From positions 4,588,001-4,652,000 of the forward strand of contig NZ_CP107796.1 in the NCBI RefSeq assembly GCF_036345995.1: DNA of 64,000 nt, read 5' to 3'. Below are positions 1 through 64,000 of this stretch, one piece after another. Every line of letters starts with the position of its first letter. Positions within the stretch are counted from its first letter, which is position 1. Under the pieces are notes generated by a model that had not been told where the DNA came from, did not search any database, and worked only from the letters and a program-made list of their open reading frames with translations. The translations under genes and the position numbers were made by a program. The stretch comes from Streptomyces sp. NBC_00557 (GTDB lineage Bacteria; Actinomycetota; Actinomycetes; Streptomycetales; Streptomycetaceae).

Positions 1-2
1 GC

Positions 3-536
3 TCGGAGGGCACCTGCGTGGCCTCGTCCACCGTCACCGCCCGCGCCATGGTCGACCCCCTCTACGCGCTCGGCATCACCGGCGGGCCCAGCGGGCAGGA
101 GGACGACCCCGAGGCCTTCAAGCGGCGCCTGGTGGCCGAGCAGCACCGGCTGCACACGGAGGGGCACGGCGGCGACCACTGGGAGGGCATGGGTCCCGAC
201 GGGCAGGAGCACATCGCCGACACCACCCTCGGCGCCGCCACCGGCGACGACTACCAGCGCCACGACCTCGGGAGCGCCGACGACCGCAGGGCGGTGCTGA
301 GCGACGTCGAGAAGGCGGTCGCGGACGGCCGCCCGGTGCCGGTCGACGTCCAGGGCAAGGACGGCGCCCACGCGATGACCATCATCGCCCAGGACGGCGA
401 CCGGCTGCAGGTCTACAACCCCTGGGGCACGACCACCTGGGTCAGCGAGAACGACTTCATCAACGGACACATGGGCAAGGCAGCGGACAGTGGACTCAAC
501 GACGCGTACAGCGTGTACCTCCCGACGGCCAAGTAG
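3..536 (+). CDS. Papain/calpain-like cysteine peptidase domain, C-terminal part (5' end outside window)
   Basis: The reading frame is already open at the first base, so only the last ~178 residues are visible. A Cys in the context EGTCVASS (Cys codon 15-17) near the visible start, a His in GAHAMTI and an NPWG motif ~15 residues later match the Cys/His/Asn order of clan CA peptidases; NPWG is the calpain form of the Asn box. Probable role is a cysteine protease domain at the end of a larger protein. The next gene starts inside its last codons and encodes a chagasin-like cysteine-protease inhibitor, which supports the peptidase reading. Substrate and localisation cannot be judged without the N-terminus. 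Confidence 0.6.
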   Translation, partial: SEGTCVASSTVTARAMVDPLYALGITGGPSGQEDDPEAFKRRLVAEQHRLHTEGHGGDHWEGMGPDGQEHIADTTLGAATGDDYQRHDLGSADDRRAVLSDVEKAVADGRPVPVDVQGKDGAHAMTIIAQDGDRLQVYNPWGTTTWVSENDFINGHMGKAADSGLNDAYSVYLPTAK

Positions 537-1014
537 CCGACGCCCTCGGCGCCGGGGCGGGGCCGCGGGCGGCGCGGTCGCGGGCCTCGCGCTGCTGACG
601 CTCGTCACGGGCTGCGGGTCGGGCACGGGCGAGCAGGCCCCCGTCGCGCACCCCACCGGCGAATCCCGCATCACCGCGAAGGTCGGGGAGCGCTTCACGC
701 TCACCGTCCGCCAGAACGCCTCCACCCGTGAGCACTGGTACCTGTCCGGCCCCCGGCCCGACACCGGCGTGGTCCGCGAGCGCGGGCAGCACAGCTCCCC
801 GGACTCCGGCGGCAAACACCTGGTCGGCGGGGGCAGCAGCCTCACCTTCACCTTCGAGGCCACCGGCAGGGGCAGCACCCGGATCGTGCTGACCCACTGC
901 ACGTTCGCCACCACCTGCGACGAGGACGGCGGCGGCACCCCGGCACCGGCGTCGACCGCGCCGTACCGGCAGTCCGCGCCGCAGCGCGTCACCTACACCG
1001 TCACCGTCCGCTGA
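490..1014 (+). CDS. Chagasin-like (I42) protease-inhibitor lipoprotein
   Basis: A 174-residue protein with an Arg-rich n-region, a hydrophobic segment and the lipobox LVTGC near residue 42, so it should be lipid-anchored outside the membrane. The mature part has the beta-rich layout of chagasin/I42 inhibitors: GERFTLTVRQNAST followed by HWYLSG (counterpart of the NPTTGY-W loop), a Gly-rich segment and LTFTFEATGRGSTRIVL. The family inhibits papain-like cysteine proteases. The GTG start overlaps the upstream peptidase gene by 47 bp and no other start codon precedes the signal peptide. An inhibitor encoded directly behind a cysteine peptidase suggests a protease/inhibitor pair; the I42 assignment rests on pattern, not on a search. 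Confidence 0.6.
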   Translation: MDSTTRTACTSRRPSSRRPRRRGGAAGGAVAGLALLTLVTGCGSGTGEQAPVAHPTGESRITAKVGERFTLTVRQNASTREHWYLSGPRPDTGVVRERGQHSSPDSGGKHLVGGGSSLTFTFEATGRGSTRIVLTHCTFATTCDEDGGGTPAPASTAPYRQSAPQRVTYTVTVR

Positions 1015-1040
1015 GCCGGCCCACCCCCCGAGACCGGAAC

Positions 1041-1457
1041 ATGAACCCCGTGCCGAACCCCGCCCCGCGCCTCCCGGACCGCACCGACGACGAGCTGGCC
1101 CGGCTCGACATCACCACCCTGGTCCGCTACGGCCTCACCGCACCGCCCGGCCCCCGGCGCACCGCCCTGTTCGGCGACGGCGCCGTGGGCGCGGCCGTGC
1201 TGCTCGACCGCCTCGGCACCCGGCCGCGCTCGGTGGCCTTCCTCGCCGACACCGTCCGGGCCGGCGGCCTCGCCTACGCCGCCGGGCTCCCCGAGCCGCT
1301 GCCGCGCCCGGAGGCGACGGCCGTCGTCTGCGACTGGCTGACCGCGGGCGCCGGACTCGCGGCCGGCGTCGACGCCGACGACACCGCCGCCCGCTGGCTG
1401 CGTGCCGTCGCGACGGTCGTCGAGCTGCGGCAGCGGACGAGGGCCGCACGGAGCTGA
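1041..1457 (+). CDS. Hypothetical small cytoplasmic protein
   Basis: 138 residues beginning with ATG, 26 bp after the inhibitor gene and in the same direction. Rich in Ala, Arg and Asp, with no signal peptide and no membrane segment. Codon use is typical of the neighbourhood. The C-terminal half is predicted mainly helical (DDTAARWLRAVATVVELRQR). It resembles small helical proteins encoded beside secretion or FHA-type clusters, but I do not recognise a family. It probably belongs to the same transcription unit as the two genes upstream. Confidence 0.55.
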   Translation: MNPVPNPAPRLPDRTDDELARLDITTLVRYGLTAPPGPRRTALFGDGAVGAAVLLDRLGTRPRSVAFLADTVRAGGLAYAAGLPEPLPRPEATAVVCDWLTAGAGLAAGVDADDTAARWLRAVATVVELRQRTRAARS

Positions 1458-1470
1458 CCTGCCGCGGGCC

Positions 1471-2877
1471 TCACGCGCCGGCCGTCCCGAGGAACACCGG
1501 GTTGGTGAACGCGGCCATCATCCCGGGGACCGGCCCGAGCGCCGTCTCGTGCCGCAGTTCGGCGCGCACGTACGCGGCGTACGCCGGAGTCGTACGCCAC
1601 TCCACCACCTCCGCCCCGGACACGGGCAGCGGGCCGCTGCGGAACAGCACGCCCTGGTCGGTGACGAAGCGGACCGAGCAGCGCGGGGCGCCCGAGACCG
1701 TCAGCCTGGCCGTCACCGGGGTATCGGCGCCGACCGCCAACCGCTCGCCGAGCCCGGCCCGTTCACCGCTCGCGGCGCTGACGGTGAAGTCCAGCGAGAC
1801 GGTCCGCGACTCGGCCACGTACGACCGTCCCGCCCGCAGCCCGGCGAGGATCGCCCGACGGCTCAGCTCCTCGGCGAGGACGACCGTCTGCGGGTGCCCG
1901 ACGACGTCCGGGTCCCGGTGCGCGTCGCTGTTGCCCATGGCCGGCAGCCAGGCCCCCTCCTCGCGCACGGAGGCGACGAGCAGCCCGTCCCAGGCGGCCA
2001 GCGCCACCTCGTCGTCGGGCGTCCACATCCCGTTCCACACCTCCACCGCGTCCGCCTCGGCGAACCCGGACTTCCAGGCGCAGCCGACGCAGTCCGCGTA
2101 CGGGTGGGCCGGCACGACCAGGCCGCCGGCGTCGCGGATCACCCGCGCGAAGTGCGGCCAGCGCCGGTCCCGGGCCCGGTAGCGCCAGTCGACGAAGGTG
2201 CCGGGGCCGGTGCCGAGGGCCAGCACATGGCCGTTCCTGGTCGTGACCTCCTCGCCGAGCAGCACCAGCAGGTCGTCGCCGGCCGCGTCGGCCCAGTGGG
2301 CGTGCGAGGCGTGGGTGTTGTGGTCGGAGCTGCCCACGAAGTCCAGCCCCGCCGCGCGGGCCAGCGCCGCGATCTCGGCCGGGGTGCGGCGCCCGTCGGA
2401 GTGCCAGGAGTGCAGATGGCAGTCGCCCCGGTACCAGTCCCGGCCCCGGCCCCGGGCGCGCTCCGGCGGGTACACCGGCTGCGGGGCGGCGCCGGGCTCC
2501 CCCGGCGTCAGCGTCACGGTCACCTCGTACGACAGCCCCTGCGGGGCCACGGTGTACGGCCCGAGCGCGATGTGCCAGGTACCGGGGTGCAGCGGGCCGG
2601 GGAGGTAGCCGGGGGTGGCGTCGTCGGCCCGGACGAAGAACTCCGTGCGGGCGCCTCCGGACCAGCCCCGGAACCCCGGCCCGCCGACCTCGGTGCCGCG
2701 CTCGTCGAACAGGCCGATGTCGAGGGCGTTGCCGGGGGTGCCGGCGGGCGTGGCGGGCCGGTCGTAGGTGTAGGAGACGTGTACTTCCCGTGTGCCGGGC
2801 GGAACGTCGAAGGGCAGGTACACGTAGTCCGGTGAGCCGGGGGCGAGGGTGCCGCGCAACGTCGTCACGGCTTCCAC
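1471..2877 (-). CDS. PHP-domain metal-dependent hydrolase (CehA/McbA type)
   Basis: 468 residues from a GTG at 2877 (another in-frame GTG at 2868). An N-terminal beta domain of ~170 residues precedes a PHP (polymerase and histidinol phosphatase) domain. Visible metal-ligand motifs are GDCHLHSWHSDG, the SSDHNTHAS motif, a GEEVTTRNGHVLALG stretch, VVPAHPYAD and GNSDAHRDPD, which follow the family order H-x-H, D-H, E, H, D-x-H. PHP proteins hydrolyse phosphoesters or related bonds with two or three metal ions. There is no clear signal peptide. The gene points leftward, convergent with the preceding operon and divergent from fbiC. Substrate unknown. Confidence 0.75.
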   Translation of the reverse strand: MEAVTTLRGTLAPGSPDYVYLPFDVPPGTREVHVSYTYDRPATPAGTPGNALDIGLFDERGTEVGGPGFRGWSGGARTEFFVRADDATPGYLPGPLHPGTWHIALGPYTVAPQGLSYEVTVTLTPGEPGAAPQPVYPPERARGRGRDWYRGDCHLHSWHSDGRRTPAEIAALARAAGLDFVGSSDHNTHASHAHWADAAGDDLLVLLGEEVTTRNGHVLALGTGPGTFVDWRYRARDRRWPHFARVIRDAGGLVVPAHPYADCVGCAWKSGFAEADAVEVWNGMWTPDDEVALAAWDGLLVASVREEGAWLPAMGNSDAHRDPDVVGHPQTVVLAEELSRRAILAGLRAGRSYVAESRTVSLDFTVSAASGERAGLGERLAVGADTPVTARLTVSGAPRCSVRFVTDQGVLFRSGPLPVSGAEVVEWRTTPAYAAYVRAELRHETALGPVPGMMAAFTNPVFLGTAGA

Positions 2878-2940
2878 GGTAGGCGCGGTTCGGGGGCGCG
2901 GACAGTGGGTGGCCGAGGCGAGGGGGAGTGCTGGGCGAGG

Positions 2941-3202
2941 ACGGTGGTGCCGGTGCCGGGCCGAGTGCCCCGCCGGGAACAGGTCCGGGACCGGATACGG
3001 CTCACTCAGGCCCTGTGGTCCGGGGAACCGGCGTCCTGCGACGGCGAGTTCGCGAGCGTCCGGGCCGGGCACGCGTACCCCGGGCCGGTGCGCGGGCCGC
3101 GCGGCCGGATCACGGGCCCGCGCACGCTCGTCGGCGGGGCGGCCGTGGGCCGCGACACCGCCGCGCTGGTGCCGCGGGGCGCCGGACGAGTGCGCGCGGT
3201 AC
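2941..3202 (+). pseudogene. Relic of an LLM-class (F420-dependent) oxidoreductase
   Basis: In frame 1, upstream of fbiC, an open stretch reads like the middle of a luciferase-like monooxygenase: LTQALWSGEPASCDGEF, then VRAGHAYPGPV, then a Gly-rich TLVGGAAVG. In intact family members the corresponding sequence follows an R(L)xEAL-type helix with ALWSGEP and a D-G-E-F/Y pair. Only ~85 residues remain, with no plausible start, and the frame runs into fbiC. Many actinobacterial members of this family use coenzyme F420, so a relic beside the F420-precursor gene is notable. Judged by eye from a family pattern. Confidence 0.4.
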
Positions 3203-3232
3203 GTTCCCTGATCACGCTCGTATGCTCGAGGG

Positions 3233-5818
3233 ATGACGACTTCCGCGACCTCCGGAACCGGACCGACCGAGAACTCCATGCGTCGCGCCCTCAAACGCGC
3301 CCGGGACGGCGTCGCCCTCGACGTCGCCGAGGCGGCGGTGCTGCTCCAGGCGCGGGGCGAGGATCTGACCGACCTCGCCGCGTCCGCCGCCCGGGTGCGC
3401 GACGCGGGTCTCGAACAGGCGGGCCGTCCCGGTGTCATCACGTACTCGAAGAGCGTCTTCATCCCCCTCACCCGGCTGTGCCGGGACAAGTGCCACTACT
3501 GCACCTTCGTCACCGTCCCCGGCAAGCTGCGCCGCGCCGGGCACGGGATGTTCATGTCCCCGGACGAGGTGCTGGACATCGCCCGCAAGGGCGCGGCGCT
3601 CGGCTGCAAGGAAGCCCTGATCACCCTCGGCGACAAGCCGGAGGACCGCTGGCCGGAAGCGCGCGAATGGCTCGACGCGCACGGCTACGACGACACCATC
3701 GCCTACGTCCGCGCCGTCTCCATCCGCATCCTGGAGGAGACGGGCCTGCTGCCCCACCTCAACCCGGGCGTCATGACCTGGACGGACTTCCAGCGGCTGA
3801 AGCCGGTGGCCCCCTCCATGGGCATGATGCTGGAGACGACCGCGACCCGCCTGTGGTCCGAGCCCGGCGGCCCCCACTACGGCTCCCCGGACAAGGAACC
3901 CGCCGTGCGGCTGCGGGTGCTGGAGGACGCGGGCCGCTCCTCCGTCCCCTTCACCTCGGGGCTGCTGATCGGCATCGGCGAGACGTACGAGGAGCGGGCG
4001 GAGTCCCTCTTCGCCCTGCGCAAGGTCTCCCGGGCCTACCACGGCATCCAGGAGCTGATCATCCAGAACTTCCGCGCCAAGCCGGACACGGCGATGCGCG
4101 GCATGCCGGACGCCGAACTGGACGAGCTGGTCGCGACGGTGGCCGTCGCCCGGCACATCATGGGCCCGGCCGCCTGCCTCCAGGCCCCGCCCAACCTGGT
4201 CGACGCCGAGTACGAGCGGCTGATCGGCGCCGGCATCGACGACTGGGGCGGGGTGTCGCCCCTGACCATCGACCACGTCAACCCCGAGCGCCCCTGGCCG
4301 CAGATCGAGGAGCTGGCCGCGCGGTCGGCCGCCGCCGGCTTCGAACTGCGCGAACGCCTCTGCGTCTACCCCGAGTTCGTGCGCCGCGGCGAGCCCTGGC
4401 TGGACCCGCGGCTGCGCCCGCACGTGAGCGCGCTGGCCGACCCGGAGACGGGCCTGGCCCGCCCCGGCGCCCTTCCCCGGGGCCTGCCCTGGCAGGAGCC
4501 GGAGGAGGCGTTCACGGCCACCGGCCGCACGGACCTGCACGCCTCGATCGACACCGAGGGCCGTACGAAGGACCGGCGCGACGACTTCGACGAGGTGTAC
4601 GGCGACTGGGAGGCGCTGCGCGAGGCGGCCGCCCCCGGCATGGCGCCGGAGCGCATCGACACGGACGTACGGCAGGCGCTGGCGACGGCGGCCGACGACC
4701 CGACGAGGCTCACCGACGCCGAGGCGCTGGCCCTGCTGCACGCGGACGGCCCGGCGCTGGACGCGTTGTGCCGGGTGGCCGACGACGTGCGCAGGTCGGC
4801 GGTCGGCGACGACGTGACGTACATCGTCACCCGCAACATCAACTTCACCAACGTCTGCTACACCGGCTGCCGTTTCTGCGCGTTCGCGCAGCGCCGCACG
4901 GACGCCGACGCCTACACGCTCTCCCTGGAGCAGGTCGCCGACCGCGCCCAGCAGGCCTGGGACGTGGGCGCGGTCGAGGTGTGCATGCAGGGCGGCATCC
5001 ACCCGGACCTGCCCGGCACGGCGTACTTCGACATCGCGAAGGCGGTGAAGTCCCGCGTCCCCGGCATGCACGTGCACGCCTTCTCCCCGATGGAGGTGGT
5101 GAACGGCGCGACCCGCACCGGCATGTCCGTCCGGGAGTGGCTGACGGCGGCCAAGGAGGCGGGCCTGGACTCCATCCCGGGGACGGCGGCGGAGATCCTC
5201 GACGACGAGGTCCGCTGGGTGCTGACCAAGGGCAAGCTGCCGACGGCCACCTGGATCGAGGTGATCACCACGGCCCATGAGCTGGGCATCCGCTCGTCCT
5301 CGACGATGATGTACGGCCATGTCGACCAGCCCCGCCACTGGCTGGGCCATCTGCGCACGCTGGCCCGGATCCAGCGCGAGACGGGCGGCTTCACGGAGTT
5401 CGTCACCCTGCCCTTCATCCACACCAACGCCCCGGTCTACCTGGCCGGCATCGCCCGGCCGGGCCCGACGGCCAGGGACAACAGGGCGGTCACCGCGATG
5501 GCCCGGCTCCTCCTCCACCCCTGGATCCCCAATATCCAGACAAGCTGGGTCAAACTGGGTACGGAGGGTGCGGCGGAGATGCTCCGCTCCGGCGCGAACG
5601 ACCTGGGCGGCACGCTGATGGAGGAGACGATCTCCCGGATGGCCGGCTCCTCCTACGGCTCCTACAAGTCGGTCCGCGACCTGATCGCCGTGGCCGAGAC
5701 GGCCGGCCGCCCGGCGAAACCGCGCACCACGCTCTACGGCGAGGTGCCCGAGGAGCGGCGACGGGCGGCGGAGGCCTCCGACGGACACCTGCCGGAACTT
5801 CTGCCGGTCCTGGACTGA
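3233..5818 (+). CDS. fbiC: FO synthase, fused CofG/CofH radical SAM enzyme
   Basis: 861 residues. It makes 7,8-didemethyl-8-hydroxy-5-deazariboflavin (FO), the chromophore of coenzyme F420, from tyrosine and 5-amino-6-ribitylamino-uracil. Two radical SAM halves are fused as usual in actinobacteria. The N-terminal CofG half carries a C-x3-C-x2-C cluster motif (CRDKCHYC, Cys83/87/90); the C-terminal CofH half has the second (CYTGCRFC, Cys542/546/549). Conserved family stretches such as QNFRAKPDT and [12 protein letters not shown] are intact. The ATG at 3233 follows a GAGGG ribosome site. Length is as expected for FbiC. It stands alone, with an LLM oxidoreductase relic immediately upstream. Confidence 0.95.
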
Positions 5819-5883
5819 GTACGATGATCCGACCCCCGACCCCGGAAGGGGCCCCATACGCCTAGCGTCAGGAGAAGCGTCCC

Positions 5884-6447
5884 GTGGCTGCCCGACTGCC
5901 CTCGTGGGCCTGGGTCACCGGCCTGACGGCGGGAGCGACCGCGGTGGTGGTCGCGCTCGCCGTACAGGCGGACCACGGGCCGCGTCCGATCGCCGCCGTC
6001 GCCAAGCCGAGCCCCTCGGCGTCGGCCGGCGCCCACGGGCCCGCGACGCCGAAGACACCGGCCGCGCCCGCCCTGCCGGACGATTCCGGCACGGGCCGCC
6101 GGATCGTGTACTCCCTCTCCGAGAAGCGGGTCTGGCTGGTCGACGCCACGGGCAAGCCGACCCGCACGTTCACGGTGTGGCCGGGCACGGTGAACCCGCA
6201 GCCCGGCCGGTACTCGATCACCCTGCGCACCCAGTCCCTGCGCGGCTCCGACGGCGTACAGGTCGAGCACATCATGTACTTCACCAAGGCGCAGGGCGTG
6301 AACATCGCCTTCTCCAACGCCCTGGACGGCTCCTCGCCGCCCCCGGCGGACGGCAAGAAACTGGGCGGCATCCGCCTCCACAAGGAAGACGGCGCCGCCC
6401 TGTGGTCCTTCGGCGATCAGGGCACCGGCGTCACGGTCGTCAGATAG
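5884..6447 (+). CDS. Exported YkuD-like protein without catalytic cysteine
   Basis: 187 residues from a GTG preceded by AGGAGAAG. Residues ~8-27 form a signal anchor, then a Pro/Ala/Ser linker to about 70, then a globular domain (RRIVYSLSEKRVWLVDATG, then RTFTVWPGTVNPQPGRYSI). This resembles the beta-strand layout of L,D-transpeptidase (YkuD) domains, but the usual C-terminal His/SxGCxR box is absent: the corresponding end reads LGGIRLHKEDGAALWSFG with no Cys. A non-catalytic extracytoplasmic wall-associated role is therefore the most I would infer. It is 65 bp downstream of fbiC and overlaps the following convergent gene by 8 bp. Confidence 0.6.
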   Translation: MAARLPSWAWVTGLTAGATAVVVALAVQADHGPRPIAAVAKPSPSASAGAHGPATPKTPAAPALPDDSGTGRRIVYSLSEKRVWLVDATGKPTRTFTVWPGTVNPQPGRYSITLRTQSLRGSDGVQVEHIMYFTKAQGVNIAFSNALDGSSPPPADGKKLGGIRLHKEDGAALWSFGDQGTGVTVVR

Positions 6448-6946
6448 CGTCCGCCCGCCGCGCGGGCAGCAGATTCACGATCAACGCCACGCCGCTGAGC
6501 AGGAACACCCGGGTCGCGGCGTCCAGCCCGTTCCAGGTCTTCGACTGCCACATCGCGAACCACTCACCGCCGATCGCGATGAACCCGGCGCCGAAGAGGA
6601 GCAGCAGCATCAGCAGCCCGTAGGTGGATATGCGCCGGGCGAGGTCGTCCTTGCGCCACGCCCACAGCACGGTCCCCCCGATCAGCACGAGGGCCGCCAC
6701 GGTCTCCCACACGATGATCGCGACATAAGCGGTGTCCTGCAGCCCGGTACTGGTGATGGCCCGCCCCATCAGGTCCGGGTCCCTGAAGGTGGTGTCCATC
6801 GCCAGCACATGCCGCACGAACTGCTGGTTCGTTCCGAAGTCGGTGATGTTCCCGAGCGCGACCAGGGCGATGTAGAGGGCGAGTATGCCGGTGAGCACAC
6901 CGGCGGCAAGCGTGAGGCCGGAGTTGCGTGTGGGGGTGGTGGTCAT
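6440..6946 (-). CDS. DUF2165-type small integral membrane protein
   Basis: 168 residues from an ATG at 6946 with GGAGAA upstream. Four hydrophobic segments are visible (near residues 8-28, 68-92, 102-125 and 140-160). Between the first and second is the stretch ALGNITDFGTNQQFVRHVL with MDTTF and MGRAITS following, the hallmark of DUF2165 predicted membrane proteins. Function of the family is unknown. Convergent with the preceding exported protein (8-bp overlap) and divergent from the P-loop/TPR gene at 7032. Confidence 0.7.
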   Translation of the reverse strand: MTTTPTRNSGLTLAAGVLTGILALYIALVALGNITDFGTNQQFVRHVLAMDTTFRDPDLMGRAITSTGLQDTAYVAIIVWETVAALVLIGGTVLWAWRKDDLARRISTYGLLMLLLLFGAGFIAIGGEWFAMWQSKTWNGLDAATRVFLLSGVALIVNLLPARRADAI

Positions 6947-7031
6947 GGCTGAATTCTCCACCGCCACGGGCCGGGTGAGCGCGTGGGCATTGCGCCAGAA
7001 TGAGAGCGCGGGCTGCGGGAGGGGCTGACGG

Positions 7032-8312
7032 ATGGCGCAGGCACGGCCGTCGATGCAGGAGCTGATCGGACGGCGCAGACGGGCGGGATTCATCGGCCGC
7101 GGCGACGAACGGGCCGCGTTCCGGGCCAACTTGGACCTTCCGCCCGAGGACGAACGCCACCGCTTCCTCTTCCACATCCACGGCCACGCGGGCGTCGGAA
7201 AGACCTTCCTCGCCCGGGAGTTGGAGCAGATCGCCCGAGAACGCGGAGCGCTGACGGCGTACGTCGACGAGAGCACCGGGAGCGTGCCGGAGGCGATGGC
7301 GGCGATCTGCCGCGAGTTCACCGGTCAGGGACGCGAGTTCAGGAAACTCGAGCGCGCGCTGGCCTCGTACCGGGAACGCCGGCACGAGGCGGAGGCGGTG
7401 GCCGCCGGCCTGGCGTCGGCGCAGGACGGCCCGTCACCGGTGACGGCCACGGCGGTCCGGGCGGGGCTGGCGGGACTGGGGCTGATCCCCGGCGCCGGCC
7501 CGTTCGTGGGAGCGGTCGACCCGGCCCAGGTCGCCCAGTACGCCGACCGGTTGCGCCGGGGACTCAGCGCACGGTTCAGCAGCCAGGACGATGTGCAGCT
7601 GGTGCTCTCTCCCGAGCGCGCGCTGACCCCGCGGTACCTGGACCGAGCGCTGTCCCGGGAACCGGATTACGGCTGGGCGCTGGGCCGACGCGGCCTGGCC
7701 GCTCTGGACGTCGGCCGCACGGAGCGCGCCCTGGCCGACCTGGACCGGTGCATCGCCCTGGACGCGGACGCCCCCTGGGCTCGCGCACAGGCCGTACGGC
7801 TGCTCATACGGTGCGGTCGCTGGCCGGAAGCCCTCGAACGGCTGGCGGAAGCGGACCTCTCGGGAGCCCCCGACACGCTCCTGGACGAGCTGCGGGCAGA
7901 GGTCTACCGGCACGACCGGCAGTGGGCGGCGGCCGAGCGGGTGGCCGAGCGGATGCGCTCCGAGGACCCGTTCACCGGCACCTTCGACCTCGCCCTGGCC
8001 GTGAGCGGATCCCGCGGCCTGCGGCCGGCCGTACCCCTGTGGCAGGAGGTCGGACGTCTGGCGGACACCGCCGACGACGGCTACCCCTTCGTCCGGTGCG
8101 TCCTGGGCTGCGCCCTCGGTGAGTGGGGCGGCGCGGATGTGGCACTCGCCGGCGTCCTGGCCGAGGAACAGGCCTGGGACGACCTGGCCCTGCTGGCTGC
8201 CGTACTCATCGAGCTGCTGTCCGCGCCCGGAGCGGACCGAGCCCGCGTCGCGCCCCGGCTGTCGGCGGTCGTAACGGCCCGGGACGCCGTCCAGGCACGC
8301 TACGCGGAGTGA
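7032..8312 (+). CDS. P-loop NTPase/TPR protein, probably internally deleted
   Basis: 426 residues from an ATG preceded by GGGAGGGG. The N-terminus has a Walker A loop (HGHAGVGKTF, about residues 51-60) as in AAA/STAND proteins. After residue ~195 (FSSQDDVQLVLSPERALTP) the sequence passes straight into TPR-like helices (YLDRALSREPDYGWALGRRG and following) that continue to the C-terminus. A Walker B/sensor region and the rest of the ATPase domain are not visible between Walker A and the TPRs, so an in-frame deletion joining two parts of a larger protein is likely. Such Streptomyces proteins are thought to be signal-responsive scaffolds. Whether this one works is uncertain. Confidence 0.7.
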   Translation: MAQARPSMQELIGRRRRAGFIGRGDERAAFRANLDLPPEDERHRFLFHIHGHAGVGKTFLARELEQIARERGALTAYVDESTGSVPEAMAAICREFTGQGREFRKLERALASYRERRHEAEAVAAGLASAQDGPSPVTATAVRAGLAGLGLIPGAGPFVGAVDPAQVAQYADRLRRGLSARFSSQDDVQLVLSPERALTPRYLDRALSREPDYGWALGRRGLAALDVGRTERALADLDRCIALDADAPWARAQAVRLLIRCGRWPEALERLAEADLSGAPDTLLDELRAEVYRHDRQWAAAERVAERMRSEDPFTGTFDLALAVSGSRGLRPAVPLWQEVGRLADTADDGYPFVRCVLGCALGEWGGADVALAGVLAEEQAWDDLALLAAVLIELLSAPGADRARVAPRLSAVVTARDAVQARYAE

Positions 8313-8502
8313 GCGGCGAAGGGTGAGCGCCGGCGCCCAGTGATCCCACAGCCTCGGCTGACCGGATCGCCGACGGGGGCGAAGCGCTCGTAGCCGGCCG
8401 GGAATGACCAGTGGAGGCCGATTTGCCCCCGTGAACGGATCGTTCCCCGTCGATTACAGTGCCTAGCGTCGTACGGACGGACGGTGCCGTGGGGAGGTCT
8501 GG

Positions 8503-9615
8503 ATGAGTGCGACGTCCGGCGCCGTCTGGGGCAGAGCCGAGCAGCAGGACTTCCGCAGCAGGGTGCGCGGCACCCTGCTGGGGGTCGCCGTGGGCGACGC
8601 GCTCGGCGGGCCCGCCGACCCGCTGTCCCTGGAGGAGATCCGGGCCGCGTACGGCCCCGAGGGCCTGCTCGACCTGGCCTTCGGGCACGGACGCCGGGGC
8701 ACGGTCACCCATCACACCCAGCTCACCCTGTTCAGCGTGGACGGGCTGATCAGGGCCCAGGTACGGCGGGACACCGGCGCCTGGCACCCGCCGACCGACC
8801 TGCACCGGGCTTACCGGCGCTGGGCGGCCACCCAGCGGGACTGGGGGCCGGACGAGCGTCGCAAGGACGACGGCTGGCTCGCGCGCGAGGAGTGGCTGTA
8901 CGCCCGCCGCGACCCGACCCGGGCCCTGCTCATCGGCTTCGGCGACGACACCATGGGCACGCTGGAGTCGCCGAAGAACCCCGGCGAGCTGGGCCCGGAG
9001 GCGATGGCCCGGTCCGCCCCCTTCGGGCTGCTCGTCGGCTGGGAGCCGCAGCTCGTCGCGCAGCTCGCGGTGGAGTGCGCGGCGCAGAGCCACGGGCACC
9101 CCCTCGCCTATCTGTCGGCGGGCGCGTACGCCGTGATCGTGCATGCGCTGGCCCGGGGCGAGAGCCTGGACGGCGCCGTGCAGCGGGCCCTCGCCCTGCT
9201 CGCCGCCCGCCCCGGCCACCAGCCCGTCTCGGACGCCCTGCAGCATGCCCTCGGCGCGGTACGGCAGGGGATCCCGAGCCCGACGCGGGTGGAGGAACTG
9301 GCCGGCGACGGCACGGCGGACGGGCTGCTGGCCGCGGCGGTGTACTGCGCGCTGGTCGGCGAGGACGTACGGCACGGGCTGTGCCTCGCGGTGAACCAGA
9401 GCGGCCCGTCGGCGGCGGCGGGCGCCCTCACCGGCGGCCTCCTCGGCGCCCTGCACGGCGAGACGGCCCTGCCCCCGGCCTGGGTGGCCGAGCTGGAGGG
9501 CCGTCCGACGGTGCTGGAACTGGCCGACGACTTCGCGATGGAGATGACCCAGGGCCCGGCACTGCACGGCCCGGCGGGATCGTCGCCGGGGTGGCTGGCG
9601 AGGTATCCCCGCTAG
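8503..9615 (+). CDS. ADP-ribosylglycohydrolase-like protein with altered active site
   Basis: 370 residues; ATG preceded by GGGGAGG. The fold signature of the ADP-ribosyl-acceptor hydrolase family is clear: RVRGTLLGVAVGDALGGPAD at the start and a Gly/Ala-rich last helix block. Family members remove ADP-ribose from proteins or nitrogenase reductase using two Mg ions held by Asp pairs. Here the usual T-D-D-T-Q box reads THHTQLTLF, and the usual G-D-x-D box near the end reads VNQSGPSAAAGALTGG, so the key acidic ligands are missing in both places. It may be a pseudoenzyme that binds ADP-ribose. Monocistronic, convergent with the symporter. Confidence 0.75.
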   Translation: MSATSGAVWGRAEQQDFRSRVRGTLLGVAVGDALGGPADPLSLEEIRAAYGPEGLLDLAFGHGRRGTVTHHTQLTLFSVDGLIRAQVRRDTGAWHPPTDLHRAYRRWAATQRDWGPDERRKDDGWLAREEWLYARRDPTRALLIGFGDDTMGTLESPKNPGELGPEAMARSAPFGLLVGWEPQLVAQLAVECAAQSHGHPLAYLSAGAYAVIVHALARGESLDGAVQRALALLAARPGHQPVSDALQHALGAVRQGIPSPTRVEELAGDGTADGLLAAAVYCALVGEDVRHGLCLAVNQSGPSAAAGALTGGLLGALHGETALPPAWVAELEGRPTVLELADDFAMEMTQGPALHGPAGSSPGWLARYPR

Positions 9616-9652
9616 GGGGTTGCGCGCCAGGCCGGGCCTGCCGCGTCATCGA

Positions 9653-11233
9653 TCACCCTCCCGGCTGGTCCACCGCCGGCGCCCCGAGCACGTCGTCCCC
9701 GGCGCTCGCGGGCACCGGTACCGCCGCCACCGCGTCCCCGTCCGTGTTCACCTTCTCGATGACGGCGAGCCGCTCCGGCGTCTCCTCCGGCTTCAGGTAG
9801 CCGAGGGCGATGTACAGGACCAGGGACACCGCCAGCGGCACGGACACCTGGTACTGGAGCGGAACCCCGCCCGAGACCTGCCAGTTGATGGGGTAGTTCA
9901 CCAGCCAGAACGCCAGCAGACCCGCCGCCCAGCTGGTCAGCGCCGCCGTGGGGCCGGAGCGGCGGAAGGGGCGCAGCAGGCCCAGCATCATCGGGATCGC
10001 GATCGGACCCATGAGGCCGGCCACCCACTTGATGACGACGGTGATGATGTCCTTGAACGTGGGGGAGTTGACCTGCGTCGCCACCGCCATGGACAGGCCG
10101 AGGAAGACGAGCGTCGTCACGCGGGCCGCGATCAGTCCCGACCGCTCGCCCCACGCCCGCGCCCGGGAGGACAGCACCGGCGCCACGTCCCGGGTGAACA
10201 CCGCCGCGATGGCGTTCGCGTCGGAGGAGCACATGGCCATCGTGTGGGAGAAGAAGCCGACGATCACCAGGCCCAACAGGCCGTGCGGCAGCAGCTGTTC
10301 GGTCATCAGGCCGTAGGAGTCGGAGCCGTCCGGCTTCTGCGCGTGGACCAGCAGGGGGGACATCCACATCGGGAAGAACAGGACCACCGGCCAGACCAGC
10401 CACAGCACGGACGACAGCCGGGCCGACCGCTCGGCCTGGTGCGCGCTGCCCGTCGCCATGTACCGCTGGGCCTGGTTGAGCATGCCGCCGTTGTACTCGA
10501 AGAGCTTGATGAACAGGAAGGCGAGGAGGAACACCGTGCCGTAGGGGCCGACCAGCGGCTTGCCGTGGCCGTGCAGCGCCGGCTGGTTCCAGGCGTCGAG
10601 GAAGCCGATGTGCTTGTCGTTCAGCTTCAGCAGGACCGCCACGAACATCGAGATGCCGGCCAGCAACTGGATGACGAACTGGCCGAGTTCGGTCAGGGCG
10701 TCCGCCCACAGGCCGCCGATCGTGCAGTACACGGCCGTGATCGCACCGGTGATGAGGATGCCCTGGTTCAGGGTGACCCCGGTGAACACCGACAGAAGGG
10801 TGGCGATCGCCGCCCACTTGGCGCCCACGTCCACGATCTTCAGCAGCATCCCGGACCAGGCGAGCGCCTGCTGGGTGGACAGGTTGTAACGGTTCTTCAG
10901 GTACTCCAGCGGGGAGGCCACATGGAGCCGGGACCGCAGCCGGTTGATGCGGGGCGCGAACAGCTTCGACCCGATGGCGATGCCGAGCGCGATGGGGAAG
11001 GACCAGGTGACGAAGGAGGTGACGCCGTAGGTGTAGGCGATGCCCGCGTACCCGGTGAACATGACCGCGCTGTAGCCCGACATGTGGTGCGAGATGCCGG
11101 AGAGCCACCAGGGCATCTTGCCGCCGGCCGTGAAGAAGTCCGAGACGTTGTCCACGCGCTTGTGCGACCAGACGCCGATCGCGACCATCACACCGAAGTA
11201 GCCGATGAGTACGGCCCAGTCGAGACTGTTCAT
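9653..11233 (-). CDS. Sodium:solute symporter (SSS family)
   Basis: 526 residues with about 13 membrane segments from residue 5 to ~470, followed by a ~50-residue Ala/Val-rich cytoplasmic tail. The sequence has the SSS/LeuT-fold layout, including the N-terminal DFFTAGGKMPWWLSGISHH stretch, characteristic of the family near TM1-TM2, GGMLNQAQRYMAT in the middle and SSDANAIAAVFTRD near TM9. The family couples uptake of sugars, amino acids or carboxylates to Na+; the substrate is not obvious, but the overall pattern is closest to the sugar/inositol-type branch. Two palindromes in the 170-bp promoter region suggest control by a dimeric repressor not encoded next door. Confidence 0.85.
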   Translation of the reverse strand: MNSLDWAVLIGYFGVMVAIGVWSHKRVDNVSDFFTAGGKMPWWLSGISHHMSGYSAVMFTGYAGIAYTYGVTSFVTWSFPIALGIAIGSKLFAPRINRLRSRLHVASPLEYLKNRYNLSTQQALAWSGMLLKIVDVGAKWAAIATLLSVFTGVTLNQGILITGAITAVYCTIGGLWADALTELGQFVIQLLAGISMFVAVLLKLNDKHIGFLDAWNQPALHGHGKPLVGPYGTVFLLAFLFIKLFEYNGGMLNQAQRYMATGSAHQAERSARLSSVLWLVWPVVLFFPMWMSPLLVHAQKPDGSDSYGLMTEQLLPHGLLGLVIVGFFSHTMAMCSSDANAIAAVFTRDVAPVLSSRARAWGERSGLIAARVTTLVFLGLSMAVATQVNSPTFKDIITVVIKWVAGLMGPIAIPMMLGLLRPFRRSGPTAALTSWAAGLLAFWLVNYPINWQVSGGVPLQYQVSVPLAVSLVLYIALGYLKPEETPERLAVIEKVNTDGDAVAAVPVPASAGDDVLGAPAVDQPGG

Positions 11234-11282
11234 GTACTCGATCGTGGGTGCGGTGATATGAACGCGACAAGCAAGCGTAAGG

Positions 11283-11311
11283 TCAAGTCGAGGTAAAAAA
11301 GTTCGACTTGA
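11283..11311. promoter_or_regulatory. Perfect 9-bp inverted repeat upstream of the symporter
   Basis: TCAAGTCGA (11283-11291) and its exact complement TCGACTTGA (11303-11311) are separated by 11 bp that include a run of six A. It sits 50-78 bp upstream of the symporter start, where a promoter and operator are expected. Likely a regulator-binding site; no adjacent regulator gene. Confidence 0.6.
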
Positions 11312-11319
11312 TGACCTGA

Positions 11320-11335
11320 GTTCATCTACATGAAC
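11320..11335. promoter_or_regulatory. Second inverted repeat upstream of the symporter
   Basis: GTTCAT and ATGAAC (11320-11325 and 11330-11335) flank CTAC. It lies 8 bp from the 9-bp palindrome, on the promoter side of the symporter. The two different palindromes could bind one regulator in two forms or two regulators. Confidence 0.45.
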
Positions 11336-11403
11336 GAGTTCTCAGATCGGCCCCGGGCGGACCGCGCGGCTCCGCCCGAACTCGCGCGGCTCTCCCCGCG
11401 GTT

Positions 11404-13278
11404 CTACTTGAGCTCGTCCGGGCACGGTGTGCCGCGGGGCAGCTGGTACGGCGCGGCCAGCCGGTACGTGCCGGCCCGCGGAGCGAGCAGCATCGTCCAC
11501 TTGTCGCCGTTCGCGTCCTGCGGGGTCTCCATCAGGCACCCGTTGACGTTCCGGTACTTCTTCGGCGTGCCGGAGGGCGAGATCACCTGCGGCGGCTTCA
11601 GGCTCTTGCCGTGCTCGTCGACGATGCTCAGCCACGGCGAGTACGGGATCCGGATCAGGATCCGCCCGGCCCTGCGCACCTGGAGCGTCATCTCGCCCTG
11701 CTCGGCGCGGTCCACCACCGCGTCCGGCTCGGCGAGCGGGGTCGGATCGGTCACCCGGAACAGCTGCCAGTTGGCGTCGCCCCAGACCTGCCTCAGGTAC
11801 GGCATCCCCCGCTGCAGCAGTTCCCGCTCCCGCTGGCCGCCGTCGCCGTCCGGGTTGTCCTTCGGCAGCACCACGAAGTGCACGGCCCAGCGCCGCAGCC
11901 ACTCGTGGTAGTTCGCCGAGTTGAGGGTGTCGTCGTAGAAGAGCGGGTTGCGCTCCATGTCGGCCTGCCGGTTCCAGCCGCGCGCCAGGTTGACGTACGG
12001 CGCGAGCGCGGACGCCTCCCGGTGCGAGCGCGCCGGGACCACCTCGACGCGGCCCTTCTCGGCGCCGGCCTTCTGCAGCTGGTGCACCAGCGGGGCCAGC
12101 TCCCGGGCCCAGGACGCGGCCGGGGTCGTGTGGATGATGTCGTCCACCGACTTGTAGCCGATCCACCCGGCGAAGCCGAGCAGCGCCAGCACGGCCGTGT
12201 ACCACTTCCGCGACTTCGGCACGGTGAACGGCAGCGCGGCCACCAGCGTCGCACCCGCGAACAGCATCGGCAGCCGGGAGATGTTCGACCCGATCTGCGA
12301 GCTGATCAGCCACACCAGGACCACGCCCAGGCTGTACACCGCGGCCGTCAGCCGGACCGTCACCCACTCCCGCGGCACCAGGAACAGGCACAGCAGCCCG
12401 TACAGCAGCGGCATGATCACCGAGCCGATCGTCATCGGCTGGGTGCCGGAGAAGGGGAAGAGGAAGTAGGAGGCCGCGACCACCACCGTGGGCGCGATCC
12501 CCAGCGCCCAGGCGCCCGGCCGCCGCTTCTGCAGGAACAGCGCGGCCGCGACCAGGCCGACGAACAGCCCCGAGACGGGCGAGGCCATGGTGGACAGGCC
12601 GGCGAGCGGGGCCGCCACCGCGGCCTTCGCCCAGCGCTTGTACCGCCACTTGTGCGGCCAGCAGAAGACGGCCGCCACCGCGCCGAGCGCGAACATCGTG
12701 CCGAGACCGAAGGTCACCCGGCCCGAGATCGCGTTGCACAGCAGCGCGACGACCCCGGCGAGCGAGGCCCACAGCGGGTTCCTGACCGCCCGGCTGCGGA
12801 TCAGGACCAGGGTCAGCAGGCCCGCCGACACCGTCCCGGCGATCATCATCGTCGTACGGACGCCGAGAACCGCCATCAGATACGGCGACACCACGCTGTA
12901 CGACACCGGATGCATGCCGCCGTACCAGGCGAGGTTGTACGCCGAGTCCGGGTGCCGGCCGACGAACTCCGCCCAGGCGTCCTGCGCCGCGAGATCGCCA
13001 CCGCTGTTCGCGAACGTGAAGAACCAGACGATGTGCAGGACCCCGGCGAGGGCCGTCACGGACAGCACCGGGTGCTTCAGCATCCGCTGCCTGAGGGGCT
13101 CGGCCGCGGTGAGGACACGCGCGAGGCCGCTTGGGCGCACCGCGGCGCGCTCACTGCCGGCAGCGCTGTCCGGGTGGTCGGCCGGACCCTCCCGGTCAGC
13201 CGCGGACAGGCGTATTCGCGGGCCCGGTCCCGGGCCCGGATCGGCGTCGTCGGCGCGTGTCGGCTCCGCTGTGGCCAC
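11404..13278 (-). CDS. Polytopic membrane protein with extracytoplasmic C-terminal domain (GT-C-like layout)
   Basis: 624 residues. A charged ~65-residue cytoplasmic N-terminus is followed by about 11 hydrophobic segments (residues ~70-400), then a ~220-residue soluble domain. The motif DLAAQDAWAEFVGRHPDS after TM1, with acidic residues in the first extracytoplasmic loop, and the overall layout resemble GT-C glycosyltransferases acting on lipid-linked sugars, but no defining motif proves this. The C-terminal domain contains a repeated pattern of basic and aromatic residues. It lies between the symporter and a penicillin-binding D-Ala-D-Ala carboxypeptidase gene, so an envelope role is plausible. 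Confidence 0.65.
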   Translation of the reverse strand: MATAEPTRADDADPGPGPGPRIRLSAADREGPADHPDSAAGSERAAVRPSGLARVLTAAEPLRQRMLKHPVLSVTALAGVLHIVWFFTFANSGGDLAAQDAWAEFVGRHPDSAYNLAWYGGMHPVSYSVVSPYLMAVLGVRTTMMIAGTVSAGLLTLVLIRSRAVRNPLWASLAGVVALLCNAISGRVTFGLGTMFALGAVAAVFCWPHKWRYKRWAKAAVAAPLAGLSTMASPVSGLFVGLVAAALFLQKRRPGAWALGIAPTVVVAASYFLFPFSGTQPMTIGSVIMPLLYGLLCLFLVPREWVTVRLTAAVYSLGVVLVWLISSQIGSNISRLPMLFAGATLVAALPFTVPKSRKWYTAVLALLGFAGWIGYKSVDDIIHTTPAASWARELAPLVHQLQKAGAEKGRVEVVPARSHREASALAPYVNLARGWNRQADMERNPLFYDDTLNSANYHEWLRRWAVHFVVLPKDNPDGDGGQRERELLQRGMPYLRQVWGDANWQLFRVTDPTPLAEPDAVVDRAEQGEMTLQVRRAGRILIRIPYSPWLSIVDEHGKSLKPPQVISPSGTPKKYRNVNGCLMETPQDANGDKWTMLLAPRAGTYRLAAPYQLPRGTPCPDELK

Positions 13279-13448
13279 CTGAAGGCACTCCCCGTGTCCC
13301 GTCTTCTGTTCTCGGCCGTGTTCCCCGGTGTTTCCGGCCGCTTGCCGTCCAGTTCGCGGCCGTGTCCCGCGACCGGCGACCTGCCCCGTTTCGTGACGCT
13401 AGCACGCGCGCGCGGTCAGGGCGCGGCTCGCCTCCGGGGCGCGACCGC

Positions 13449-13493
13449 CACCGGCGCGCCCCCTCGGCTCACAGGAGCGGGGGCGCGCCGGTG
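13449..13493 (-). terminator. Strong hairpin behind the carboxypeptidase gene
   Basis: CACCGGCGCGCCCCC (13449-13463) pairs perfectly over 15 bp with its complement (13479-13493), with a 15-nt loop. It begins 28 bp after the stop codon of the leftward carboxypeptidase gene and has no T-run, typical of Streptomyces intrinsic terminators. Confidence 0.75.
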
Positions 13494-13520
13494 ACGTCCG
13501 GGCGGACCCGGGGTGCGGGC

Positions 13521-16442
13521 TCAGCCCAGCCGGGTCAGCTTGGCGCCGAAGCCGGGCTCCGCCAGATCCTTCTCCAGGGCCACCGGCACCTTGACGGCAC
13601 CGGCCGAACCGTCGCCCACGGTGAGCGACCCGACCTCGGTGCCGGCCTTCGCCGTGTGCGGCACCGTGCCGGAGGTGAGGGACAGCTTCACCTTCAGCCC
13701 CGCCCAGCCGGCCGCCGTGACGTCCTTCGTCGCCACGACCGGGGTACGGCCGCCGAGGCCGTCGTCGACGTACCCGACGACATCGCCCTTCTTCAGGATC
13801 GTCACCGACTTCAGGGCGCCCTGCGCGGCCCGGATCAGCTGGTCGCTGTGGTCGAGGGCGGCGCTGAGGATCGTGTTCTCCGGGCCGCCGGCCGGCTGGC
13901 GCAGCACCGCGCCGATGATCGTGCGGGTGCCGCCGCCGACCTGCTGCTTCGCCGCGAAGACCAGGTTGCCGAGGGCGGAGGTGGTGGTGCCGGTCTTGAT
14001 GCCGACGACGTTGTTGCTGCCGACCAGGTGGTTCCAGTTGGAGTGGTTCACGCCCTTGTAGTCGGTGTACGACATCATCGCCGCGACCTCGCGGAAGGCG
14101 GGCTCGGTCATCGCGGCCTTCGCCAGCTTCACCTGGTCCACGGCCGTGCTGACCGTGGAGTCGGTCAGGCCCGAGGGGTCGGTGTACGTCGTGTTCGTCA
14201 TGCCGAGGCTCTTGGCGGTGGCGTTCATCCTCGCCACGAACGCCTTCTCCGAACCGGCGTCCCAGCGGGCGAGCAGGCGGGCGATGTTGTTCGCCGACGC
14301 GATGAGGATGCTCTCCAGGGCCTCCCGCTGGGAGATCGAGTCACCGGCGGTCACGTGCACGGTGGACTCCTGGCCCGCGTTCGACTGCTGCTCGGCCGCC
14401 TTGTCGATCCTGATCTTGGGGCCGTCGGCGCCGCTCTTGAGCGGATGGTCGCGCAGGACGATGTACGCGGTCATCACCTTGGCGACGCTCGCGATGGGCA
14501 CGGGCTTCTGGGCGCCGGAGGAACCGAACGTGCCGATGCCCTGCACATCCAGCGCGGCCTCGCCGCCGGCCGGCCACGGGATGCCGACCTTGCCGCCGGC
14601 GAAGGTGTACGTGTCCTTCGCGGTGAGGCCGAGGGTGGGGTCCGGGAGCGGGCGCAGGGTCTGCACGATCGCGAAGACGACCGCCAGGAGCAGAACCAGG
14701 GGGGTCCAGATCTTGACCCGGCGCACGAACGTGCGGAACGCCGTCTCCGGGGGCGGCGGCGTGTTCGTCAGCTCCGCCAGCAGGTCCAGCGGGGGCTTCG
14801 GGGGAAGCGGCTGCTGAGTGGTGCGCTCGGGCCCGACCTGCGGGACGGGAGTGGTGGCGTCCGGCTTCGCGTCCGGCTCGGCCTTCGGCTTGGCCGGAGC
14901 CATGTCGTTCTTGAGCGCGACGAACTTGCTGGTGCGCTCGGAGTCGGACTCGGGGGCCTTGGGCTTCCCCCCGAGCTTGAGCATGGTGGTGGGCTGGTCG
15001 ACCTGCGGCTGCTTGGGCCGTACGGCCTTGAAGACGGCGGTGGGCTGATCGACGGGGGCGTCGCCCGCGTCCGTGTCCGCCTCCGCCTCGGCTTCGCCGT
15101 CGGCGTCGTCACCACCCGTGCGGCTCTCGTCGTCGGCTGCGGGTCCCCCCTGCGGGGCGTCCTCGGCTCCGGCAGCGCCCTTCGAGCCTTCGGCTCCGCC
15201 ACGGCTCTGCGAGTCCTCGGCTTCGCCGTCGCCCAGCTCCGGCCGCGCCTCGGCCGCAGCGGCAGCCGCGTCCTGCGGCTCGACCTTGGCAGGGGCCTCA
15301 GCCTTGGCGGGGGGCTTGGGGCCGGCCGTGGCCGGGGTCGCGGAATCAGCCTTCGCCCGGGCCTCGGGGTCAGCCTTCTCCTGGGTCTTGGGCTCGGCGT
15401 CCGCCTGGCCCTTAGTGTCAGGGTCCGCCTGGGTCTTGGGGGCGGCGTCCGCCTGGGTCTTGGGATTGGCGTTCGCCTGGGCCTTGGGGGCGGCGTCCGC
15501 TTCGGAGTCGGCCTTCGCCGTGGACTCGGCGTCCGCCTCGCCGTTCGCCTGGGTCTTGTGGGCGGCCTTCGCCTCCCCCTTCGGCTGCCTCTTCGACGCA
15601 GGCTCGTCCTGCCCCTCCGGCTCGGCCTTCGCATCGGCCGCCCCCTCGGATGCAGCCTTCTCCTCCGGCTCGGACTTCGCGTCGGCAACGGCGTCGCCGT
15701 CCGAGTCGGTCTCGGTGTCGGCCTCAGCGCCGTCACGGTCGGCGTCGGCCGAGACATCGGCCTCGGCGCGACCATCACCCACGGCATGGGTGTCGGAGTC
15801 AGCGCCGTCCTGCGCCGGGGACGCAACCCCGGCGTCAGACTCGGCGTCCGCCTCTTCCTTCACGCCCGCAACTGCCTTCGAGTCCGCGCCGCTGTCCGCG
15901 CCGGCGTCGGTCCGCGTCCCGCCGTTGCCGGCCTTCCGCCCACCGTCCGCTTCCGCGCCCGTACCCGAGCCCCCGTCAGCGCCCGTCGCCGCGTCCGCCT
16001 CGGCCTCCGTGCCCGCGCCTGCTTCTGCCTTCGTGCCCGCGTCCGCCTCGGCCTTCGTGCCCGCGTCCGCCTCCGCGCCCGCTTCTGCCCCGGCGTCCGT
16101 GCCGGCGGCCCTCGCCCCGGCATCCGCGTCCGTGCCGGCGGCCCTCGCTCCGGTGTCCGGGGCCGATCCCCCCTCCGGCTCATCCCCCGTCGTCGGCTTG
16201 GCGTTGGCCTTGCGGACCCAGGAGGAGACCGCCTTGCGGAGCGCGGTGTCCTCGGGGGAGGGGGTGGTGTCGGGGATGGACAGGATCTTCGTCGCGGTGT
16301 CCACACCGCTCGGCGCGGAATCCTTTTCCCGGGCGACCGCGAGACGCGGATCCCGTGTCTCGGGAACCGGAGCCGCGCTCCCCGGCGTCGGTTCCGCCGA
16401 CGACTCGCGCTGCTTCGACCTGTCGGGGGACTCGCCCGCCAC
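13521..16442 (-). CDS. D-alanyl-D-alanine carboxypeptidase with very long low-complexity N-terminus
   Basis: 973 residues from a GTG at 16442, chosen because GGAGGAGG lies 6 bp upstream; ATG 16457 and GTG 16472 are alternatives. Residues ~1-570 are a cytoplasmic region built almost entirely of Ala, Asp, Glu, Lys, Thr and Ser in degenerate repeats (for example PKTQADAAPKTQADPDTKGQ). One membrane segment (~572-592, WTPLVLLLAVVFAIVQTL) follows, then the extracellular S11 serine-type domain with SVAK (near 650), SANN (near 713) and KTGT (near 816). It trims the terminal D-Ala of peptidoglycan stem peptides. The size of the cytoplasmic part is unusual even though related streptomycete proteins carry such tails. 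Confidence 0.9.
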   Translation of the reverse strand: MAGESPDRSKQRESSAEPTPGSAAPVPETRDPRLAVAREKDSAPSGVDTATKILSIPDTTPSPEDTALRKAVSSWVRKANAKPTTGDEPEGGSAPDTGARAAGTDADAGARAAGTDAGAEAGAEADAGTKAEADAGTKAEAGAGTEAEADAATGADGGSGTGAEADGGRKAGNGGTRTDAGADSGADSKAVAGVKEEADAESDAGVASPAQDGADSDTHAVGDGRAEADVSADADRDGAEADTETDSDGDAVADAKSEPEEKAASEGAADAKAEPEGQDEPASKRQPKGEAKAAHKTQANGEADAESTAKADSEADAAPKAQANANPKTQADAAPKTQADPDTKGQADAEPKTQEKADPEARAKADSATPATAGPKPPAKAEAPAKVEPQDAAAAAAEARPELGDGEAEDSQSRGGAEGSKGAAGAEDAPQGGPAADDESRTGGDDADGEAEAEADTDAGDAPVDQPTAVFKAVRPKQPQVDQPTTMLKLGGKPKAPESDSERTSKFVALKNDMAPAKPKAEPDAKPDATTPVPQVGPERTTQQPLPPKPPLDLLAELTNTPPPPETAFRTFVRRVKIWTPLVLLLAVVFAIVQTLRPLPDPTLGLTAKDTYTFAGGKVGIPWPAGGEAALDVQGIGTFGSSGAQKPVPIASVAKVMTAYIVLRDHPLKSGADGPKIRIDKAAEQQSNAGQESTVHVTAGDSISQREALESILIASANNIARLLARWDAGSEKAFVARMNATAKSLGMTNTTYTDPSGLTDSTVSTAVDQVKLAKAAMTEPAFREVAAMMSYTDYKGVNHSNWNHLVGSNNVVGIKTGTTTSALGNLVFAAKQQVGGGTRTIIGAVLRQPAGGPENTILSAALDHSDQLIRAAQGALKSVTILKKGDVVGYVDDGLGGRTPVVATKDVTAAGWAGLKVKLSLTSGTVPHTAKAGTEVGSLTVGDGSAGAVKVPVALEKDLAEPGFGAKLTRLG

Positions 16443-16550
16443 CGATGCCTCCTCCATGCGCCGCACGCCCACACGCGCGCCCTGTCCGAACCATGTACCA
16501 GTGTCCTGTGTGAGGGCTTAACCCCTGCGCTAGACGAGAACGACATACCT

Positions 16551-16572
16551 ACCGGTTCCCTTACGAACCGGT
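16551..16572. promoter_or_regulatory. Perfect 8-bp palindrome between divergent genes
   Basis: ACCGGTTC (16551-16558) and GAACCGGT (16565-16572) with a 6-nt spacer, located between the divergently transcribed carboxypeptidase and GPP34 genes, so an operator is more likely than a terminator. It could control one or both genes. Confidence 0.5.
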
Positions 16573-16638
16573 CACGCACCCTCGACAGACCAATGTGAGA
16601 GGGGTCACCCTGTCATTCATCCACGCGGGGAGGCATGG

Positions 16639-17394
16639 ATGGGCAGGAGCCGCAGAACACTTCCGGAGGAGCTTCTGCTGCTGGCACTGGACCCGGCCAC
16701 GGGTACCACTGCGCAGCCGCAGTCGCTCGACCTCGGTCTGGCCGGTGCACAGCTAGTGGAGCTGGCGCTGGCCGGACGGATAGCCCCAGACGGGGATCGT
16801 ATCGCCGTGGTGGTGCCACGGCCGACTGGAGATCCGACTTTGGACTGCGCGTTGGAGTTGCTGCGACGGCGTGGCGCTCCCGTGCGGGCTGTTCACTGGA
16901 TCGGCGGGCCCCGTCTGGGGCTCCGTCAGACCTACCTCTCGCATCTGGAGCGGTGCGGCATGGTGCACGCCGTGGCCGGCCAGATGTGCGGGGTGCTGCC
17001 GACGACGCGCTACCAGGCGACGGACAACGAGATCAGCCGGGAGATCAGGGCCCGGCTGGACTCCGCGATCCGCACCGGCGTGCCGCCGGACCCGCGGACC
17101 GCGGCGCTCGCCGCCCTGGCGCACGCCGTCGGACTCGGCAAGCACCTGTACCCGGGGAACGAGGGCCGGTCCTCCAGGTCCCGGCTGCGGGACCTGATCC
17201 GGCACGACCCCATGGGCGGCCTCGTCGCGCACGCCGTGATGGACGTGCAGAACGGCGCGGTCGCGCAACCGCGCCGGGGTACGGCCGCCACCGCGCGGCA
17301 GGGCGCGCCCGGCGCCCGGTCGGCGGCGGAGCCCGCTCGGGGGGTTCCGATGCAGCCGCGCCGCGGCACCATGGCACGCGCCGTGGCCCACTGA
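16639..17394 (+). CDS. GPP34 (GOLPH3/Vps74-like) phosphoprotein family
   Basis: 251 residues; ATG preceded by GGGGAGG. The beginning LPEELLLLALDPATG, the central ALELLRRRGAP, and the hydrophobic-charged alternation EISREIRARLDSAI then PRTAALAALAHAVGLGKHLY are the GPP34/GOLPH3 family features. In eukaryotes these bind PI4P and Golgi glycosyltransferases; in actinobacteria they are numerous and their role is unknown, though membrane or lipid association is presumed. The C-terminal ~45 residues are Arg/Ala/Pro-rich. Stands alone, divergent from the carboxypeptidase. Confidence 0.85.
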   Translation: MGRSRRTLPEELLLLALDPATGTTAQPQSLDLGLAGAQLVELALAGRIAPDGDRIAVVVPRPTGDPTLDCALELLRRRGAPVRAVHWIGGPRLGLRQTYLSHLERCGMVHAVAGQMCGVLPTTRYQATDNEISREIRARLDSAIRTGVPPDPRTAALAALAHAVGLGKHLYPGNEGRSSRSRLRDLIRHDPMGGLVAHAVMDVQNGAVAQPRRGTAATARQGAPGARSAAEPARGVPMQPRRGTMARAVAH

Positions 17395-17656
17395 GCCGTA
17401 ACCCCGGTCCCCACGGAACCGGTTCGGGAGCCGCTGGCCGAGCGGGACGGTGAGACCTGTGTGTCTCGCCGCCCCGCTCGGCCGCTTCCGGGCCCGGCGG
17501 CCGGCACCCCGTCGGGCGGCGAGCCGTGCCGAACTGACGCGTACGCGCCGCATATCCACCATTTCCCAGCGGTAGAAAGCACCTTGGTGGCAGTCTGCTC
17601 AGCAGCAGATACGGAAAGTGTCAAGGAACAGGCAGGCAGCCGGAGGTGCACGTCCC

Positions 17657-18514
17657 GTGGCGTCCAATGTCAATCCCACCGTCAGGAGGCGCCGGCTGGG
17701 CCAGGAGCTGCGCAGGCTCCGCGAGCTCAAGGGCATGACGGCCGAGGAAGTGGCCGAGCGACTGCTCGTGTCGCAGTCGAAGATCAGCCGGCTGGAGAAC
17801 GGCCGCAGAAGCATCAGCCAGCGCGATGTGCGCGACCTGTGCGGGGTGTACGAGGTCGAGGACCAGCGGATCGTGGACTCGCTGATGGAGATGGCCCGGG
17901 ACTCCCGGCAGCAGGGGTGGTGGCACACCTTCGGGGACATCCCGTACAGCGTCTACATCGGTCTGGAGACCGACGCCGAGTCGCTGCGCGTGTACGAACC
18001 CCAGCTCGTGACCGGGCTGTTGCAGACCCGCGCCTACGCGGAGGCCCTGGTGCAGGGCGCGTTGCCGGAGACGTCGACGGCCGAGATCGAGAAGCGCGTG
18101 CAGGTGCGCATGCGCCGACAGGAACGTATCACCGCCGAGACCAACCCGCTCCGGCTGTGGGTGGTGCTCGACGAGGCCGCGCTGCGCCGGGTCGTGGGCA
18201 GCAAGCTGGTGATGCGCGAACAGCTGGACCACCTGATCGAGATGTCCCAGCTGCCGCACGTCACGGTGCAGGTGCTGCCGTTCGAGGTGGGCGCGCATCC
18301 GGGGCTGAACGGCCAGTACGCGATCCTGGAGTTCGCCGACGCGGCCGACTCCAGCGTGGTGTACCTGGAGGGCGTCACCAGCGACCTGTACCTGGAGAAG
18401 GCCCAGGACGTGCAGAAGTACGCCGTGATGTACGAGCATCTGCGGGCACAGTCCCTCAATGTGGAGCAATCCCGGCAGTTCATTGCAAAGGTGGCCAAAG
18501 ACTACGCCGAATGA
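17657..18514 (+). CDS. Scr1-type XRE transcription regulator (HTH + DUF5753)
   Basis: 285 residues from GTG 17657 (GGAGG 11 bp upstream); an in-frame GTG at 17618 would add 13 residues. The N-terminal XRE helix-turn-helix covers residues ~12-65 (LGQELRRLRELKGMTAEEVA, then SQSKISRLENGRR). The rest is the DUF5753 domain (YEPQLVTGLLQT, then EEV-type helices and HVTVQVLPF). Such proteins are nearly always paired with small DUF397 proteins, and that pair is present here 189 bp downstream. These pairs behave like regulator/partner modules in Streptomyces development and antibiotic control. Confidence 0.88.
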   Translation: MASNVNPTVRRRRLGQELRRLRELKGMTAEEVAERLLVSQSKISRLENGRRSISQRDVRDLCGVYEVEDQRIVDSLMEMARDSRQQGWWHTFGDIPYSVYIGLETDAESLRVYEPQLVTGLLQTRAYAEALVQGALPETSTAEIEKRVQVRMRRQERITAETNPLRLWVVLDEAALRRVVGSKLVMREQLDHLIEMSQLPHVTVQVLPFEVGAHPGLNGQYAILEFADAADSSVVYLEGVTSDLYLEKAQDVQKYAVMYEHLRAQSLNVEQSRQFIAKVAKDYAE

Positions 18515-18703
18515 GCGGCTGGCACCGAGGGCGCCGGATCGTACACCGTCGATCCGCTCCAGTGGAAGGCTCCCCTGGAATATGCCATCCAGTTGAGTGA
18601 ACGACTCCTCCGGCAGGGGCGGTTGCCCGGTAGCGTCGATCACGCCAACAGGACGACAAGGTTGGCGTGAACCGCACTATCGCAACTCGCAACAGGAGTG
18701 GAC

Positions 18704-18895
18704 ATGGCACTGATTCAGGGCGCTACGGAGACGTGGACGAAGTCCTCCTATTCCGCGGGCAACGGCGCCTGCGTCGAGGTCAAGTCGCCCGCCGACGCCG
18801 AACTCGCCGTCCGTGACTCCAAGGTCGCCGAGGGGCCGGTCCTGGCCTTCCCCGCCGACGCGTGGAACGCCTTCGTGGCCTCGGTCAAGGCCTAG
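18704..18895 (+). CDS. DUF397 small protein, partner of the Scr1-type regulator
   Basis: 63 residues; ATG 18704 is preceded by AGGAG with good spacing. The sequence has the classic DUF397 pattern: TWTKSSYSAGNGACVEV, then VRDSKVAEGPVLAFPADAW and a C-terminal FVASVK. DUF397 proteins are encoded beside Scr1/WhiJ-type regulators and are thought to modulate them. The 189-bp gap to the regulator probably contains its own promoter. Confidence 0.88.
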   Translation: MALIQGATETWTKSSYSAGNGACVEVKSPADAELAVRDSKVAEGPVLAFPADAWNAFVASVKA

Positions 18896-19035
18896 GAGGT
18901 CCTCGCTGACCTTCGTCCGTAGAGACCTCCCGACGAACACAACTTCACACGCACCACCAGAAGAGCCCTCTCGACCAGTCGCCGTCCTTGCCGAGGGGGC
19001 TCGGCCGTTCCCCGCGGCGCCCCGGAGCCGGCCGG

Positions 19036-19524
19036 CTAGGCCAGCTGGGCCTCGATGGCCGTCACGATCGCCTCCGACTCCGGCTCGGTCTGCGGGGAGA
19101 AGCGGGCGACGACCGTGCCGTCCCGGCCGATGAGGAACTTCTCGAAGTTCCAGCGGATGTCGCCGCTGTGGCCCTCGGCGTCGGGGAACTCCACCAGGCG
19201 CTGGTACAGCGGGTGCCGGCCCGCGCCGTTCACCTCCACCTTCTCGGTGAGCGGGAAGGTCACGCCGTACGTCGCCGAGCAGAACTCCGCGATCTCCTCC
19301 GCGGTGCCGGGCTCCTGCCCGAGGAACTGGTTGCAGGGCACGCCCAGCACGGTGAAACCACGGTCGGCGTACCGCTCCTGAAGTTTCTCCAGGCCCGTGT
19401 ACTGGGGGGTGAGGCCGCACTTGGAGGCGACGTTGACGACGAGGACCGCCTTCCCGGCGTACTGCTCCAGGTTGGCGGATCCACCGGTGAGGGCACCGAT
19501 CTCGACATTCAGCACGTTGGTCAT
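19036..19524 (-). CDS. Glutathione peroxidase-family thiol peroxidase
   Basis: 162 residues. Reduces hydroperoxides with a catalytic cysteine; in actinomycetes thioredoxin is the usual reductant because glutathione is absent. Signature boxes are all present: NVASKCGLTPQY (Cys36), VPCNQFLGQEPG and WNFEKFLIGRDG, giving the Cys-Gln-Trp-Asn site. It is a Cys, not a selenocysteine, enzyme. The start ATG overlaps the stop of the upstream ArsR-type gene (ATGA, 4 bp), so the two are translationally coupled, linking peroxide defence to that regulator. Confidence 0.93.
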   Translation of the reverse strand: MTNVLNVEIGALTGGSANLEQYAGKAVLVVNVASKCGLTPQYTGLEKLQERYADRGFTVLGVPCNQFLGQEPGTAEEIAEFCSATYGVTFPLTEKVEVNGAGRHPLYQRLVEFPDAEGHSGDIRWNFEKFLIGRDGTVVARFSPQTEPESEAIVTAIEAQLA

Positions 19525-20534
19525 GGGGTGAGCCTAGACGCCCGCGCGTCCCCGCCCCCGGCCCGCACCCGCCCCGGTGCCTCCGCCAGCACGTCCCCCG
19601 CCGCCGTCCTCGCGTACAGCACCGACCGCCCCGCCCTCCGCCGCTCCACCAGCCCCGCCTCCCGCAGCACCCTCAGATGGCGCCCCACCGACCCCAGCCC
19701 CTGCCCCGTCACCGCCGTCAGCTGGGTCGTGCTCATGGGGGAGGCGAGCAGCACCAGGACGTGGGCGCGGGCTTGGCCGAGGAGCGCGCCGAGGGCGGAG
19801 GGGGCGGTCCGGACACCGGCGTCGGCGAGGGCGCCCGCGCAGGGGTAGACCGCCGCGTACCGCACCCCGTCGTCCCAGGCGACCCAGCCCGCCCGTTGCA
19901 CGGTCACCGGTACGAAGAGCAACTCGGCGCCGGAGATCTCCCGGGGCGGGTACTCATGCAGGTTGATCTGGAGCCGGTTCTCGCCGAGCCAGCGGGTGCG
20001 TCCGGGGCGGATCGCGTCGAGGACGCTCACCCACCCGCCCCGGCTCACCTGCGCGGTCCGTGCGACCACGTCCGCCTCCAGCACCCGCCGGCGCCGCTCC
20101 CAGGACGGCCGTACCGCCTCCTCCCACACCCACTCCAGCAGGACGGCCGCCCGCTCGGGCAGGTCGTCCCGGTCCAGCTCGGCGGGGAGCGGTCCGGCGA
20201 GCGCGGTGCGCAGATGGGCGCGGGCCGCGTCCGGCGCCGTCGAGCGGATCCGGGCGACCTCGTCCGCGAACGTCTCGTCGTCGCGCGGCGCCGGGGTGAG
20301 GAAGTCGGCGATCCAGTTCCGGCCGATCCCGGCCCGTACCAGCCGGGCCGTCACCGGGTCCGCAGCCAGCCGGGCGCGGTAGGCGGGCAGATGGGTGCGC
20401 AGCCACTCCTGCTCGCCGGGGTGCGCGGCGTCCCGCGCGTACAGCAGCTTCAGGCAGGCGAACGCCTCGGAGAGCGGCGAGACGACGAACCGGCTGCGGG
20501 CGAGCGTGTCGGCGTCGAGCTGCCACAGGCCCAT
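19521..20534 (-). CDS. ArsR-family regulator with large N-terminal domain (DUF5937-like)
   Basis: 337 residues from an ATG at 20534 with GGGAGGGGG upstream. The C-terminal ~90 residues are an ArsR-type winged helix: SALGALLGQARAHVLVLLAS, then STTQLTAVTGQGLGSVGRHL (recognition helix) and VERRRAGRSVLYARTAAGD (wing). The first ~230 residues resemble the DUF5937 domain that many streptomycete ArsR proteins carry. No metal-binding Cys cluster is visible. It is divergent from the MFS gene at 20621 and coupled to glutathione peroxidase, so it probably controls the exporter and its own operon. Confidence 0.8.
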   Translation of the reverse strand: MGLWQLDADTLARSRFVVSPLSEAFACLKLLYARDAAHPGEQEWLRTHLPAYRARLAADPVTARLVRAGIGRNWIADFLTPAPRDDETFADEVARIRSTAPDAARAHLRTALAGPLPAELDRDDLPERAAVLLEWVWEEAVRPSWERRRRVLEADVVARTAQVSRGGWVSVLDAIRPGRTRWLGENRLQINLHEYPPREISGAELLFVPVTVQRAGWVAWDDGVRYAAVYPCAGALADAGVRTAPSALGALLGQARAHVLVLLASPMSTTQLTAVTGQGLGSVGRHLRVLREAGLVERRRAGRSVLYARTAAGDVLAEAPGRVRAGGGDARASRLTP

Positions 20535-20620
20535 TCCGGCACCCCCTCCCGGCCGTACGGCCTTTCGCGCTGCCGCGAAACAATAACCGGGCCCGGCGGC
20601 CCCGGCCGAGACTCCCCGGC

Positions 20621-21952
20621 ATGACCGGCTACCGATCCCTGTTCCGCACACCGGAGTTCACCCCGCTCTTCCTCGGCGCGGCCGCGCAGACCGCCGCGCA
20701 GACCGTCGGCGGGCTGGCCCTGGGCACGCTCGTGTACCGGGCGACCGGCTCGCCGCTGCTGTCGGCGGTGAGCATGTTCGGCCCCTCCCTCGCCCAGGTG
20801 CTGGGCGCGACCGTCCTGCTCTCGGGCGCCGACCGGCTGCCCCCGCGTACGGCGCTGTCCGCGATCGCGCTGACCTTCGCGGCCGGTACGGCGGTGCAGG
20901 CGCTGCCCGGCCTGCCGGTCGGCGCGGTCTTCGGCGTCCTGCTGGTCCTCGGGCTCGTGGCCTCCCTCGGCGGCGGGGTCCGCTGGGGCCTGCTGAACGA
21001 GATCCTCGCCGGGGGCGGCTATCTGCCGGGGCGTTCGCTGTTCAACATGATGAGCGGGCTGATGCAGATCGCCGGGTCCGCCACCGGCGGCGCGCTGCTC
21101 GGCGTGCTCTCCCCGCGCGTCTGCCTGCTGCTGTCGGCAGTGCTGTATCTGCTGGCCGCCCTGACGCTGCGGTTCGGCCTGTCCGCCCGGCCCCCGAGGA
21201 CGGCGGGCCGTACGTCCCCCGCGGCGACCTGGCGCACCAACGCCCTGCTGTGGTCCTCCCGCCCGCGCCGCCTCACCTACCTGGGCCTGTGGCTGCCCAA
21301 CGGCCTGGTCGTCGGCTGCGAGTCGCTGTACGTGCCGTACGCTCCGCACGCGGCCGGCACCCTGTTCGCCTGCGGGGCGTTCGGCATGTTCGCCGGGGAC
21401 GTGACGGTGGGCCGGCTGCTGCCGCGCGCGGTACGGCGCCGGCTGGCCACCCCGCTGCTGCTTCTGCTGGCGACGCCGTACCTGGCGTTCGGCGCGCACC
21501 CGCCGCTGCCGGTGGCGGCGGTGTGCGTGACGGTCGCCTCGGCGGGCTTCGGCGCGAGCCTGGTCCAGCAGGAGCGCCTGATGGACCTGACCCCGGACGA
21601 ACTGGCCGGGCAGGCGCTGGGGCTGCACTCGTCCGGCATGCTGACCATGCAGGGCGTGAGCGCCGCGCTGGCCGGCACGGTGGCCCAGCTCACCTCGCCC
21701 GCCGCCGGGATGACCGTGATGGCGGCGGGCTCGGTCTGCGTGACCCTGTCGCTGGCTATCGCGGGCCGGCGCTCTCCTGCACCGGAAGCGGCGGCTGGGG
21801 CTGCGCCTGCTCGGCCGGGGCCGGAACCGGCTGAGCCGCGTCCGGAGCCGGGGCCGGAGTCGGCTGGGCCGCGTCCGGGGCCGGGGCCGGGGCCGGAGTC
21901 GGCTGGGCCGGCTGGGCCGGCTGGGCCGGCTGAGTCGGCCGGGGCGCGCTGA
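20621..21952 (+). CDS. MFS transporter
   Basis: 443 residues. Ten to twelve membrane segments up to residue ~385, then a ~60-residue Pro/Glu/Gly/Ala repeat tail. The N-terminal stretch and the central Arg-rich loop match small-molecule efflux MFS proteins. Start ATG at 20621, 87 bp from the divergent ArsR-type gene, the usual arrangement of a repressor and the exporter it controls. The last 197 bp overlap, on the opposite strand, the Pro/Ala/Gln-rich tail of the SPFH gene. Confidence 0.85.
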   Translation: MTGYRSLFRTPEFTPLFLGAAAQTAAQTVGGLALGTLVYRATGSPLLSAVSMFGPSLAQVLGATVLLSGADRLPPRTALSAIALTFAAGTAVQALPGLPVGAVFGVLLVLGLVASLGGGVRWGLLNEILAGGGYLPGRSLFNMMSGLMQIAGSATGGALLGVLSPRVCLLLSAVLYLLAALTLRFGLSARPPRTAGRTSPAATWRTNALLWSSRPRRLTYLGLWLPNGLVVGCESLYVPYAPHAAGTLFACGAFGMFAGDVTVGRLLPRAVRRRLATPLLLLLATPYLAFGAHPPLPVAAVCVTVASAGFGASLVQQERLMDLTPDELAGQALGLHSSGMLTMQGVSAALAGTVAQLTSPAAGMTVMAAGSVCVTLSLAIAGRRSPAPEAAAGAAPARPGPEPAEPRPEPGPESAGPRPGPGPGPESAGPAGPAGPAESAGAR

Positions 21953-22724
21953 GGCCGGCGTCGATCTTCTGCACGGCACGGTCGAAGTAGCGCAGCAGCT
22001 CGACGGGGAAGGGCATCACGAGGGTCGAGTTCTTCTCGGCGGCGACCTCGACGACGGTCTGCAGGAGCCTGAGCTGCATGGCCTCGGGGGTGTCGGCCAT
22101 GATCCTGGAGGCGTTGGCGAGCTGCTGCGCGGCCTGGAACTCGCCGTCGGCGGTGATGACCCGGGCCCGGCGCTCCCGCTCGGCCTCGGCCTGCCGGGAC
22201 ATGGACCGCTTCAGCGACTCGGGCAGCTGGACGTCCTTGATCTCGACCCGGTCGATGTGGATGCCCCATCCGGCGGCCGGGCTGTCGATCATCAGCGCCA
22301 GCCCTTCGTGCAACCGCTCCCGGTCGCTGAGCAGGTCGTCCAGATCGCTCTTGCCGATGATCGACCGCAGCGAGGACTGGGCGACCTGCCCGACGGCGAA
22401 GACGTAGTCCTGGACCTCGATGGCCGCGCGCACCGGATCGGTCACCCGGAAGTAGACCACCGCGTCGACCTTGACCGAGACGTTGTCCCTGGTGATGCCC
22501 TCCTGGGTGGGCACCGGCATGGTCACGACCTGCACGTTCACCTTGCGCATGCGGTCGGCGAAGGGGATCAGGAAGGTGATGCCCGGCTGCCGGTACTCCG
22601 GCAGGGCCTTGCCCCACCGGAACACGACACCGCGCTCCACCTGGTTGACCACGCGCATACCGCTCTTCAGCACGAGCAGCGCCAACAGCGCCAGCACGAC
22701 GACCGCCACCACGGTGCCTTCCAT
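21756..22724 (-). CDS. SPFH/band-7 (slipin-type) membrane protein
   Basis: 322 residues. One N-terminal membrane segment (residues ~3-20), then the SPFH domain: NQVERGVVFRWGKALPEYRQ, LIPFADRMRKVNVQVVTMPV, DAVVYFRVTDP and SLRSIIGKSDLDDLLSDRER, with a coiled-coil region ARVITADGEFQAAQQLANAS. Family members form oligomeric scaffolds that organise membrane microdomains and regulate proteases. The ~70-residue C-terminus is a Pro/Ala/Gln repeat tail that overlaps the opposite MFS gene by 197 bp. Divergent from the PP2C-type phosphatase. Confidence 0.9.
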   Translation of the reverse strand: MEGTVVAVVVLALLALLVLKSGMRVVNQVERGVVFRWGKALPEYRQPGITFLIPFADRMRKVNVQVVTMPVPTQEGITRDNVSVKVDAVVYFRVTDPVRAAIEVQDYVFAVGQVAQSSLRSIIGKSDLDDLLSDRERLHEGLALMIDSPAAGWGIHIDRVEIKDVQLPESLKRSMSRQAEAERERRARVITADGEFQAAQQLANASRIMADTPEAMQLRLLQTVVEVAAEKNSTLVMPFPVELLRYFDRAVQKIDAGLSAPRPTQPAQPAQPAQPTPAPAPAPDAAQPTPAPAPDAAQPVPAPAEQAQPQPPLPVQESAGPR

Positions 22725-22784
22725 GGCACTCCATTCCTCGCAACGGCACGGACACGGGGAAGGACACCGGAGGGGACCGAACGG

Positions 22785-24029
22785 ATGCGGCTCCGAGCGT
22801 CATGGTTGCGTCAAAAACCGACCGGGTCGTCAGCTGTCGCGGGCGGTGGCACTGTGGAAGGCGTGAAGGCCGGACACGGCTTGGCTGATGTACGGCAGCT
22901 GCGGCAGTCCAGCCACGCGCTGCTGCTGATCCCGATCGTGCTCATCGTGGTCATCACGGCGGTGGACCAACTGGTCCCGGCGGACATCCATCTCGGCCCG
23001 CTCCTGGTGATCGCCCCCGCGATCACCGCCTCCTTCGCCGGTCCCCGGCTCACCACGCTGATCGGCGTCCTGACAGTGGCGGCGCAGGCGTACATCGGCT
23101 GGCACTTCGGCGTGCTGTTCTCGCGCAACGTGCTGGTCCAGATCCTCGCCCTCGCGGTGCTGTCCGCCCTCGTCGTGTTCTTCTGCCTGGTCCGCGAGCG
23201 GCACAGGCGCGAGCTGGCCCAGGTCCGCTCGGTCGCCGAGGCCGCGCAGCACGGGCTGCTGTGGCCGCTGCCGGAGCGGATGGGCACCCTGCGGATCGCC
23301 TGCCTGTACCTGGCCGCCGAGGACGAGGCGCAGATCGGCGGCGACCTGTACGCCGCCACCCGCGTCCCCGGGGGCGTGCGCATCATGATCGGGGACGTAC
23401 GGGGCAAGGGCCTGTCCGCCATCGGGGAGTCCGCCCTGCTGCTCGGGGCCTTCCGGGAAGCGGCCCACCGGCACGCCACGCTCCCCGATCTGGCCGCCAC
23501 TCTGGAGCAGAGCGTGATCCGCTACCTGGCCGACTTCGAGCCGCCCGCCGAGGCCGGCGAACGCTTCGCCACCACCCTGCTGCTGGAGATCCCCGACGAC
23601 GACAACACCGTCCGCATGATCAGCTGCGGCCATCCGCCCCCGCTGCTGCTCAGCCCCGGCAGCGGCCTGACCGTCCCCGGCCTGACCCCGGCGCCGCCCC
23701 TGGGCATCACGGAGAAGGGACCGGAGGCGTACACCATCGACGTGACGCCCTTCGAGCCCGGCGACACCCTGCTGCTCTACACGGACGGCGTGATCGAGGC
23801 CCGCGATCCCGAGGGCGGCTTCTATCCCTTCGAGGCGCGGGCCGCCCACTGGGACAGTGCCGGCCCGGAGTCGCTGCTGCACCACATCAGGCGCGACCTG
23901 CTCGCCCACACCCGTGGGCGCCTCGACGACGACGCGGCGCTCGTCGCCCTCCACCGCGAGCCCGACAGCCACCGGCGCCACCGGCACGGGCGCGTCGTCC
24001 ACGCGGGCGGGTTCGGCCATGCCTCCTGA
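22785..24029 (+). CDS. Membrane-anchored PP2C/SpoIIE-type protein phosphatase
   Basis: 414 residues from ATG 22785 (AGGGG upstream); a GTG at 22854 or 22863 could be used instead. Three or four membrane segments (residues ~45-125) precede a PPM phosphatase domain with AAEDEAQIGGDLYAATRV, MIGDVRGKGLSAIGES, ISCGHPPPLLL, LLLYTDGVIEARD and DDDAALVALHRE, giving the Asp metal ligands of RsbU/SpoIIE enzymes. Such proteins dephosphorylate anti-anti-sigma factors in stress signalling. No sensor kinase or anti-sigma gene is adjacent; the target is unknown. Confidence 0.88.
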   Translation: MRLRASWLRQKPTGSSAVAGGGTVEGVKAGHGLADVRQLRQSSHALLLIPIVLIVVITAVDQLVPADIHLGPLLVIAPAITASFAGPRLTTLIGVLTVAAQAYIGWHFGVLFSRNVLVQILALAVLSALVVFFCLVRERHRRELAQVRSVAEAAQHGLLWPLPERMGTLRIACLYLAAEDEAQIGGDLYAATRVPGGVRIMIGDVRGKGLSAIGESALLLGAFREAAHRHATLPDLAATLEQSVIRYLADFEPPAEAGERFATTLLLEIPDDDNTVRMISCGHPPPLLLSPGSGLTVPGLTPAPPLGITEKGPEAYTIDVTPFEPGDTLLLYTDGVIEARDPEGGFYPFEARAAHWDSAGPESLLHHIRRDLLAHTRGRLDDDAALVALHREPDSHRRHRHGRVVHAGGFGHAS

Positions 24030-24110
24030 CACCGGTCCGGACGTGCGTCCGGACACCGAGCGGGTGCCGGCCGGTCACCGGGCCCTCGCCGGGAGTGACA
24101 GGATCGGGTC

Positions 24111-24404
24111 ATGAGCACCGAGACGGACTGGGCGTACCGGGTGGAGGAGCCGCACGGCTCCGAGGGCTGGCGGCCCTACGGCGACGATCCGCAGCGGTGG
24201 CGGGGGACCGTCACCACCGACGGCCCGGGCGAGGACGCCGAGTACGTCGCCGCCCTCGTCGTCACCGACCTGGTGTCCGAGTGGGACCGCCGCGGGGCCG
24301 GCCAGAAGCACGTACGGGTCATCGTCTGGGAGGACGAGGAGGGCACCGGCCCGGAGGACGCGGTCTTCACGGTCGAGATCCAGCCCGGCCTCGACCGGGA
24401 CTGA
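24111..24404 (+). CDS. Small acidic hypothetical protein
   Basis: 97 residues, beginning MSTETDWAYRVEEPHGSEGW; strongly acidic, no membrane segment and no signal peptide. Sequence is compact with alternating strands (VRVIVWEDEEG) and typical codon bias, so it is very probably real. I do not recognise the family. It stands 81 bp after the phosphatase gene on the same strand and may be cotranscribed. Confidence 0.6.
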   Translation: MSTETDWAYRVEEPHGSEGWRPYGDDPQRWRGTVTTDGPGEDAEYVAALVVTDLVSEWDRRGAGQKHVRVIVWEDEEGTGPEDAVFTVEIQPGLDRD

Positions 24405-24452
24405 CGGCGCGGGGCGCGGCCGGCGCTGTTCGAGGCCGGGCGTGGCGCCGTC
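24403..24452. terminator. Possible shared terminator between convergent genes
   Basis: GACGGCGC (24403-24410) and GCGCCGTC (24445-24452) can pair, with GC-rich inner repeats between them. It spans the stop codons of the two converging genes, so it could end both. No T-run. Confidence 0.35.
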
Positions 24453-25071
24453 ACCAGTCGTAAGGGCCGCCGACCACGCGGAAGCTGCCCGCGACGCCGT
24501 CGTCGAACAGGCCCGCGCGGGCCAACACGCCGCCGTCCTCGCCGAACTCGCCCCCGTGGTCCGTGCGGGGCACCACGCCATAGGTGCGGCCGTGGGGGCC
24601 GACGACGGCCACCGGGGCGCCGTTGTCGCAGGAGAAGCCCCGGAAGACCTCGACGGTGCGCCGGCTGTCGTTGAAGACGCTGAAGCTGTTCGCGCCGAAG
24701 CCGCTCGCCGCGGTGATGCAGCCGTCGACGACGGCGGGGTAGACGCGTTCGTTGAAGTAGATCCGCCCGTATTCACGGTGCCCGTGGCCGCGTCCGCCGC
24801 CGTCGTGCCCCTCGTTCCGCCCGCCGGAACCCATGCCGTCCTGGGGGGCCGTGGCGGGAGCGGGCCGTTGCACGGGCTTGGCCACCGGTTGCGCGGGCTT
24901 GGCCGCGGGGCGCACGTGCGGGGCCGCCGCACGGTGGGCGGGTGCGGCCGCCTGGTGGACGGACGCGGATGCCGGAGCCGATCCGGCGGTCAGGGCGTAG
25001 GTGAGGCCGGCGGCTGCGAGGACGGTCGCGCCGGCTCCGGCGCCGACCACGGCGAAAGTACGCGAGGGCAT
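24451..25071 (-). CDS. Exported protein of unknown function
   Basis: 206 residues. Sec-type signal peptide (residues 1-~35, AVVGAGAGATVLAAAGLTYAL then ASA), a Pro/Ala/His/Lys-rich linker to ~75, a Gly/His-rich patch and a compact domain beginning EYGRIYFNERVYPAVVDGC with two Cys (DGCITAASGFG and GFSCDNGAPVAV) likely to form a disulfide. I do not recognise the domain. It is convergent with the small acidic protein and followed upstream by a 208-bp gap before the anti-sigma gene. Confidence 0.6.
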   Translation of the reverse strand: MPSRTFAVVGAGAGATVLAAAGLTYALTAGSAPASASVHQAAAPAHRAAAPHVRPAAKPAQPVAKPVQRPAPATAPQDGMGSGGRNEGHDGGGRGHGHREYGRIYFNERVYPAVVDGCITAASGFGANSFSVFNDSRRTVEVFRGFSCDNGAPVAVVGPHGRTYGVVPRTDHGGEFGEDGGVLARAGLFDDGVAGSFRVVGGPYDW

Positions 25072-25279
25072 GTCAGTTACCTCTGTCTCGGCGGACGTCG
25101 GCCGGACGACCGATCTGCAACGAACGTACCGACAGCCCCTATAACCGGCATTCCAGACGCAGCCCAGGTGTGACGCCCTGCGCCGAACAGGTTGCCCGCA
25201 CGGCGTCTGCGGTCGGCCACCGGGCGCGTGGCGCCGGGCGCCGCGGGGGTGGGTGCGGTTTGCCGGTACGGCGGCGGGC

Positions 25280-26149
25280 CTAACGGTGCCTGCCGCTGCT
25301 CTTTCCGCCGGTGCCGGTGCTGTTGGGGGCGGCTCCCTCGCTGGTTCGGCCGCTCCCGCTTCCGGTCGTGGCGTGGGTGCCGCCGGGGTCGGCGCCCGTT
25401 CCGCCGCCGGAGGTTCCGCCGCCCGGGTCGCCGGGCTTCCTGGCCGTGTTGCCGCTGGTGGAGTTCGCGGCGCGCCTGCCGGGGGCGCCCGTGCCGGCCG
25501 GTTTCTCCGGCTTGGCCGTCGCGCGCGCCAACTGCCGGGAGCAGTACGCGGCGACCTTGTCCTCTCCGCCGGCGGCGGTGACGAGCTGCTGCCAGGCCGT
25601 GGAAGCGAGCGCCTTGCCCCGCCCGGCGACCTGCTCGTAGGCACGGCAGTGGGCTTCGGTGTCCTGGGCGGGGGAGGGGCGGCCGGTCGGTCCCGGGCCG
25701 CCGGAGGACGACGGCGAGGCGGTACCGTCCGGCCGGCCGGCGGCCACCGCCGGACGGTGCGCGGCCTTGGTGGCGGTACCCGCGCCGTGGCCGGGCGATC
25801 CCGCGTGCTCGATGGCCGCGACCGCGACTCCGCCCAGGGCGAGGCTGGCGAACACCACGCCGAACGTCATCCGGACCGGGCGCCGCAGCCGCCGTTCCTC
25901 GCGCGGCCGCCAGTCGTCCCGGCGCCGGGTGCGTGCCCGGCGCGCGCCCGCCCGATGGCCGGCGGCACGGAACGCGGTCAGGGCCCGCTGCTCGGCCTCG
26001 GGGTCGAGGCGGTCCGTGCGCAGCGCGGCGCCCAGCACCGTTTCCAGCGCGGCGGCGTCCTGCGCGCCCGACGGGCCGGACCTGGTGCCGCCGGGGTGCA
26101 CCTGCCGGTGACGGACCGGTGCTCCGTCGCCGCTCAGTCGTTCACCCAT
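25280..26149 (-). CDS. Anti-sigma-like single-span membrane protein (copy A)
   Basis: 289 residues. A ~90-residue cytoplasmic part containing AALETVLGAALRTDRLDPEA and the basic stretch RRRDDWRPREERRLRR is followed by one membrane segment (MTFGVVFASLALGGVAVAAI) and an outer region with a conserved core QDTEAHCRAYEQVAGRGKAL, then AWQQLVTAAGGEDKVAAYCS, and a Ser/Thr/Gly/Pro-rich tail. Lies 194 bp downstream of an ECF sigma gene, as membrane anti-sigma factors do, but no zinc-binding HxxxCxxC motif is seen. A second copy is at 43003-43815, alignable over the whole length except in the tails. Confidence 0.65.
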   Translation of the reverse strand: MGERLSGDGAPVRHRQVHPGGTRSGPSGAQDAAALETVLGAALRTDRLDPEAEQRALTAFRAAGHRAGARRARTRRRDDWRPREERRLRRPVRMTFGVVFASLALGGVAVAAIEHAGSPGHGAGTATKAAHRPAVAAGRPDGTASPSSSGGPGPTGRPSPAQDTEAHCRAYEQVAGRGKALASTAWQQLVTAAGGEDKVAAYCSRQLARATAKPEKPAGTGAPGRRAANSTSGNTARKPGDPGGGTSGGGTGADPGGTHATTGSGSGRTSEGAAPNSTGTGGKSSGRHR

Positions 26150-26180
26150 GCCCGTTTCCCGTCCCTGTCCGACCGTTCCC

Positions 26181-26290
26181 ATGCGTTCTGATCTGCTTCG
26201 AGGCGTTCCGATCCGCTCGGATGCGCCCGGATGCGTTCCGATGCTTTCCGCGCGTTCCGGTGCGTTCGTATGCGTCGGTGCGTTCGTACG
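26181..26290. repeat. Degenerate 10-bp tandem array between sigma and anti-sigma genes
   Basis: Eleven successive decamers resemble ATGCGTTCCG: for example ATGCGTTCTG, AGGCGTTCCG, ATGCGTTCCG, ATGCTTTCCG and CGCGTTCCGG. The period is exactly 10 bp, about one helical turn. The corresponding gap in copy B is only 84 bp and has no array, so it is an expansion specific to copy A. Confidence 0.6.
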
Positions 26291-26343
26291 CGTCGATGCG
26301 GCGTGCCCGGCGGCTTCCGGCCGTCTTCCGCCGTCCGCGTCGT

Positions 26344-26976
26344 TCACGTCCACTCCCCCAGCGTTCGGGGAGTCCCATCCGTCACACCCGCGTCCGCCTC
26401 GCCGCCGACGCCCAGCTGGCGGGCGAGGCGTTTGAGGCCCCGGTGGGCGGCCGTGCGCACGGCTCCCGGGCGCTTGCCGAGGACGCGTGCGGCGGCGGGT
26501 CCGTCCAGGCCCACGACGACGCGCAGGAGCACCGCCTCCGCCTGCTCCCGGGGCAGCGCGCGGACCAGGGCCAGGGCCTGCTCGGTGGAGAGGGACTCCA
26601 GGGCCTGGTCGTACGTGTTCTGCGGGGCGGGCAGATGCAGCACGTCCTGTTCGGTGCCGCCGGGCCGGGGGCGGGCGCGCCGGCGGCGCAGGTGGTCCAG
26701 GGCCCGGTGCCGGGCGATGGTCGCGGTCCAGCCCCGGAAGCCGGCGCCGTCCCCCTTGAAGCGTCCGAGGTCGCGGGCTATCTCCAGCCAGGCGTCGGAG
26801 GCCACGTCCTCGGCGTCGTCGCCGACCAGCCCGTGCAGATAGCCGAGCAGGCCGGGCTGCACGATCCGGTACGCCACCGCGAAGGCGGCCTCGTCCCCGT
26901 CCTGGGCCCGCGCGACCGCAGCGCCCAACTCCCCGTCGTGCGCACGTACGCGCCCGGGTTGTCGTACCTGGCCCAA
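26344..26976 (-). CDS. ECF-type RNA polymerase sigma factor (copy A)
   Basis: 210 residues from a TTG at 26976. The TTG and the GAGGAC ribosome site before it are preserved at the same place in the second copy (start 44541), which decides the start. Region 2 covers AFAVAYRIVQPGLLGYLHGL, DDAEDVASDAWLEIARDLGR and GFRGWTATIARHRALDHLRR; region 4 covers ALVRALPREQAEAVLLRVVVG then GPAAARVLGKRPGAVRTAAH. Group-2 (ECF) sigma layout, no region 1.1. Likely controlled by the membrane protein encoded next. Identical residues to copy B predominate. Confidence 0.88.
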   Translation of the reverse strand: MGQVRQPGRVRAHDGELGAAVARAQDGDEAAFAVAYRIVQPGLLGYLHGLVGDDAEDVASDAWLEIARDLGRFKGDGAGFRGWTATIARHRALDHLRRRRARPRPGGTEQDVLHLPAPQNTYDQALESLSTEQALALVRALPREQAEAVLLRVVVGLDGPAAARVLGKRPGAVRTAAHRGLKRLARQLGVGGEADAGVTDGTPRTLGEWT

Positions 26977-27667
26977 GACTGTCCTCGTTCGCACCGGGTT
27001 CAAAGCGGATCCGTGCCGTCCGCCGCGCTCCGGTCGCATCGACGGCCCCCATGCTGCACAGCGTCTGCCGTCACAGAAGTGTCACAACGTCCCGCCCGCC
27101 CTTTACGGCATCACGCCGGCCAACCGCCCCGCCCGTCGCCCCATACTGGCCTCCCTTCATGGCGCCGCCCGAGCCAACCGGCCCGGCCCGGCGGTCCGTT
27201 ACGGGCGCATGGCACCGCCCGGGTCGTGTCGTGCGAGCGAACTGACGTGGTCCGGCGGCCTCTTGTCGGCGCACGCTCCGCTCGGGTTGTGTCGTGTGCC
27301 GGACCAGTCCGGTCGCGAACGCGAAGCGAACCGGCGTGGCTCTGCGGTCCGTTACCGGCGCACGGCACCACCCGAGCCCCGCCGCGCGGCCGGCGACGCC
27401 GCGACCCGGTGCGGTTCGGCGCACCCCGCCAGGTGACGTTTCCCGACGGCCGTGCGCTGACCCAGTGCCGGTACGGGGTGGCGCGCGGGCTCGAAGCCGG
27501 GCGCCCGCCCTACGCCGGTTGCACAGGCCCCCTCCGCGCCGCCGACTCCCCCGTGGGCGGCCCGGCGAGGGACGGGGCGGCCGGGAACCCGCCCACTGCA
27601 CGGGTTCCGGCCGCTCCGGCGATCACGACCGCGTGACGCCTCACCGCCGCCGTGCGCTGCCTTGGGC
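26977..27667. other. 690-bp non-coding region with imperfect direct repeats (sigma-copy A promoter region)
   Basis: No convincing gene. GGTCCGTTACGGGCGCATGG at 27192 recurs imperfectly as GGTCCGTTACCGGCGCACGG near 27346, with a GTGTCGTG motif after one and before the other. Near 27430-27480 the stretch GTGACGTTTCCCGACGGCC matches, with changes, the same position of the other sigma locus (near 44690), as does AGAAGTGTCAC near 27076 (GGAAGTGTCAC near 44638). These shared islands upstream of two sigma genes are probable promoter elements. Confidence 0.45.
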
Positions 27668-28180
27668 ATGAGTGCCTATCTCCGTCTGCGCGCGGTGCCG
27701 CCCCCGGCCCTGCGCAACAGCGCGACCTGGCTGGAACGGCAGTTCGAGGAGGGCGGCGGGACCGTCCGGCACCCGGACGGCCGGCACCGCGAGGAGGTGC
27801 TGGACGAGCGCTACCTGGACCAGGAGCTCCTCTACGCCGGAACCCACCCGCGGCGCACCGAGGACCGGCCCCACACCCAGGTGGTGCTCGGCGGCCGGCC
27901 CGTGTTCCCCCGCGACCGGCACCAGCCGCGCCTGCTGGTGCTGACGGCCGCCCAGACCCGCCGGGTCGCCGGGTTCCTGAGCGCCGCCGACTTCGAGACG
28001 CTGTGGGACGTCGCCCGCGAGGACCTGCTCCCGCGCTACGGCGGCGCCCCCGCGGAGCCCGAGACCTGGGCCGCGTTCGCCGCGGCGCACCAGGAGCTGA
28101 GGGCGTTCTACGTGCAGGCGGCCGCATGCGGTGACGCGGTGGTCAAGCGCCTGCCAGCCGACGCGAGGCGGACCGGCTGA
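27668..28180 (+). CDS. DUF1877 (YfbM-like) protein (copy A)
   Basis: 170 residues from ATG 27668 (TTG 27662 also possible). Begins MSAYLRLRAVPPPALRNSAT, contains TQVVLGGRPVF, LTAAQTRRVAGFLSAADFET and ends with a helical PETWAAFAAAHQELRAFY segment, the layout of DUF1877/YfbM family proteins, whose function is unknown. It is divergent from the sigma gene. A second copy, 11 residues shorter because a segment after residue ~30 is missing, is at 45003-45482 in the same position relative to the second sigma gene. Confidence 0.7.
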   Translation: MSAYLRLRAVPPPALRNSATWLERQFEEGGGTVRHPDGRHREEVLDERYLDQELLYAGTHPRRTEDRPHTQVVLGGRPVFPRDRHQPRLLVLTAAQTRRVAGFLSAADFETLWDVAREDLLPRYGGAPAEPETWAAFAAAHQELRAFYVQAAACGDAVVKRLPADARRTG

Positions 28181-28240
28181 CGTCGTAGTTGCGGGTGCGC
28201 CTGCGGGTGCGCGGGCGCGGGTGATCGTCGTCCGGCACGC

Positions 28241-28645
28241 TCACGCGCTCGGGACGGCGGCCTCTTCCGGCTCGGTGTCGGCGGTGACGGCGGTCGCGTC
28301 GGTCAGGCCGAGGCGGAGATGCTCGACGTGGTAGATGGCCTGGTCGATGAGTTCGGCGACGTGGTTGTCGTACAGCGAGTACACGACCGAGCGGCCCTTC
28401 CGGGTGCCGACGACCAGTCCGAGGTTGCGCAGCAGGCGCAACTGGTGGGAGCACGCGGACTGTTCCATGCCGACCTCGGCGGCCAGTTCGGTCGCGGGCA
28501 GGGGCCCTTCGCGCAGGCGGGCGAGGATGAGCAGCCGCGAGGGGGTGGCCAGCGCCTGGAGCGTCGTGGCGACCTTGGCGGCGCTGTCGGCGTCCAGTCG
28601 CCTGCGCGGGACGCTTCCGGCGGGCGGTGCGGCTCCATGACCCAT
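28241..28645 (-). CDS. nmtR: NmtR-like nickel/cobalt-sensing ArsR/SmtB repressor
   Basis: 134 residues from ATG 28645; an upstream in-frame ATG at 28678 exists, but the sequence starting MGHG matches Mycobacterium NmtR, in which Gly2-His3 are nickel ligands. The winged helix contains ATTLQALATPSRLLILARLR and MEQSACSHQLRLLRNLGLVV (recognition helix). Further NmtR ligands are conserved: Asp93 and His95 (YDNHVAEL), His106 and His109 (IYHVEHL). In the absence of metal it should block nmtA, the divergent P-type ATPase gene. Genus-typical pairing confirms the assignment. Confidence 0.85.
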   Translation of the reverse strand: MGHGAAPPAGSVPRRRLDADSAAKVATTLQALATPSRLLILARLREGPLPATELAAEVGMEQSACSHQLRLLRNLGLVVGTRKGRSVVYSLYDNHVAELIDQAIYHVEHLRLGLTDATAVTADTEPEEAAVPSA

Positions 28646-28677
28646 GCGCCCATCGTACGGCACCACGTATGAACACA

Positions 28678-28691
28678 TGAATGCCTCTTCA
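28678..28691. promoter_or_regulatory. SmtB/NmtR-type operator (TGAA-N6-TTCA)
   Basis: TGAA (28678-28681) and TTCA (28688-28691) separated by six bases, the core of the ArsR/SmtB operator palindrome, between the divergent repressor gene (start 28645) and the transporter gene (start 28760). A second possible half-site (ATGAACACATG) lies just to the left. Confidence 0.65.
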
Positions 28692-28759
28692 AGCGTTCCT
28701 GTTACGGTGGTGGGGTTCCGACCTGATCGCGTCCGCCCACGGTGAAGGACCCCCTGCCG

Positions 28760-30733
28760 ATGTCATCCACACTCACCCGCCCGGCGCCGCCCCGTGCCGC
28801 CCGCGAGACCGTGGCGCCCCGGCGCCGTACCCGCGTCTTCGCGCTGCCCGAGGCGCGGTGGGCCGCCGCGGCACTGGTGCTGTTCCTGATCGCGCTGCCG
28901 CTGCGGTCGGCCGGGGCGCCGGCCTGGACGTGGGGTCCGCTCCTCGCGGCCGTCTACGCCACCGGCGGCTGGGAGCCGGGCTGGGCGGGCCTTCGGGCGC
29001 TGCGCGAGAAGACCCTGGACGTGGACCTGCTGATGGTGGTCGCCGCGCTCGGGGCGGCGGCGATCGGGCAGGTCCTGGACGGTGCGCTGCTGATCGTCAT
29101 CTTCGCCACCTCCGGCGCCCTGGAGGCGGTCGCCACCGCCCGCACCGCCGACTCCGTGCGCGGCCTGCTCGACCTCGCCCCCGCCACGGCGACCCGCATC
29201 GCGGACGACGGCACCGAGGAGACGATCCCCGGCCGGCAACTCGCGGTGGGCGACGTCATCCTGGTCCGGCCCGGTGAGCGCATCGGCGCCGACGGCCGGG
29301 TGCTGGACGGGACCAGCGACGTCGACCAGGCCACGATCACCGGCGAACCGCTGCCCGCGGCCAAGCAGGCCGGCGACGAGGTGTTCGCCGGCACCCTGAA
29401 CGGAACCGGCGCGCTGCGCGTGCGGGTCGACCGCGACCCGTCCGACTCGGTGATCGCCCGGATCGTGGCCCTCGTGGAGGAGGCATCCGAGACCAAGGCC
29501 CCCACCCAGCTGTTCATCGAGAAGGTCGAACAGCGCTACAGCCTCGGCATGGTCGCCGCCACCGTCCTCCTGTTCACCGTGCCCCTGCTGCTCGGCGCCG
29601 ACCTGCGGTCCACCCTGCTCCGCGCGATGACCTTCATGATCGTCGCCTCGCCCTGTGCCGTCGTGCTGGCCACCATGCCGCCGCTGCTGTCCGCCATCGC
29701 CAACGCCGGCCGCCACGGCGTGCTGGTCAAATCGGCGGTGGTCATGGAGCGCCTGGGGGAGGTGGACGCCGTCGCCCTGGACAAGACCGGCACGCTCACC
29801 GAAGGCACCCCGCGGGTGACCGACATCCGTCCGCTGCCCGGCTCCGGCCTCACGGAGGAGGACGTGCTGCGGTTGGCGGCCGCGGCCGAGCACCCCAGCG
29901 AGCACCCGCTGGCCCGCGCGATCGTGGACGCCGCCCGCCGCCGGCGCCTGGACGTCCCGCCGGCGGACGACTTCGCCGCCACCCCGGGCGCCGGCGTACG
30001 CGCCACGGTGCAGGGCCGTACCGTCGCGGTCGGCAGCCCCGCCCGCGTCCCGCACGACCGCACCGGCCACCCGGCGGGAGCCGTGGCCGCCGCTCTCGAG
30101 CGGGAGGGCCGTACGGCCGTACTGGTCGTCCTCGACGGCGCACCGGCCGGAGTCCTCGGCCTGGCCGACCGGCTCCGCGAGGAGGCCGTCACCACCGTCT
30201 CCGCCCTCGGCGAGCTGACCGGCACGGCCCCGGTGCTGGTCACCGGCGACAACGCCCGCGCCGCGGCCCGGCTCGCCGCCGAGGCCGGCATCACCGACGT
30301 CCGCGCCGGACTGCTGCCCCAGGACAAGGTGGCCGCCGTACGGGAGCTGGAGCGCGCCGGACGCAAGGTGCTGGTGGTCGGCGACGGCGTCAACGACGCC
30401 CCCGCGCTCGCCGCCGCCCACACCGGCGTCGCGATGGGCCGCGCCGGCTCCGACCTCGCCCTGGAGACCGCCGACGCGGTCGTGGTCCGCGACGAACTGG
30501 CCGCCATCCCCACGCTCGTACGCCTCTCCCGCCGCGCGCGCCGCCTGGTCGTGCAGAACCTGGTCATCGCCGCGGTGTTCATCACCGGCCTCGTCCTCTG
30601 GGACCTCACCGGCACCCTGCCCCTGCCACTCGGCGTCGCCGGCCACGAGGGCTCCACCGTCATCGTCGGCCTCAACGGCCTGCGCCTGCTGGCCGACGCG
30701 GCGTGGCGGCGGTCGGCTCCGGAGCGGGACTGA
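28760..30733 (+). CDS. nmtA: Nickel/cobalt-exporting P1B-type ATPase (CtpJ/NmtA-like)
   Basis: 657 residues from ATG 28760 (GAAGGA upstream; a GTG at 28742 is an alternative). It resembles Mycobacterium tuberculosis CtpJ/NmtA over its whole length. Visible features: membrane pair TM1-TM2, actuator motif TITGEP, the ion-path motif SPCAVVLATMPPLLSAIANA in the fourth core helix, phosphorylation site DKTGTLT, HP locus SEHPLARAI, and the hinge GDGVNDAPAL. It lacks an N-terminal CxxC metal-binding domain. It pumps divalent metal (Ni or Co in the mycobacterial case) out of the cell at the expense of ATP. Regulated by the divergent NmtR-like repressor. Confidence 0.88.
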   Translation: MSSTLTRPAPPRAARETVAPRRRTRVFALPEARWAAAALVLFLIALPLRSAGAPAWTWGPLLAAVYATGGWEPGWAGLRALREKTLDVDLLMVVAALGAAAIGQVLDGALLIVIFATSGALEAVATARTADSVRGLLDLAPATATRIADDGTEETIPGRQLAVGDVILVRPGERIGADGRVLDGTSDVDQATITGEPLPAAKQAGDEVFAGTLNGTGALRVRVDRDPSDSVIARIVALVEEASETKAPTQLFIEKVEQRYSLGMVAATVLLFTVPLLLGADLRSTLLRAMTFMIVASPCAVVLATMPPLLSAIANAGRHGVLVKSAVVMERLGEVDAVALDKTGTLTEGTPRVTDIRPLPGSGLTEEDVLRLAAAAEHPSEHPLARAIVDAARRRRLDVPPADDFAATPGAGVRATVQGRTVAVGSPARVPHDRTGHPAGAVAAALEREGRTAVLVVLDGAPAGVLGLADRLREEAVTTVSALGELTGTAPVLVTGDNARAAARLAAEAGITDVRAGLLPQDKVAAVRELERAGRKVLVVGDGVNDAPALAAAHTGVAMGRAGSDLALETADAVVVRDELAAIPTLVRLSRRARRLVVQNLVIAAVFITGLVLWDLTGTLPLPLGVAGHEGSTVIVGLNGLRLLADAAWRRSAPERD

Positions 30734-30764
30734 CGGCGTTCTCGACGTGGGCGGCGGATGCGGG

Positions 30765-30840
30765 GAGGCTGGTCAACACGTGAGGTCGCGCGGAAGCTGG
30801 TGAACCTGTGAGGCGGCGCGGAAGCTGGTGGGCGGGCGGA
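30765..30840. repeat. 28-bp tandem repeat, about 2.7 copies
   Basis: Units begin at 30765, 30793 and 30821 (last one partial). Shared core: GAAGCTGGTGAACCTGTGAG in unit two against GAGGCTGGTCAACACGTGAG in unit one. It lies 32 bp after the transporter gene stop, in the gap before the DUF190 relic. Function unknown. Confidence 0.55.
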
Positions 30841-30882
30841 CGTTGTTCACGACACGCGTATCCCCGGAATCAGGAGGCAGCG

Positions 30883-30972
30883 GTGACGAGGCTGGCGGGC
30901 AGCGCCCTGCGGGTGACGGTCTCCGCCGGTGAGAACGGTCGCGACCGTCACCGCGGGCCGGTGCGGCCGTGA
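30883..30972 (+). pseudogene. N-terminal relic of a DUF190 gene
   Basis: A 29-codon reading frame with AGGAGG five bases before its GTG. The peptide MTRLAGSALRVTVSAGENGR matches the start of DUF190 proteins (small proteins encoded near CrcB/fluoride or transporter genes, ~110 residues), then quickly ends. Its TGA overlaps a GTG in frame with the MFS gene downstream (GTGA). Probably a truncated gene whose 3' part was lost and replaced by the EPEP-coding repeat. Confidence 0.45.
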
Positions 30973-31127
30973 GGCGGGGCTCGCCCGGGGAGCCGGAGCG
31001 TTGCGGGGAGCCGGAGTCTTCGGGAGAGCGGGCGCCGGAGCCGGAGCCTTCCCGCGAGCCGGAGCCGGAGCAGGCTCTTTGCCGCGAGCCGGAGCCGGAG
31101 TCGGAACCGCAGGGGGAGGACCGGCCG

Positions 31128-32315
31128 GTGCGGATGGGCCCGTGGCGTTTCGTGGTGTGGTTCGGGACCGTCAGCCTGCTCGCCGACTTCGTGTACGAGG
31201 GCGCCCGCTCGATCACCGGTCCGCTGCTGGCGTCGCTGGGCGCGTCCGCGCTGGTGGTCGGTGTCGTCACCGGCGCCGGGGAGGCGGCGGCGTTCGGCCT
31301 GCGGCTGGTGTCCGGCCCGCTGGCGGACCGTACCCGCCGCTTCTGGGGCCTGGCGATCGCCGGATACGCGCTGACGGTCGCGTCGGTGCCGCTGCTGGGC
31401 GTGGTGGGCGTGCTGTGGGCGGCGTGCGCGCTCGTGGTCGCCGAGCGGGTCGGCAAGGCGGTGCGCTCCCCGGCCAAGGACGCGATGCTGTCGCACGCCA
31501 CCGCCGTCACCGGCCGGGGCCGCGGCTTCGCCGTGCACGAGGCGCTGGACCAGATCGGCGCCCTGGTCGGCCCCCTGCTCGTGGCCGGCGTTCTCGCGCT
31601 GACCGGGAACGACTACGGCCCCGCGCTCGGCGTGCTCGCCGTCCCCGGCATCGCCGTACTCGCCCTGCTGTTCTGGCTGCGGGCCCGCGTCCCGGACCCG
31701 GAAGCCTACGAACGCGAGGCGGAAGCCGCCGCGAGCACGCCGCCCGCCGCGCGGAACGTGCGGCTGCCGCGGGCCTTCTGGACCTACGCCGGTTTCACCG
31801 CGGCCACCACGACCGGCTTCGCCACCTTCGGCGTGCTCTCCTACCACCTGGTCCAACGGCACCTGCTCAGCGCCGCGTGGGTGCCGGTGCTGTACGCGGC
31901 GGCGATGGCCGTGGACGCCGTGGCGGCCCTGGCCACGGGATGGCTCTACGACCGGTACGGCCCGCGCGTGCTGGTGGCGCTGCCGGTGCTGACGGCGGCC
32001 GTCGCGGCCCTGGCGTTCACCGGCACGCTCGCCGTCGCGGTCGCCGGTTCGCTCGTGTGGGGCGCGGCCATGGGCATCCAGGAGTCCACCCTGCGCGCCA
32101 CGGTCGCCGACCTGGTGCCCAGCGGCCGCCGGGCCACCGCGTACGGCCTGTTCGCCGGCGTCATCGGCGCGGCGAGCCTGGCCGGCGGCGCACTCACCGG
32201 CGGCCTGTACGGCTACTCGATCCCCGTACTGATCGAGGTGGTCGTCGCCATCCAGATCCTGGCGGTGCTGCTGCTGGCAGTGACGAGCACACGCGCGGAC
32301 GCGGCGCGGCGCTGA
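31128..32315 (+). CDS. MFS transporter
   Basis: 395 residues from GTG 31128, chosen for the ideally spaced AGGGGGAGGA upstream. An in-frame GTG at 30969, overlapping the DUF190 relic stop, would add 53 residues of Glu-Pro repeats (GAGCCG hexamer expansions). Twelve membrane segments are visible; conserved loop 2-3 motif GPLADRTRRFWG and its counterpart GWLYDRYGPRVL, and a central basic loop. The N-terminal stretch SLLADFVYEGARSITGPLL is shared by a set of actinobacterial MFS proteins often encoded beside metal-resistance genes. Substrate unknown. Confidence 0.82.
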   Translation: MRMGPWRFVVWFGTVSLLADFVYEGARSITGPLLASLGASALVVGVVTGAGEAAAFGLRLVSGPLADRTRRFWGLAIAGYALTVASVPLLGVVGVLWAACALVVAERVGKAVRSPAKDAMLSHATAVTGRGRGFAVHEALDQIGALVGPLLVAGVLALTGNDYGPALGVLAVPGIAVLALLFWLRARVPDPEAYEREAEAAASTPPAARNVRLPRAFWTYAGFTAATTTGFATFGVLSYHLVQRHLLSAAWVPVLYAAAMAVDAVAALATGWLYDRYGPRVLVALPVLTAAVAALAFTGTLAVAVAGSLVWGAAMGIQESTLRATVADLVPSGRRATAYGLFAGVIGAASLAGGALTGGLYGYSIPVLIEVVVAIQILAVLLLAVTSTRADAARR

Positions 32316-32692
32316 CACGGGGGCGGCGCGGCGCTGACACGGGCGCGGCGCGGCGGTCCCCTCAACGGCGGCCTGGGCGCGCCGCACTCCGCGGCGCGCC
32401 CGTAACTGGACGGCACTGCGCACGGACAGGCTCTGCCGCCGCCAGACCCACCCCACCACCTTTCGCCTGGGCCACTTCGGCCCGACGACCGTTCCCGAAC
32501 CGCCCCAGGACTCCTCCAAGTAGTGGCACGCACGCGGCACGACCAGAACGGACCGAAGGACCATCCGGTCGGTCAGGCCGAGGAGCTGGACATCAAGCCC
32601 CCTGCACACCAAGCCAAGCCGTCCGGCCGACAGGAGCCACGCAACACCGCTTGTGAGCTCGTAGTTGCGGCCGCCAGCCGGGTGGCGCGCAG
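32316..32692. other. 377-bp region without a recognisable gene
   Basis: Boundary between the metal/MFS genes and the accessory region. Several short frames are open on both strands but none has coding character over its length. A frame ending TTVPEPPQDSSK near 32518 could be a transposase C-terminal scrap; this is too little to call. Confidence 0.35.
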
Positions 32693-32893
32693 CTACGGGC
32701 GTAGCGCAGCGGTCTTGCGGCAGGTTCGGCAGAGGGTCTTTTTCAGCGCTTCCGCCTGGTCGAGAGGCATCGGCGCGACGTTGTGCGTGCCGAGTCCCTG
32801 GGCGGTGTTCCCCAGTTGCCCGAAGCCCAGGTCCGCGCAGTCCTTGTAGAGGTGGTAGCGGTCTCCTCGCTCAGGCACATACACGTCACTCAT
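32693..32893 (-). CDS. Small Cys/His-rich protein
   Basis: 66 residues, ATG at 32893. YHLYKDCADLGFGQL near residue 13 and CRTC near residue 55 give an H-x5-C/C-x2-C arrangement that could bind zinc. It follows the cold-shock-like gene by 18 bp on the same strand. This type of small protein is common in actinomycete mobile regions. Function unknown. Confidence 0.55.
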   Translation of the reverse strand: MSDVYVPERGDRYHLYKDCADLGFGQLGNTAQGLGTHNVAPMPLDQAEALKKTLCRTCRKTAALRP

Positions 32894-32911
32894 GTCAGCT
32901 CCTTCCTTGAG

Positions 32912-33136
32912 TCAGGCAGACCGAGGCACGATGCTTACCGCGCGGTAGTCGTACCCGTCCTGCTTGAAGCCAGGGGCTTCCCATGTGAGGTCGACCTGTT
33001 GTCCGGGCGACAGCGTGCGGAAGCCGGGCGCCTGGATGTCGGAGTAATGGCCGAAGCAGCCGCCGGGGGTATCCGGAGAGTCGAGAACGCCCCACCCTTC
33101 CTCGTCGTTCCACTCGCGGACAGTCGCAGTCACCAT
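32912..33136 (-). CDS. Small cold-shock-domain-like protein
   Basis: 74 residues, ATG at 33136 (GTG at 33133 possible). Sequence follows the CSD pattern: W-N-x(3)-GWGVLDSPD, then GGCFGHYSDIQ, then QQVDLTW and YRAVSI, equivalent to RNP1/RNP2 strands but with substitutions (GHYSDI for VHFSAI). Likely binds single-stranded nucleic acid. First gene of a two-gene unit. Confidence 0.65.
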   Translation of the reverse strand: MVTATVREWNDEEGWGVLDSPDTPGGCFGHYSDIQAPGFRTLSPGQQVDLTWEAPGFKQDGYDYRAVSIVPRSA

Positions 33137-33240
33137 GGACGCACCCTACGGCTTCCTCTTCGCCGACGCGCCTGGTACCTCAGCTTGGGACGCTGCAGTC
33201 ATTTGCTGCCGTACGGGGCCTCGCCCAGCAGGCACGGGGA

Positions 33241-33280
33241 AGGGGTGGGGTGACAGCGGTACTGATGTCACCCCACCCCT
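33241..33280. terminator. 15-bp perfect inverted repeat
   Basis: AGGGGTGGGGTGACA (33241-33255) and TGTCACCCCACCCCT (33266-33280), 10-nt loop. No T-run follows. It lies in the gene-poor stretch between the cold-shock-like gene and the SLATT gene and would stop transcription from either side. Confidence 0.6.
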
Positions 33281-33869
33281 CATGCATGGCCGGCGGTCAC
33301 GCTCGCGCTGTTTCTCACGAACTAGCCTGCGGTAGGCAGGGCATGAGCCTGCGAGGGTGTAGAGGGCAGGTCTTGTTCGACCCAGACGACCTCGACGGTC
33401 TCATCGCCAAGACCGGGCTCGACTTCCAACCGCCGTAACCTCAGCCGTTAAAGATCTCTAGCCACCCGTCTTGACCGTGGCTGACCTCTGCATCTGGCAC
33501 GGCTGTGGCACGCGACCTCTTCAGCCTGAACTACCGGCTACAAGGTCACGACGATCCAGGACGCTGGTCATAGGGCCATCGAAGACCATTGGTGATCGAC
33601 GGCGGTCGCGGTGGTTGCTGTGGTCTACTGCTGTGCCCGCGACACTGCGGGCCGCCTGTAGGACCGGGGCGAGGGCTTGGCGCCTATTTTGATCTCCACT
33701 GCCGGACCACACCGGTGATGCACCAGTGCAGCAATGTTACAGCGAGATGGATCCGTCGCCATCACCCATCCCGAACCGCACAGATCGTCACGAAGTGACA
33801 ACGAAGCGACGGAAGTTGATGCCTCGTCATCTCAATTCACCATAAAATCCCCCCGATCTAGGGGGGCGC
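33281..33869. other. 589-bp region without a recognisable gene
   Basis: Short open frames occur on both strands but with no consistent codon bias. Base composition falls toward the right, approaching that of the SLATT gene. GATCTAGGGGG at 33854-33864 may be part of its ribosome site. Confidence 0.4.
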
Positions 33870-34466
33870 ATGCCAGGAAGAACACGGCCGGGGCACAGGG
33901 GAAGCTTCGAATGGAATCCTCAAATCAAGCAAGAGTTCCCTGATTGCGACGACATCATCAGAAGGCTCATCGTCTCACATCAGAAGCGATCTCGATTCTT
34001 GTCGCGAGCCTCCATATTCTGGTTTCGACTATTCGGCGCCGTAGAAGTCACCCTGGGAGTGGTCTTGCCACTCCTTTTCTTGTATCCGCAGACCCAGAAC
34101 AACACCGCCCTTCAAGCCACCGTCAGCGTCTTGATTTCCATGGCGGCTGCATTGAGTTCATTCTGGGGATGGCGGGATAGCTGGGGAATTTTCCGGGTCC
34201 AAAATCTCCTGCTGGCCGAGACGCTCAGCGACTGGGAGCTGAACCTTCTAGAGATTATCAACAGCAATGCGACCGAAAAGAAAATGGATGCACTGAACAA
34301 GACAAGAGAGACTGTAGCTGCCTTGTTCGCCATCCTCAACCAAGAGCACGAGGCTTCTTTCGCTACTGTCCAGTCACCGAACGATATCGTGACTGCGATC
34401 AATTCGAGAACTCAGCAACAAAACCGGCAACCGGATACCAACGGGCAGGCAGAGCCTACGCCGTAG
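33870..34466 (+). CDS. SLATT/DUF4231-like two-helix membrane protein
   Basis: 198 residues. Two membrane segments (about 50-72, FRLFGAVEVTLGVVLPLLFL, and 80-101, QATVSVLISMAAALSSFWGW) followed by a charged helix (WGIFRVQNLLLAETLSDWEL) is the SLATT/DUF4231 pattern. SLATT proteins are predicted pore-forming effectors in nucleotide-signal or prokaryotic conflict systems. Codons such as AGA, ATA, CTA and CGA and the lower GC content contrast with all neighbours, so recent transfer is likely. No obvious partner enzyme (CBASS synthase, TIR) is adjacent. Confidence 0.65.
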   Translation: MPGRTRPGHRGSFEWNPQIKQEFPDCDDIIRRLIVSHQKRSRFLSRASIFWFRLFGAVEVTLGVVLPLLFLYPQTQNNTALQATVSVLISMAAALSSFWGWRDSWGIFRVQNLLLAETLSDWELNLLEIINSNATEKKMDALNKTRETVAALFAILNQEHEASFATVQSPNDIVTAINSRTQQQNRQPDTNGQAEPTP

Positions 34467-34519
34467 GCCGCCCCGGTCGGCACCTTCCGGATCTGTCGAT
34501 CAATGAAGAAGCGCTTGGG

Positions 34520-34789
34520 GTGCGCTTGAGTCGGGCCGTGGCGATGTCCGAGGCGAAGGCGATGTCCGAGGCGAAGCAGATGGAGGTGCGTCCCGAGCTG
34601 GAGGTTGCGTCGCAGGAGCCGGAGACCGGGGCGGACGAGCCGGCCAAGGCTCCCGAGGGGACGCTGGAGGCCGTGGACGGCGATGCGGAGCTGGAGCCCA
34701 CGGAGGCGGAGCTGGCCGAGGCGGAAGCGGAGTTGGCCAAGCTGACAGCGGCGGCCGAGCAGGAGCGGGAGGAGTCGGTGGCGGCCTGA
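34520..34789 (+). CDS. Small acidic helical protein with repeated start
   Basis: 89 residues from GTG 34520; GTG 34541 or ATG 34547 would also serve. The direct repeat of GCGATGTCCGAGGCGAAG at 34542 and 34560 duplicates the AMSEAK segment. The rest is strongly acidic and Ala/Glu-rich (PTEAELAEAEAELAKLTAAA), likely a coiled coil. No family recognised. Confidence 0.5.
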   Translation: MRLSRAVAMSEAKAMSEAKQMEVRPELEVASQEPETGADEPAKAPEGTLEAVDGDAELEPTEAELAEAEAELAKLTAAAEQEREESVAA

Positions 34790-35014
34790 CGTCCTCCGAA
34801 GTGCGGCTGGGCTCCATGATGGAGCCCAGGGGCTTCTTGCGTACTGGGTGATGGCGATGTCGGCCGACAGCGAGGTGACGGGACCGTGACCGACGCAATG
34901 TTGCAGGGACCCAGCCCAAGAGGATTTTGGTCCCAGTCCGCTCTGACGAGTCTCACAGATGATCTCGGACCCATCTTGACGCAGACAGCGAGCCCAATCC
35001 ACACGCGACGGCCG
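34790..35014. other. 225-bp intergenic region between the acidic protein and the toxin locus
   Basis: No gene, no strong palindrome recognised. An antisense frame covering the acidic protein and this gap lacks coding bias. Confidence 0.3.
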
Positions 35015-35242
35015 TCAGTAGTAATCCTCGTGCTTTCGCATATTCCCTGTGGGCTCAATCTCGTCGCGGAGGAATGTGTATACCTCCTCTTCTCCGTCGA
35101 GCAACACGGCGTAGGCGGGCGGAGTCGCTTCGTCGGGCGGCTCTGTGATGCCGAGGATGCCTCCGAGCCTGCCCTCGAGTTGGGGTCTGTCGGAGGCCCG
35201 GAGCACACGCACTTCTGCGTAGAACGGGAGGGTGTCCGCCAT
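35015..35242 (-). CDS. Imm31-like immunity protein
   Basis: 75 residues, beginning MADTLPFYAEVRVLRASDRP and containing LEGRLGGILGITE, AYAVLLDGEEEVYTFLRDE and a C-terminal TGNMRKHEDYY, resembling immunity protein family Imm31. Position is decisive: it follows the stop of the RHS toxin by 22 bp on the same strand, where the protecting gene of a polymorphic toxin sits. Acidic overall, cytoplasmic. Confidence 0.65.
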   Translation of the reverse strand: MADTLPFYAEVRVLRASDRPQLEGRLGGILGITEPPDEATPPAYAVLLDGEEEVYTFLRDEIEPTGNMRKHEDYY

Positions 35243-35263
35243 GGTGGAGTCAGTCCTTTGCCG

Positions 35264-38200
35264 TCACTTGTGGGTGATCTCGCCGTCGAGTGACACATTG
35301 AGGTGGCTGCCGTCTCTGCTCAGCCACCCCAGCTTGGCCTTGCCCAGCTTACTTAGCTGGACATCCCACTCGAACGGCTGCCCGGCGGTCCTGGAAGGCC
35401 CCTTGATCCACTCGTTACCGAATCGGTCGATATAGCCCTTCCGAGAGCCGCGAGGAAGGCCCGTACTGACCGAGACTCTCTTGTCCGGGACGAAACGGAT
35501 GCGTCCCTTGTGGGGGAGTTGAGCGTCCTTGATCAGCCCCTTGACCCCGGTCCGAGGTGTGGGAACTACCTCTTCGCACTTCAGACCCAGCGGGTCGACA
35601 AGCAGCAGTGGCGCGTCGACGTAGGCATGGTGATCGGGAGCGGCGTCGAGCCCAAGCGGATCGGGGCTGACGTACCGGGCGACTTCTGGGTCGTAGTAGC
35701 GGAAGTAGTTGTAGTTCAGGCCGGACTCGGCGTCGGCGTACTGGCCCGGAAAGCGCAGCGGACAGGTGGCGGATTCGGCCTCGTCTGTCCCGGCCGGGAC
35801 GTGGGTTCCCCACAGAGTGCTACGACGCTGCCACACCACCTCGCCCTCTGCGGCGACGAGTTCCATGGGGGAACCGGCATTGTCGGTGATGACGGCGAGA
35901 AAACGCGTGACGTTCTCGGGGCCCGTCTCCTCGGCGAGTCGCGCGAGGAAGGAGGCTCCCTCGGGGAGATGCGACGGCGTGTGAAGGATCTGGGTGACCG
36001 GGCGGTGCGTGTCCGGTTCGTAGTCCCAGGTGGTCACCTTGCCGTCCGAGAGTGTCTGTTCGGCCAGGCGAGTGTCGTCCCAGGAGAATTCGACACGGTC
36101 GGCGGGTGATCCGTCATCGGTCACGCGGTACTTGGCGATGCGCCGCCCCAGGGGGTCGTAGGCGTACCTCCAGCGATCGCCATCCGGTGTTACCACCTCG
36201 GTCAGGCGGTCCTCTGCATTCCAGCTGTAGGACCATGTATGCGTTTTACCGCTGAGGAGTTTGCGCGTTCGGCGGATGAGCCGGCCTTGGGCGTCGTGTT
36301 CGTACGTCGTCCGTCCCGCCCGGCGAACGATCGTGCCCTCGAACGCACGCTCACCGGGGGAACCGTGGCCGGGTGCCGACACCTCCTGCACTTTACCGGT
36401 GGTGTCGTAGGCGTACGTCTCGGTCCAGCCGTGCGCCCGTACCTTCGTGACTCGCCCCGTGTCGTCCAGGACGAAGCGGCGCGTGCCCGAAGTCAGCTCT
36501 CGGATCTCGGCGAGATGGCCGTCGACCCGATATGCGTACGTGCGGTGCTGAAGGAGGCGGTCCGGGACGGTCCCGGCAATAGCAGAGGTCAGAGACTGCG
36601 CGGTCATCTGCCCGTTCGGGCTCCAGCTCTGCGTGAGCGTCACTCTCGCCCCGAACCGGCGCTCGATCTCGCGACCCGCGGCGTCGTGCGAAAAGTCCAG
36701 CGAGCCCGCCGCTGAGCGCAGTCTCACCGGTCGACCGGCCGCGTCATACGTCCAGTCCGAAGCCAGCCCGGACGGTGCCACACGACGCGTGCGACGTCCG
36801 AGAGCGTCGTACTGGAAGACCGACGTGCGATCGTTGACCTTCTCCGAGAGGATCCGCCCCAGCGCGTCCCGTTCCAGGACCACCTCGGCGTCCGCGTTAG
36901 CCGCGTGGCAGAGGTCTCCGTCCGGCGTGTACGCGTACGTCGTGATCTCACCGCTGTCGGCTTCCTGGGCCACGACCCTGCCGCGCGCATCACGGGTAAA
37001 GCGCAGGATCTCGCCGGCGCCGTTGGTCCGAGCGATCAGTCTGCCCGCGGCGTCAAACGCGTACGTCAGCGTGCGCCCGTTGAAATCCGTCTCCGCGATC
37101 AGCCGGCCAGCCTCGTCATAGAGGTACGACCAGGTTCGCCCCTCGGGGTTGGTGACGCCAGTCAGACGCAGCTCGGTGTCGTATGTGAACCCGTACCGGG
37201 TGCCGTCCGGGTCGGTGCGGGTTGCCGGGACGTCGAAGGGCGCGGCGGTCTGCTCGGTTGTGTTTCCGGCGATATCCGTGTGCGCGATCAGGTTGCCTTC
37301 GGCGTCCCACGTCCAGGATTCACGCGTGCCGTCGGGGTACTCCCGCCACTTGGGCTTGCCCTCGATGCTCCATCCCATGCGTGTGGTGTGACCGAGTGGG
37401 TCGGTCACTGCGATGATCCGGCCGAATGAGTCGCGGCCCACGGTCGTCTCGTGCCCCAGCTCATCGCTGAGCCTGATCGGCAAGCCAGCCGCGTTCGACA
37501 CGATCCTCCGTGTGTGACCGAGCGCGTCTGTGACGGCGGCCAACTGCCCACCGCCGTTGTACTCATAGCGGGTCTCGGCACCGGTTGGGTCCACCGTGAC
37601 CCTCACATTGCCACGGTCGTCGTAGGTGTGGCGCCAGACCGCCCCGCCCGGCTCAACCACCTCGGTCGGCAGGCCAAGGGCGTTGTACTCCGCCCGGGCC
37701 AGCGTGCCGTCCGGGAGGACTACGCTGGTGAGGTTTCCGGCGTCGTCGTACGTGTACCGCGTCGTGTGTCCCAACGGGTCCGTCACCGCGAGCGGCCGGG
37801 CCCCGTACTCATCCCACTCCGTACGGGTGACATTCCCCAGCGGATCCGTCTCCGCTACCACCAAGCCCTCAGCGTTGTACCGGTGGACCGAGACATGCCC
37901 CTGGGAGTCCCTGTACCTGGTTGTGCGGTTGGCGTCGTCGTATTCCAGGGAGCCGGACAGGATGCCGTCGACGCCCTCAGTGCGGACCACCCGGCCGCGC
38001 TCGTCATAGATGTACGAGAACCAGGTGCCGTTGCGGTCGGTCCAGCGGGTGACACGGCCCTCGGCGTCGTACGTGAAGCGGAGGGGCTCGCCGCTGGAGT
38101 TGATGACCTCCGTGAGGTTGCCGGACGGGTCGTAGCCGTAGCGCATGACGACCGTGCCCTCGTCGGGCGCGGTGCCTGGGCGGTAACGGGACGGGGCTTC

Positions 38201-39541
38201 GTCCAGGAGGCGCAAGGCGGTGATACGGGGGCCCTGGGTGTCGACGGCGACGTAGTAACCGCCGGAGTGGCGGATGCCGAACGGGATGCCGTCGTCGTCG
38301 CGTTCGACGTCGATGCGGTTGCCGTTGCGGTCGCTCCAGGAATCGAGGGCCAAGTGGAAGACGCCGAAGGTGGGCGAGGGAACGGGTGCGGCGAAGGTGC
38401 GGATCACACCCGTCGACGGGTCCGTGACCGTCATCGCGCCGTCCGGCTTGCCGTCCCACTCCAGCGGCCAGCGGGCGCCCTTCACCGGCATCGTCGGCAC
38501 GCCCGGCTCCGGCACCGGGTACACCAGGCGCATGCCGTCAGCCGCGGCGAAGACGACGCCCTCGCCGTCGATCTGGAGGCACTCGTCGAGGGTGGATATC
38601 CAGGTCGGGCCGAAGCAGACGCCGCCCCGGTAGGAAGAGAGGTGAGTGCGGGTGAACTGAAGAGGCAGACTCCCCGGCAGCGACAGGTCCGTCTGCGTCA
38701 TCAGCATCGCGCCGGTCGCCACGTCGATCGGCTCGCCCACACACGGCATGTCGTCGGCTTTGCGGGCCGCCGGACCCAGATCGACCAGGTCCGGGCGGAG
38801 CGACGGTGGGCGCAGCAGCGTCGGAGTATCGGCAAGGCCGCCTTCCATGCTCGACGTCAGCAGGCCGTCGCCCGCTCCGAGCACGCCGCCGAAGATCATG
38901 CCGTCCTTGGCGGCCTGGTTGACCTCGTCCAGGCTGAAGCCGTGCTGCAGACCGGCCATCATCTGCAGCGGCTGGGCCACGGCAGCGTCGATGGTGACCG
39001 ACTCGACCCCGCCGAACGCGACGCCGGCGAAGGCACCTCCGATGATGTCGGCCACCACGGCGGAGACCCCGACGCCTATCGTGGCGCCGAACTCGATGAC
39101 CGCTTCTGCCGCGGCCGCCGCCGCACCGGAGGCGATGCCCGCGGTCATGATGGCCAGCGTGATGCCGCCCGCGATCACAACCGCGTCGATGGCTATCCGC
39201 GCCCAGAGCTTGTTGATCGCGTCATCGATGCCGTCGGCGAACTTGTCCAAGCCGTTGGCCATGTCCCGCGAGGACTTCGCGAGGTCGCTCAGCCAGCCGC
39301 CGTCCTTGCCCTGGGCATAGCGGTCCCAGAACTTGTGGAACGCCTCGATCGACTCACCCGTGTTGTTGTGGATGATCCCGGACGCGCTGCGGTGCACCGG
39401 GGAACGGACGTCATCCACCGAATCGGCGAACGCGCGCCACGCTTTCGCCGCATCCCGCAGCTTGTCCGGGTCAGCCTCCGGCCACCACAGGCCCATCTTG
39501 AGAAGGATGTGGCGGGCCTTGTCCTCAACGCTCACCGGCAC
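35264..39541 (-). CDS. RHS-repeat polymorphic toxin with type-17-like C-terminus
   Basis: 1425 residues. Residues ~1-110 are a WXG100-like/ESX-type helical region (PDKLRDAAKAWRAFADSV); ~115-190 is hydrophobic, Ala/Gly-rich. A DUF6531-like segment starts near 269 (GEPIDVATGAM). YD/RHS repeats (for example YDDAGNLTSVV) fill ~400-1240 and end in the RHS core (FPGQYADAESGLNYNYFRYY near 1260, then VDPLGLKC near 1310). The last ~105 residues (GYIDRFGNEWIKGPSRT, WLSRDGSHLNVSLDGEI) resemble the polymorphic toxin type 17 domain. Such proteins are exported by the type VII-like route and deliver the tip toxin into competitors. Overlaps the WXG100-like gene by 17 bp. Confidence 0.88.
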   Translation of the reverse strand: MPVSVEDKARHILLKMGLWWPEADPDKLRDAAKAWRAFADSVDDVRSPVHRSASGIIHNNTGESIEAFHKFWDRYAQGKDGGWLSDLAKSSRDMANGLDKFADGIDDAINKLWARIAIDAVVIAGGITLAIMTAGIASGAAAAAAEAVIEFGATIGVGVSAVVADIIGGAFAGVAFGGVESVTIDAAVAQPLQMMAGLQHGFSLDEVNQAAKDGMIFGGVLGAGDGLLTSSMEGGLADTPTLLRPPSLRPDLVDLGPAARKADDMPCVGEPIDVATGAMLMTQTDLSLPGSLPLQFTRTHLSSYRGGVCFGPTWISTLDECLQIDGEGVVFAAADGMRLVYPVPEPGVPTMPVKGARWPLEWDGKPDGAMTVTDPSTGVIRTFAAPVPSPTFGVFHLALDSWSDRNGNRIDVERDDDGIPFGIRHSGGYYVAVDTQGPRITALRLLDEAPSRYRPGTAPDEGTVVMRYGYDPSGNLTEVINSSGEPLRFTYDAEGRVTRWTDRNGTWFSYIYDERGRVVRTEGVDGILSGSLEYDDANRTTRYRDSQGHVSVHRYNAEGLVVAETDPLGNVTRTEWDEYGARPLAVTDPLGHTTRYTYDDAGNLTSVVLPDGTLARAEYNALGLPTEVVEPGGAVWRHTYDDRGNVRVTVDPTGAETRYEYNGGGQLAAVTDALGHTRRIVSNAAGLPIRLSDELGHETTVGRDSFGRIIAVTDPLGHTTRMGWSIEGKPKWREYPDGTRESWTWDAEGNLIAHTDIAGNTTEQTAAPFDVPATRTDPDGTRYGFTYDTELRLTGVTNPEGRTWSYLYDEAGRLIAETDFNGRTLTYAFDAAGRLIARTNGAGEILRFTRDARGRVVAQEADSGEITTYAYTPDGDLCHAANADAEVVLERDALGRILSEKVNDRTSVFQYDALGRRTRRVAPSGLASDWTYDAAGRPVRLRSAAGSLDFSHDAAGREIERRFGARVTLTQSWSPNGQMTAQSLTSAIAGTVPDRLLQHRTYAYRVDGHLAEIRELTSGTRRFVLDDTGRVTKVRAHGWTETYAYDTTGKVQEVSAPGHGSPGERAFEGTIVRRAGRTTYEHDAQGRLIRRTRKLLSGKTHTWSYSWNAEDRLTEVVTPDGDRWRYAYDPLGRRIAKYRVTDDGSPADRVEFSWDDTRLAEQTLSDGKVTTWDYEPDTHRPVTQILHTPSHLPEGASFLARLAEETGPENVTRFLAVITDNAGSPMELVAAEGEVVWQRRSTLWGTHVPAGTDEAESATCPLRFPGQYADAESGLNYNYFRYYDPEVARYVSPDPLGLDAAPDHHAYVDAPLLLVDPLGLKCEEVVPTPRTGVKGLIKDAQLPHKGRIRFVPDKRVSVSTGLPRGSRKGYIDRFGNEWIKGPSRTAGQPFEWDVQLSKLGKAKLGWLSRDGSHLNVSLDGEITHK

Positions 39542-39890
39542 CGTCGCTCTGCTTGTCGGTCTTCACTTCCTTGAACATGCCCGCGACGAGCTTGTCGTTG
39601 TCCACGTGTCCGTCGGCCATGTCGACCATGGCCTCGTGAATGCTCGTCAGCCCGAGCACCAGGATGCCCGCCGCGCTCTCGATCGACTTCTGGTGCGGCT
39701 TGTAGACGCCGCCGAACTGATTGCCCTGCTCGTCATGCCCCCAGGGCTCGCCGAGGCCGTCCAGCGTCTTGATGAGAGTGGTCAGCGCCTTGCTCAGATC
39801 GGTGGCGCCCTTCTGGAAGGCCGGTGCCGCCGCCTTGATGTCGGCGGTCTTGATGTCCAGCACCTTGCCGGGGACCTTGCCGTCACCCAT
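39525..39890 (-). CDS. WXG100-like partner of the RHS toxin
   Basis: 121 residues. Helical, with the central EPWGHDEQGNQFGGVYKP turn and a C-terminal helix, similar to ESX/WXG100-type substrates and chaperones. It overlaps the start of the toxin gene by 17 bp, so both are coexpressed; the WXG100 partner likely forms a heterodimer needed for export. Confidence 0.7.
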   Translation of the reverse strand: MGDGKVPGKVLDIKTADIKAAAPAFQKGATDLSKALTTLIKTLDGLGEPWGHDEQGNQFGGVYKPHQKSIESAAGILVLGLTSIHEAMVDMADGHVDNDKLVAGMFKEVKTDKQSDGAGER

Positions 39891-39945
39891 CGCTGTCGTC
39901 TCCCCCCGGTTCGCAACTGCGGCTTCCGACCCTAGGGGAGGCGGG

Positions 39946-40434
39946 TCAAGGAAAGGTCATATTCAAGGCGTGCGTAGGTAATGTGTCGGCGGTGGCGCCG
40001 CCTATCGGGCAATCAAATTCGTAGCCATCGGCGGACCGGGCACCAGCATTCGCCTCGCGGTGGTCATGTTCGACGGCACCGCTCAGCAGGTCAGCGATGC
40101 AATGTGCTCCACCATCGCGAGCGTGCTCAGCCGCGCCCTCGCAAGCCGGCTTCTGCAAAGGCCGGCCCGCAGCCTGAACCAGCGTCCGCTCCGGGTGCGA
40201 CAACGCGACGACGCGGATCGCTTTGATCAAGACGAACGGCTTCGACCAGCGGCACCGTGCGCAGGCGTCCATGAGACGGTAGGAGTCGGTGCCGGTCTTG
40301 ATGGTGGCGCCGTCGAACGACGAGATCGACCACACGAGTGCGACGTGTCCGGGGGCCTCCGCTACGACCTGGCCAGGTGCCAGGACCGGCGTCGTCAGCA
40401 TGGGCCCGGACTCGGCGGGCGCCCAGTGACTCAT
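39946..40434 (-). CDS. Doubtful ORF, possibly a decayed gene
   Basis: A 162-codon ATG frame. The first ~80 codons (MSHWAPAESGPMLTTPVLAP, FDGATIKTGTDSYRL) have strong Streptomyces codon bias; the second half does not and reads as random. A truncated or fused relic is more likely than an intact gene. No family recognised. A 244-bp gap without recognisable features separates it from the GntR gene. Confidence 0.3.
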   Translation of the reverse strand: MSHWAPAESGPMLTTPVLAPGQVVAEAPGHVALVWSISSFDGATIKTGTDSYRLMDACARCRWSKPFVLIKAIRVVALSHPERTLVQAAGRPLQKPACEGAAEHARDGGAHCIADLLSGAVEHDHREANAGARSADGYEFDCPIGGATADTLPTHALNMTFP

Positions 40435-40678
40435 GACCCGCCTCAGCGGCGAGCCCGGTCTCGCCCTGGATCACCCGGCACGTACGTGCGGGTCCGCCAA
40501 GTCTCGTGCGCCGGCTCTTCGACCGTTCGCACCTGTCCCCGCGGATCCCAACGCATGCTGATCCTGAAAACTGCTCTCGGGAGTTCTCACTGGTCCGCAG
40601 CGCTTATTGCTGCACTGTGACCTGGACGCACCCGCCCGGACGAGTACCGCGCGGTCCCCAAGGGCACGGCGGGCCGAC

Positions 40679-41068
40679 TCACATAGCGTCGTCCGGGCTA
40701 TGTGGAGCCCCAGGGGGAGGCTCGACATGGTCGGCGACGAGACTCAGGATCTCCTGACTGCTCATGCCTGATCTGCGAGCGGTTTGGAGGAAGTGGAGGC
40801 AGGCTTCGATGACCATGGCATGGCTGGCGGCTTCCGCGGTAACGACCGCTCCGCGTCCAGGTCGGAGATCGATGAGCCGGTCCTCCTTGAGGATCTGGTA
40901 ACCGCGCAGGACCGTGTGCATGTTGATGCCCAGAGTGCGGGCGAGAGCGCGTGCCGAGGGCAGGCGGTCGCCTTTTCTGAGCTTCCCCTCCGCCATGCTG
41001 CGGCGTACCGAGGCGGCGATCTGCTCGGCGAGGCCCATGGGCGAGGCGTGGTCGATGGTGACCAACAT
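40679..41068 (-). CDS. GntR-family (YtrA-type) transcription regulator
   Basis: 129 residues. N-terminal winged helix: GLAEQIAASVRRSMAEGKLR, GDRLPSARALARTLGINMHT and VLRGYQILKEDRLIDLRPGR. The short C-terminal helical region without a large effector domain identifies the YtrA subfamily, whose genes typically sit with transporter or membrane-protein operons that they repress. Here it is the last gene of a three-gene unit, starting one base after the stop of the PH-like membrane protein. Confidence 0.85.
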   Translation of the reverse strand: MLVTIDHASPMGLAEQIAASVRRSMAEGKLRKGDRLPSARALARTLGINMHTVLRGYQILKEDRLIDLRPGRGAVVTAEAASHAMVIEACLHFLQTARRSGMSSQEILSLVADHVEPPPGAPHSPDDAM

Positions 41069-41069
41069 G

Positions 41070-41555
41070 TCAGGGACCTTCGTGTCCGCGTGCGAGCAGG
41101 TGGTTGGTCAGCTCGGCGGCTGTACCTGCGTCGTCGATGGTGATGACGAACCGGCCGCCGCTTGTGAGGGTGAGCCAGATGGCATCGCCTTCGCGCAGTG
41201 AGATGGCGCTGAGTCCCGGGTTCCAGCGGTAGCCCCAGCCTCCGATCTCGGTGGGCTTGGTCCATCGGGCAGAGGCGCTCTCGATGCGTTCGAGAGGGAA
41301 GCGCCGCCGTAGAAACGGCACAAGCAGCGAGCCGGCTGTGACTCCGCGAGGGGAGACCGTGACGCGGATGGCGCCGACGACGAGGAAGGCGGCGGGAAGC
41401 ACCAGAAGCCACAGCGTCAAGGATCGGTGATGAGCGTCTACAACGGTGAGGACGATCAAGCCGATCGCTGCGACGATGCCAGTGGCGAGCATCCATCCGG
41501 CGATCAAGGTGCGGTGCCAGACAGTGACCTGCTGGGGCGCGTGCTCGTGGTTCAT
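41070..41555 (-). CDS. Two-span membrane protein with PH-like domain (DUF1648/bPH type)
   Basis: 161 residues, ATG at 41555. Two membrane segments (about 20-40 and 45-68), then a soluble domain (VTVSPRGVTAGSLLVPFLRR, RFPLERIESASA, then a W-G-Y motif and VITIDDAGTAAELTNHL) typical of bacterial PH-like membrane proteins that sit near YtrA regulators. Its ATG overlaps the previous gene stop (ATGA) and its stop is one base from the regulator start. Confidence 0.7.
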   Translation of the reverse strand: MNHEHAPQQVTVWHRTLIAGWMLATGIVAAIGLIVLTVVDAHHRSLTLWLLVLPAAFLVVGAIRVTVSPRGVTAGSLLVPFLRRRFPLERIESASARWTKPTEIGGWGYRWNPGLSAISLREGDAIWLTLTSGGRFVITIDDAGTAAELTNHLLARGHEGP

Positions 41556-41821
41556 GCTCGGCTCCGGGAGGCGAACCATACGGCGCAGGCCACGGCTGCG
41601 CCTACGAGGACGTCGACGGCCCACTGGTAGGGCGGCAGATGAACATTGCGTCCGTTGGAGTCGCTGACGACCCACAGCGTGGCTATGAGGTCGTAGGCGG
41701 TCCCGGCGGCGAGGCCGCAGCAGAATGCCCTCAGCCGCCTGGCCGCCCTGGGTGCCGCTTTGATGGAGAAAACCATCGCCAGACGGGTGCGGCTCAGGGC
41801 GGGGGCACGGTTCTCTAACAC
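41552..41821 (-). CDS. Small membrane protein whose second codon is TTA
   Basis: 89 residues from a GTG at 41821 (AAGGA upstream). Two hydrophobic segments (around 25-50 and 68-85). The codon directly after the start is TTA, the rarest Leu codon in Streptomyces, read only by the bldA tRNA; expression may therefore be limited to late growth or development. Other starts further upstream in frame would also contain the TTA. Coupled to the following gene by an ATGA overlap. GTTC at 41861 and GAAC at 41876 upstream form a possible operator. Confidence 0.6.
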   Translation of the reverse strand: MLENRAPALSRTRLAMVFSIKAAPRAARRLRAFCCGLAAGTAYDLIATLWVVSDSNGRNVHLPPYQWAVDVLVGAAVACAVWFASRSRA

Positions 41822-41894
41822 AACGTCAGGTCCTTTCTGTGAAGCGCGCCACCGAAGCTTGTTCACATTGAAATAGAACGATAGTCGCGCTCTG

Positions 41895-42258
41895 ATGCTT
41901 CCTTTGCCCCAGCCTGACGGCACTCATGCGGACCCTGACGAGCTTGGCTTGATCTCTGCCGGGTGGTCCGTCAAGTCGTTGGCCCCTTTTGGCCGCCGCA
42001 TCCTCGGCCACGACCCACGCCACTTCATCCTCAACCTCGGCACCGCGCTCGAAGGCGGAGGCGACCAAGGACGGTCGGCTCCTCTTCGAAGGCTTGGCCT
42101 TCGCCCAGGGCCCCGTGGCAGACAAGTTCGCCCGCTCGGGCAAGTTCGTCGATGTCGCGACCCTTCGGAAGAAGAACAGCACCGCGGAGCAGAGGAAGGC
42201 TGTGACGGCGGTGCTGGACAGGATCGAGAAGCAGCACCCGGACTTCGCGGTCGGTGGT
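41895..42258 (+). pseudogene. Frameshifted relic, plus strand
   Basis: Coding bias is seen in one frame up to ~42053 (HDPRHFILNLGTALE) and then in the next frame (KAEATKDGRLLFEGLAFAQG, AVLDRIEKQHPDFAVGG) to 42258, so a one-base shift near 42053 breaks the gene. No known family. It abuts another relic of opposite direction, so the area is a rearrangement joint. Confidence 0.4.
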
Positions 42259-42582
42259 TCTCCTGCCGGGCTCGGTCGATCGCAGCAGCGGTCTCGTCGC
42301 CGGCCAGCCGCTCGATCTCCTCAGGTACCTCCCACTCGTCCAGCACGAAGATCCGGCCACCGACGAGACGGGTGGTGGTCTTCCAGCCGAGACGACGTCC
42401 CGCTTCCCGAGCTGCATGCCGGACGTCCTTGAGGTCGCCCAACCCGCAAGATCGTCGCCGCTCAGGATCAGCTGACCGTGGTAGCCCTGGAACTGCGGCT
42501 CAAGAGCCGCCCGCATCATCCATGCGAGCCGGCCGATCAGCTTCTCGTACCGACGCCGAGCCAGCTCATCCGTGACGGCCAT
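42243..42582 (-). pseudogene. Frameshifted relic, minus strand
   Basis: From ATG 42582 (MAVTDELARRRYEKLIGRLA, then GYHGQLILSGDDLA) the frame changes near 42444 within a G-run: the continuation (GDLKDVRHAAREAGRRLGWK, then RIFVLDEWEVPEEIERLAGD) lies in another frame. Adding one G would restore a single protein, so this is a recent frameshift or a sequencing error. The gene has lost its 3' end near 42243. Small helical protein, family not recognised. Confidence 0.45.
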
Positions 42583-42642
42583 CCTGCACAGCTCCCCAGC
42601 ATCCGCGCGCACGGCACGTGGGCCATATGTGTGCTGCAAGCG

Positions 42643-42679
42643 CAGGAGCCCTCCCGTCCACTGGACGGAAGGGCTCCTG
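42643..42679 (-). terminator. Near-perfect 37-bp hairpin 3' of the tRNA scar
   Basis: CAGGAGCCCT at 42643-42652 pairs with AGGGCTCCTG at 42670-42679; inner CCGTCCA and TGGACGG pair with a one-base mismatch next to them. It lies 15 bp beyond the 3' end of the tRNA-Arg scar in the direction of its former transcription, as a tRNA terminator would. Confidence 0.6.
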
Positions 42680-42693
42680 ACCTGGTGTTTCTC

Positions 42694-42737
42694 TGTGCCT
42701 CCGGCAGGATTCGAACCTGCGACACCCGCTTTAGGAG
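42694..42737 (-). other. Attachment-site copy 1: 3' half of tRNA-Arg(CCU)
   Basis: Read on the minus strand it contains the anticodon arm from CTCCTAAAGC, the T-arm GGTTCGAATCC and acceptor end GGAGGCACA. No 5' tRNA half follows at higher coordinates, so it is a scar left by site-specific integration into a tRNA gene. The same 44 bp (one mismatch) recurs at 55864-55907 in the same orientation. Direct repeats like this are the attL/attR sites of integrative elements. Confidence 0.8.
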
Positions 42738-42776
42738 TGGGATTGGATCCTTGCCGGGGGGTGCCCGACGCTGCCA

Positions 42777-42807
42777 CGTGGTGCTGTTCTGCCTGATCAG
42801 CACCACG
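42777..42807. terminator. Hairpin near attachment copy 1
   Basis: CGTGGTGCT (42777-42785) and AGCACCACG (42799-42807), 9-bp perfect stem, 13-nt loop. Lies between the attachment copy and the 3' end of the leftward anti-sigma gene copy B, so it may end that operon. Confidence 0.5.
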
Positions 42808-43002
42808 CGGCTTCGTGCACGATCCGGCTCATGCTGCCCCGTGCCGGGCAGTCCGCGCACGCATCGCGCACGCATGGAGCCCTTGTCTGGGAGGGCGTTG
42901 CAGGTGGTGCGACCGACAGTTCAGAGCACCCCCGTCGCCGCGTCCACCGTGGTGTGTGCTTTCGACGATCGCTGCTCGGCTGCCCTGTGCACACGGCAGC
43001 CG

Positions 43003-43815
43003 CTACTTGTGCTTCCCGCCGCCCTGGCCGCTTGTCCAGCCGTCCCCGCCCGTCTTACCCGTGCCGCCGGCGCCGTTGCCGGAGGTACGGCTGCTGTTGG
43101 ACGTGCCCTTGCCGGAGGAGGTGCCGGTCCTGCCCGTCGCGCCGTTGCCGGAGCCTGCCGAATCCTTGCCGGACTTGCCGGTGTCGGCAGAGCTGCTCGC
43201 CGTCGCCCGCCTCAGCTGCACGGAGCAGTAGTCGGCCACCCCGGCCTCGCCGCCGGCCGCCGCGACGAGTTGCTGCCAGACCTTCGCGTCGAGCGCCTTG
43301 CCGCGGCCCTGGACCTGCTCGTAGGCGCGGCAGTGTGCCTCGGTGTCCTGGGCGGAGGCCGGCCTGTCCGTCGGCCGCGCGTCGGAGGACTTCGACGAGG
43401 CGGTTTCGCCCGGCCGGTCCGGAGCGACCGCCGACGGGTGCGGCGTCTCCCGGCCGCCACCGGAGCCGTTTGATGATGAGCCGACGGAACCGATGGCCGC
43501 GACCGCGACACCGCCCAGGGTGAGGCTGGCGAACGCCACGCCGAACGTCATCTTCAGCGGGCGCCTGGCACGTCGCTCCTCGGGCGGTCGCCAGTCGTCC
43601 CGGCGCCGTGTGCGTGCTCGGTGCGGGCCCGCGGCGCGGAAGGCGGCCACCGCCCGCTGTTCGGCCAGGGGATCGGGATCGCCTTGGCGTATGGCGGCGG
43701 CCAGGACCGTTTCCAGAGCGCCGACGTCACGCCCATCCCAAGGGCCGGATGCGGCGCTGCCGGGCTGCGCATGGTGGCGGCCCGGTGCTCCGCCCTCGCT
43801 CAGCCGTTCACCCAT
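43003..43815 (-). CDS. Anti-sigma-like single-span membrane protein (copy B)
   Basis: 270 residues, ATG at 43815. Same architecture as the protein at 25280-26149: cytoplasmic part with GALETVLAAAIRQGDPDPLA and RRRDDWRPPEERRARR, one membrane helix (MTFGVAFASLTLGGVAVAAI), outer core QDTEAHCRAYEQVQGRGKAL then VWQQLVAAAGGEAGVADYCS, and a Gly/Ser/Thr tail that differs from copy A. The two conserved Cys of the outer core could form a disulfide. 84 bp from its sigma gene. No ZAS zinc motif. Confidence 0.65.
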   Translation of the reverse strand: MGERLSEGGAPGRHHAQPGSAASGPWDGRDVGALETVLAAAIRQGDPDPLAEQRAVAAFRAAGPHRARTRRRDDWRPPEERRARRPLKMTFGVAFASLTLGGVAVAAIGSVGSSSNGSGGGRETPHPSAVAPDRPGETASSKSSDARPTDRPASAQDTEAHCRAYEQVQGRGKALDAKVWQQLVAAAGGEAGVADYCSVQLRRATASSSADTGKSGKDSAGSGNGATGRTGTSSGKGTSNSSRTSGNGAGGTGKTGGDGWTSGQGGGKHK

Positions 43816-43899
43816 GTCCGCTTCCGTTCCTGTCCGACAGGTTCGATTCGTCCGGCGCGGCATGTGCCGATGCCCCGTCCGCTGGACCGCTGTCGTCGT

Positions 43900-44541
43900 T
43901 CATCTCGATTTCCCCAGCGTGCGGGAATCCGCATCCGTCACATCCGTCACTCTCTCGTCCGCCTCGCCGCCGATCCCGAGCTGTCGGGCCAGGCGTTTCA
44001 GACCCCTGTGGGCGGCGGTGCGCACCGCTCCCGGGCGCTTGCCGAGGACGCGTGCGGCGGCGGGACCGTCCAGGCCGACGACGACCCGCAGGAGCACGGC
44101 CTCGGCCTGGTCCCGGGGCAGGCCGCGGACCAGCTCCAGGGCCCGCTCGGTGGAGAGGGACTCCAGCGCCTGCTCATGGGTGCTGTGCGGGCCGGCCAGG
44201 TCCAGTACGTCCTGTTCGGTCCCTCCTGCCCGGGGCCGTACGCGCTGGCGGCGCAGATGGTCCAGCGCCCGGTGCCGGGCGATGGTCGCGGTCCAGCCGC
44301 GAAAGCCCGCGCCGTCGCCCTTGAAGCGCCCGAGGGTGCGGGCTATCTCCAGCCAGGCGTCGGACGCCACGTCCTCCGCGTCGTCGCCGACGATGCCGCG
44401 CAGGTAGCCGAGCAGGCCCGGCTGGACGATCCGGTAGGCGATCGCGAAGGCGGTCTCGTCACCGTCCTGGGCCCGTGCGACCGCCGCGCCCAGTTCCCCG
44501 TCGCGCGTCTGCGTGCGCCGGGGCTGCCGTACCTGGCCCAA
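43900..44541 (-). CDS. ECF-type RNA polymerase sigma factor (copy B)
   Basis: 213 residues from TTG 44541, with GAGGAC 5 bp before it, exactly as in copy A. Regions 2 and 4 are nearly the same as in copy A (DDAEDVASDAWLEIARTLGR; GPAAARVLGKRPGAVRTAAH), while the linker and the C-terminal tail differ. Directs RNA polymerase to a set of promoters that may overlap with the copy-A regulon. Lies 1.2 kb inside attachment copy 1. Confidence 0.88.
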   Translation of the reverse strand: MGQVRQPRRTQTRDGELGAAVARAQDGDETAFAIAYRIVQPGLLGYLRGIVGDDAEDVASDAWLEIARTLGRFKGDGAGFRGWTATIARHRALDHLRRQRVRPRAGGTEQDVLDLAGPHSTHEQALESLSTERALELVRGLPRDQAEAVLLRVVVGLDGPAAARVLGKRPGAVRTAAHRGLKRLARQLGIGGEADERVTDVTDADSRTLGKSR

Positions 44542-45002
44542 GATCGTCCTCGTTCACGCCGGTTCATAGCGAGTGCCTCTCGTCCGCCGCGCTCCGGTCG
44601 CATCGACGGCCCCTCGTGTTCAGCGTCCGCCGCCACGGAAGTGTCACCACGCATCAGGCGTCCCTCATGGTTCCGCAGGTGTCTCCGGTGACGTTTCGTA
44701 CGGCCCGTGCGCTGGGGGAATGCCGGGTGCGGCGGTGCCGGGTCGGCCGAGGCCGACTGCCCGCCGGTGCCGCAGCCCGCCCCGGACCCCTCTTCGTGCC
44801 GTTCGTGTCTCCCCCCGTGGGCGGCACGGGGAGGGGCGTGGGGCCGGGGCCCCGACCACTGAACGGGGTCCCGGACCCGCGCACCCCCGTACCGGGGTCC
44901 CGGCCCCCTGCACCCCACTCATCGGACCGGCGGTGTCCGATCCGTACCCCGATTCCGTCCGCCCCGTGTGACGCCCGGGCGCCTCCGTGCGCTCCTTCCG
45001 GC
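44542..45002. other. 461-bp non-coding region, paralogous to that upstream of sigma copy A
   Basis: No convincing gene. Contains GGAAGTGTCAC near 44638 and GGTGACGTTTCGTACGGCCC near 44690 that match, with changes, the copy-A region, followed by GTGCGCTG and GTGCCGG motifs in the same order. Likely the divergent promoter region of sigma and DUF1877. Confidence 0.45.
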
Positions 45003-45482
45003 ATGAGTGCGTACCTCCGTCTGCGCGCGGTGCCGCCCCCGGCACTGCGCAACAGCGCGACATGGCTGGAACGGCTTTTCGAGGGCGACGCGGAGACCGT
45101 CCGGTGCTGCCGGGACCAGGAGCGCGTCTACACCGGCGCTTCACCTCGTCCCCCTGTCCGGAGCCGGCCCCGGACCCAGGTGGTGCTCGGCGGCTGGCCG
45201 GTGGTGCGTGCCGACCGGCGCAAGACGCCGCTCCTGGTGCTGACGGCGGCCCAGGCCCGCCAGGTGTCCGGGTTCCTTGAGACGGCCGACTTCGAGGTGC
45301 TGTGGGATGCCGCCCGGGACGAACTGCTGCCGCACTACGGTGGCGTGCTCGCGGAGCCCGAGACGTGGCGCGCCTTCGCGGCGGCGCACGAGGAACTGAA
45401 GGCCTTCTACGGGCACACGGCCGGGTGCGGGGATGCGGTGGTGAAGTGGATGTCAGAGGCGCGAGTTGTGCGCGAGGTGTAA
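45003..45482 (+). CDS. DUF1877 (YfbM-like) protein (copy B)
   Basis: 159 residues, ATG 45003. Beginning MSAYLRLRAVPPPALRNSAT is identical to copy A; the internal segment after LFEGDAETVR is shorter, and the end has LTAAQARQVSGFLETADFEV then HEELKAFYGHTAGCGDAVVK. Same position, same orientation and similar distance to the sigma gene as in copy A, so it belongs to the duplicated module. Function unknown. Confidence 0.7.
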   Translation: MSAYLRLRAVPPPALRNSATWLERLFEGDAETVRCCRDQERVYTGASPRPPVRSRPRTQVVLGGWPVVRADRRKTPLLVLTAAQARQVSGFLETADFEVLWDAARDELLPHYGGVLAEPETWRAFAAAHEELKAFYGHTAGCGDAVVKWMSEARVVREV

Positions 45483-45552
45483 CAGTTTCGGGCCGCCGTG
45501 CTCTGTCCAAGCGGACGGCCGCGCCGGCCGACCAGGACAGGGGACACGACTC

Positions 45553-46353
45553 GTGCAGTGGACGAACGGAAACGGCGGAGCGTACGGCGAGGATCCGTAC
45601 GCCGGCGCCGGGTACACGTATGCCTACGGCCACGAGGGGTACGGCCACAACGGGTACGGCGGCGGGGGCTACGGCTACGAGAGGTACGGCCAGGAGGCGT
45701 ACGGCGCCGACACAGCCACGCTGACCTGGGACCCGGCGCAGCCGGCGCAGTGGGTGCAGCCTCACCCGACGGCGTGGGACGGCGCAGGCGCTCCGGCGTG
45801 GGACGCCGGCCACGGCGACGTCCTCACCGCGACCGCCTCGGAGACCGACACACAGCCCATCCCCTTCGTTCCGGTGCCGGCATCGGAATCCGAGCCGGCC
45901 CCGGACACGCCGGAGGGCGAGTCGGCGCGGCCGGTCTTCGTGGATGCCTCGGGTCGGCGCCAGCGCCGCGTGATGCGCGCCGCCCGGCTGCTGGTGATCC
46001 CCGCCGGCGGCTATGTCGCCCTGCTGATCAGCACCGTGCTGGGTGGCCCTGGCGTCAGCGCCCCCCTCATCCCGCAGCCGGACGCCACGCACCGGGCGAC
46101 GCCCCGCGTGACCGCTTCCGACTCCCCGTCCGGCCCCAGCCACTCAGCGGGGCGTGCCGGCTCCGTGGCAGGGGCCGCCGACTCCCGCCCCACGGCGCAG
46201 CAGACCTCCCCGCCCGTCCGGCCGACAGCCTCGACCGCCCCCGCGACCACTGCGTCCACCAGGGCCACTTCCTCGACGGCCACCGTCACTCCCACACCGA
46301 CCTCCTCCCCCCGGGGGCGTGCCCTCGGAACGTCCCACAAGCCCATGAAGTGA
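45553..46353 (+). CDS. matA: MatA-like membrane protein of the mycelial-aggregation locus
   Basis: 266 residues from GTG 45553. Residues ~1-45 are a Tyr/Gly-rich repeat (GYGHNGYGGGGYGYERYGQE), then a Pro/Ala-rich stretch, one membrane segment (about 143-164) and a Ser/Thr/Pro-rich C-terminus of ~100 residues outside. In S. lividans and S. coelicolor, matA encodes a small membrane protein immediately before matB, required for pellet formation; the arrangement here is the same, with a GTGA overlap to the next gene. Sequence identity to known MatA is not verifiable here, so the name rests on context and architecture. Confidence 0.6.
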   Translation: MQWTNGNGGAYGEDPYAGAGYTYAYGHEGYGHNGYGGGGYGYERYGQEAYGADTATLTWDPAQPAQWVQPHPTAWDGAGAPAWDAGHGDVLTATASETDTQPIPFVPVPASESEPAPDTPEGESARPVFVDASGRRQRRVMRAARLLVIPAGGYVALLISTVLGGPGVSAPLIPQPDATHRATPRVTASDSPSGPSHSAGRAGSVAGAADSRPTAQQTSPPVRPTASTAPATTASTRATSSTATVTPTPTSSPRGRALGTSHKPMK

Positions 46354-48755
46354 CCCCAGGCCCTGACGTGACCGATCGCCGCCGTACCGCTCCCGCCCGC
46401 CGCCACGGCCGTACCCGCCAGATCACCCCCCGCACCCACTGGCTGCTGCTGAGCGTGCTCGCGGTGACCCTGTCGACAGCCCTCCTGCTCCAGGGGTACA
46501 CCCACCACATGTTCGGGATCACCTCGGACGACGTGACCGGTGCCCGCGGACGCAGCGACGCGGTGCCCGCCCGGGTGACCGCCGGCGGTCCGGTGATCGC
46601 GAACGCCGCGGGCGCCGTGCGCACCGCCCGGCCCCGGGACCGCACCATCGCCCTCACCTTCGACGACGGCCCTGACCCCGTCTGGACACCGCGCATCCTC
46701 GACGTGCTGCGCCGCAACCACGTGCACGCAACCTTCTTCGTCGTCGGAACCCAGGTGGTGGCCCACCCGGAACTGGTCCGCCGGATCGTCGCCGAGGGCC
46801 ATCAGATCGGCATCCACACCTTCACCCACCCCGACCTGTCCCGCCTCGCCCCGTGGCAGCGATCCCTGGAACTGCACGAGACACAGCTGGCGGTGGCCGG
46901 CGTGGCCGGGGTCACCACCGCGCTGCTGAGACCGCCGTACTCCTCGCAGAACGACGCGCTGACCGACGCCGACTGGTCCGTCCTCAAACAGGCCGACACG
47001 GCGGGCTACGTCACGGTGCTCTCCACCCAGGACGCCGAGGACTGGCAGCGTCCCGGCGTGGACCGCATCCTCGCCAACGCGACTCCGCACGGGCACACCG
47101 GGCAGATCCTGCTGATGCACGACGCCGGCGGTGACCGCTCCCAGACCGTCACCGCACTGAACCTGCTCATCCCCCGGCTCAAGGCACAGCACTTCCGGTT
47201 CGCGACGGTCGGCGCTGCCGTCGGCATGGCCGGGCCCATCCAGCCCGCCGGCCTCGGCGATCATCTCCAGGGGATGGCTTTCGTCGACGTGTTGCAGGCC
47301 GGCGACTGGGTCGTGTGGCTGCTGGGCGTGCTGTTGTACGCGGCCGGAGCGATCAGCGTGCTGCGCGCGGTGGCCGTACTGATCGCGGCCCGCCGGCACC
47401 GGCGGCTGCGCGGGGCGGCCGGCCAGGGCGGGTCCTGGGGGCCGCCGGTGACCGAACCGGTCAGCGTCATCGTCCCCGCGTACAACGAGAGCGCCGGAAT
47501 CGAGGCGGCCGTGCGCTCCCTGTTCGCCTCGGACCATCCGGTCGAGATCATCGTGGTGGACGACGGCTCCACCGACGGCACCGCCGACCTGGTGGAGTCG
47601 CTCCACCTGCCGGGTGCGCGGGTGATCCGGCAGGAGAACGCGGGCAAACCCGCCGCCCTCAACACCGGCCTCGCCGCCGCCTCCTGCGACCTCGTGGTCA
47701 TGGTCGACGGCGACACCGTCTTCGAACCGGACACCGTCCGCACCATCGTGCAGCCCTTCGCCGACCCCCGCGTGGGCGCCGTCTCGGGCAACGCCAAGGT
47801 CGTCAACCGAGGTGGCCTGCTGGGCCGTTGGCAGCACATCGAGTACGTCGTCGGCTTCAACCTCGACCGCCGTCTGTTCGACCTCGCCGAGTGCATGCCG
47901 ACCGTGCCCGGCGCCGTCGGCGCGTTCCGCCGCGGGGCCCTGCTGGACCTCGGCGGCGTCAGCGACGTCACCCTCGCCGAGGACACCGACCTCACCATGG
48001 CGCTGTGCCGGGCCGGCTGGCGCGTGGTGTACGAGGAGGGCGCGGTGGCCTGGACCGAGGCACCCGCGTCCCTGAACGCCCTGTGGCGCCAGCGGTACCG
48101 CTGGTGCTACGGAACCCTCCAGGCCATGTGGAAGCACCGCGGCGCACTGGTCCAGCGCGGCGCCGCCGGGAAGCTCGGCCGCCGCGGCCTGGTCTACCTC
48201 CTCCTCTTCCAGGTCCTGCTGCCCCTGCTCGCCCCGGTCGTCGACATCTTCGCCGTGTACGGCCTGGTCTTCCTGGACCCGCTCCGGATCACAGCCCTGT
48301 GGCTGGCCTTCCTGCTGCTGCAACTCGGCATGGGCCTGTACGCGTTCCGCCTGGACGGAGAACGCCCCGGCCCGCTGTGGAGCCTGCCGCTGCAGCAGTT
48401 CGTCTACCGCCAGCTCATGTACCTGGTGGTGATCCAGTCCGTCTTCACCGCCGTGTCCGGTTCACGGCTGCGCTGGCAGCGCATGGAGCGCTACGGCAGT
48501 CTGCGGGCGCCGGCGGGGGCGGAGTCCTCCGGGGAGCACCGCACCGCGGCCCCCGCGCAGCCGGAACCGTACGAGGCCGTCCTCGCCCCCGGACCGTACG
48601 CGGCCGTCCCGGAGCCTGGACCGTACGCGTCTCGCCCGGAACCCCGGCGGTACGAGGCTCAACCGCAGCCTTGGCCGTACGAGGCTCAACCGCGGCCATG
48701 GCCGTACGAGGGCCCTCCACAGCCCACGCCTCACGACACCACCCACTGGCACTGA
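46350..48755 (+). CDS. matB: Fused polysaccharide deacetylase/family-2 glycosyltransferase (MatB-like)
   Basis: 801 residues from GTG 46350, which overlaps the matA stop (GTGA); GTG 46368 is an alternative. After one membrane segment (~30-50) comes a NodB-type deacetylase (TFDDGPDP near 102, HTFTHPD near 155, LLRPPYSS, LLMHDAGG), then two membrane spans, then a processive GT2 domain (SVIVPAYNES near 371, DDGSTDGT, DGDT near 452, EDTD, QRYRW near 581) and three or four membrane helices. MatB-type proteins make beta-1,6-linked poly-N-acetylglucosamine, causing hyphal aggregation. The C-terminus ends in a repeat of Pro-rich PYEA/PYAA units. Confidence 0.85.
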   Translation: MTPGPDVTDRRRTAPARRHGRTRQITPRTHWLLLSVLAVTLSTALLLQGYTHHMFGITSDDVTGARGRSDAVPARVTAGGPVIANAAGAVRTARPRDRTIALTFDDGPDPVWTPRILDVLRRNHVHATFFVVGTQVVAHPELVRRIVAEGHQIGIHTFTHPDLSRLAPWQRSLELHETQLAVAGVAGVTTALLRPPYSSQNDALTDADWSVLKQADTAGYVTVLSTQDAEDWQRPGVDRILANATPHGHTGQILLMHDAGGDRSQTVTALNLLIPRLKAQHFRFATVGAAVGMAGPIQPAGLGDHLQGMAFVDVLQAGDWVVWLLGVLLYAAGAISVLRAVAVLIAARRHRRLRGAAGQGGSWGPPVTEPVSVIVPAYNESAGIEAAVRSLFASDHPVEIIVVDDGSTDGTADLVESLHLPGARVIRQENAGKPAALNTGLAAASCDLVVMVDGDTVFEPDTVRTIVQPFADPRVGAVSGNAKVVNRGGLLGRWQHIEYVVGFNLDRRLFDLAECMPTVPGAVGAFRRGALLDLGGVSDVTLAEDTDLTMALCRAGWRVVYEEGAVAWTEAPASLNALWRQRYRWCYGTLQAMWKHRGALVQRGAAGKLGRRGLVYLLLFQVLLPLLAPVVDIFAVYGLVFLDPLRITALWLAFLLLQLGMGLYAFRLDGERPGPLWSLPLQQFVYRQLMYLVVIQSVFTAVSGSRLRWQRMERYGSLRAPAGAESSGEHRTAAPAQPEPYEAVLAPGPYAAVPEPGPYASRPEPRRYEAQPQPWPYEAQPRPWPYEGPPQPTPHDTTHWH
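48566..48722 (+). repeat. Pro/Tyr decapeptide-like repeats at the end of matB
   Basis: In-frame degenerate repeats of the type EP-x-PYEA or EPGPYAA, with GCCGTACGAG-like 10-11 nt cores recurring at irregular ~27-45-bp distances. Low-complexity cytoplasmic tail; likely variable in length between strains. Confidence 0.5.
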
Positions 48756-48780
48756 ACTGAAAGGAGAGTGATCCGAGCCC

Positions 48781-49926
48781 ATGAGCGGTACCCGGCGCAG
48801 GCCGCCGCAGCGCCCCATCTCCGGCAGTCGTGCGGCGGGTCGTCGTGGCGCGAGCGGCACCGTGTCGCGCAGACGCTGGATCGACTGCCGTGACCCCCAC
48901 ACCGGCAAGCCGCTCGGCAAGAAGTGCCCCGAGCTCTCCAGCCGCAGGCACGGCTCGTACTCCATACGCCAGGAGCTACCGCCCCGCGAAGACGGCACCC
49001 GCCGCTCCTTCAGCCGCGCCGGCTACGACAGCCGCAAGGCCGCCCAGACCGACCTCGACCACGGCCGCGCCCTGCTCGGCCTCGCCGGCTCCGACGACGC
49101 CGAGGGCCTGGCCCAGATCGCCGAGCTGCTGGAGAAGGTGGCCGAGGAGAAGGCGCCGCTGCCGGACATGGAGGCGACGCGCAGGCGCCTCAGCCACGGC
49201 TTGGACCTGACGGGCCGCCTCACCGTCGGCGAGTGGCTGGACATATGGCTGTCCGGCAAGAAGGGCAGGCAGAGTGCCATCAGCCGCGATGAGAGCAATA
49301 TCCGGGTGCACCTCAAACCGAGGATCGGTCATTACCGGCTCGACCGGCTCCGGGTCACCCACCTGTCGGAGATGTTCGAGGCCATCGCTGAGGCCAATGT
49401 CGAGATCGCCGAAGGCAACGCCGCACGGCGCAAGGCGTTCGAAGACCTCGCTCAGATCCCGTGGAAAGGGCGCGACCACCGCGCCCGCCGCAAGGTGATG
49501 AAAGCCGCCTTCGAGGGACTGGAGCCCTACCGTCGCATCGTGGGCCCGGCTACCCGCCGGCGGGTCCGCTCCACGCTGCGGGCCGCGCTGAACGCCGCGA
49601 TCGCTCAGCAGCTCATCACCTTCAACCCAGCGGCTCACGTCGAATTGGAGGCGGGCAAGCGGCCCAAGGCACTGGTGTGGACCGAGGAGCGCATCCTCCA
49701 CTGGAAGCGCACTGGCGAGAAGCCCTCGCCCGTGATGGTCCGGACGCCGGAACACACCGGCCTCTTCCTCGACCACGTCGCGGAGGACCGCCTGTACGTG
49801 CTGTTCCACCTGATCGCGCTCCGAGGGCTGCGGCGAGGCGAGGCATGCGGGCAGAAGTGGACCGACATTCCGGAAGCCCAGGGCGAGGCCGAGGAGGCGG
49901 AGGCGAACATGCCGGACGGGTGCTGA
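48781..49926 (+). pseudogene. Truncated tyrosine recombinase (integrase)
   Basis: 381 codons, ATG preceded by AAAGGAGAGTG. N-terminal arm-binding-type and SAM-like domains are present (LTVGEWLDIWLSGKK; RSTLRAALNAAIAQQLITFN) and the first catalytic Arg box (LRGLRRGEACGQKW, near 348). The frame then ends; the H-x-x-R and Tyr boxes that lie ~100-150 residues further are missing, so it cannot recombine DNA. It lies within the region bounded by the two attachment copies, so it may be the dead integrase of the earlier element. Confidence 0.75.
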
Positions 49927-49927
49927 T

Positions 49928-49999
49928 CCGTCCGGAGTTGAAGAGCCGACGGTGGTCAAGGCGTACCCACTGCTGCGCGCCCTCATGAATACGGCCGTC
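49928..49999 (+). pseudogene. Scrap of a second integrase core-binding domain
   Basis: In a frame different from the preceding integrase the DNA reads VEEPTVVKAYPLLRALMNTA. The stretch AYxLLRAxMNTAV is typical of the core-binding domain of another subfamily of actinomycete phage-type integrases. It lasts ~24 codons and then dissolves. Suggests recombination between two elements here. Confidence 0.4.
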
Positions 50000-50159
50000 C
50001 CGAACTTACAAACGCCATGGAGTGCCGGAACCGGCATGCGGGCCCCTCCGGAATTTCGCTTGCTCGTCATCTCTCGGCCGCCGTTGATGCCGTGACGCGC
50101 TCGCTGCGATCCAGTTCAGTGGAGCGCCCCCCGCAACCGGACCTGAGAGAGGACGCAAG

Positions 50160-51428
50160 TTGGGACGCATGCTGAAGCGCGGGCTCATCACGCTCGTCGC
50201 CGTTGGCCTTGCCTCTTCCGTAGTGCCGGTCGCCACGGCATCGGCGGCCACCGGTCCATTGACGCTCGCCGTGTTCGGAGACTCGCCGTACGGCAAGTCG
50301 GCGTACGCACCCGCGGGCCAGGCGGCCGACACCTCGCAGTTCCAGAAGACTCCGGCGTTCATCGGCACCATCAACAGTGACCCGACGGTCAGCGACGTCG
50401 TCCACGTGGGCGACATTCACTCTGGTAAGGAGTTCTGCACCGAGAACTACGACGCCTCGATCGCGTCCGCGTGGCAGAGCTTCACGAAACCGCTCGTGTA
50501 CACGCCGGGGGACAACGAGTGGGCCGACTGCCACAAGGCGTCAAGCCTCACCTCGCCCGGCCAGGGTGGCGGCTTCTACGACTCCACCTCCGGCGCAATC
50601 AACTACATCGGCACAACCGGCCTGTCGACCAACCCGGCGGACTGCGTCAGCTACCACTGTGGCAACCCACTCGACAACCTCGCCGAAGTCCGGCAGGACT
50701 TCTTTGCACAGCCTGGCCACACCCTCGGCAGCGGGACACTGAGGGTGGTCTCCCAGGCCACCGCCTACGACCCGAGCCACCAGGCCGACGCGCAGTACGT
50801 CGAGAACGTGAGGTGGACGCAGAACGACATCACCTTCGTGACCATCAACGCGCCGGGCGGCTCGAACAACGACGCCGACCCCTGGTACAAGGTGCCGACC
50901 GCGACTCAGGCGCAGACCGACGAGCGGACCAACCGGACCGCGGCCGACGTCCGCTGGCTCGATGCCGCCTTCGCCGACGCGCGGGCCAGTCACGCCAAGG
51001 CCGTGGTGATCTCGGTCCAGGCCGACATGTGGGACCTCGACGGCAAGACCAAGGACCACCTCACGAACTACGAGCCGATCATCAGCGAGGTCGCAGCGAA
51101 AACGACCGAGTTCGGCCGCCCCGTGCTGATGCTCAACGGTGACTCGCACCTGTACCGCTCGGACAACCCGCTGTCGCCGACGGCGACGTGCACCGGCGAG
51201 ACGGACCCGGCCACCGGCGCTAGCGTGTGCGCCCACGACCCGGGCAACAACGCGTGGAACGAGCACCCCTACTACAACGTCTCGAACTTCCACCGGATCG
51301 TCGTGCACGGCAGCACCACCCCGCTGGAATGGCTGAAACTGACAGCCGACCCGAACGCCAGCTACTCCGTAACCGACACCACCTACGGTCCGTTCAGCTG
51401 GCAGCGGATGCCGCAACCGCAGTTGTAA
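50160..51428 (+). CDS. Exported metallophosphoesterase-like protein
   Basis: 422 residues from TTG 50160 (AGAGAGGA 7 bp before; ATG 50169 is an alternative). Sec signal peptide ending VATASA (about residue 28). Motifs GDSPYG near 38, GDIHSG near 85, TPGDNEW near 113 and LNGDSHLY near 325 follow the D-x-H / GD-x-x / GDN / GH-type order of calcineurin-like phosphoesterases, with some ligands changed (GDSP instead of D-x-H). Cys residues are paired for extracytoplasmic folding. Substrate unknown. Monocistronic, ended by a strong hairpin. Confidence 0.75.
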   Translation: MGRMLKRGLITLVAVGLASSVVPVATASAATGPLTLAVFGDSPYGKSAYAPAGQAADTSQFQKTPAFIGTINSDPTVSDVVHVGDIHSGKEFCTENYDASIASAWQSFTKPLVYTPGDNEWADCHKASSLTSPGQGGGFYDSTSGAINYIGTTGLSTNPADCVSYHCGNPLDNLAEVRQDFFAQPGHTLGSGTLRVVSQATAYDPSHQADAQYVENVRWTQNDITFVTINAPGGSNNDADPWYKVPTATQAQTDERTNRTAADVRWLDAAFADARASHAKAVVISVQADMWDLDGKTKDHLTNYEPIISEVAAKTTEFGRPVLMLNGDSHLYRSDNPLSPTATCTGETDPATGASVCAHDPGNNAWNEHPYYNVSNFHRIVVHGSTTPLEWLKLTADPNASYSVTDTTYGPFSWQRMPQPQL

Positions 51429-51444
51429 CCGGCTGATCGCACAA

Positions 51445-51484
51445 GACCGGCTACGGATTCCTGTGGGGGACTCCGTAGCCGGTC
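51445..51484 (+). terminator. Terminator of the phosphoesterase gene
   Basis: GACCGGCTACGGA (51445-51457) and TCCGTAGCCGGTC (51472-51484), 13-bp perfect stem and 14-nt loop, 17 bp after the stop codon. Confidence 0.75.
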
Positions 51485-51791
51485 GCATTCCGGCCGGAAA
51501 GCCCGGTGCGTACTCCATCGGCCGAAGCGTGCTGACGCTCTCCCCTGGAGCAGCGCCTCGCGCTTTTTAGCCGACAGACCCCGACGCCCATCCGTGCCAT
51601 CAGCAACTCTGGTCAGGCGTTCTGCCCCGGCCAGACGGTGTGAGGTGCCTGCGAGCAGTCGGGGCAGGGGCCGGTAATAACTGCCCGTCACCGCAGAGGA
51701 GAACAGGTCGTCGACGGCCTGCTGCGCCTGCAGCCCAAAGATTTCAGTTGGGACCACGCGGGGCCACAGACCGGGCGGAGCGGCTCCGCTG
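51485..51791. other. 307-bp region without a recognisable gene
   Basis: A minus-strand frame is open but lacks codon bias and has no ribosome site. Nothing else noted. Confidence 0.3.
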
Positions 51792-52316
51792 TCAGCGGTT
51801 GCTCGTGGTGCCGATGTCGATGATGTGGTTGTACCGCTCCACCAGCACGAAAAGCTTGATCTTCTGCGTCGTCTCCCCGCTGCCGAAGGTCAGGGTGACG
51901 ATGACCTCATGGCCGTTACCCACGGCGCCGTTGTCGGTCACCGTCCACTTCCGCGGGACGTTTTGAGCACGCAGAACACCGTCCGCCCCGTGCTTCTTCT
52001 CCCAGTCCGCCAGTCGCTTGGCGAAGTCGGGCGTCAGGTAGTGCTTGCGGAGCGCCGTTTCCAGGGTGGCGTCCGGGTCCGAGTAGTCGCCGATCGCGTC
52101 GATGTACGCGCCGTAGAAGTCGGCGACCCGGGTCACCACTTGGCCGCTCGTGCCGCTGACGGACTGCGGTGCGGCGGCGGACGACTTTGCGGGGGCATGG
52201 ACGGATGCCTGTGCCGACACCTGTGTCGACACACCGAGTCCGACAGCCAGGACGAGGCCGGCGGCGACGGCCGCGCGGCGGCCCGGACGGCGGTGTGCGG
52301 GGGACTTCCTGTTCAT
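51792..52316 (-). CDS. Exported protein of unknown function (DUF3828-like fold possible)
   Basis: 174 residues from ATG 52316, with AAAAGGAAG upstream; ATG at 52340 and 52322 are alternatives. Signal peptide with twin basic start and cleavage after VSAQA (~residue 38). The mature ~135 residues (VTRVADFYGAYIDAIGDYSD, ALRKHYLTPDFAKRLADW, HEVIVTLTFGSGETTQKIKL, HIIDIGTTSN) look like a small secreted alpha/beta domain, somewhat like DUF3828 proteins. Function unknown. Confidence 0.6.
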   Translation of the reverse strand: MNRKSPAHRRPGRRAAVAAGLVLAVGLGVSTQVSAQASVHAPAKSSAAAPQSVSGTSGQVVTRVADFYGAYIDAIGDYSDPDATLETALRKHYLTPDFAKRLADWEKKHGADGVLRAQNVPRKWTVTDNGAVGNGHEVIVTLTFGSGETTQKIKLFVLVERYNHIIDIGTTSNR

Positions 52317-53368
52317 GTGCATCTTCCTTTTCTGGTCCATATGTGGTTGCTACGGCCCGGTGTCTTCGTGCCGCGGCCGTCGTGTGGCTATCGCCTTTTC
52401 GGGCCGGCGGGCGCTGCCCCGGAGTCATGAACATCTGCTGCTTCGCGGACCCATTCCCCCCTGCCGCGGCTCGGGGCGCGATCGACGACACCAAGTCCTG
52501 CTGAATCGCGCCGAATGACCCTGTCAGTGGTCGATTGGCCGCCCTCCCCACCCCCGTGGCGGAGGGCAGCCCCGGTCACGCGGTCAGCGGAGCTTGTCCA
52601 CGGCCCGTGACGGCCGTCTTCTTGGAGGCCTTCACCGGCGCATGCCGGAAGTCGCGAGACGGGTGTCGAAGACGCCCCAGGAGGTCACCGGTGCAGGCCG
52701 TATCCGTGCCTGCCCTCTTCGGCAGGCAGCGTGCCGTAGTCCTTCAGCGTGGCCTCGGTCTCCGGGCCCGCCTTCTCGATGCGTGCGCACAGGACTTGAT
52801 GTCGTTGCTCGGCCGTGAGAAGCGCCCCTTCACCACAGCCGTCCTGGACAACTGCACGCTGACCTGACGGACGGTCGCTCCTGTCGAGTTCGGTGCGCAG
52901 CTCCCGGTACCAGGTCCGGGCCGTCGCCGCTCAGCGCCATGCATAGACAGCGGTCCGTTCCACCACCTCCGGTACGCAGGCGGTGACCTTGCCGACCGTT
53001 CAGGACGAGCCTGGATACGACGGGAGTTGGACCGCCGTGAGGAAGCCGACGCCCTGGCCGCGACCTTTGCCAGTGTGGCGAGCGTCGGCCGAGGGCGAGC
53101 CCGTGACGGCGAGTGCGAGGGGCGGCCCTGCTCGGGTGCGCTGGGGCATGGGTGTCTCCCGTGGATGAGTGCATGAGTGTCGTTTGTCGCCCGCCGCCGA
53201 CTGGCCGGTCCGGTCCTGGTCGGTGCGACACCAAGAGCATCAGCCGTCACGACGGCTCGGCGCAACGCCGGACGCCCGCCCGGCGAGGGTGGAACCATCC
53301 CAGCCCATCTGACGTGCAGGTATATGGACCGCCTGAGATGCGGGGACACGTGGGAGGTTGGGGGAGCG
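52317..53368. other. 1,052-bp gene-poor region with decayed coding traces
   Basis: No intact gene. On the minus strand between ~52905 and 52690, coding-like sequence changes frame (VSVQLSRTAVVKGRFSRPSN, then after the shift EKAGPETEATLKDYGTLPAE) and ends in a stop, as in a frameshifted pseudogene. The rest shows no consistent bias. Confidence 0.4.
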
Positions 53369-54844
53369 GTGTCGACCGAGGACGACGTCGAGCAGTTCGC
53401 GGCGCTGCTGCGCCGGCTGAAGGACCGCACGGACCGGAGCTACGGCTCCCTGGCCCGCCGTCTCGGCATGAACACCTCCACGCTGCACCGCTACTGCGCG
53501 GGCGAGACGGTCCCGCAGGACTACGCCCCGGTGGAGCGGTTGGCCGCCTTCTGCGGAGCAACACCGGAGGAACGCCTCGATCTGCACCGCCTGTGGCTGC
53601 TCGCGGTGACGGCACGACAGCGGCCGAGGGCGGGTGAGGAGGCAGCGGAGCCGACAAAGACCGAAGGGGCACTGAAGCCGACAGGGGACGAGCGGACTTC
53701 GGGTCCGGGCAGCCGGACGGCGGGGCGTGCGGATGGCAGCACGCGCAGTATGGGTGGCGGCGCCGACGGCATCGGTGGTGACGGGGGCGGCACGAGCGGA
53801 TCACCACCGCGACTCGATGCGGGCGCACCCGACGCCGCACTGGCTGCTCCCGACGCTCCCGGACCGGGCAGTCGCGAGTCGACGGCCCAGGGAGATGCGG
53901 TCCGCTCAACTGGACGGCCCTGGTACCGCCGTCGCCGCACCGTCGTCGGCGCAGCCACGGCGACCGTACTGCTGGTGACGCTGGGCAGTATGTCGGCACT
54001 GTCGGCCGACCGGTCTCACGACAACTCCGCCAAGGCCCCCGGTCAGTCCCGTACGACAGGAACCGGTACGTCACACCACCCCTCGGCCCCTGCGGCCAGC
54101 CCCTCCCGCAGCCGTTCCTCGGCCTCGCCCTCCACAGGAGTACGGGCTTCAGGGAGCCCCGAGTCGAAGGGCGGATCGTCGGCGGAGACGAAGAGCGACG
54201 CCCCCGTGCCAACCGGTGTGCCACTCACGTGGACCGCCGACTCGCAGATCTGGGACGGCGGTTGCGGGCACGACTACGTCATCGGGAAGGAGCCGGCCCA
54301 GGTGCCCCCGCCGCCGGTACAGCAGGACGCCGGAGTGTGGGCAGCGACGCAGCAGGCGGTACCTGGGCGGCAGACGATGGTGCAGATCTCGGTGCAGGGG
54401 AAGTCGTCCACGGCCGTGGTCCTCGCGGCCCTCCGGGTCCGTATCGTCAGCCGCGGCACCCCGGTCACCGGCAACGCGTACGCCATGGGCCAGGGCTGCG
54501 GCAGTGATCTGCCGCCCCGCAACTTCTCCGTGAACCTGGACGTCGACCGCCCGATCGCCCACGCCCGCCCCGGCAACGACAGCGGAAGGCCCGTCCCCGC
54601 GGTGCAGTTCCCCTACCGCGTCTCCGTCGAGGACCCGGAGGTGCTGCAGGTCACCGCGACGACCGAGGCCTACGACTGCAACTGGTACCTGGAACTCGAC
54701 TGGTCATCCCAGGGCCGCACCGGCACGGTCCGCATCGACGACCACGGCCACCCGTTCCGCACCAGCAGCATCAAGGGCCTGCCCCACTACTGGTACGGCA
54801 CGAACGACCACGGTGTGCGTCAGTGGGTACCCACCGACTCTTGA
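53369..54844 (+). CDS. HTH-domain single-span membrane protein
   Basis: 491 residues from GTG 53369; earlier in-frame starts exist back to 53177 but have poorer codon bias. An N-terminal helix-turn-helix (FAALLRRLKDRTDRSYGSLA, then MNTSTLHRYCAGETVPQDYA, residues ~8-60), a disordered Gly/Ser/Thr/Pro-rich stretch, a membrane segment (~190-210, VVGAATATVLLVTLGSMSAL), another low-complexity linker and a ~170-residue extracytoplasmic domain with four Cys (GGCGHDY, GQGCGSD, YDCNWYL). This architecture is known from Streptomyces; it suggests a membrane-bound transcription regulator responding to an outside signal. Confidence 0.7.
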   Translation: MSTEDDVEQFAALLRRLKDRTDRSYGSLARRLGMNTSTLHRYCAGETVPQDYAPVERLAAFCGATPEERLDLHRLWLLAVTARQRPRAGEEAAEPTKTEGALKPTGDERTSGPGSRTAGRADGSTRSMGGGADGIGGDGGGTSGSPPRLDAGAPDAALAAPDAPGPGSRESTAQGDAVRSTGRPWYRRRRTVVGAATATVLLVTLGSMSALSADRSHDNSAKAPGQSRTTGTGTSHHPSAPAASPSRSRSSASPSTGVRASGSPESKGGSSAETKSDAPVPTGVPLTWTADSQIWDGGCGHDYVIGKEPAQVPPPPVQQDAGVWAATQQAVPGRQTMVQISVQGKSSTAVVLAALRVRIVSRGTPVTGNAYAMGQGCGSDLPPRNFSVNLDVDRPIAHARPGNDSGRPVPAVQFPYRVSVEDPEVLQVTATTEAYDCNWYLELDWSSQGRTGTVRIDDHGHPFRTSSIKGLPHYWYGTNDHGVRQWVPTDS

Positions 54845-54999
54845 GGGAACGTGGGAGCTGCTCGGGCCATTTCGCGATGTGACCGTTCCCCGTCACCCAG
54901 GCCCATGCCGCTGGAGGGGCCGGTTGCTGCCGCTTCGGCCAGGAACGCCTGCCTGGTTCCACTCAGGTTCGGTGTCGGCTCCGGCATGACACCTGTCAT

Positions 55000-55758
55000 A
55001 TGCAATACCGGATGCAGAGCACTGGGGACCGCGGATCGACGTCCGTACGGTACTTCTCCGACCGCGATGCTCAAGATCTTCTGGGGGCGGGTGTCGTCGG
55101 TTATGCGTCTGGACGGCTGCGCCCATCGAAGCACGTCATTTCTTCCGGACGTAGGGCAGTACGTGTGGACGAGGTGAAACTCGGACCTGATCTGTGGTTC
55201 CTGGCCGTCAACGCCGATGCCAACCGGCGCCTCGTCGTACGCATCGTGAGGGGTGACCGGGAGGCGGTCGTTCGTGAGGGTATCCATGCGGCTGTTCGAT
55301 TCATGGAAGACCCTATGTTTCAGACGGCAGCCCAAGTGGAGACGGCACCAGCCCCAGTGGCGCGACGGGCGACGCATCTGGCTGCCTGGCTATCTGGGCC
55401 TCGCAGACCTCACTTGTACGAGGAGTGGTCGACTGTACTCGCCGGGTTTCCCGAGGACGGTGTCGTCTTCACAACGCGCCGGCAGCTTCTTCTAGCCCTG
55501 GGATTCTTCTTCGCTGCTGTCCGAATGCGAGCCAGTGATGTTGCGCGTCCTGCATGGCGGCCGGTGGACTGGCTCCTCGGCACCTCGTCGCGCACCAACG
55601 CCTTCCTTACTTCGGTCGTTGGCACCCAGGCCATCTACATCGTTGGGACGGTGGTCTTAGTGCACTTGTGGCCCAGGTCTGGGAACCTTGCGGCGTCGCT
55701 GGTGCATCGCTGTTTGCTCTGGCGCGCTGGCTCCGCCGCGTACGGAGCATCGAGCTAG
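55000..55758 (+). CDS. Hypothetical protein with a C-terminal hydrophobic segment
   Basis: 252 residues from an ATG at 55000 without a clear ribosome site. Codon use is consistent although less GC-biased at third positions than in neighbouring genes. Sequences include VRYFSDRDAQDLLGAGVVGY near 16, LWFLAVNADANRRLVVRIVR near 65 and a hydrophobic SVVGTQAIYIVGTVVLVHLW near 207. No family recognised. Lies just inside attachment copy 2 and may be part of the earlier element. Confidence 0.5.
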   Translation: MQYRMQSTGDRGSTSVRYFSDRDAQDLLGAGVVGYASGRLRPSKHVISSGRRAVRVDEVKLGPDLWFLAVNADANRRLVVRIVRGDREAVVREGIHAAVRFMEDPMFQTAAQVETAPAPVARRATHLAAWLSGPRRPHLYEEWSTVLAGFPEDGVVFTTRRQLLLALGFFFAAVRMRASDVARPAWRPVDWLLGTSSRTNAFLTSVVGTQAIYIVGTVVLVHLWPRSGNLAASLVHRCLLWRAGSAAYGASS

Positions 55759-55823
55759 CGCCACCTCAGCGTGACAGCGCCGACGAGTAGCGACGATGCC
55801 TGCTGCCGTCAAATCATGCCGTC

Positions 55824-55859
55824 AAAACGGCCCGGACCATAATCGGTCCGGGCCGTTTT
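55824..55859. terminator. Bidirectional intrinsic terminator
   Basis: AAAACGGCCCGGACC (55824-55838) and GGTCCGGGCCGTTTT (55845-55859), perfect 15-bp stem with a 6-nt loop and A/T runs on both sides. It stands 4 bp beyond the 3' end of the tRNA-Arg scar and also behind the gene at 55000. Confidence 0.85.
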
Positions 55860-55863
55860 CCCT

Positions 55864-55907
55864 TGTGCCCCCGGCAGGATTCGAACCTGCGACACCCGCT
55901 TTAGGAG
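55864..55907 (-). other. Attachment-site copy 2: 3' half of tRNA-Arg(CCU)
   Basis: Same 44 bp as 42694-42737 except one base (C at 55870 where copy 1 has T at 42700). On the minus strand it ends GGGGGCACA, which fits a normal Streptomyces tRNA-Arg(CCU). The tRNA 5' half does not follow, so it is again a scar. It is the end from which the element at 55,908 onward begins; integrase lies 160 bp away. Confidence 0.82.
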
Positions 55908-55920
55908 AAAACGTTCATCG

Positions 55921-56025
55921 TCCATGAGTCTCGGTGAGGCTGAGTGAGCCTCAGTGAGTCTCGCAATGCAGGGGGCTGACCTGGAAAAGCAGGTTTCAGT
56001 GAGCCTCGGTGAGGATCAGTGAGGG
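55921..56025. repeat. Two arrays of TCAGTGAG-type decamers beside the attachment site
   Basis: Array one (55921-55960): TCCATGAGTC, TCGGTGAGGC, TGAGTGAGCC, TCAGTGAGTC. Array two (55996-56025): TCAGTGAGCC, TCGGTGAGGA, TCAGTGAGGG. The period is exactly 10 bp in both. They lie between the attachment copy and the integrase gene, where integrase arm-binding sites are expected. The same decamers recur inverted at 58311-58370. Confidence 0.75.
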
Positions 56026-56030
56026 GGTGT

Positions 56031-56061
56031 TGTGGCATCCATGTGGCATCCGCGTGGCATC
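56031..56061. repeat. Three 11-bp direct repeats (GTGGCATCC core)
   Basis: GTGGCATCCAT, GTGGCATCCGC, GTGGCATCCGG in direct succession, immediately downstream of the integrase stop codon (56067). Possibly accessory protein-binding sites for excision; different sequence from the decamer arrays. Confidence 0.65.
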
Positions 56062-56066
56062 CGGCC

Positions 56067-57350
56067 TCACACCGCCTTCAGCAGCCGCTCGGGCTCGGGC
56101 TTGTCCGGGACCATCGCGGCGAGGACCTGGGCCGCCACGTCCTCCGCCGAGTGCTGGTACAGCCACGTCACCTTCGACCCGCGGTCGTGGCCCATGACCG
56201 TCTGCACGTCCTTCTCGGGGACGCCGAGGTCCTTGAGCCGGGTGGCGAACACATGGCGCAGGTCGTGCACCCGCGGCCACCACTCGTCCCGGCCCGTCTC
56301 CTCGTTCCTCACCTTCCGTGCCAGGCCAGCGGCCTGGATCGCAGGGATCCACGTCCGGCGGAAGTTGTGACGAGTCAGGCAGCCGCCGTTGGGCCCGCGG
56401 AACACCAGCTCTTCCGGATGCAGGTCCCGCCCGTCACCGATGGGGGAGACAGTGGTGACCGGCTTGAAGCGAGCCGCCATCGTCTCGACGGCCTCAACGG
56501 CCTCGGGGGTGAGCGGCACCGTGCGGAAGCCGGCCACCGACTTGGGCGCGGCCTTGCGGATGAGGGTGCCCTTGTCCTCGGTGAGCACTTCCTTCACCTT
56601 GAGGTGCTTAGCTTCCAGGTCGACGTGAGCCCACCGCAGACCGGTCGCCTCGCCCCAGCGCATGCCCGTCTCCTCGAGGAACACGACGAGGGGCCGGTAC
56701 CAGACCGCGACGTGCTGGCGGATGAGCGCGCACTGTTCCCGGGTCGGCGGCCGGGTGTCCTCGGCGTCCTTCTTCGGCGCCGCTCCGATCTCGACCTCGG
56801 CGGCCGGGTTGAACGGGATCCGCTTGCCGTCCTTGATCGCCGCGCGCAGCATCTGGTTGAGCAACTCCATCACCTTCTTGCGGGTGTGGTAGCCCTTCAC
56901 CTCATTGGTGATCCACTTCTGGAGCTCGATGTACTCCAGATCGCACAGCCGCCAGCCGCCCCACTTCGGCTCGATGTGGGCCCGCCAGTTGCTCAGCTTC
57001 CTGTTCGTCGTCGTCACGGCCTTCTTCGGCTGCGCTGGCCACCACAGCTCCCACCACTGCGAGAGCGTGATCTCGCCGCGCTTAGGGTCGGCGTACGTCC
57101 GCTTGCGCACCCGGGTGCGGACCTCATCGAGGAACGCCTCGGCGGCCTTCTTGCCGCCCTCGCTGATCGGGAAGCATTTCTGCTTCTGCCTCCCGTCCGG
57201 GTCCCGGTAGCGGGCTTGCCAGGACCCGGTGCAGTCGCGCCGGCGGTTGCGCTGGCCGTACTTCTCGGGCGGGTACTTCTCCATGCAGAGAGGGCAGCCG
57301 CAGGTCTTCTGGCGCAGCTGGCGGGGGTTGTTCGAGCCCCTACGCCCCAT
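56067..57350 (-). CDS. int: Tyrosine-type site-specific integrase
   Basis: 427 residues, ATG at 57350. Integrates and excises the element at the tRNA-Arg gene. The N-terminus has four Cys/His-rich residues (CGCPLCMEKY), then an arm-binding-type segment, SAM-like core-binding domain (LSQWWELWWPAQPKKAVTTT) and the catalytic domain: EETGMRWGEATGLRW (Arg near 231), HDLRHVFATRL (near 362) and MGHDRGSKVTWLYQH with the nucleophile Tyr near 396. All boxes are intact and the length is complete, so it should be active. Adjacent to the attachment site, as is usual; the ATG overlaps the previous gene by 11 bp. Confidence 0.93.
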   Translation of the reverse strand: MGRRGSNNPRQLRQKTCGCPLCMEKYPPEKYGQRNRRRDCTGSWQARYRDPDGRQKQKCFPISEGGKKAAEAFLDEVRTRVRKRTYADPKRGEITLSQWWELWWPAQPKKAVTTTNRKLSNWRAHIEPKWGGWRLCDLEYIELQKWITNEVKGYHTRKKVMELLNQMLRAAIKDGKRIPFNPAAEVEIGAAPKKDAEDTRPPTREQCALIRQHVAVWYRPLVVFLEETGMRWGEATGLRWAHVDLEAKHLKVKEVLTEDKGTLIRKAAPKSVAGFRTVPLTPEAVEAVETMAARFKPVTTVSPIGDGRDLHPEELVFRGPNGGCLTRHNFRRTWIPAIQAAGLARKVRNEETGRDEWWPRVHDLRHVFATRLKDLGVPEKDVQTVMGHDRGSKVTWLYQHSAEDVAAQVLAAMVPDKPEPERLLKAV

Positions 57351-57588
57351 GGTTCACCACCTGTTCAGTCATTCGCTGGTGAGGTATGCGGGGGATCAAG
57401 TCGACAGGCTCCCCGCACCAGCAGACTGCACCGAACGCCGGCTGGTCCACGATGAGTTCGCGGAGAATGGCGCGTACGAGCGTCACGGTGTGTACGTGGG
57501 GAAGCCCGCTCGGGACCCTGATCACACGCTTGTCGGCATCGAAACCCGGCTGGCTCTCAGGCCGAGCGAAGTGGACGCGGACACACAT
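57340..57588 (-). CDS. Small conserved element protein (Cys-x-Cys)
   Basis: 82 residues from ATG 57588 (GGGGG five bases before it). Begins MCVRVHFARPESQPGFDADK, has GLPHVHTVTLVRAILREL and ends with the Cys motif AVCWCGEPVDL. Proteins like this are often the gene just upstream of int in actinomycete integrative elements; function unknown. Its 3' end overlaps int by 11 bp, so they are coexpressed. Confidence 0.6.
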   Translation of the reverse strand: MCVRVHFARPESQPGFDADKRVIRVPSGLPHVHTVTLVRAILRELIVDQPAFGAVCWCGEPVDLIPRIPHQRMTEQVVNHGA

Positions 57589-57713
57589 GCGTACCCCCGG
57601 AATGCGCAGGTAGAAGGGACCTGTCGCCGACGGGGGAGGACATCGGCAGCACGTCCGACCGTACCTCCGGATGGTGGAATTATCGACCACTGTTGAGCAT
57701 GTTGTTAACGACG

Positions 57714-57740
57714 ACTCACAGTGAGTGAACGCTTCCGTTC
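57714..57740. promoter_or_regulatory. Two adjoining palindromes upstream of the int operon
   Basis: ACTCAC-A-GTGAGT (57714-57726) carries the GTGAG core of the decamer arrays in both directions; directly next to it GAACG-CTTC-CGTTC (57727-57740). Located 126-152 bp before the small gene that precedes int. Confidence 0.55.
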
Positions 57741-57775
57741 ATACGGAGACTCGCGGAGGACGTGCAGGGTTGTAC

Positions 57776-58147
57776 CTACTGCCCCGTGCGGTTCATCTCA
57801 TTCAGGGCGCGCAGCTCAACTTCCTTCGCGCGCTGCTGGTCCTCGGTGAGACCGCGCCACAACTCGAGGATGCGGGCCTCGGCCTCAGCGCTGAGAGGGC
57901 CTGGGGACTGACGGCCGGCGGCGCGGAAGATCTCCTCTTCGGTGAACTTGGGGAACTCGCGCGCGAGCGCTTGGAGTGCCTCCCGCTTCGGTCCGCGGCC
58001 GCCGCCGCGCTTGCGGTGCACCCAGCTGTTCACCGTGGCGGGAGCGACGCCAATGCGGCGCGCGATCTCGCTGTCACTGACCCTGTACGTGTCCTTGAGT
58101 CGAGCGAGAAGCTGCGCCAGATCCTCTGTGCGCTCCGGCTTGTCCAC
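57776..58147 (-). CDS. HTH repressor of the integrative element
   Basis: 123 residues from GTG 58147. N-terminal XRE-like helix-turn-helix (LAQLLARLKDTYRVSDSEIA, then GVAPATVNSWVHRKRGGGRG), then a helical C-terminal part. It points toward int and is divergent from the Cro-like gene. The perfect 10-bp inverted repeat just before its start suggests self-control. Likely the maintenance repressor of the element. Confidence 0.75.
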   Translation of the reverse strand: MDKPERTEDLAQLLARLKDTYRVSDSEIARRIGVAPATVNSWVHRKRGGGRGPKREALQALAREFPKFTEEEIFRAAGRQSPGPLSAEAEARILELWRGLTEDQQRAKEVELRALNEMNRTGQ

Positions 58148-58168
58148 GCACTAAGACTGCCTGTTGAT

Positions 58169-58196
58169 CTTCTACTTTTGCAAGCGAAAGTAGAAG
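58169..58196. promoter_or_regulatory. Operator: 10-bp perfect inverted repeat before the repressor gene
   Basis: CTTCTACTTT (58169-58178) and AAAGTAGAAG (58187-58196), 8-nt spacer, ending 22 bp upstream of the repressor GTG. AT-rich for this genome. Confidence 0.7.
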
Positions 58197-58310
58197 CGTG
58201 GCGCATAACGGCCGCGGCGTGCGACCTCCCCGTCACACGCCGTTGCGCTCGGCATATGCCACACCTCTAGAACACGCTTTCGAAATATGCCACAGGCGGC
58301 GTGCGGTCAT

Positions 58311-58370
58311 CAACACTCACTGACACTCACTGAAACTCACCGACGCTCACTTGACCTCATTGACACTGAC
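58311..58370. repeat. Six tandem decamers, the complement of the attachment-side arrays
   Basis: CAACACTCAC, TGACACTCAC, TGAAACTCAC, CGACGCTCAC, TTGACCTCAT, TGACACTGAC, exactly 10 bp each. Read on the minus strand they give TCAGTGAGTG twice and TCGGTGAGTT, the same words as the arrays at 55921-56025. They lie between the repressor gene and the Cro-like gene. Confidence 0.75.
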
Positions 58371-58387
58371 ACAGTAGAACTGTGTCA
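58367..58387. promoter_or_regulatory. Operator: TGACACAG palindrome before the Cro-like gene
   Basis: TGACACAG (58367-58374) and CTGTGTCA (58380-58387) with 5-nt spacer; one half-site (TGACACAG) recurs at 58696-58703 at the end of the Cro-like gene, ahead of the excisionase-like gene. Both sites precede rightward genes, suggesting one regulator for both. Confidence 0.65.
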
Positions 58388-58435
58388 ACGACGGGTCAGT
58401 CCGTCACGCAGTCCCCGATAGGCGCGAGGCCCCAC

Positions 58436-58714
58436 ATGACCGACCTGATCCGCAAGGGCGAAGGCCAGCCACTTCGAGACGCAATGGCGCGCCGCGGGGT
58501 GACGCAGGCCGAACTTGCCGCACGAACGCGGGAGGTTGACGTCCGCGGACAAGGGGTCAGCGTCGCGACCGTCAGCAAGGTGACCGGACGCGGCAAGACG
58601 GCGGCGAAAGTGTGCCGGCTGCGTACGGCGTGGCTGATCACCACGGCGCTGGACGAACCCTTGCAGCAGCACTTCGACATGCCCTCAGTTTCTACTGACA
58701 CAGTGGAAAGGTAA
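58436..58714 (+). CDS. Cro/XRE-like small HTH protein
   Basis: 92 residues from ATG 58436 (GAGGC before it); an upstream ATG-like start at 58382 (GTG) would add 18 residues that lie on the operator. The helix-turn-helix reads RDAMARRGVTQAELAARTRE, then GVSVATVSKVTGRGKTAAKV. Divergent from the repressor and the first gene of the long rightward operon, a Cro-like position. Confidence 0.65.
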   Translation: MTDLIRKGEGQPLRDAMARRGVTQAELAARTREVDVRGQGVSVATVSKVTGRGKTAAKVCRLRTAWLITTALDEPLQQHFDMPSVSTDTVER

Positions 58715-58719
58715 ATCCC

Positions 58720-59010
58720 ATGGCGACTCAGACCCTCGCTGAGCGCTCCGAGACGCTCCGCCCTACCGGGCTCTCGCCTCTCCTCACCACCGCCGAGCTG
58801 ATGGCGCGGTACGGCGTCTCCAACTGGACGGTGAACAAGTGGGTGCAGCGCGGATGCCCCGTGGAGCCCACCGTGTTCCGCGGCAGGCGATTCGACCCCG
58901 ACGCCGTCCGCAGCTGGATGGCGAAGGAGGCCGGCGTCGCGGCCGCCGACCGCGACTCGGCCCCGCCGGCCCCCGAGTTCATCCCGAGCCGTCGCAAGCC
59001 CCGCGCATGA
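58720..59010 (+). CDS. xis: Excisionase-like MerR/HTH_17-type DNA-binding protein
   Basis: 96 residues, ATG at 58720, 5 bp after the Cro-like stop. LLTTAELMARYGVSNWTVNK, then WVQRGCPVEPTVFRGRRFDP and AVRSWMAKEAG is the winged-helix excisionase/HTH_17 pattern. It would bend DNA at the attachment site to direct excision by the integrase. Basic C-terminal tail. Confidence 0.75.
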   Translation: MATQTLAERSETLRPTGLSPLLTTAELMARYGVSNWTVNKWVQRGCPVEPTVFRGRRFDPDAVRSWMAKEAGVAAADRDSAPPAPEFIPSRRKPRA

Positions 59011-59097
59011 ACAAACGGGGCCGCCCGGACCCTGCCCGGTCCGTCCGGCCCCGCTCGAGACGTCACCTCACCTCAACCAACCTGAAATGAGGTCCAC

Positions 59098-59754
59098 ATG
59101 GACCAGGCTACCGGCACCACGCCCGCCGCCGACTCCTTCGAACACGCCCACGCGGTCATCGGCTCCCTCATCACCGGCCTCGCCGTCCGGCCGTTCGCCG
59201 TCGAAACCGAGCAGGACTTCCCGTCCGGCTGGCGCGTGCACTGCAAGTACCGCGCCGAGAACGGCGTCGGCCTGTACGAGCTGGCCGCAGCCCTGGACGT
59301 GCCGATCACCCGCGCCGACACGGCCTTCGGCGTCTTCCTGGACGCAATCGCCCGCGTCCAGGGCATCGAGGTCCGCGGCAGCGCCCTCGTCTCCACCGAA
59401 CAGGCCGCCGAGTTCGAGGGCCAGCCCGCGCCCACCACCACGGTGCCCGAAACCACGACGACCGCACCGGCCGAGGCCGCCACCATCGTGCCGCTTGCTC
59501 GCGCCACCACCGACGCCGCTCAGGTACCCGCTGTGACGCCCGTACCGGCGATCAACACCGAGCGCCTGGACGAGGAGGACGAGCCCCGCTGTGTGCGCTG
59601 CGGCTGCACCGAGAATGCCGCGTGTGAGGGCGGCTGCTACTGGGTCCGAAACCGGCAGATGGTCGCCCTGTGCAGCGCCTGCGCCACCACCGAGGAGCTG
59701 CAGGCGATGGCCTACGTCCCGGCCGGTGCCGAGGCCGCGGACGGTGCGCGGTGA
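59098..59754 (+). CDS. Element protein with C-terminal zinc-ribbon-like motif
   Basis: 218 residues; ATG after TGAGGT. The first ~100 residues are alpha/beta, then a Thr/Ala/Pro linker, then a Cys cluster CVRCGCTENAACEGGC followed by WVRNRQMVALCSAC, six to seven Cys able to hold zinc. Such motifs occur in actinophage and AICE cargo genes. The next gene begins inside its stop (GTGA). Function unknown. Confidence 0.6.
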   Translation: MDQATGTTPAADSFEHAHAVIGSLITGLAVRPFAVETEQDFPSGWRVHCKYRAENGVGLYELAAALDVPITRADTAFGVFLDAIARVQGIEVRGSALVSTEQAAEFEGQPAPTTTVPETTTTAPAEAATIVPLARATTDAAQVPAVTPVPAINTERLDEEDEPRCVRCGCTENAACEGGCYWVRNRQMVALCSACATTEELQAMAYVPAGAEAADGAR

Positions 59755-60614
59755 ACGAGACTCTCCCGCACCGTCTCCACGGCCGTGTCCAGGACGCCGC
59801 TGCCCTGCTGGCTCTGCCGCTGGATGCCCGCCAGATTGAGGCCCTCGCCCTCGAACTCACCGGCCCCGTCCGGGCGCTGATCGCCGAGGCGGTCGCAGCG
59901 GCCGGCGAGGACGCCCCGGTCGCCTACATGCCGGCCCCGACCGTCGCGGTGGACGAGCAGACCGGGGTGACGACGACCGAGTACGCCGGCTGCACCACGC
60001 GCATCGCCGACGACGTTGACTACGACTCGCCAGCCGCCGCCCTCGCCGCCCAGCTCCGCCGCCATCACGACGTCCGTGCCACCGACATCCCCACAGGGAG
60101 TTACCTCGGGCTGACGATTCGGCCGCGCACCCTCGCTGCCTGGCAGTGGTGGCTGGCCAAGCTGGGCATCTCGGACGACGCGGTCACTGTGCAGGGCACC
60201 CACGCGTACGCCGTCGGCGCACTGGACGGCGTCGCGGTCCACCTCTGCGGCGAGGACACCGCAGCCCTGTTCCCGGACGGTGCCATGCGGCCGGGCCTGG
60301 ACGTGGACTTCGACACCCCGGCCGGCAACGCCCGCGCCCTGGTCCTGCGGCAGCCCGACGTCACCTCGGCCGTGATCGTGGACGCGCTCACCCTCGAGGT
60401 CACCGTCCGCGCCACCTCGCTCATGGAGTGGGGCTGGTGGCTGCACCAGCTCAATATCGACCCGGCCAGGGTCGAGATCACCGGTGACATCGCCACCGCG
60501 ACCGGCAGCAAGGACGGCGCGGTCGTCAAGCTGCGCGGCGAGGGCGTCCCCGACCTGCTCACCGACCGCGCCGCTGCCCGCCTCGCGGGCCTGATCGCAC
60601 CGGCCACGACGTGA
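59751..60614 (+). CDS. Hypothetical element protein with two similar halves
   Basis: 287 residues from GTG 59751, which overlaps the previous stop. Two comparable segments occur: TLAAWQWWLAKLGISDDAVT and SLMEWGWWLHQLNIDPARVE, each followed by a V-x-G-T/D-x-A-x-A-G strand pattern; this suggests an internal duplication. No membrane segment. No known family recognised. Confidence 0.6.
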   Translation: MNETLPHRLHGRVQDAAALLALPLDARQIEALALELTGPVRALIAEAVAAAGEDAPVAYMPAPTVAVDEQTGVTTTEYAGCTTRIADDVDYDSPAAALAAQLRRHHDVRATDIPTGSYLGLTIRPRTLAAWQWWLAKLGISDDAVTVQGTHAYAVGALDGVAVHLCGEDTAALFPDGAMRPGLDVDFDTPAGNARALVLRQPDVTSAVIVDALTLEVTVRATSLMEWGWWLHQLNIDPARVEITGDIATATGSKDGAVVKLRGEGVPDLLTDRAAARLAGLIAPATT

Positions 60615-60889
60615 ACGGGCCCGCGACCGCCGCTCAGTGGCTGGCCGCGGGCGGCATCGGCGCCGGCACCTCCGCCGTCCTGCTCGGCCTCCTCAAGGCC
60701 GCCCTGGACCAGGGCGAGCTGCCCGACTACCACGCCACCCGCAAGCCGCCCCGGCCGCAGGTCCCGCCGATGCCCACCCGCGCTCCCCAGCGCAGGCCCC
60801 GGCACGCCGCCCCGCCGGCACTCGCCGAGACACAGCCCCTCCGGCAGGTCCGCCCGCAGCTCGCACGCCACACCAAGGAAGCCGCATGA
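60611..60889 (+). CDS. Small one-span membrane protein
   Basis: 92 residues from GTG 60611 overlapping the previous stop (GTGA). Hydrophobic segment at residues ~10-30 (WLAAGGIGAGTSAVLLGLLK), followed by a basic/Pro-rich tail. Position in the middle of a coupled operon of an integrative element suggests a role in transfer or spreading, but no known family is recognised. Confidence 0.55.
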   Translation: MNGPATAAQWLAAGGIGAGTSAVLLGLLKAALDQGELPDYHATRKPPRPQVPPMPTRAPQRRPRHAAPPALAETQPLRQVRPQLARHTKEAA

Positions 60890-61497
60890 CCGAGCTGATC
60901 GAACACGTCTACTTCGGATGGAACCCCCTGGACCACGCGCCCGGCTGCGCCCACCCCGTCTGGGACGACGCCCAGGTGCTGCACACCGAGGGCGGCCGCC
61001 CCGTCGCCACCGGAGCCGAGCACCACCGCTGCGGCAACGACATCTGCAGCCACGGCGACACCTTCACCCGCGTCCAGCTCCGGCTGGTGTGCAAGACCTG
61101 CGGCACCGTGCACACCATCTCCGGCGAGAGCCTCGCCCAGGTCATCTCCCACACCTCCGCCACCGGTTGGGGCCAGCCCCCGCGCCAGATCGGCGAGGTG
61201 TGGCTGTGGCCCGGGCGCCCGGCGATCCCCGGCGGCGAGCCGCACCAGTACCTGGTGACCCGGCAGCCGGCCACCGTCACCGAGGCCACCCTGTACGGAC
61301 TCATCACCCGATACCGCGACGCCTCCGGCACCCCGCTCTGGATCGCCGGAGCCGTACCGGACCCGAACGGCGCCCACCACGTCTCCACCCTGCGCTGGCG
61401 CTACGCCTCCAACGGGCTCACCACGCTCGAGGGGGCCGCGGCCTGGATCGCCGACGCCGAACTGCGCGCCGCGCGCCCGCTGGTGGTGGCCGTCTGA
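60886..61497 (+). CDS. Hypothetical element protein with two Cys/His clusters
   Basis: 203 residues, ATG overlapping the previous stop (ATGA). Cys/His-rich region HHRCGNDICSHGD and LVCKTCGTVHTISG (about 45-80) could bind zinc; the rest (WLWPGRPAIPGG, then TEATLYGLITRYRD) is globular. Common in actinomycete element cargo. Function unknown. Confidence 0.6.
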   Translation: MTELIEHVYFGWNPLDHAPGCAHPVWDDAQVLHTEGGRPVATGAEHHRCGNDICSHGDTFTRVQLRLVCKTCGTVHTISGESLAQVISHTSATGWGQPPRQIGEVWLWPGRPAIPGGEPHQYLVTRQPATVTEATLYGLITRYRDASGTPLWIAGAVPDPNGAHHVSTLRWRYASNGLTTLEGAAAWIADAELRAARPLVVAV

Positions 61498-61817
61498 TGC
61501 CCGCACCACACCGGACACGCCCGCGTCTGCCGGAGACCAGCGAGGCCCAGCGCAGGGCCCGGCTCGCCTGGAACAAGGGCCTGACCGGGAAGGGCCGCCC
61601 GCCCGCCGCGTCCACACCGTTCGAGGTGTGCACGGCCGACGGCTGCGGCTCCCCGGCCGCTGCCCACGGCCGGCCGCCCGCCGCCGGCATGGTCCAGGTC
61701 CGCGGTTCCGCCGACGGCGCGGCCGCGCACTGGTACTGCCCCGGCCGCTGCGCGGCGATCGCACGCGCCCGGGCCGAACTCCGCGCCGTTCCCATGCGCC
61801 AGGGCGGTGACCGCTGA
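61497..61817 (+). CDS. Small basic element protein
   Basis: 106 residues; ATG shares one base with the previous TGA (TGATG). Arg/Pro/Ala-rich N-terminus (TRPRLPETSEAQRRARLAWN), then a Cys pattern VCTADGCGS and HWYCPGRCAA. Possibly a nucleic-acid-binding protein. The next gene starts in the same TGATG manner. Confidence 0.55.
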   Translation: MPAPHRTRPRLPETSEAQRRARLAWNKGLTGKGRPPAASTPFEVCTADGCGSPAAAHGRPPAAGMVQVRGSADGAAAHWYCPGRCAAIARARAELRAVPMRQGGDR

Positions 61818-62344
61818 TGTCCCGCGCGGACGTCATCGCCGCTGTCCTGCGCCACCTACGCCCGGTGCGCGAGCCCCTGGCGTACGAGCTGCGCGGCTCG
61901 GTCGTGCAGCTGCTCGGCCCCAGCACCACCGACCCGACCTGGACGGCCACGCCCGAGGTACTCGCCGAGGCGATCGACAGCGCATTGGAGAAGGACACCC
62001 GCCGCCGCATACCGGCCGCGGCGGGCGGGTCCACTGCACGCGCCGAGATCGTCGCCGTCCTGCAGGCCGTCGGCTACCAGGCCGAGGAGGCCACCAACCT
62101 GCTCGCCCGCGCGTTCCGCCAGCCCCACGCGAGCCCGCCGGCCACCGGCTTCCCGAAGACCCTCGCCGGTGGCCATGCCCTGGTCCTCGAGTTCGGCGAC
62201 TGCGAACTGGTCGGCACCTGCCAGTGCGGCCGTGTCCTCGGCCGCACCACCGCGAACGGCACCGCTGACAGCCTCGCCGCGCTTTGGGAGCGCCACACCT
62301 GCACCGAACTGCCCGCCACTGCAAGCCCGATCGGAGCCTCATGA
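61817..62344 (+). CDS. Hypothetical element protein
   Basis: 175 residues, ATG overlapping the previous stop by one base. N-terminal helices (SRADVIAAVLRHLRPVREPL), then AEIVAVLQAVGYQAEEATNL and LVGTCQCGRVLGRTTANGTA near the C-terminus with a C-x-C pair plus CTEL at the end. No known family. Confidence 0.55.
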   Translation: MSRADVIAAVLRHLRPVREPLAYELRGSVVQLLGPSTTDPTWTATPEVLAEAIDSALEKDTRRRIPAAAGGSTARAEIVAVLQAVGYQAEEATNLLARAFRQPHASPPATGFPKTLAGGHALVLEFGDCELVGTCQCGRVLGRTTANGTADSLAALWERHTCTELPATASPIGAS

Positions 62345-62982
62345 CCCTGCGCAACCCCTCCTGGGACATCAGCCTCATCGACAGCGTCTACGCCCTCGGC
62401 GCGGCCGCCCGCGAGTGCCAGCGCGCCTACCAGGCCGCCGTCCTCGCATGCGGTCACGTCGACCTGGACCGGATCAAGCTGTTGGACGGCAAGGTCGACC
62501 GGCGCTACCCCGGCCGCACCATCGACCAGGAGCCGCACCTGGCGGCGCTCAGCCGGATCGGCACCATCCAGCTGGAGACCAAGCACCGGCTGGAGCGGCT
62601 CTACACCGATGCGGCCATGGCCTATGCGCACGGCGCCAACTGGGCGGTGCGGCAGGTGCAGGTCGGCGAGCAGCCCGCCCGCGTGCTGTTCGAGGTCGAC
62701 GTCGACGGCGGCTGCGACTTCGGCGGGATGCCCGCGCTGCAGCTGGACCGGTACGCCGGCGCGGCGGCCCTCGAGGACGCCCGCCGCGCGTACGAGCGGT
62801 GCCTCGCCGCCGGCACCGAGGCCGAGAGCATCGGGCGTCAGCAGTACGTGGCGGATCACGAGGCGAGCGCGATGCACGCCGCCCTGGACATTGCGGCCGG
62901 GCTGCCTGACGCCGCTTACGCCTACGGCGTCCAGGCCGAGTCGGCGCTCACCTTCACGCTGAACAACCGCGCGCTGGTGTGA
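62341..62982 (+). CDS. Hypothetical element protein
   Basis: 213 residues from ATG 62341, overlapping the previous stop (ATGA). Mainly helical, without membrane segment; sequences include LIDSVYALGAAARECQRAYQ and DRYAGAAALEDARRAYERCL. Not recognised. Its stop overlaps the GTG of the next very small gene. Confidence 0.55.
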   Translation: MTLRNPSWDISLIDSVYALGAAARECQRAYQAAVLACGHVDLDRIKLLDGKVDRRYPGRTIDQEPHLAALSRIGTIQLETKHRLERLYTDAAMAYAHGANWAVRQVQVGEQPARVLFEVDVDGGCDFGGMPALQLDRYAGAAALEDARRAYERCLAAGTEAESIGRQQYVADHEASAMHAALDIAAGLPDAAYAYGVQAESALTFTLNNRALV

Positions 62983-63092
62983 GAAGCCGCCCCCGGCGGG
63001 CGTGCGAGTCCCTCGCCTTTCCCCACGCCCTCACCTACGCGCGCCAGTACCTGACCGGCTGGCGGGTGTGCCAACCACACGCCCGCCGCTGA
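62979..63092 (+). CDS. Very small Cys-containing element protein
   Basis: 37 residues from GTG 62979, which overlaps the previous stop (GTGA). Peptide: Arg-rich start, then ACESLAFPHALTYARQYL and a C-terminal TGWRVCQPHARR; two Cys and two His could bind a metal ion. Good codon bias over its full length and coupling support it as real. Too short for usual gene-length cut-offs. Confidence 0.5.
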   Translation: MRSRPRRACESLAFPHALTYARQYLTGWRVCQPHARR

Positions 63093-63203
63093 GAAGGGCC
63101 AGCCCGAAGCCCCGCCGGGCCCGGGCTGGCCGATCCACCGTCAGCCCCCACCGGACACCGATGCCGACCCCACCGGCAGCACCGAGCACGAGGAATCGAC
63201 GCC

Positions 63204-63722
63204 ATGACCGCACCCGCCATCCCGACCCCGCGCGACCTCGCCGGCCGCACCCCCGCCGTCCTGCGGCCGGCGGCGCCCGCGCCGCGCCCCGTCCCGACCG
63301 CGCCGCCCGTCCAGCAGGCCGCGCCCGAGCCGATGCCCACGGCCGCGGAGCCGAAGGCCACCGATCCGACCGCCCGGGGACGCCTGCGCAAGAACGAGAT
63401 CCTCCGCCAGGTGTTCCAGCAGGGCATGCGGCTCAGCCAGATGCTCCCCGAGTCACGCCTCCTCGGCCTGGTCCTGCTCGGCTACGCGGACTACCGCACC
63501 GGTCGCACCTGGCGGCACACGCCCACGGTGGCCGAGCTGTCCTCTGCCTCGGGCCTGAACGAGGCCCGCGTCCAGGTGCATCTGGAGATCCTCTTCCAGC
63601 GCGGCTGGCTCACCACCTACACGCCGGCCGTCGGCGCCCAGAAGAAGGAGCTGGTCTACCAGCTGTGCGTGCCGCAGGCCGTCCTCGAGCAGCTGCGCGC
63701 CCGCAAGGCCCGGCCGGCCTGA
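63204..63722 (+). CDS. Winged-helix-type element protein
   Basis: 172 residues, ATG at 63204. Pro/Ala-rich N-terminal ~55 residues, then a helical region (RLRKNEILRQVFQQGMRLSQ, LGLVLLGYADYRTGRTWRHT) and a winged-helix-like end (PTVAELSSASGLNEARVQVH, LEILFQRGWLTTY). This pattern is common in the regulatory or replication-linked genes of actinomycete integrative elements. 111 bp after the previous gene, so it may have its own promoter. Confidence 0.6.
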   Translation: MTAPAIPTPRDLAGRTPAVLRPAAPAPRPVPTAPPVQQAAPEPMPTAAEPKATDPTARGRLRKNEILRQVFQQGMRLSQMLPESRLLGLVLLGYADYRTGRTWRHTPTVAELSSASGLNEARVQVHLEILFQRGWLTTYTPAVGAQKKELVYQLCVPQAVLEQLRARKARPA

Positions 63723-63795
63723 CCCACGACGCCTGGGCGGGCGATGACCGCACTCGCCCGCCCAGTGCCCCATCCCTCCCAGCAGACGAGGTCCC

Positions 63796-64000
63796 ATGCA
63801 CCTTCACCGATCGACGCCCAGCCGCCGCTTCCTCGCTACGAACGGCGGTGCCGGCCTGGTATCCAACGCGTCCTGCTCGCACGGCAGTCCGCTGCTGTCC
63901 CTGCACCTGTTCAACGAGCAGAACTTCCCGCCGGACGACATCGGGATCCTCCTGCCGTCCTGCCTCGCCCCCGACCTCTTCGGTGCGGTGCTGGCGCACA
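63796..64000 (+). CDS. Element protein, N-terminal part (3' end outside window)
   Basis: ATG 63796 after GACGAGG; frame open to the window end (68 codons). Begins MHLHRSTPSRRFLATNGGAG, then CSHGSPLLSLHLFNEQNFPP, with Cys/His residues; short proteins of this type are usual in this kind of operon. Function unknown. Confidence 0.5.
   Translation, partial: MHLHRSTPSRRFLATNGGAGLVSNASCSHGSPLLSLHLFNEQNFPPDDIGILLPSCLAPDLFGAVLAH

Follow-up and report, generated by a model that had tools for sequence, protein, structure and literature searches.

A 56-kb tailed-phage prophage, integrated in tRNA-Arg(CCT) of a 9.02-Mb genome, carries TCAGTGAG-type decamers in exact 10-bp steps beside its attachment site (att) and again, 2.3 kb away and in the opposite orientation, at its repressor/Cro switch, which raises the question of what protein would read the same word at both places. 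The decamers most likely serve as operators for an excisionase (RDF) encoded by the prophage itself, a 96-residue winged-HTH (wHTH) protein hereafter termed Xis. This identification appears well supported by sequence comparison, because the two arrays match, the decamer word follows Xis best, and the integrase has 11-bp repeats of its own. A role for Xis in excision is suggested by its protein family, and the promoter positions and sign of regulation are proposed tentatively.

Results

Organisation of the prophage end

The features of the window (the whole 64,000-nucleotide stretch analysed) are collected in Table 1, with an identical 44-bp core and the intact tRNA gene lying outside it at the element's other end (111868-111911, window numbering). 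Within the window, ARAGORN finds no tRNA and Rfam no family at gathering scores, and a tandem-repeat listing gained nothing further. The homologous int and the rep/cro-xis gene order place the region in the VWB/mu1/6-type integration and switch module. The prophage's relatives, the Streptomyces phages VWB, mu1/6, SF3, and OnionKnight, share its integrase family, gene order, and paired arrays, with the decamer word the same in VWB and different in SF3, mu1/6, and OnionKnight. ORF2 is present in 66 of 67 loci.

Table 1. Features of the attachment and switch regions (window numbering).
Feature	Position	Strand	Basis or remark
Attachment core	55865..55908	-	44-bp copy of tRNA-Arg(CCT) 3' half
Decamer triplet adjoining attachment core	55929..55958	+	Own-word triplet at switch matches
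Decamer triplet adjoining int	55994..56023	+	Decamer word
Three 11-bp repeats GATGCCACNNN, proposed integrase arm sites	56029..56061	-	Repeats on both arms
Tyrosine integrase, 427 aa	56067..57350	-	Phage_integrase 9.9e-18; 86-87% identical to OnionKnight integrase
ORF2, no assigned function, kept between repressor and int	57340..57690	-	phrog_22170 2.7e-21
Palindrome CTCACAGTGAG before orf2-int, probably a separate conserved site	inside 57713..57728		Counterparts in relatives
HTH protein, proposed repressor	57776..58147	-	HTH_23 7.9e-6; mu1/6 counterpart annotated 'transcriptional repressor'
Palindrome TTCTACTTTTGCAAGCGAAAGTAGAA upstream of repressor gene, proposed operator	58170..58195		CTAC-N12-18-GTAG here in 23/24 elements
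LexA/SOS-like box TAGAACACGCTTTCGA	58268..58283		<=2 mismatches to TCGAACNNNNGTTCGA in 19/24 switch regions
Switch array, five decamers	58316..58365	-	Unit starts 58316, 58326, 58336, 58346, 58356
Proposed rightward early promoter pR (TTGACC, 18 bp, TAGAAC)	58351..58380	+	Overlaps array end; inferred
Palindrome TGACACAGTAGAACTGTGTCA over proposed -10, proposed repressor or Cro operator	58367..58387		Sequence
Cro-like protein, first rightward gene	58436..58714	+	phrog_14639 cro-like repressor 5.8e-36
wHTH excisionase (RDF)-like protein (Xis), proposed decamer binder	58720..59010	+	phrog_66 'excisionase and transcriptional regulator' 6.2e-12

The initial annotation had described one decamer at both places, inverted, with a 10-bp period and 2.3 kb between the arrays, all of which stands; its counts of seven and six are reduced to six at att and five at the switch, with the seventh att decamer not fitting the word, units four and five of the switch array degenerate, and a sixth unconvincing. 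A dimer pattern of the word, TCRSTGAGNNTCRGTGAG, allowing up to one mismatch, has six matches in the 9.02-Mb genome, all inside the two arrays, and its reversed control has none. The 10-bp steps hold the units of a triplet roughly on one face of the helix; the proposal that all sites share one face is too strong, however, because the two att-side triplets lie 65 bp apart (start to start), or 6.2 turns at 10.5 bp per turn. The decamers occupy the int-side arm only, scoring 30.9 to 41.4 against -3.2 to 8.4 on the other arm in the four elements with both arms read. Under a freer detection, which used a CTC anchor and hand placement of the OnionKnight decamers, the att triplets are spaced 54, 55, 65, 66, or 75 bp apart in 23 of 24 elements; mu1/6 has a spacing of 68 and a mis-registered second triplet.

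A palindrome before the int operon, CTCACAGTGAG, does exist as first described, but was rejected as a member of the decamer set: its counterparts, with no or one mismatch, occur in L025, SF3, and OnionKnight, where the decamer words differ, and it therefore seems to be a distinct site. The switch genes are divergent, with the array overlapping the -35 of the proposed pR, and a pattern of the pR type, TTGAC-N16-20-TA(G/A)AA, is found in 21 of 24 switch regions. For the LexA/SOS-like box, shuffled sequences gave a best mean of 4.0-4.8 mismatches to TCGAACNNNNGTTCGA.

Besides the three 11-bp repeats on the int side, the other arm has two like them outside the window, 72 and 83 bp past the core; such repeats occur on the int side in 24 of 24 elements and on the other side in all four read. 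One relative (L026) has the present element's decamer word yet GAGTCCAC arm repeats, and L062 and L027 have CTCGGAAGTT in common with differing arm repeats, showing that the integrase-type repeats and the decamers dissociate. ATGCCAC words near the switch (about 58250-58290) were considered as further integrase arm sites and dropped, because L026, with the arm word AGTCCAC, by eye has no such word at its switch.

Matching of the two arrays across related elements

The first gathering comprised 27 distinct loci, with seven (L065-L071) dropped and L053-L056 being duplicates of named loci. From a large set of 80 loci, 13 were dropped for short flanks (including L061), along with L141 and L142 (integrases 48% identical; no recognisable Xis), L094 (interrupted integrase frame), and 10 loci that matched another over the final 60 residues of Xis and Cro, so that 54 remained; undetermined residues in translations were entered as A in the profile searches of this set. 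The 54-element analysis used neither the CTC anchor nor hand placement, and its triplet spacings were preset by a list and are not evidence.

The decamer word varies among the 54 relatives, with the att and switch arrays of one element tending to match. Each of 20 elements was scanned with its own att matrix over as much as 4 kb upstream of int, and in 16 the best triplet fell at -925 to -1050, on the same strand; L025, L057, L061, and L063 were the misses. When words were swapped among 24 elements, the mean centred own score was 13.6, with 20000 permutations reaching 7.7 at most, and among 54 elements it was 13.75 compared with 4.74 (p=5e-5, the permutation limit). The own strand outscored the opposite strand in 52 of 54 elements (opposite-strand control 2.68), and the own matrix ranked in the top tenth in 31 of 54 and 18 to 22 of 54 in L025, SF3, L090, and L139; the SF3 switch array fits its own att word poorly. 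Since the words of the two arrays change together across the 54 elements, one element-encoded protein probably binds both, as had been suggested at first with Xis among the candidates named. A replication-type initiator was another of these candidates, but it is the excisionase-like gene that the arrays follow. L065-L071 (integrases 43-48% identical) have no recognised decamer triplets and stand outside the statistics. A DNA loop between the arrays, also raised in the initial annotation, finds no support.

Which protein follows the word

Across the 54 elements, rank Mantel correlations with the word (att-att/switch-att) are highest for Xis identity (0.54/0.57), followed by Cro (0.48/0.49), the repressor (0.18/0.18), and the integrase (0.13/0.11). 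With each protein conditioned on the others, the partial values are 0.40/0.42 for Xis and 0.29/0.29 for Cro (p 0.001), with neither the integrase (0.07/0.04) nor the repressor (-0.01/-0.01) significant. The 24-element set gives 0.65 for Xis and 0.54 for Cro. VWB, with an integrase 75%, Cro 66%, and Xis 77% identical to those of the present element, has the same word. Individual pairs also depart from the trend: the words of SF3 and L027 differ at 73% Xis identity, and those of the pairs WIN/L095 and L024/L080 are alike at 55% Xis identity, both of the latter pairs having a VSNWTVN helix in common. By segment, Xis residues 1-20 correlate with the word at r 0.56, the recognition helix at 0.49, and the wing at 0.29; as the correlation is not concentrated in the DNA-contacting parts of Xis, shared descent contributes to it.

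Xis is a small wHTH protein encoded near int, as expected of an RDF, and is the product of the second rightward gene, behind the Cro-like gene, in 24 of 24 elements. Its family profile matches BldC (6amk, 6.7e-7) as well as terminase small subunits (1j9i, 2e-6), and the predicted wHTH model (mean pLDDT 68.4, with 73-85 over residues 21-70) has BldC as its best Foldseek match. The protein falls below the cut-offs of Pfam HTH_17 (22.0 vs 27.0 bits) and TIGR01764 excise (14.6 vs 28.8 bits), and for the BldC family NF033787 it is unlisted, with the mu1/6 homologue scoring 30.1 vs 77 bits.

Discussion

Of the other proteins that might read the decamers, the Cro-like protein would have to act at both places as Cro and excision factor, with the wHTH protein acting otherwise. 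This we consider unlikely, despite the word also following Cro identity in the full and partial Mantel tests. Cro proteins usually bind palindromes, and one palindrome lies over the proposed -10. Pairs of elements tend to separate the two proteins: those with conserved Cro and diverged Xis (Cro at least 72%, Xis at most 55%) have a low mean centred att-att word score (3.3, 22 pairs, with WIN/L095 and L024/L080 among the exceptions), whereas diverged Cro with conserved Xis (at most 68% and at least 70%) gives a high one (14.5, 28 pairs). OnionKnight has a Cro 86% identical to that of the present element, an integrase 86-87% and an Xis 45% identical, and a different word at both places. Furthermore, the excisionase family match falls on Xis and not on Cro. 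In favour of Cro, the early genes start with the RDF in phage 186 and P2-like phages, in the portions of PMC7498355 cited here, and cro is first in the present prophage.

That the decamers are integrase arm-type sites, with integrase also regulating the switch, is very improbable, although they sit between core and int, arm sites are typically short tandem repeats, and integrase residues 1-93 alone correlate with the word (r 0.33, p 0.0005, 24 elements). The integrase, whose arm domain was one of the binders first proposed, has separate 11-bp repeats on each arm whilst the decamers occupy one, and the word follows integrase weakly: where integrases are at least 80% identical and Xis at most 55%, the words on average differ (-6.2, 55 pairs), and Xis at least 70% with integrase at most 62% gives 16.1 (28 pairs). 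Slightly less probable still is binding by host factors such as BldC or a nucleoid protein, with the array match a matter of inherited history rather than of one phage-encoded binder. Streptomyces BldC does bind direct repeats one turn apart, according to the sections of PMC5859096 used here, but its consensus there, AATTXXXX(C), is unlike the decamers, and words that vary among phages of one genus and follow a phage gene would not be explained by a host protein of single specificity.

With Xis as the binder, each decamer would take up roughly one protomer, and the protomers would line up head to tail. When bound to the int-side arm, in the stretch separating the core from the integrase arm repeats, Xis would put a bend in the DNA and drive excision. 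At the switch, where cro and xis would be transcribed from pR, it most likely represses pR through the overlapped -35, giving negative feedback, and perhaps also represses the opposing rep-orf2-int operon.

The initial annotation knew of no description of such a layout; the principle, one RDF acting at att and at the switch, is already known from coliphage 186 and P2-like phages. In the portions of PMC7498355 cited here, the direct repeats that RDFs bind are spaced by about one turn, with five for 186 Apl at attP and another seven between pR and pL. Att and promoter sites there resemble each other in sequence and arrangement, as they do for P2-like RDFs, and Apl is called an outlier among RDFs. 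The same word and arrangement at att and switch, the mark of a dual RDF/switch regulator of the 186 Apl/P2-like Cox type, are found here, and one small RDF with direct repeats at attP and the lysis-lysogeny promoters is likewise proposed. As far as that account of the 186/P2-like phages goes, the present prophage differs in having a separate Cro-like gene ahead of the RDF-like gene, in its BldC/HTH_17-like protein, and probably in its promoter layout, with divergent genes and the array over the proposed pR -35 in place of sites between face-to-face promoters. RdfS of ICEMlSym(R7A), a weak match to the present family profile (8dgl, E 0.14), is a wHTH RDF binding attP and its own promoter, as proposed for Xis; in the sections of PMC11963761 cited, however, no consensus word was found for RdfS, whereas here the words are clear and common to both arrays. 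BldC, the nearest solved structure by profile and fold, binds 9-bp direct repeats head to tail with the DNA bent, according to those sections of PMC5859096; it regulates development in the host, has an AT-rich consensus, and is no excisionase.

New here are the BldC-like version of the RDF in actinophages, with its separate Cro-like gene and two arrays changing sequence together, and natural protein/operator pairs by the dozen. Searches of the open-access literature, a scope that stops short of the VWB 1998 and mu1/6 2012 integration papers, turned up no earlier account of the arrays in the present phage group. Each operator set occurring twice, the pairs make DNA recognition and co-evolution within this group of proteins directly testable, and a likely function is provided for a repeated, unexplained feature of this Streptomyces phage group. 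VWB belongs to the group and is a source of integration vectors, for which the arrays and xis point to the sites and gene for the excision side.

A more speculative and rather doubtful suggestion is that RDF specificity types evolve somewhat like immunity types, with an excisionase being rewritten repeatedly together with its roughly eleven operators in two places far apart, possibly under selection against cross-excision or derepression among co-resident prophages. If so, the set would hold a readable recognition code.

The analysis of Xis segments does not single out helix residue 35 or parts of the wing. By eye, N or D at helix residue 35 goes with AC or GG at decamer positions 4-5, and a GRGRRF or GRQKRF wing with CGAG or AAGT, as in a possible code.

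The prophage and its paired arrays

The window (NZ_CP107796.1, 4588001-4652000) is part of a 9.02-Mb genome whose relatives place it in Streptomyces. The element studied here is a 56-kb tailed-phage prophage, read as such from the phage genes between two copies of the tRNA-Arg(CCT) 3' half: those for terminase, portal, prohead protease, capsid, and tail proteins and a GH25 lysin. Its integrase is 86% identical to that of phage OnionKnight, 74% to VWB, 73% to SF3, and 57.5% to mu1/6. Another copy of the tRNA-Arg 3' end, 98% identical, occurs at 42694-42737, 13 kb left of the prophage, and the 42.7-55.9 kb stretch may be another element or remnant with the same integration site.

The initial annotation described seven 10-bp direct repeats (decamers) beside the attachment core and six inverted ones at the switch between the repressor and Cro-like genes; both arrays and their opposed orientation are borne out, with the counts corrected to six, in two triplets, and five. 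A decamer dimer pattern matches the whole genome six times, always in these arrays, and the reversed pattern never.

Features of the attachment site and switch (window numbering)
Feature	Position	Remarks
Attachment core	55865-55908	44-bp copy of tRNA-Arg(CCT) 3' half; identical copy and intact tRNA gene at 111868-111911
Attachment-site decamers	55929-55958 and 55994-56023	TCAGTGAG type, two triplets
LexA/SOS-like box	58268-58283	At switch
Switch decamers	58316-58365	TCAGTGAG type, five, orientation opposite to attachment-site decamers

Conservation of the pairing

The search for paired arrays in related elements, which the initial annotation had called for, covered 24 elements (this prophage, 11 loci of named records, eight of other genomes, and four phages), all with int, orf2, rep, cro, and xis in identical order and all with decamers between int and the core. 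The decamer sequence, or word, varies by element (CTCACTGA, CTCGGAAGTT, CTCGGCGAG, CTCGGAACCA, CTCTCTGA, and, in OnionKnight, a CACTCGG word) and is loose in a few (L057, L061, and L063), with no decamers recognised in seven more distant loci (L065-L071). In 23 of the 24, the attachment-site triplets are spaced by 54, 55, 65, 66, or 75 bp, in steps of about one helical turn.

Each element's own attachment-site matrix was run over as much as 4 kb of sequence upstream of int. For 16 of 20 elements the top triplet was on the same strand, between -925 and -1050; z against shuffles reached at least 4.2 for 14 of the 16 and was 2.8 for L029 and L030. Own matrices scored 13.6 in the rep-cro interval against a permuted maximum of 7.7 (20000 permutations, 24 elements), and 13.75 against 4.74, with 2.68 on the opposite strand, after viral contigs and more genomes had enlarged the set to 54; L094, a viral contig with an interrupted integrase reading frame, was left out of the statistics. 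In 53 of the 54 elements the six attachment-site decamers resembled one another more closely than in any of 60 shuffled searches, and the own matrix ranked in the top tenth in 31, with a poor fit at the switch in L025, SF3, L090, and L139 (ranks 18 to 22 of 54).

The candidate decamer-binding protein

All 24 elements have a distinct repeat between int and the decamers, of the GATGCCAC, GAGTCCAC or similar type and with an 11-bp step from copy to copy. On the other arm, which was read in four elements, all four carry a repeat pair of the int-side type 63-83 bp past the core, and the decamers gave no scoring match there (highest score 8.4, SF3). Such 11-bp repeats on both arms have the layout expected of integrase arm sites, which leaves the decamers to another protein and argues against the integrase arm domain, one of the candidates proposed initially, the decamers being confined to the int side in these four elements. 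Nor do arm-repeat type and decamer word always go together (L026 and L062).

Among 54 elements, the partial rank correlation with word similarity (attachment-attachment/switch-attachment) is highest for the excisionase-like protein Xis (0.40/0.42) and second for Cro (0.29/0.29), with integrase and repressor not significant after allowing for the other proteins; the order is unchanged in the 24-element set. Discordant pairs, in which one protein is conserved and another diverged, agree on average with the ranking of Xis, the clearest case being OnionKnight, whose integrase and Cro are near those of this prophage while Xis and both arrays are altered. Xis is thereby well supported as the putative decamer binder; however, Cro keeps a signal of its own and integrase residues 1-93 alone reach r 0.33 (24 elements), both counting against a reading on Xis only. 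Furthermore, the Xis N-terminus correlates with the word no less than the recognition helix, so shared descent contributes to the correlation.

The best profile match of Xis is phrog_66 'excisionase and transcriptional regulator' (6.2e-12), followed by phrog_57 'terminase small subunit' (5.3e-6), with family profile matches to BldC (6amk, 6.7e-7) and terminase small subunits (1j9i, 2e-6). A modest structure model (mean pLDDT 68.4), whose top Foldseek match is BldC (E 0.01, probability 1.00; none below E 0.001), makes a BldC-like fold likely; BldC is described as binding 9-bp direct repeats head-to-tail, with DNA bending (PMC5859096). In the VWB record, the first decamer triplet (5829-5855) is annotated as a stem-loop 'putative transcription terminator' and the Xis homologue (2893-3126; phrog_66 8.8e-9 against phrog_57 3.7e-5) as 'terminase small subunit', both of which look like misannotations.

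Proposed switch

In the proposed scheme, pR, the putative rightward early promoter, would be held by the repressor during lysogeny; on induction, perhaps via the LexA-like box, it would yield both Xis and the Cro-like protein. Xis would then occupy the int-side-arm decamers and drive excision together with integrase, whilst on the switch array it would cover the -35 of pR, with feedback as the simplest role; promoter positions and the sign of regulation are inferred. Boxes with up to two mismatches occur in 19 of 24 switch regions; in L023, L029, L031, L032, and L062 the form is TAGAAC-N4-GTTCGA. The recA and lexA genes of this prophage's host genome have CGAACATCCATTCT and CGAACGTGTGTTTG nearby, and a published consensus reads tCGAAC-N4-GNNCGa (PMC9380542). 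Since the strict pattern is in only mild excess genome-wide (21 sites against 14 in the control), induction through LexA is kept as a suggestion.

The principle is known, as the same dual action at attachment site and switch is shown by Apl of phage 186 and by the RDFs of P2-like phages (PMC7498355), contrary to the initial statement that no description of such a layout was known, and RdfS likewise binds both attP and the promoter of its own gene (PMC11963761). The present system differs from these in the group its protein belongs to, in having a separate Cro-like gene as the first one, and in the placement of the array at pR; also new is a large natural series of operator pairs changing together.

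Two unlike palindromes lie at 58170-58195, upstream of rep, and at 58367-58387, over the proposed pR -10. An ACTCACNGGGAGTGA-like motif before orf2-int (57713-57740), perhaps part of the int promoter or operator, recurs in several relatives with other decamer words. ORF2 (57340-57690, phrog_22170) is conserved between repressor and integrase in 66 of 67 loci.
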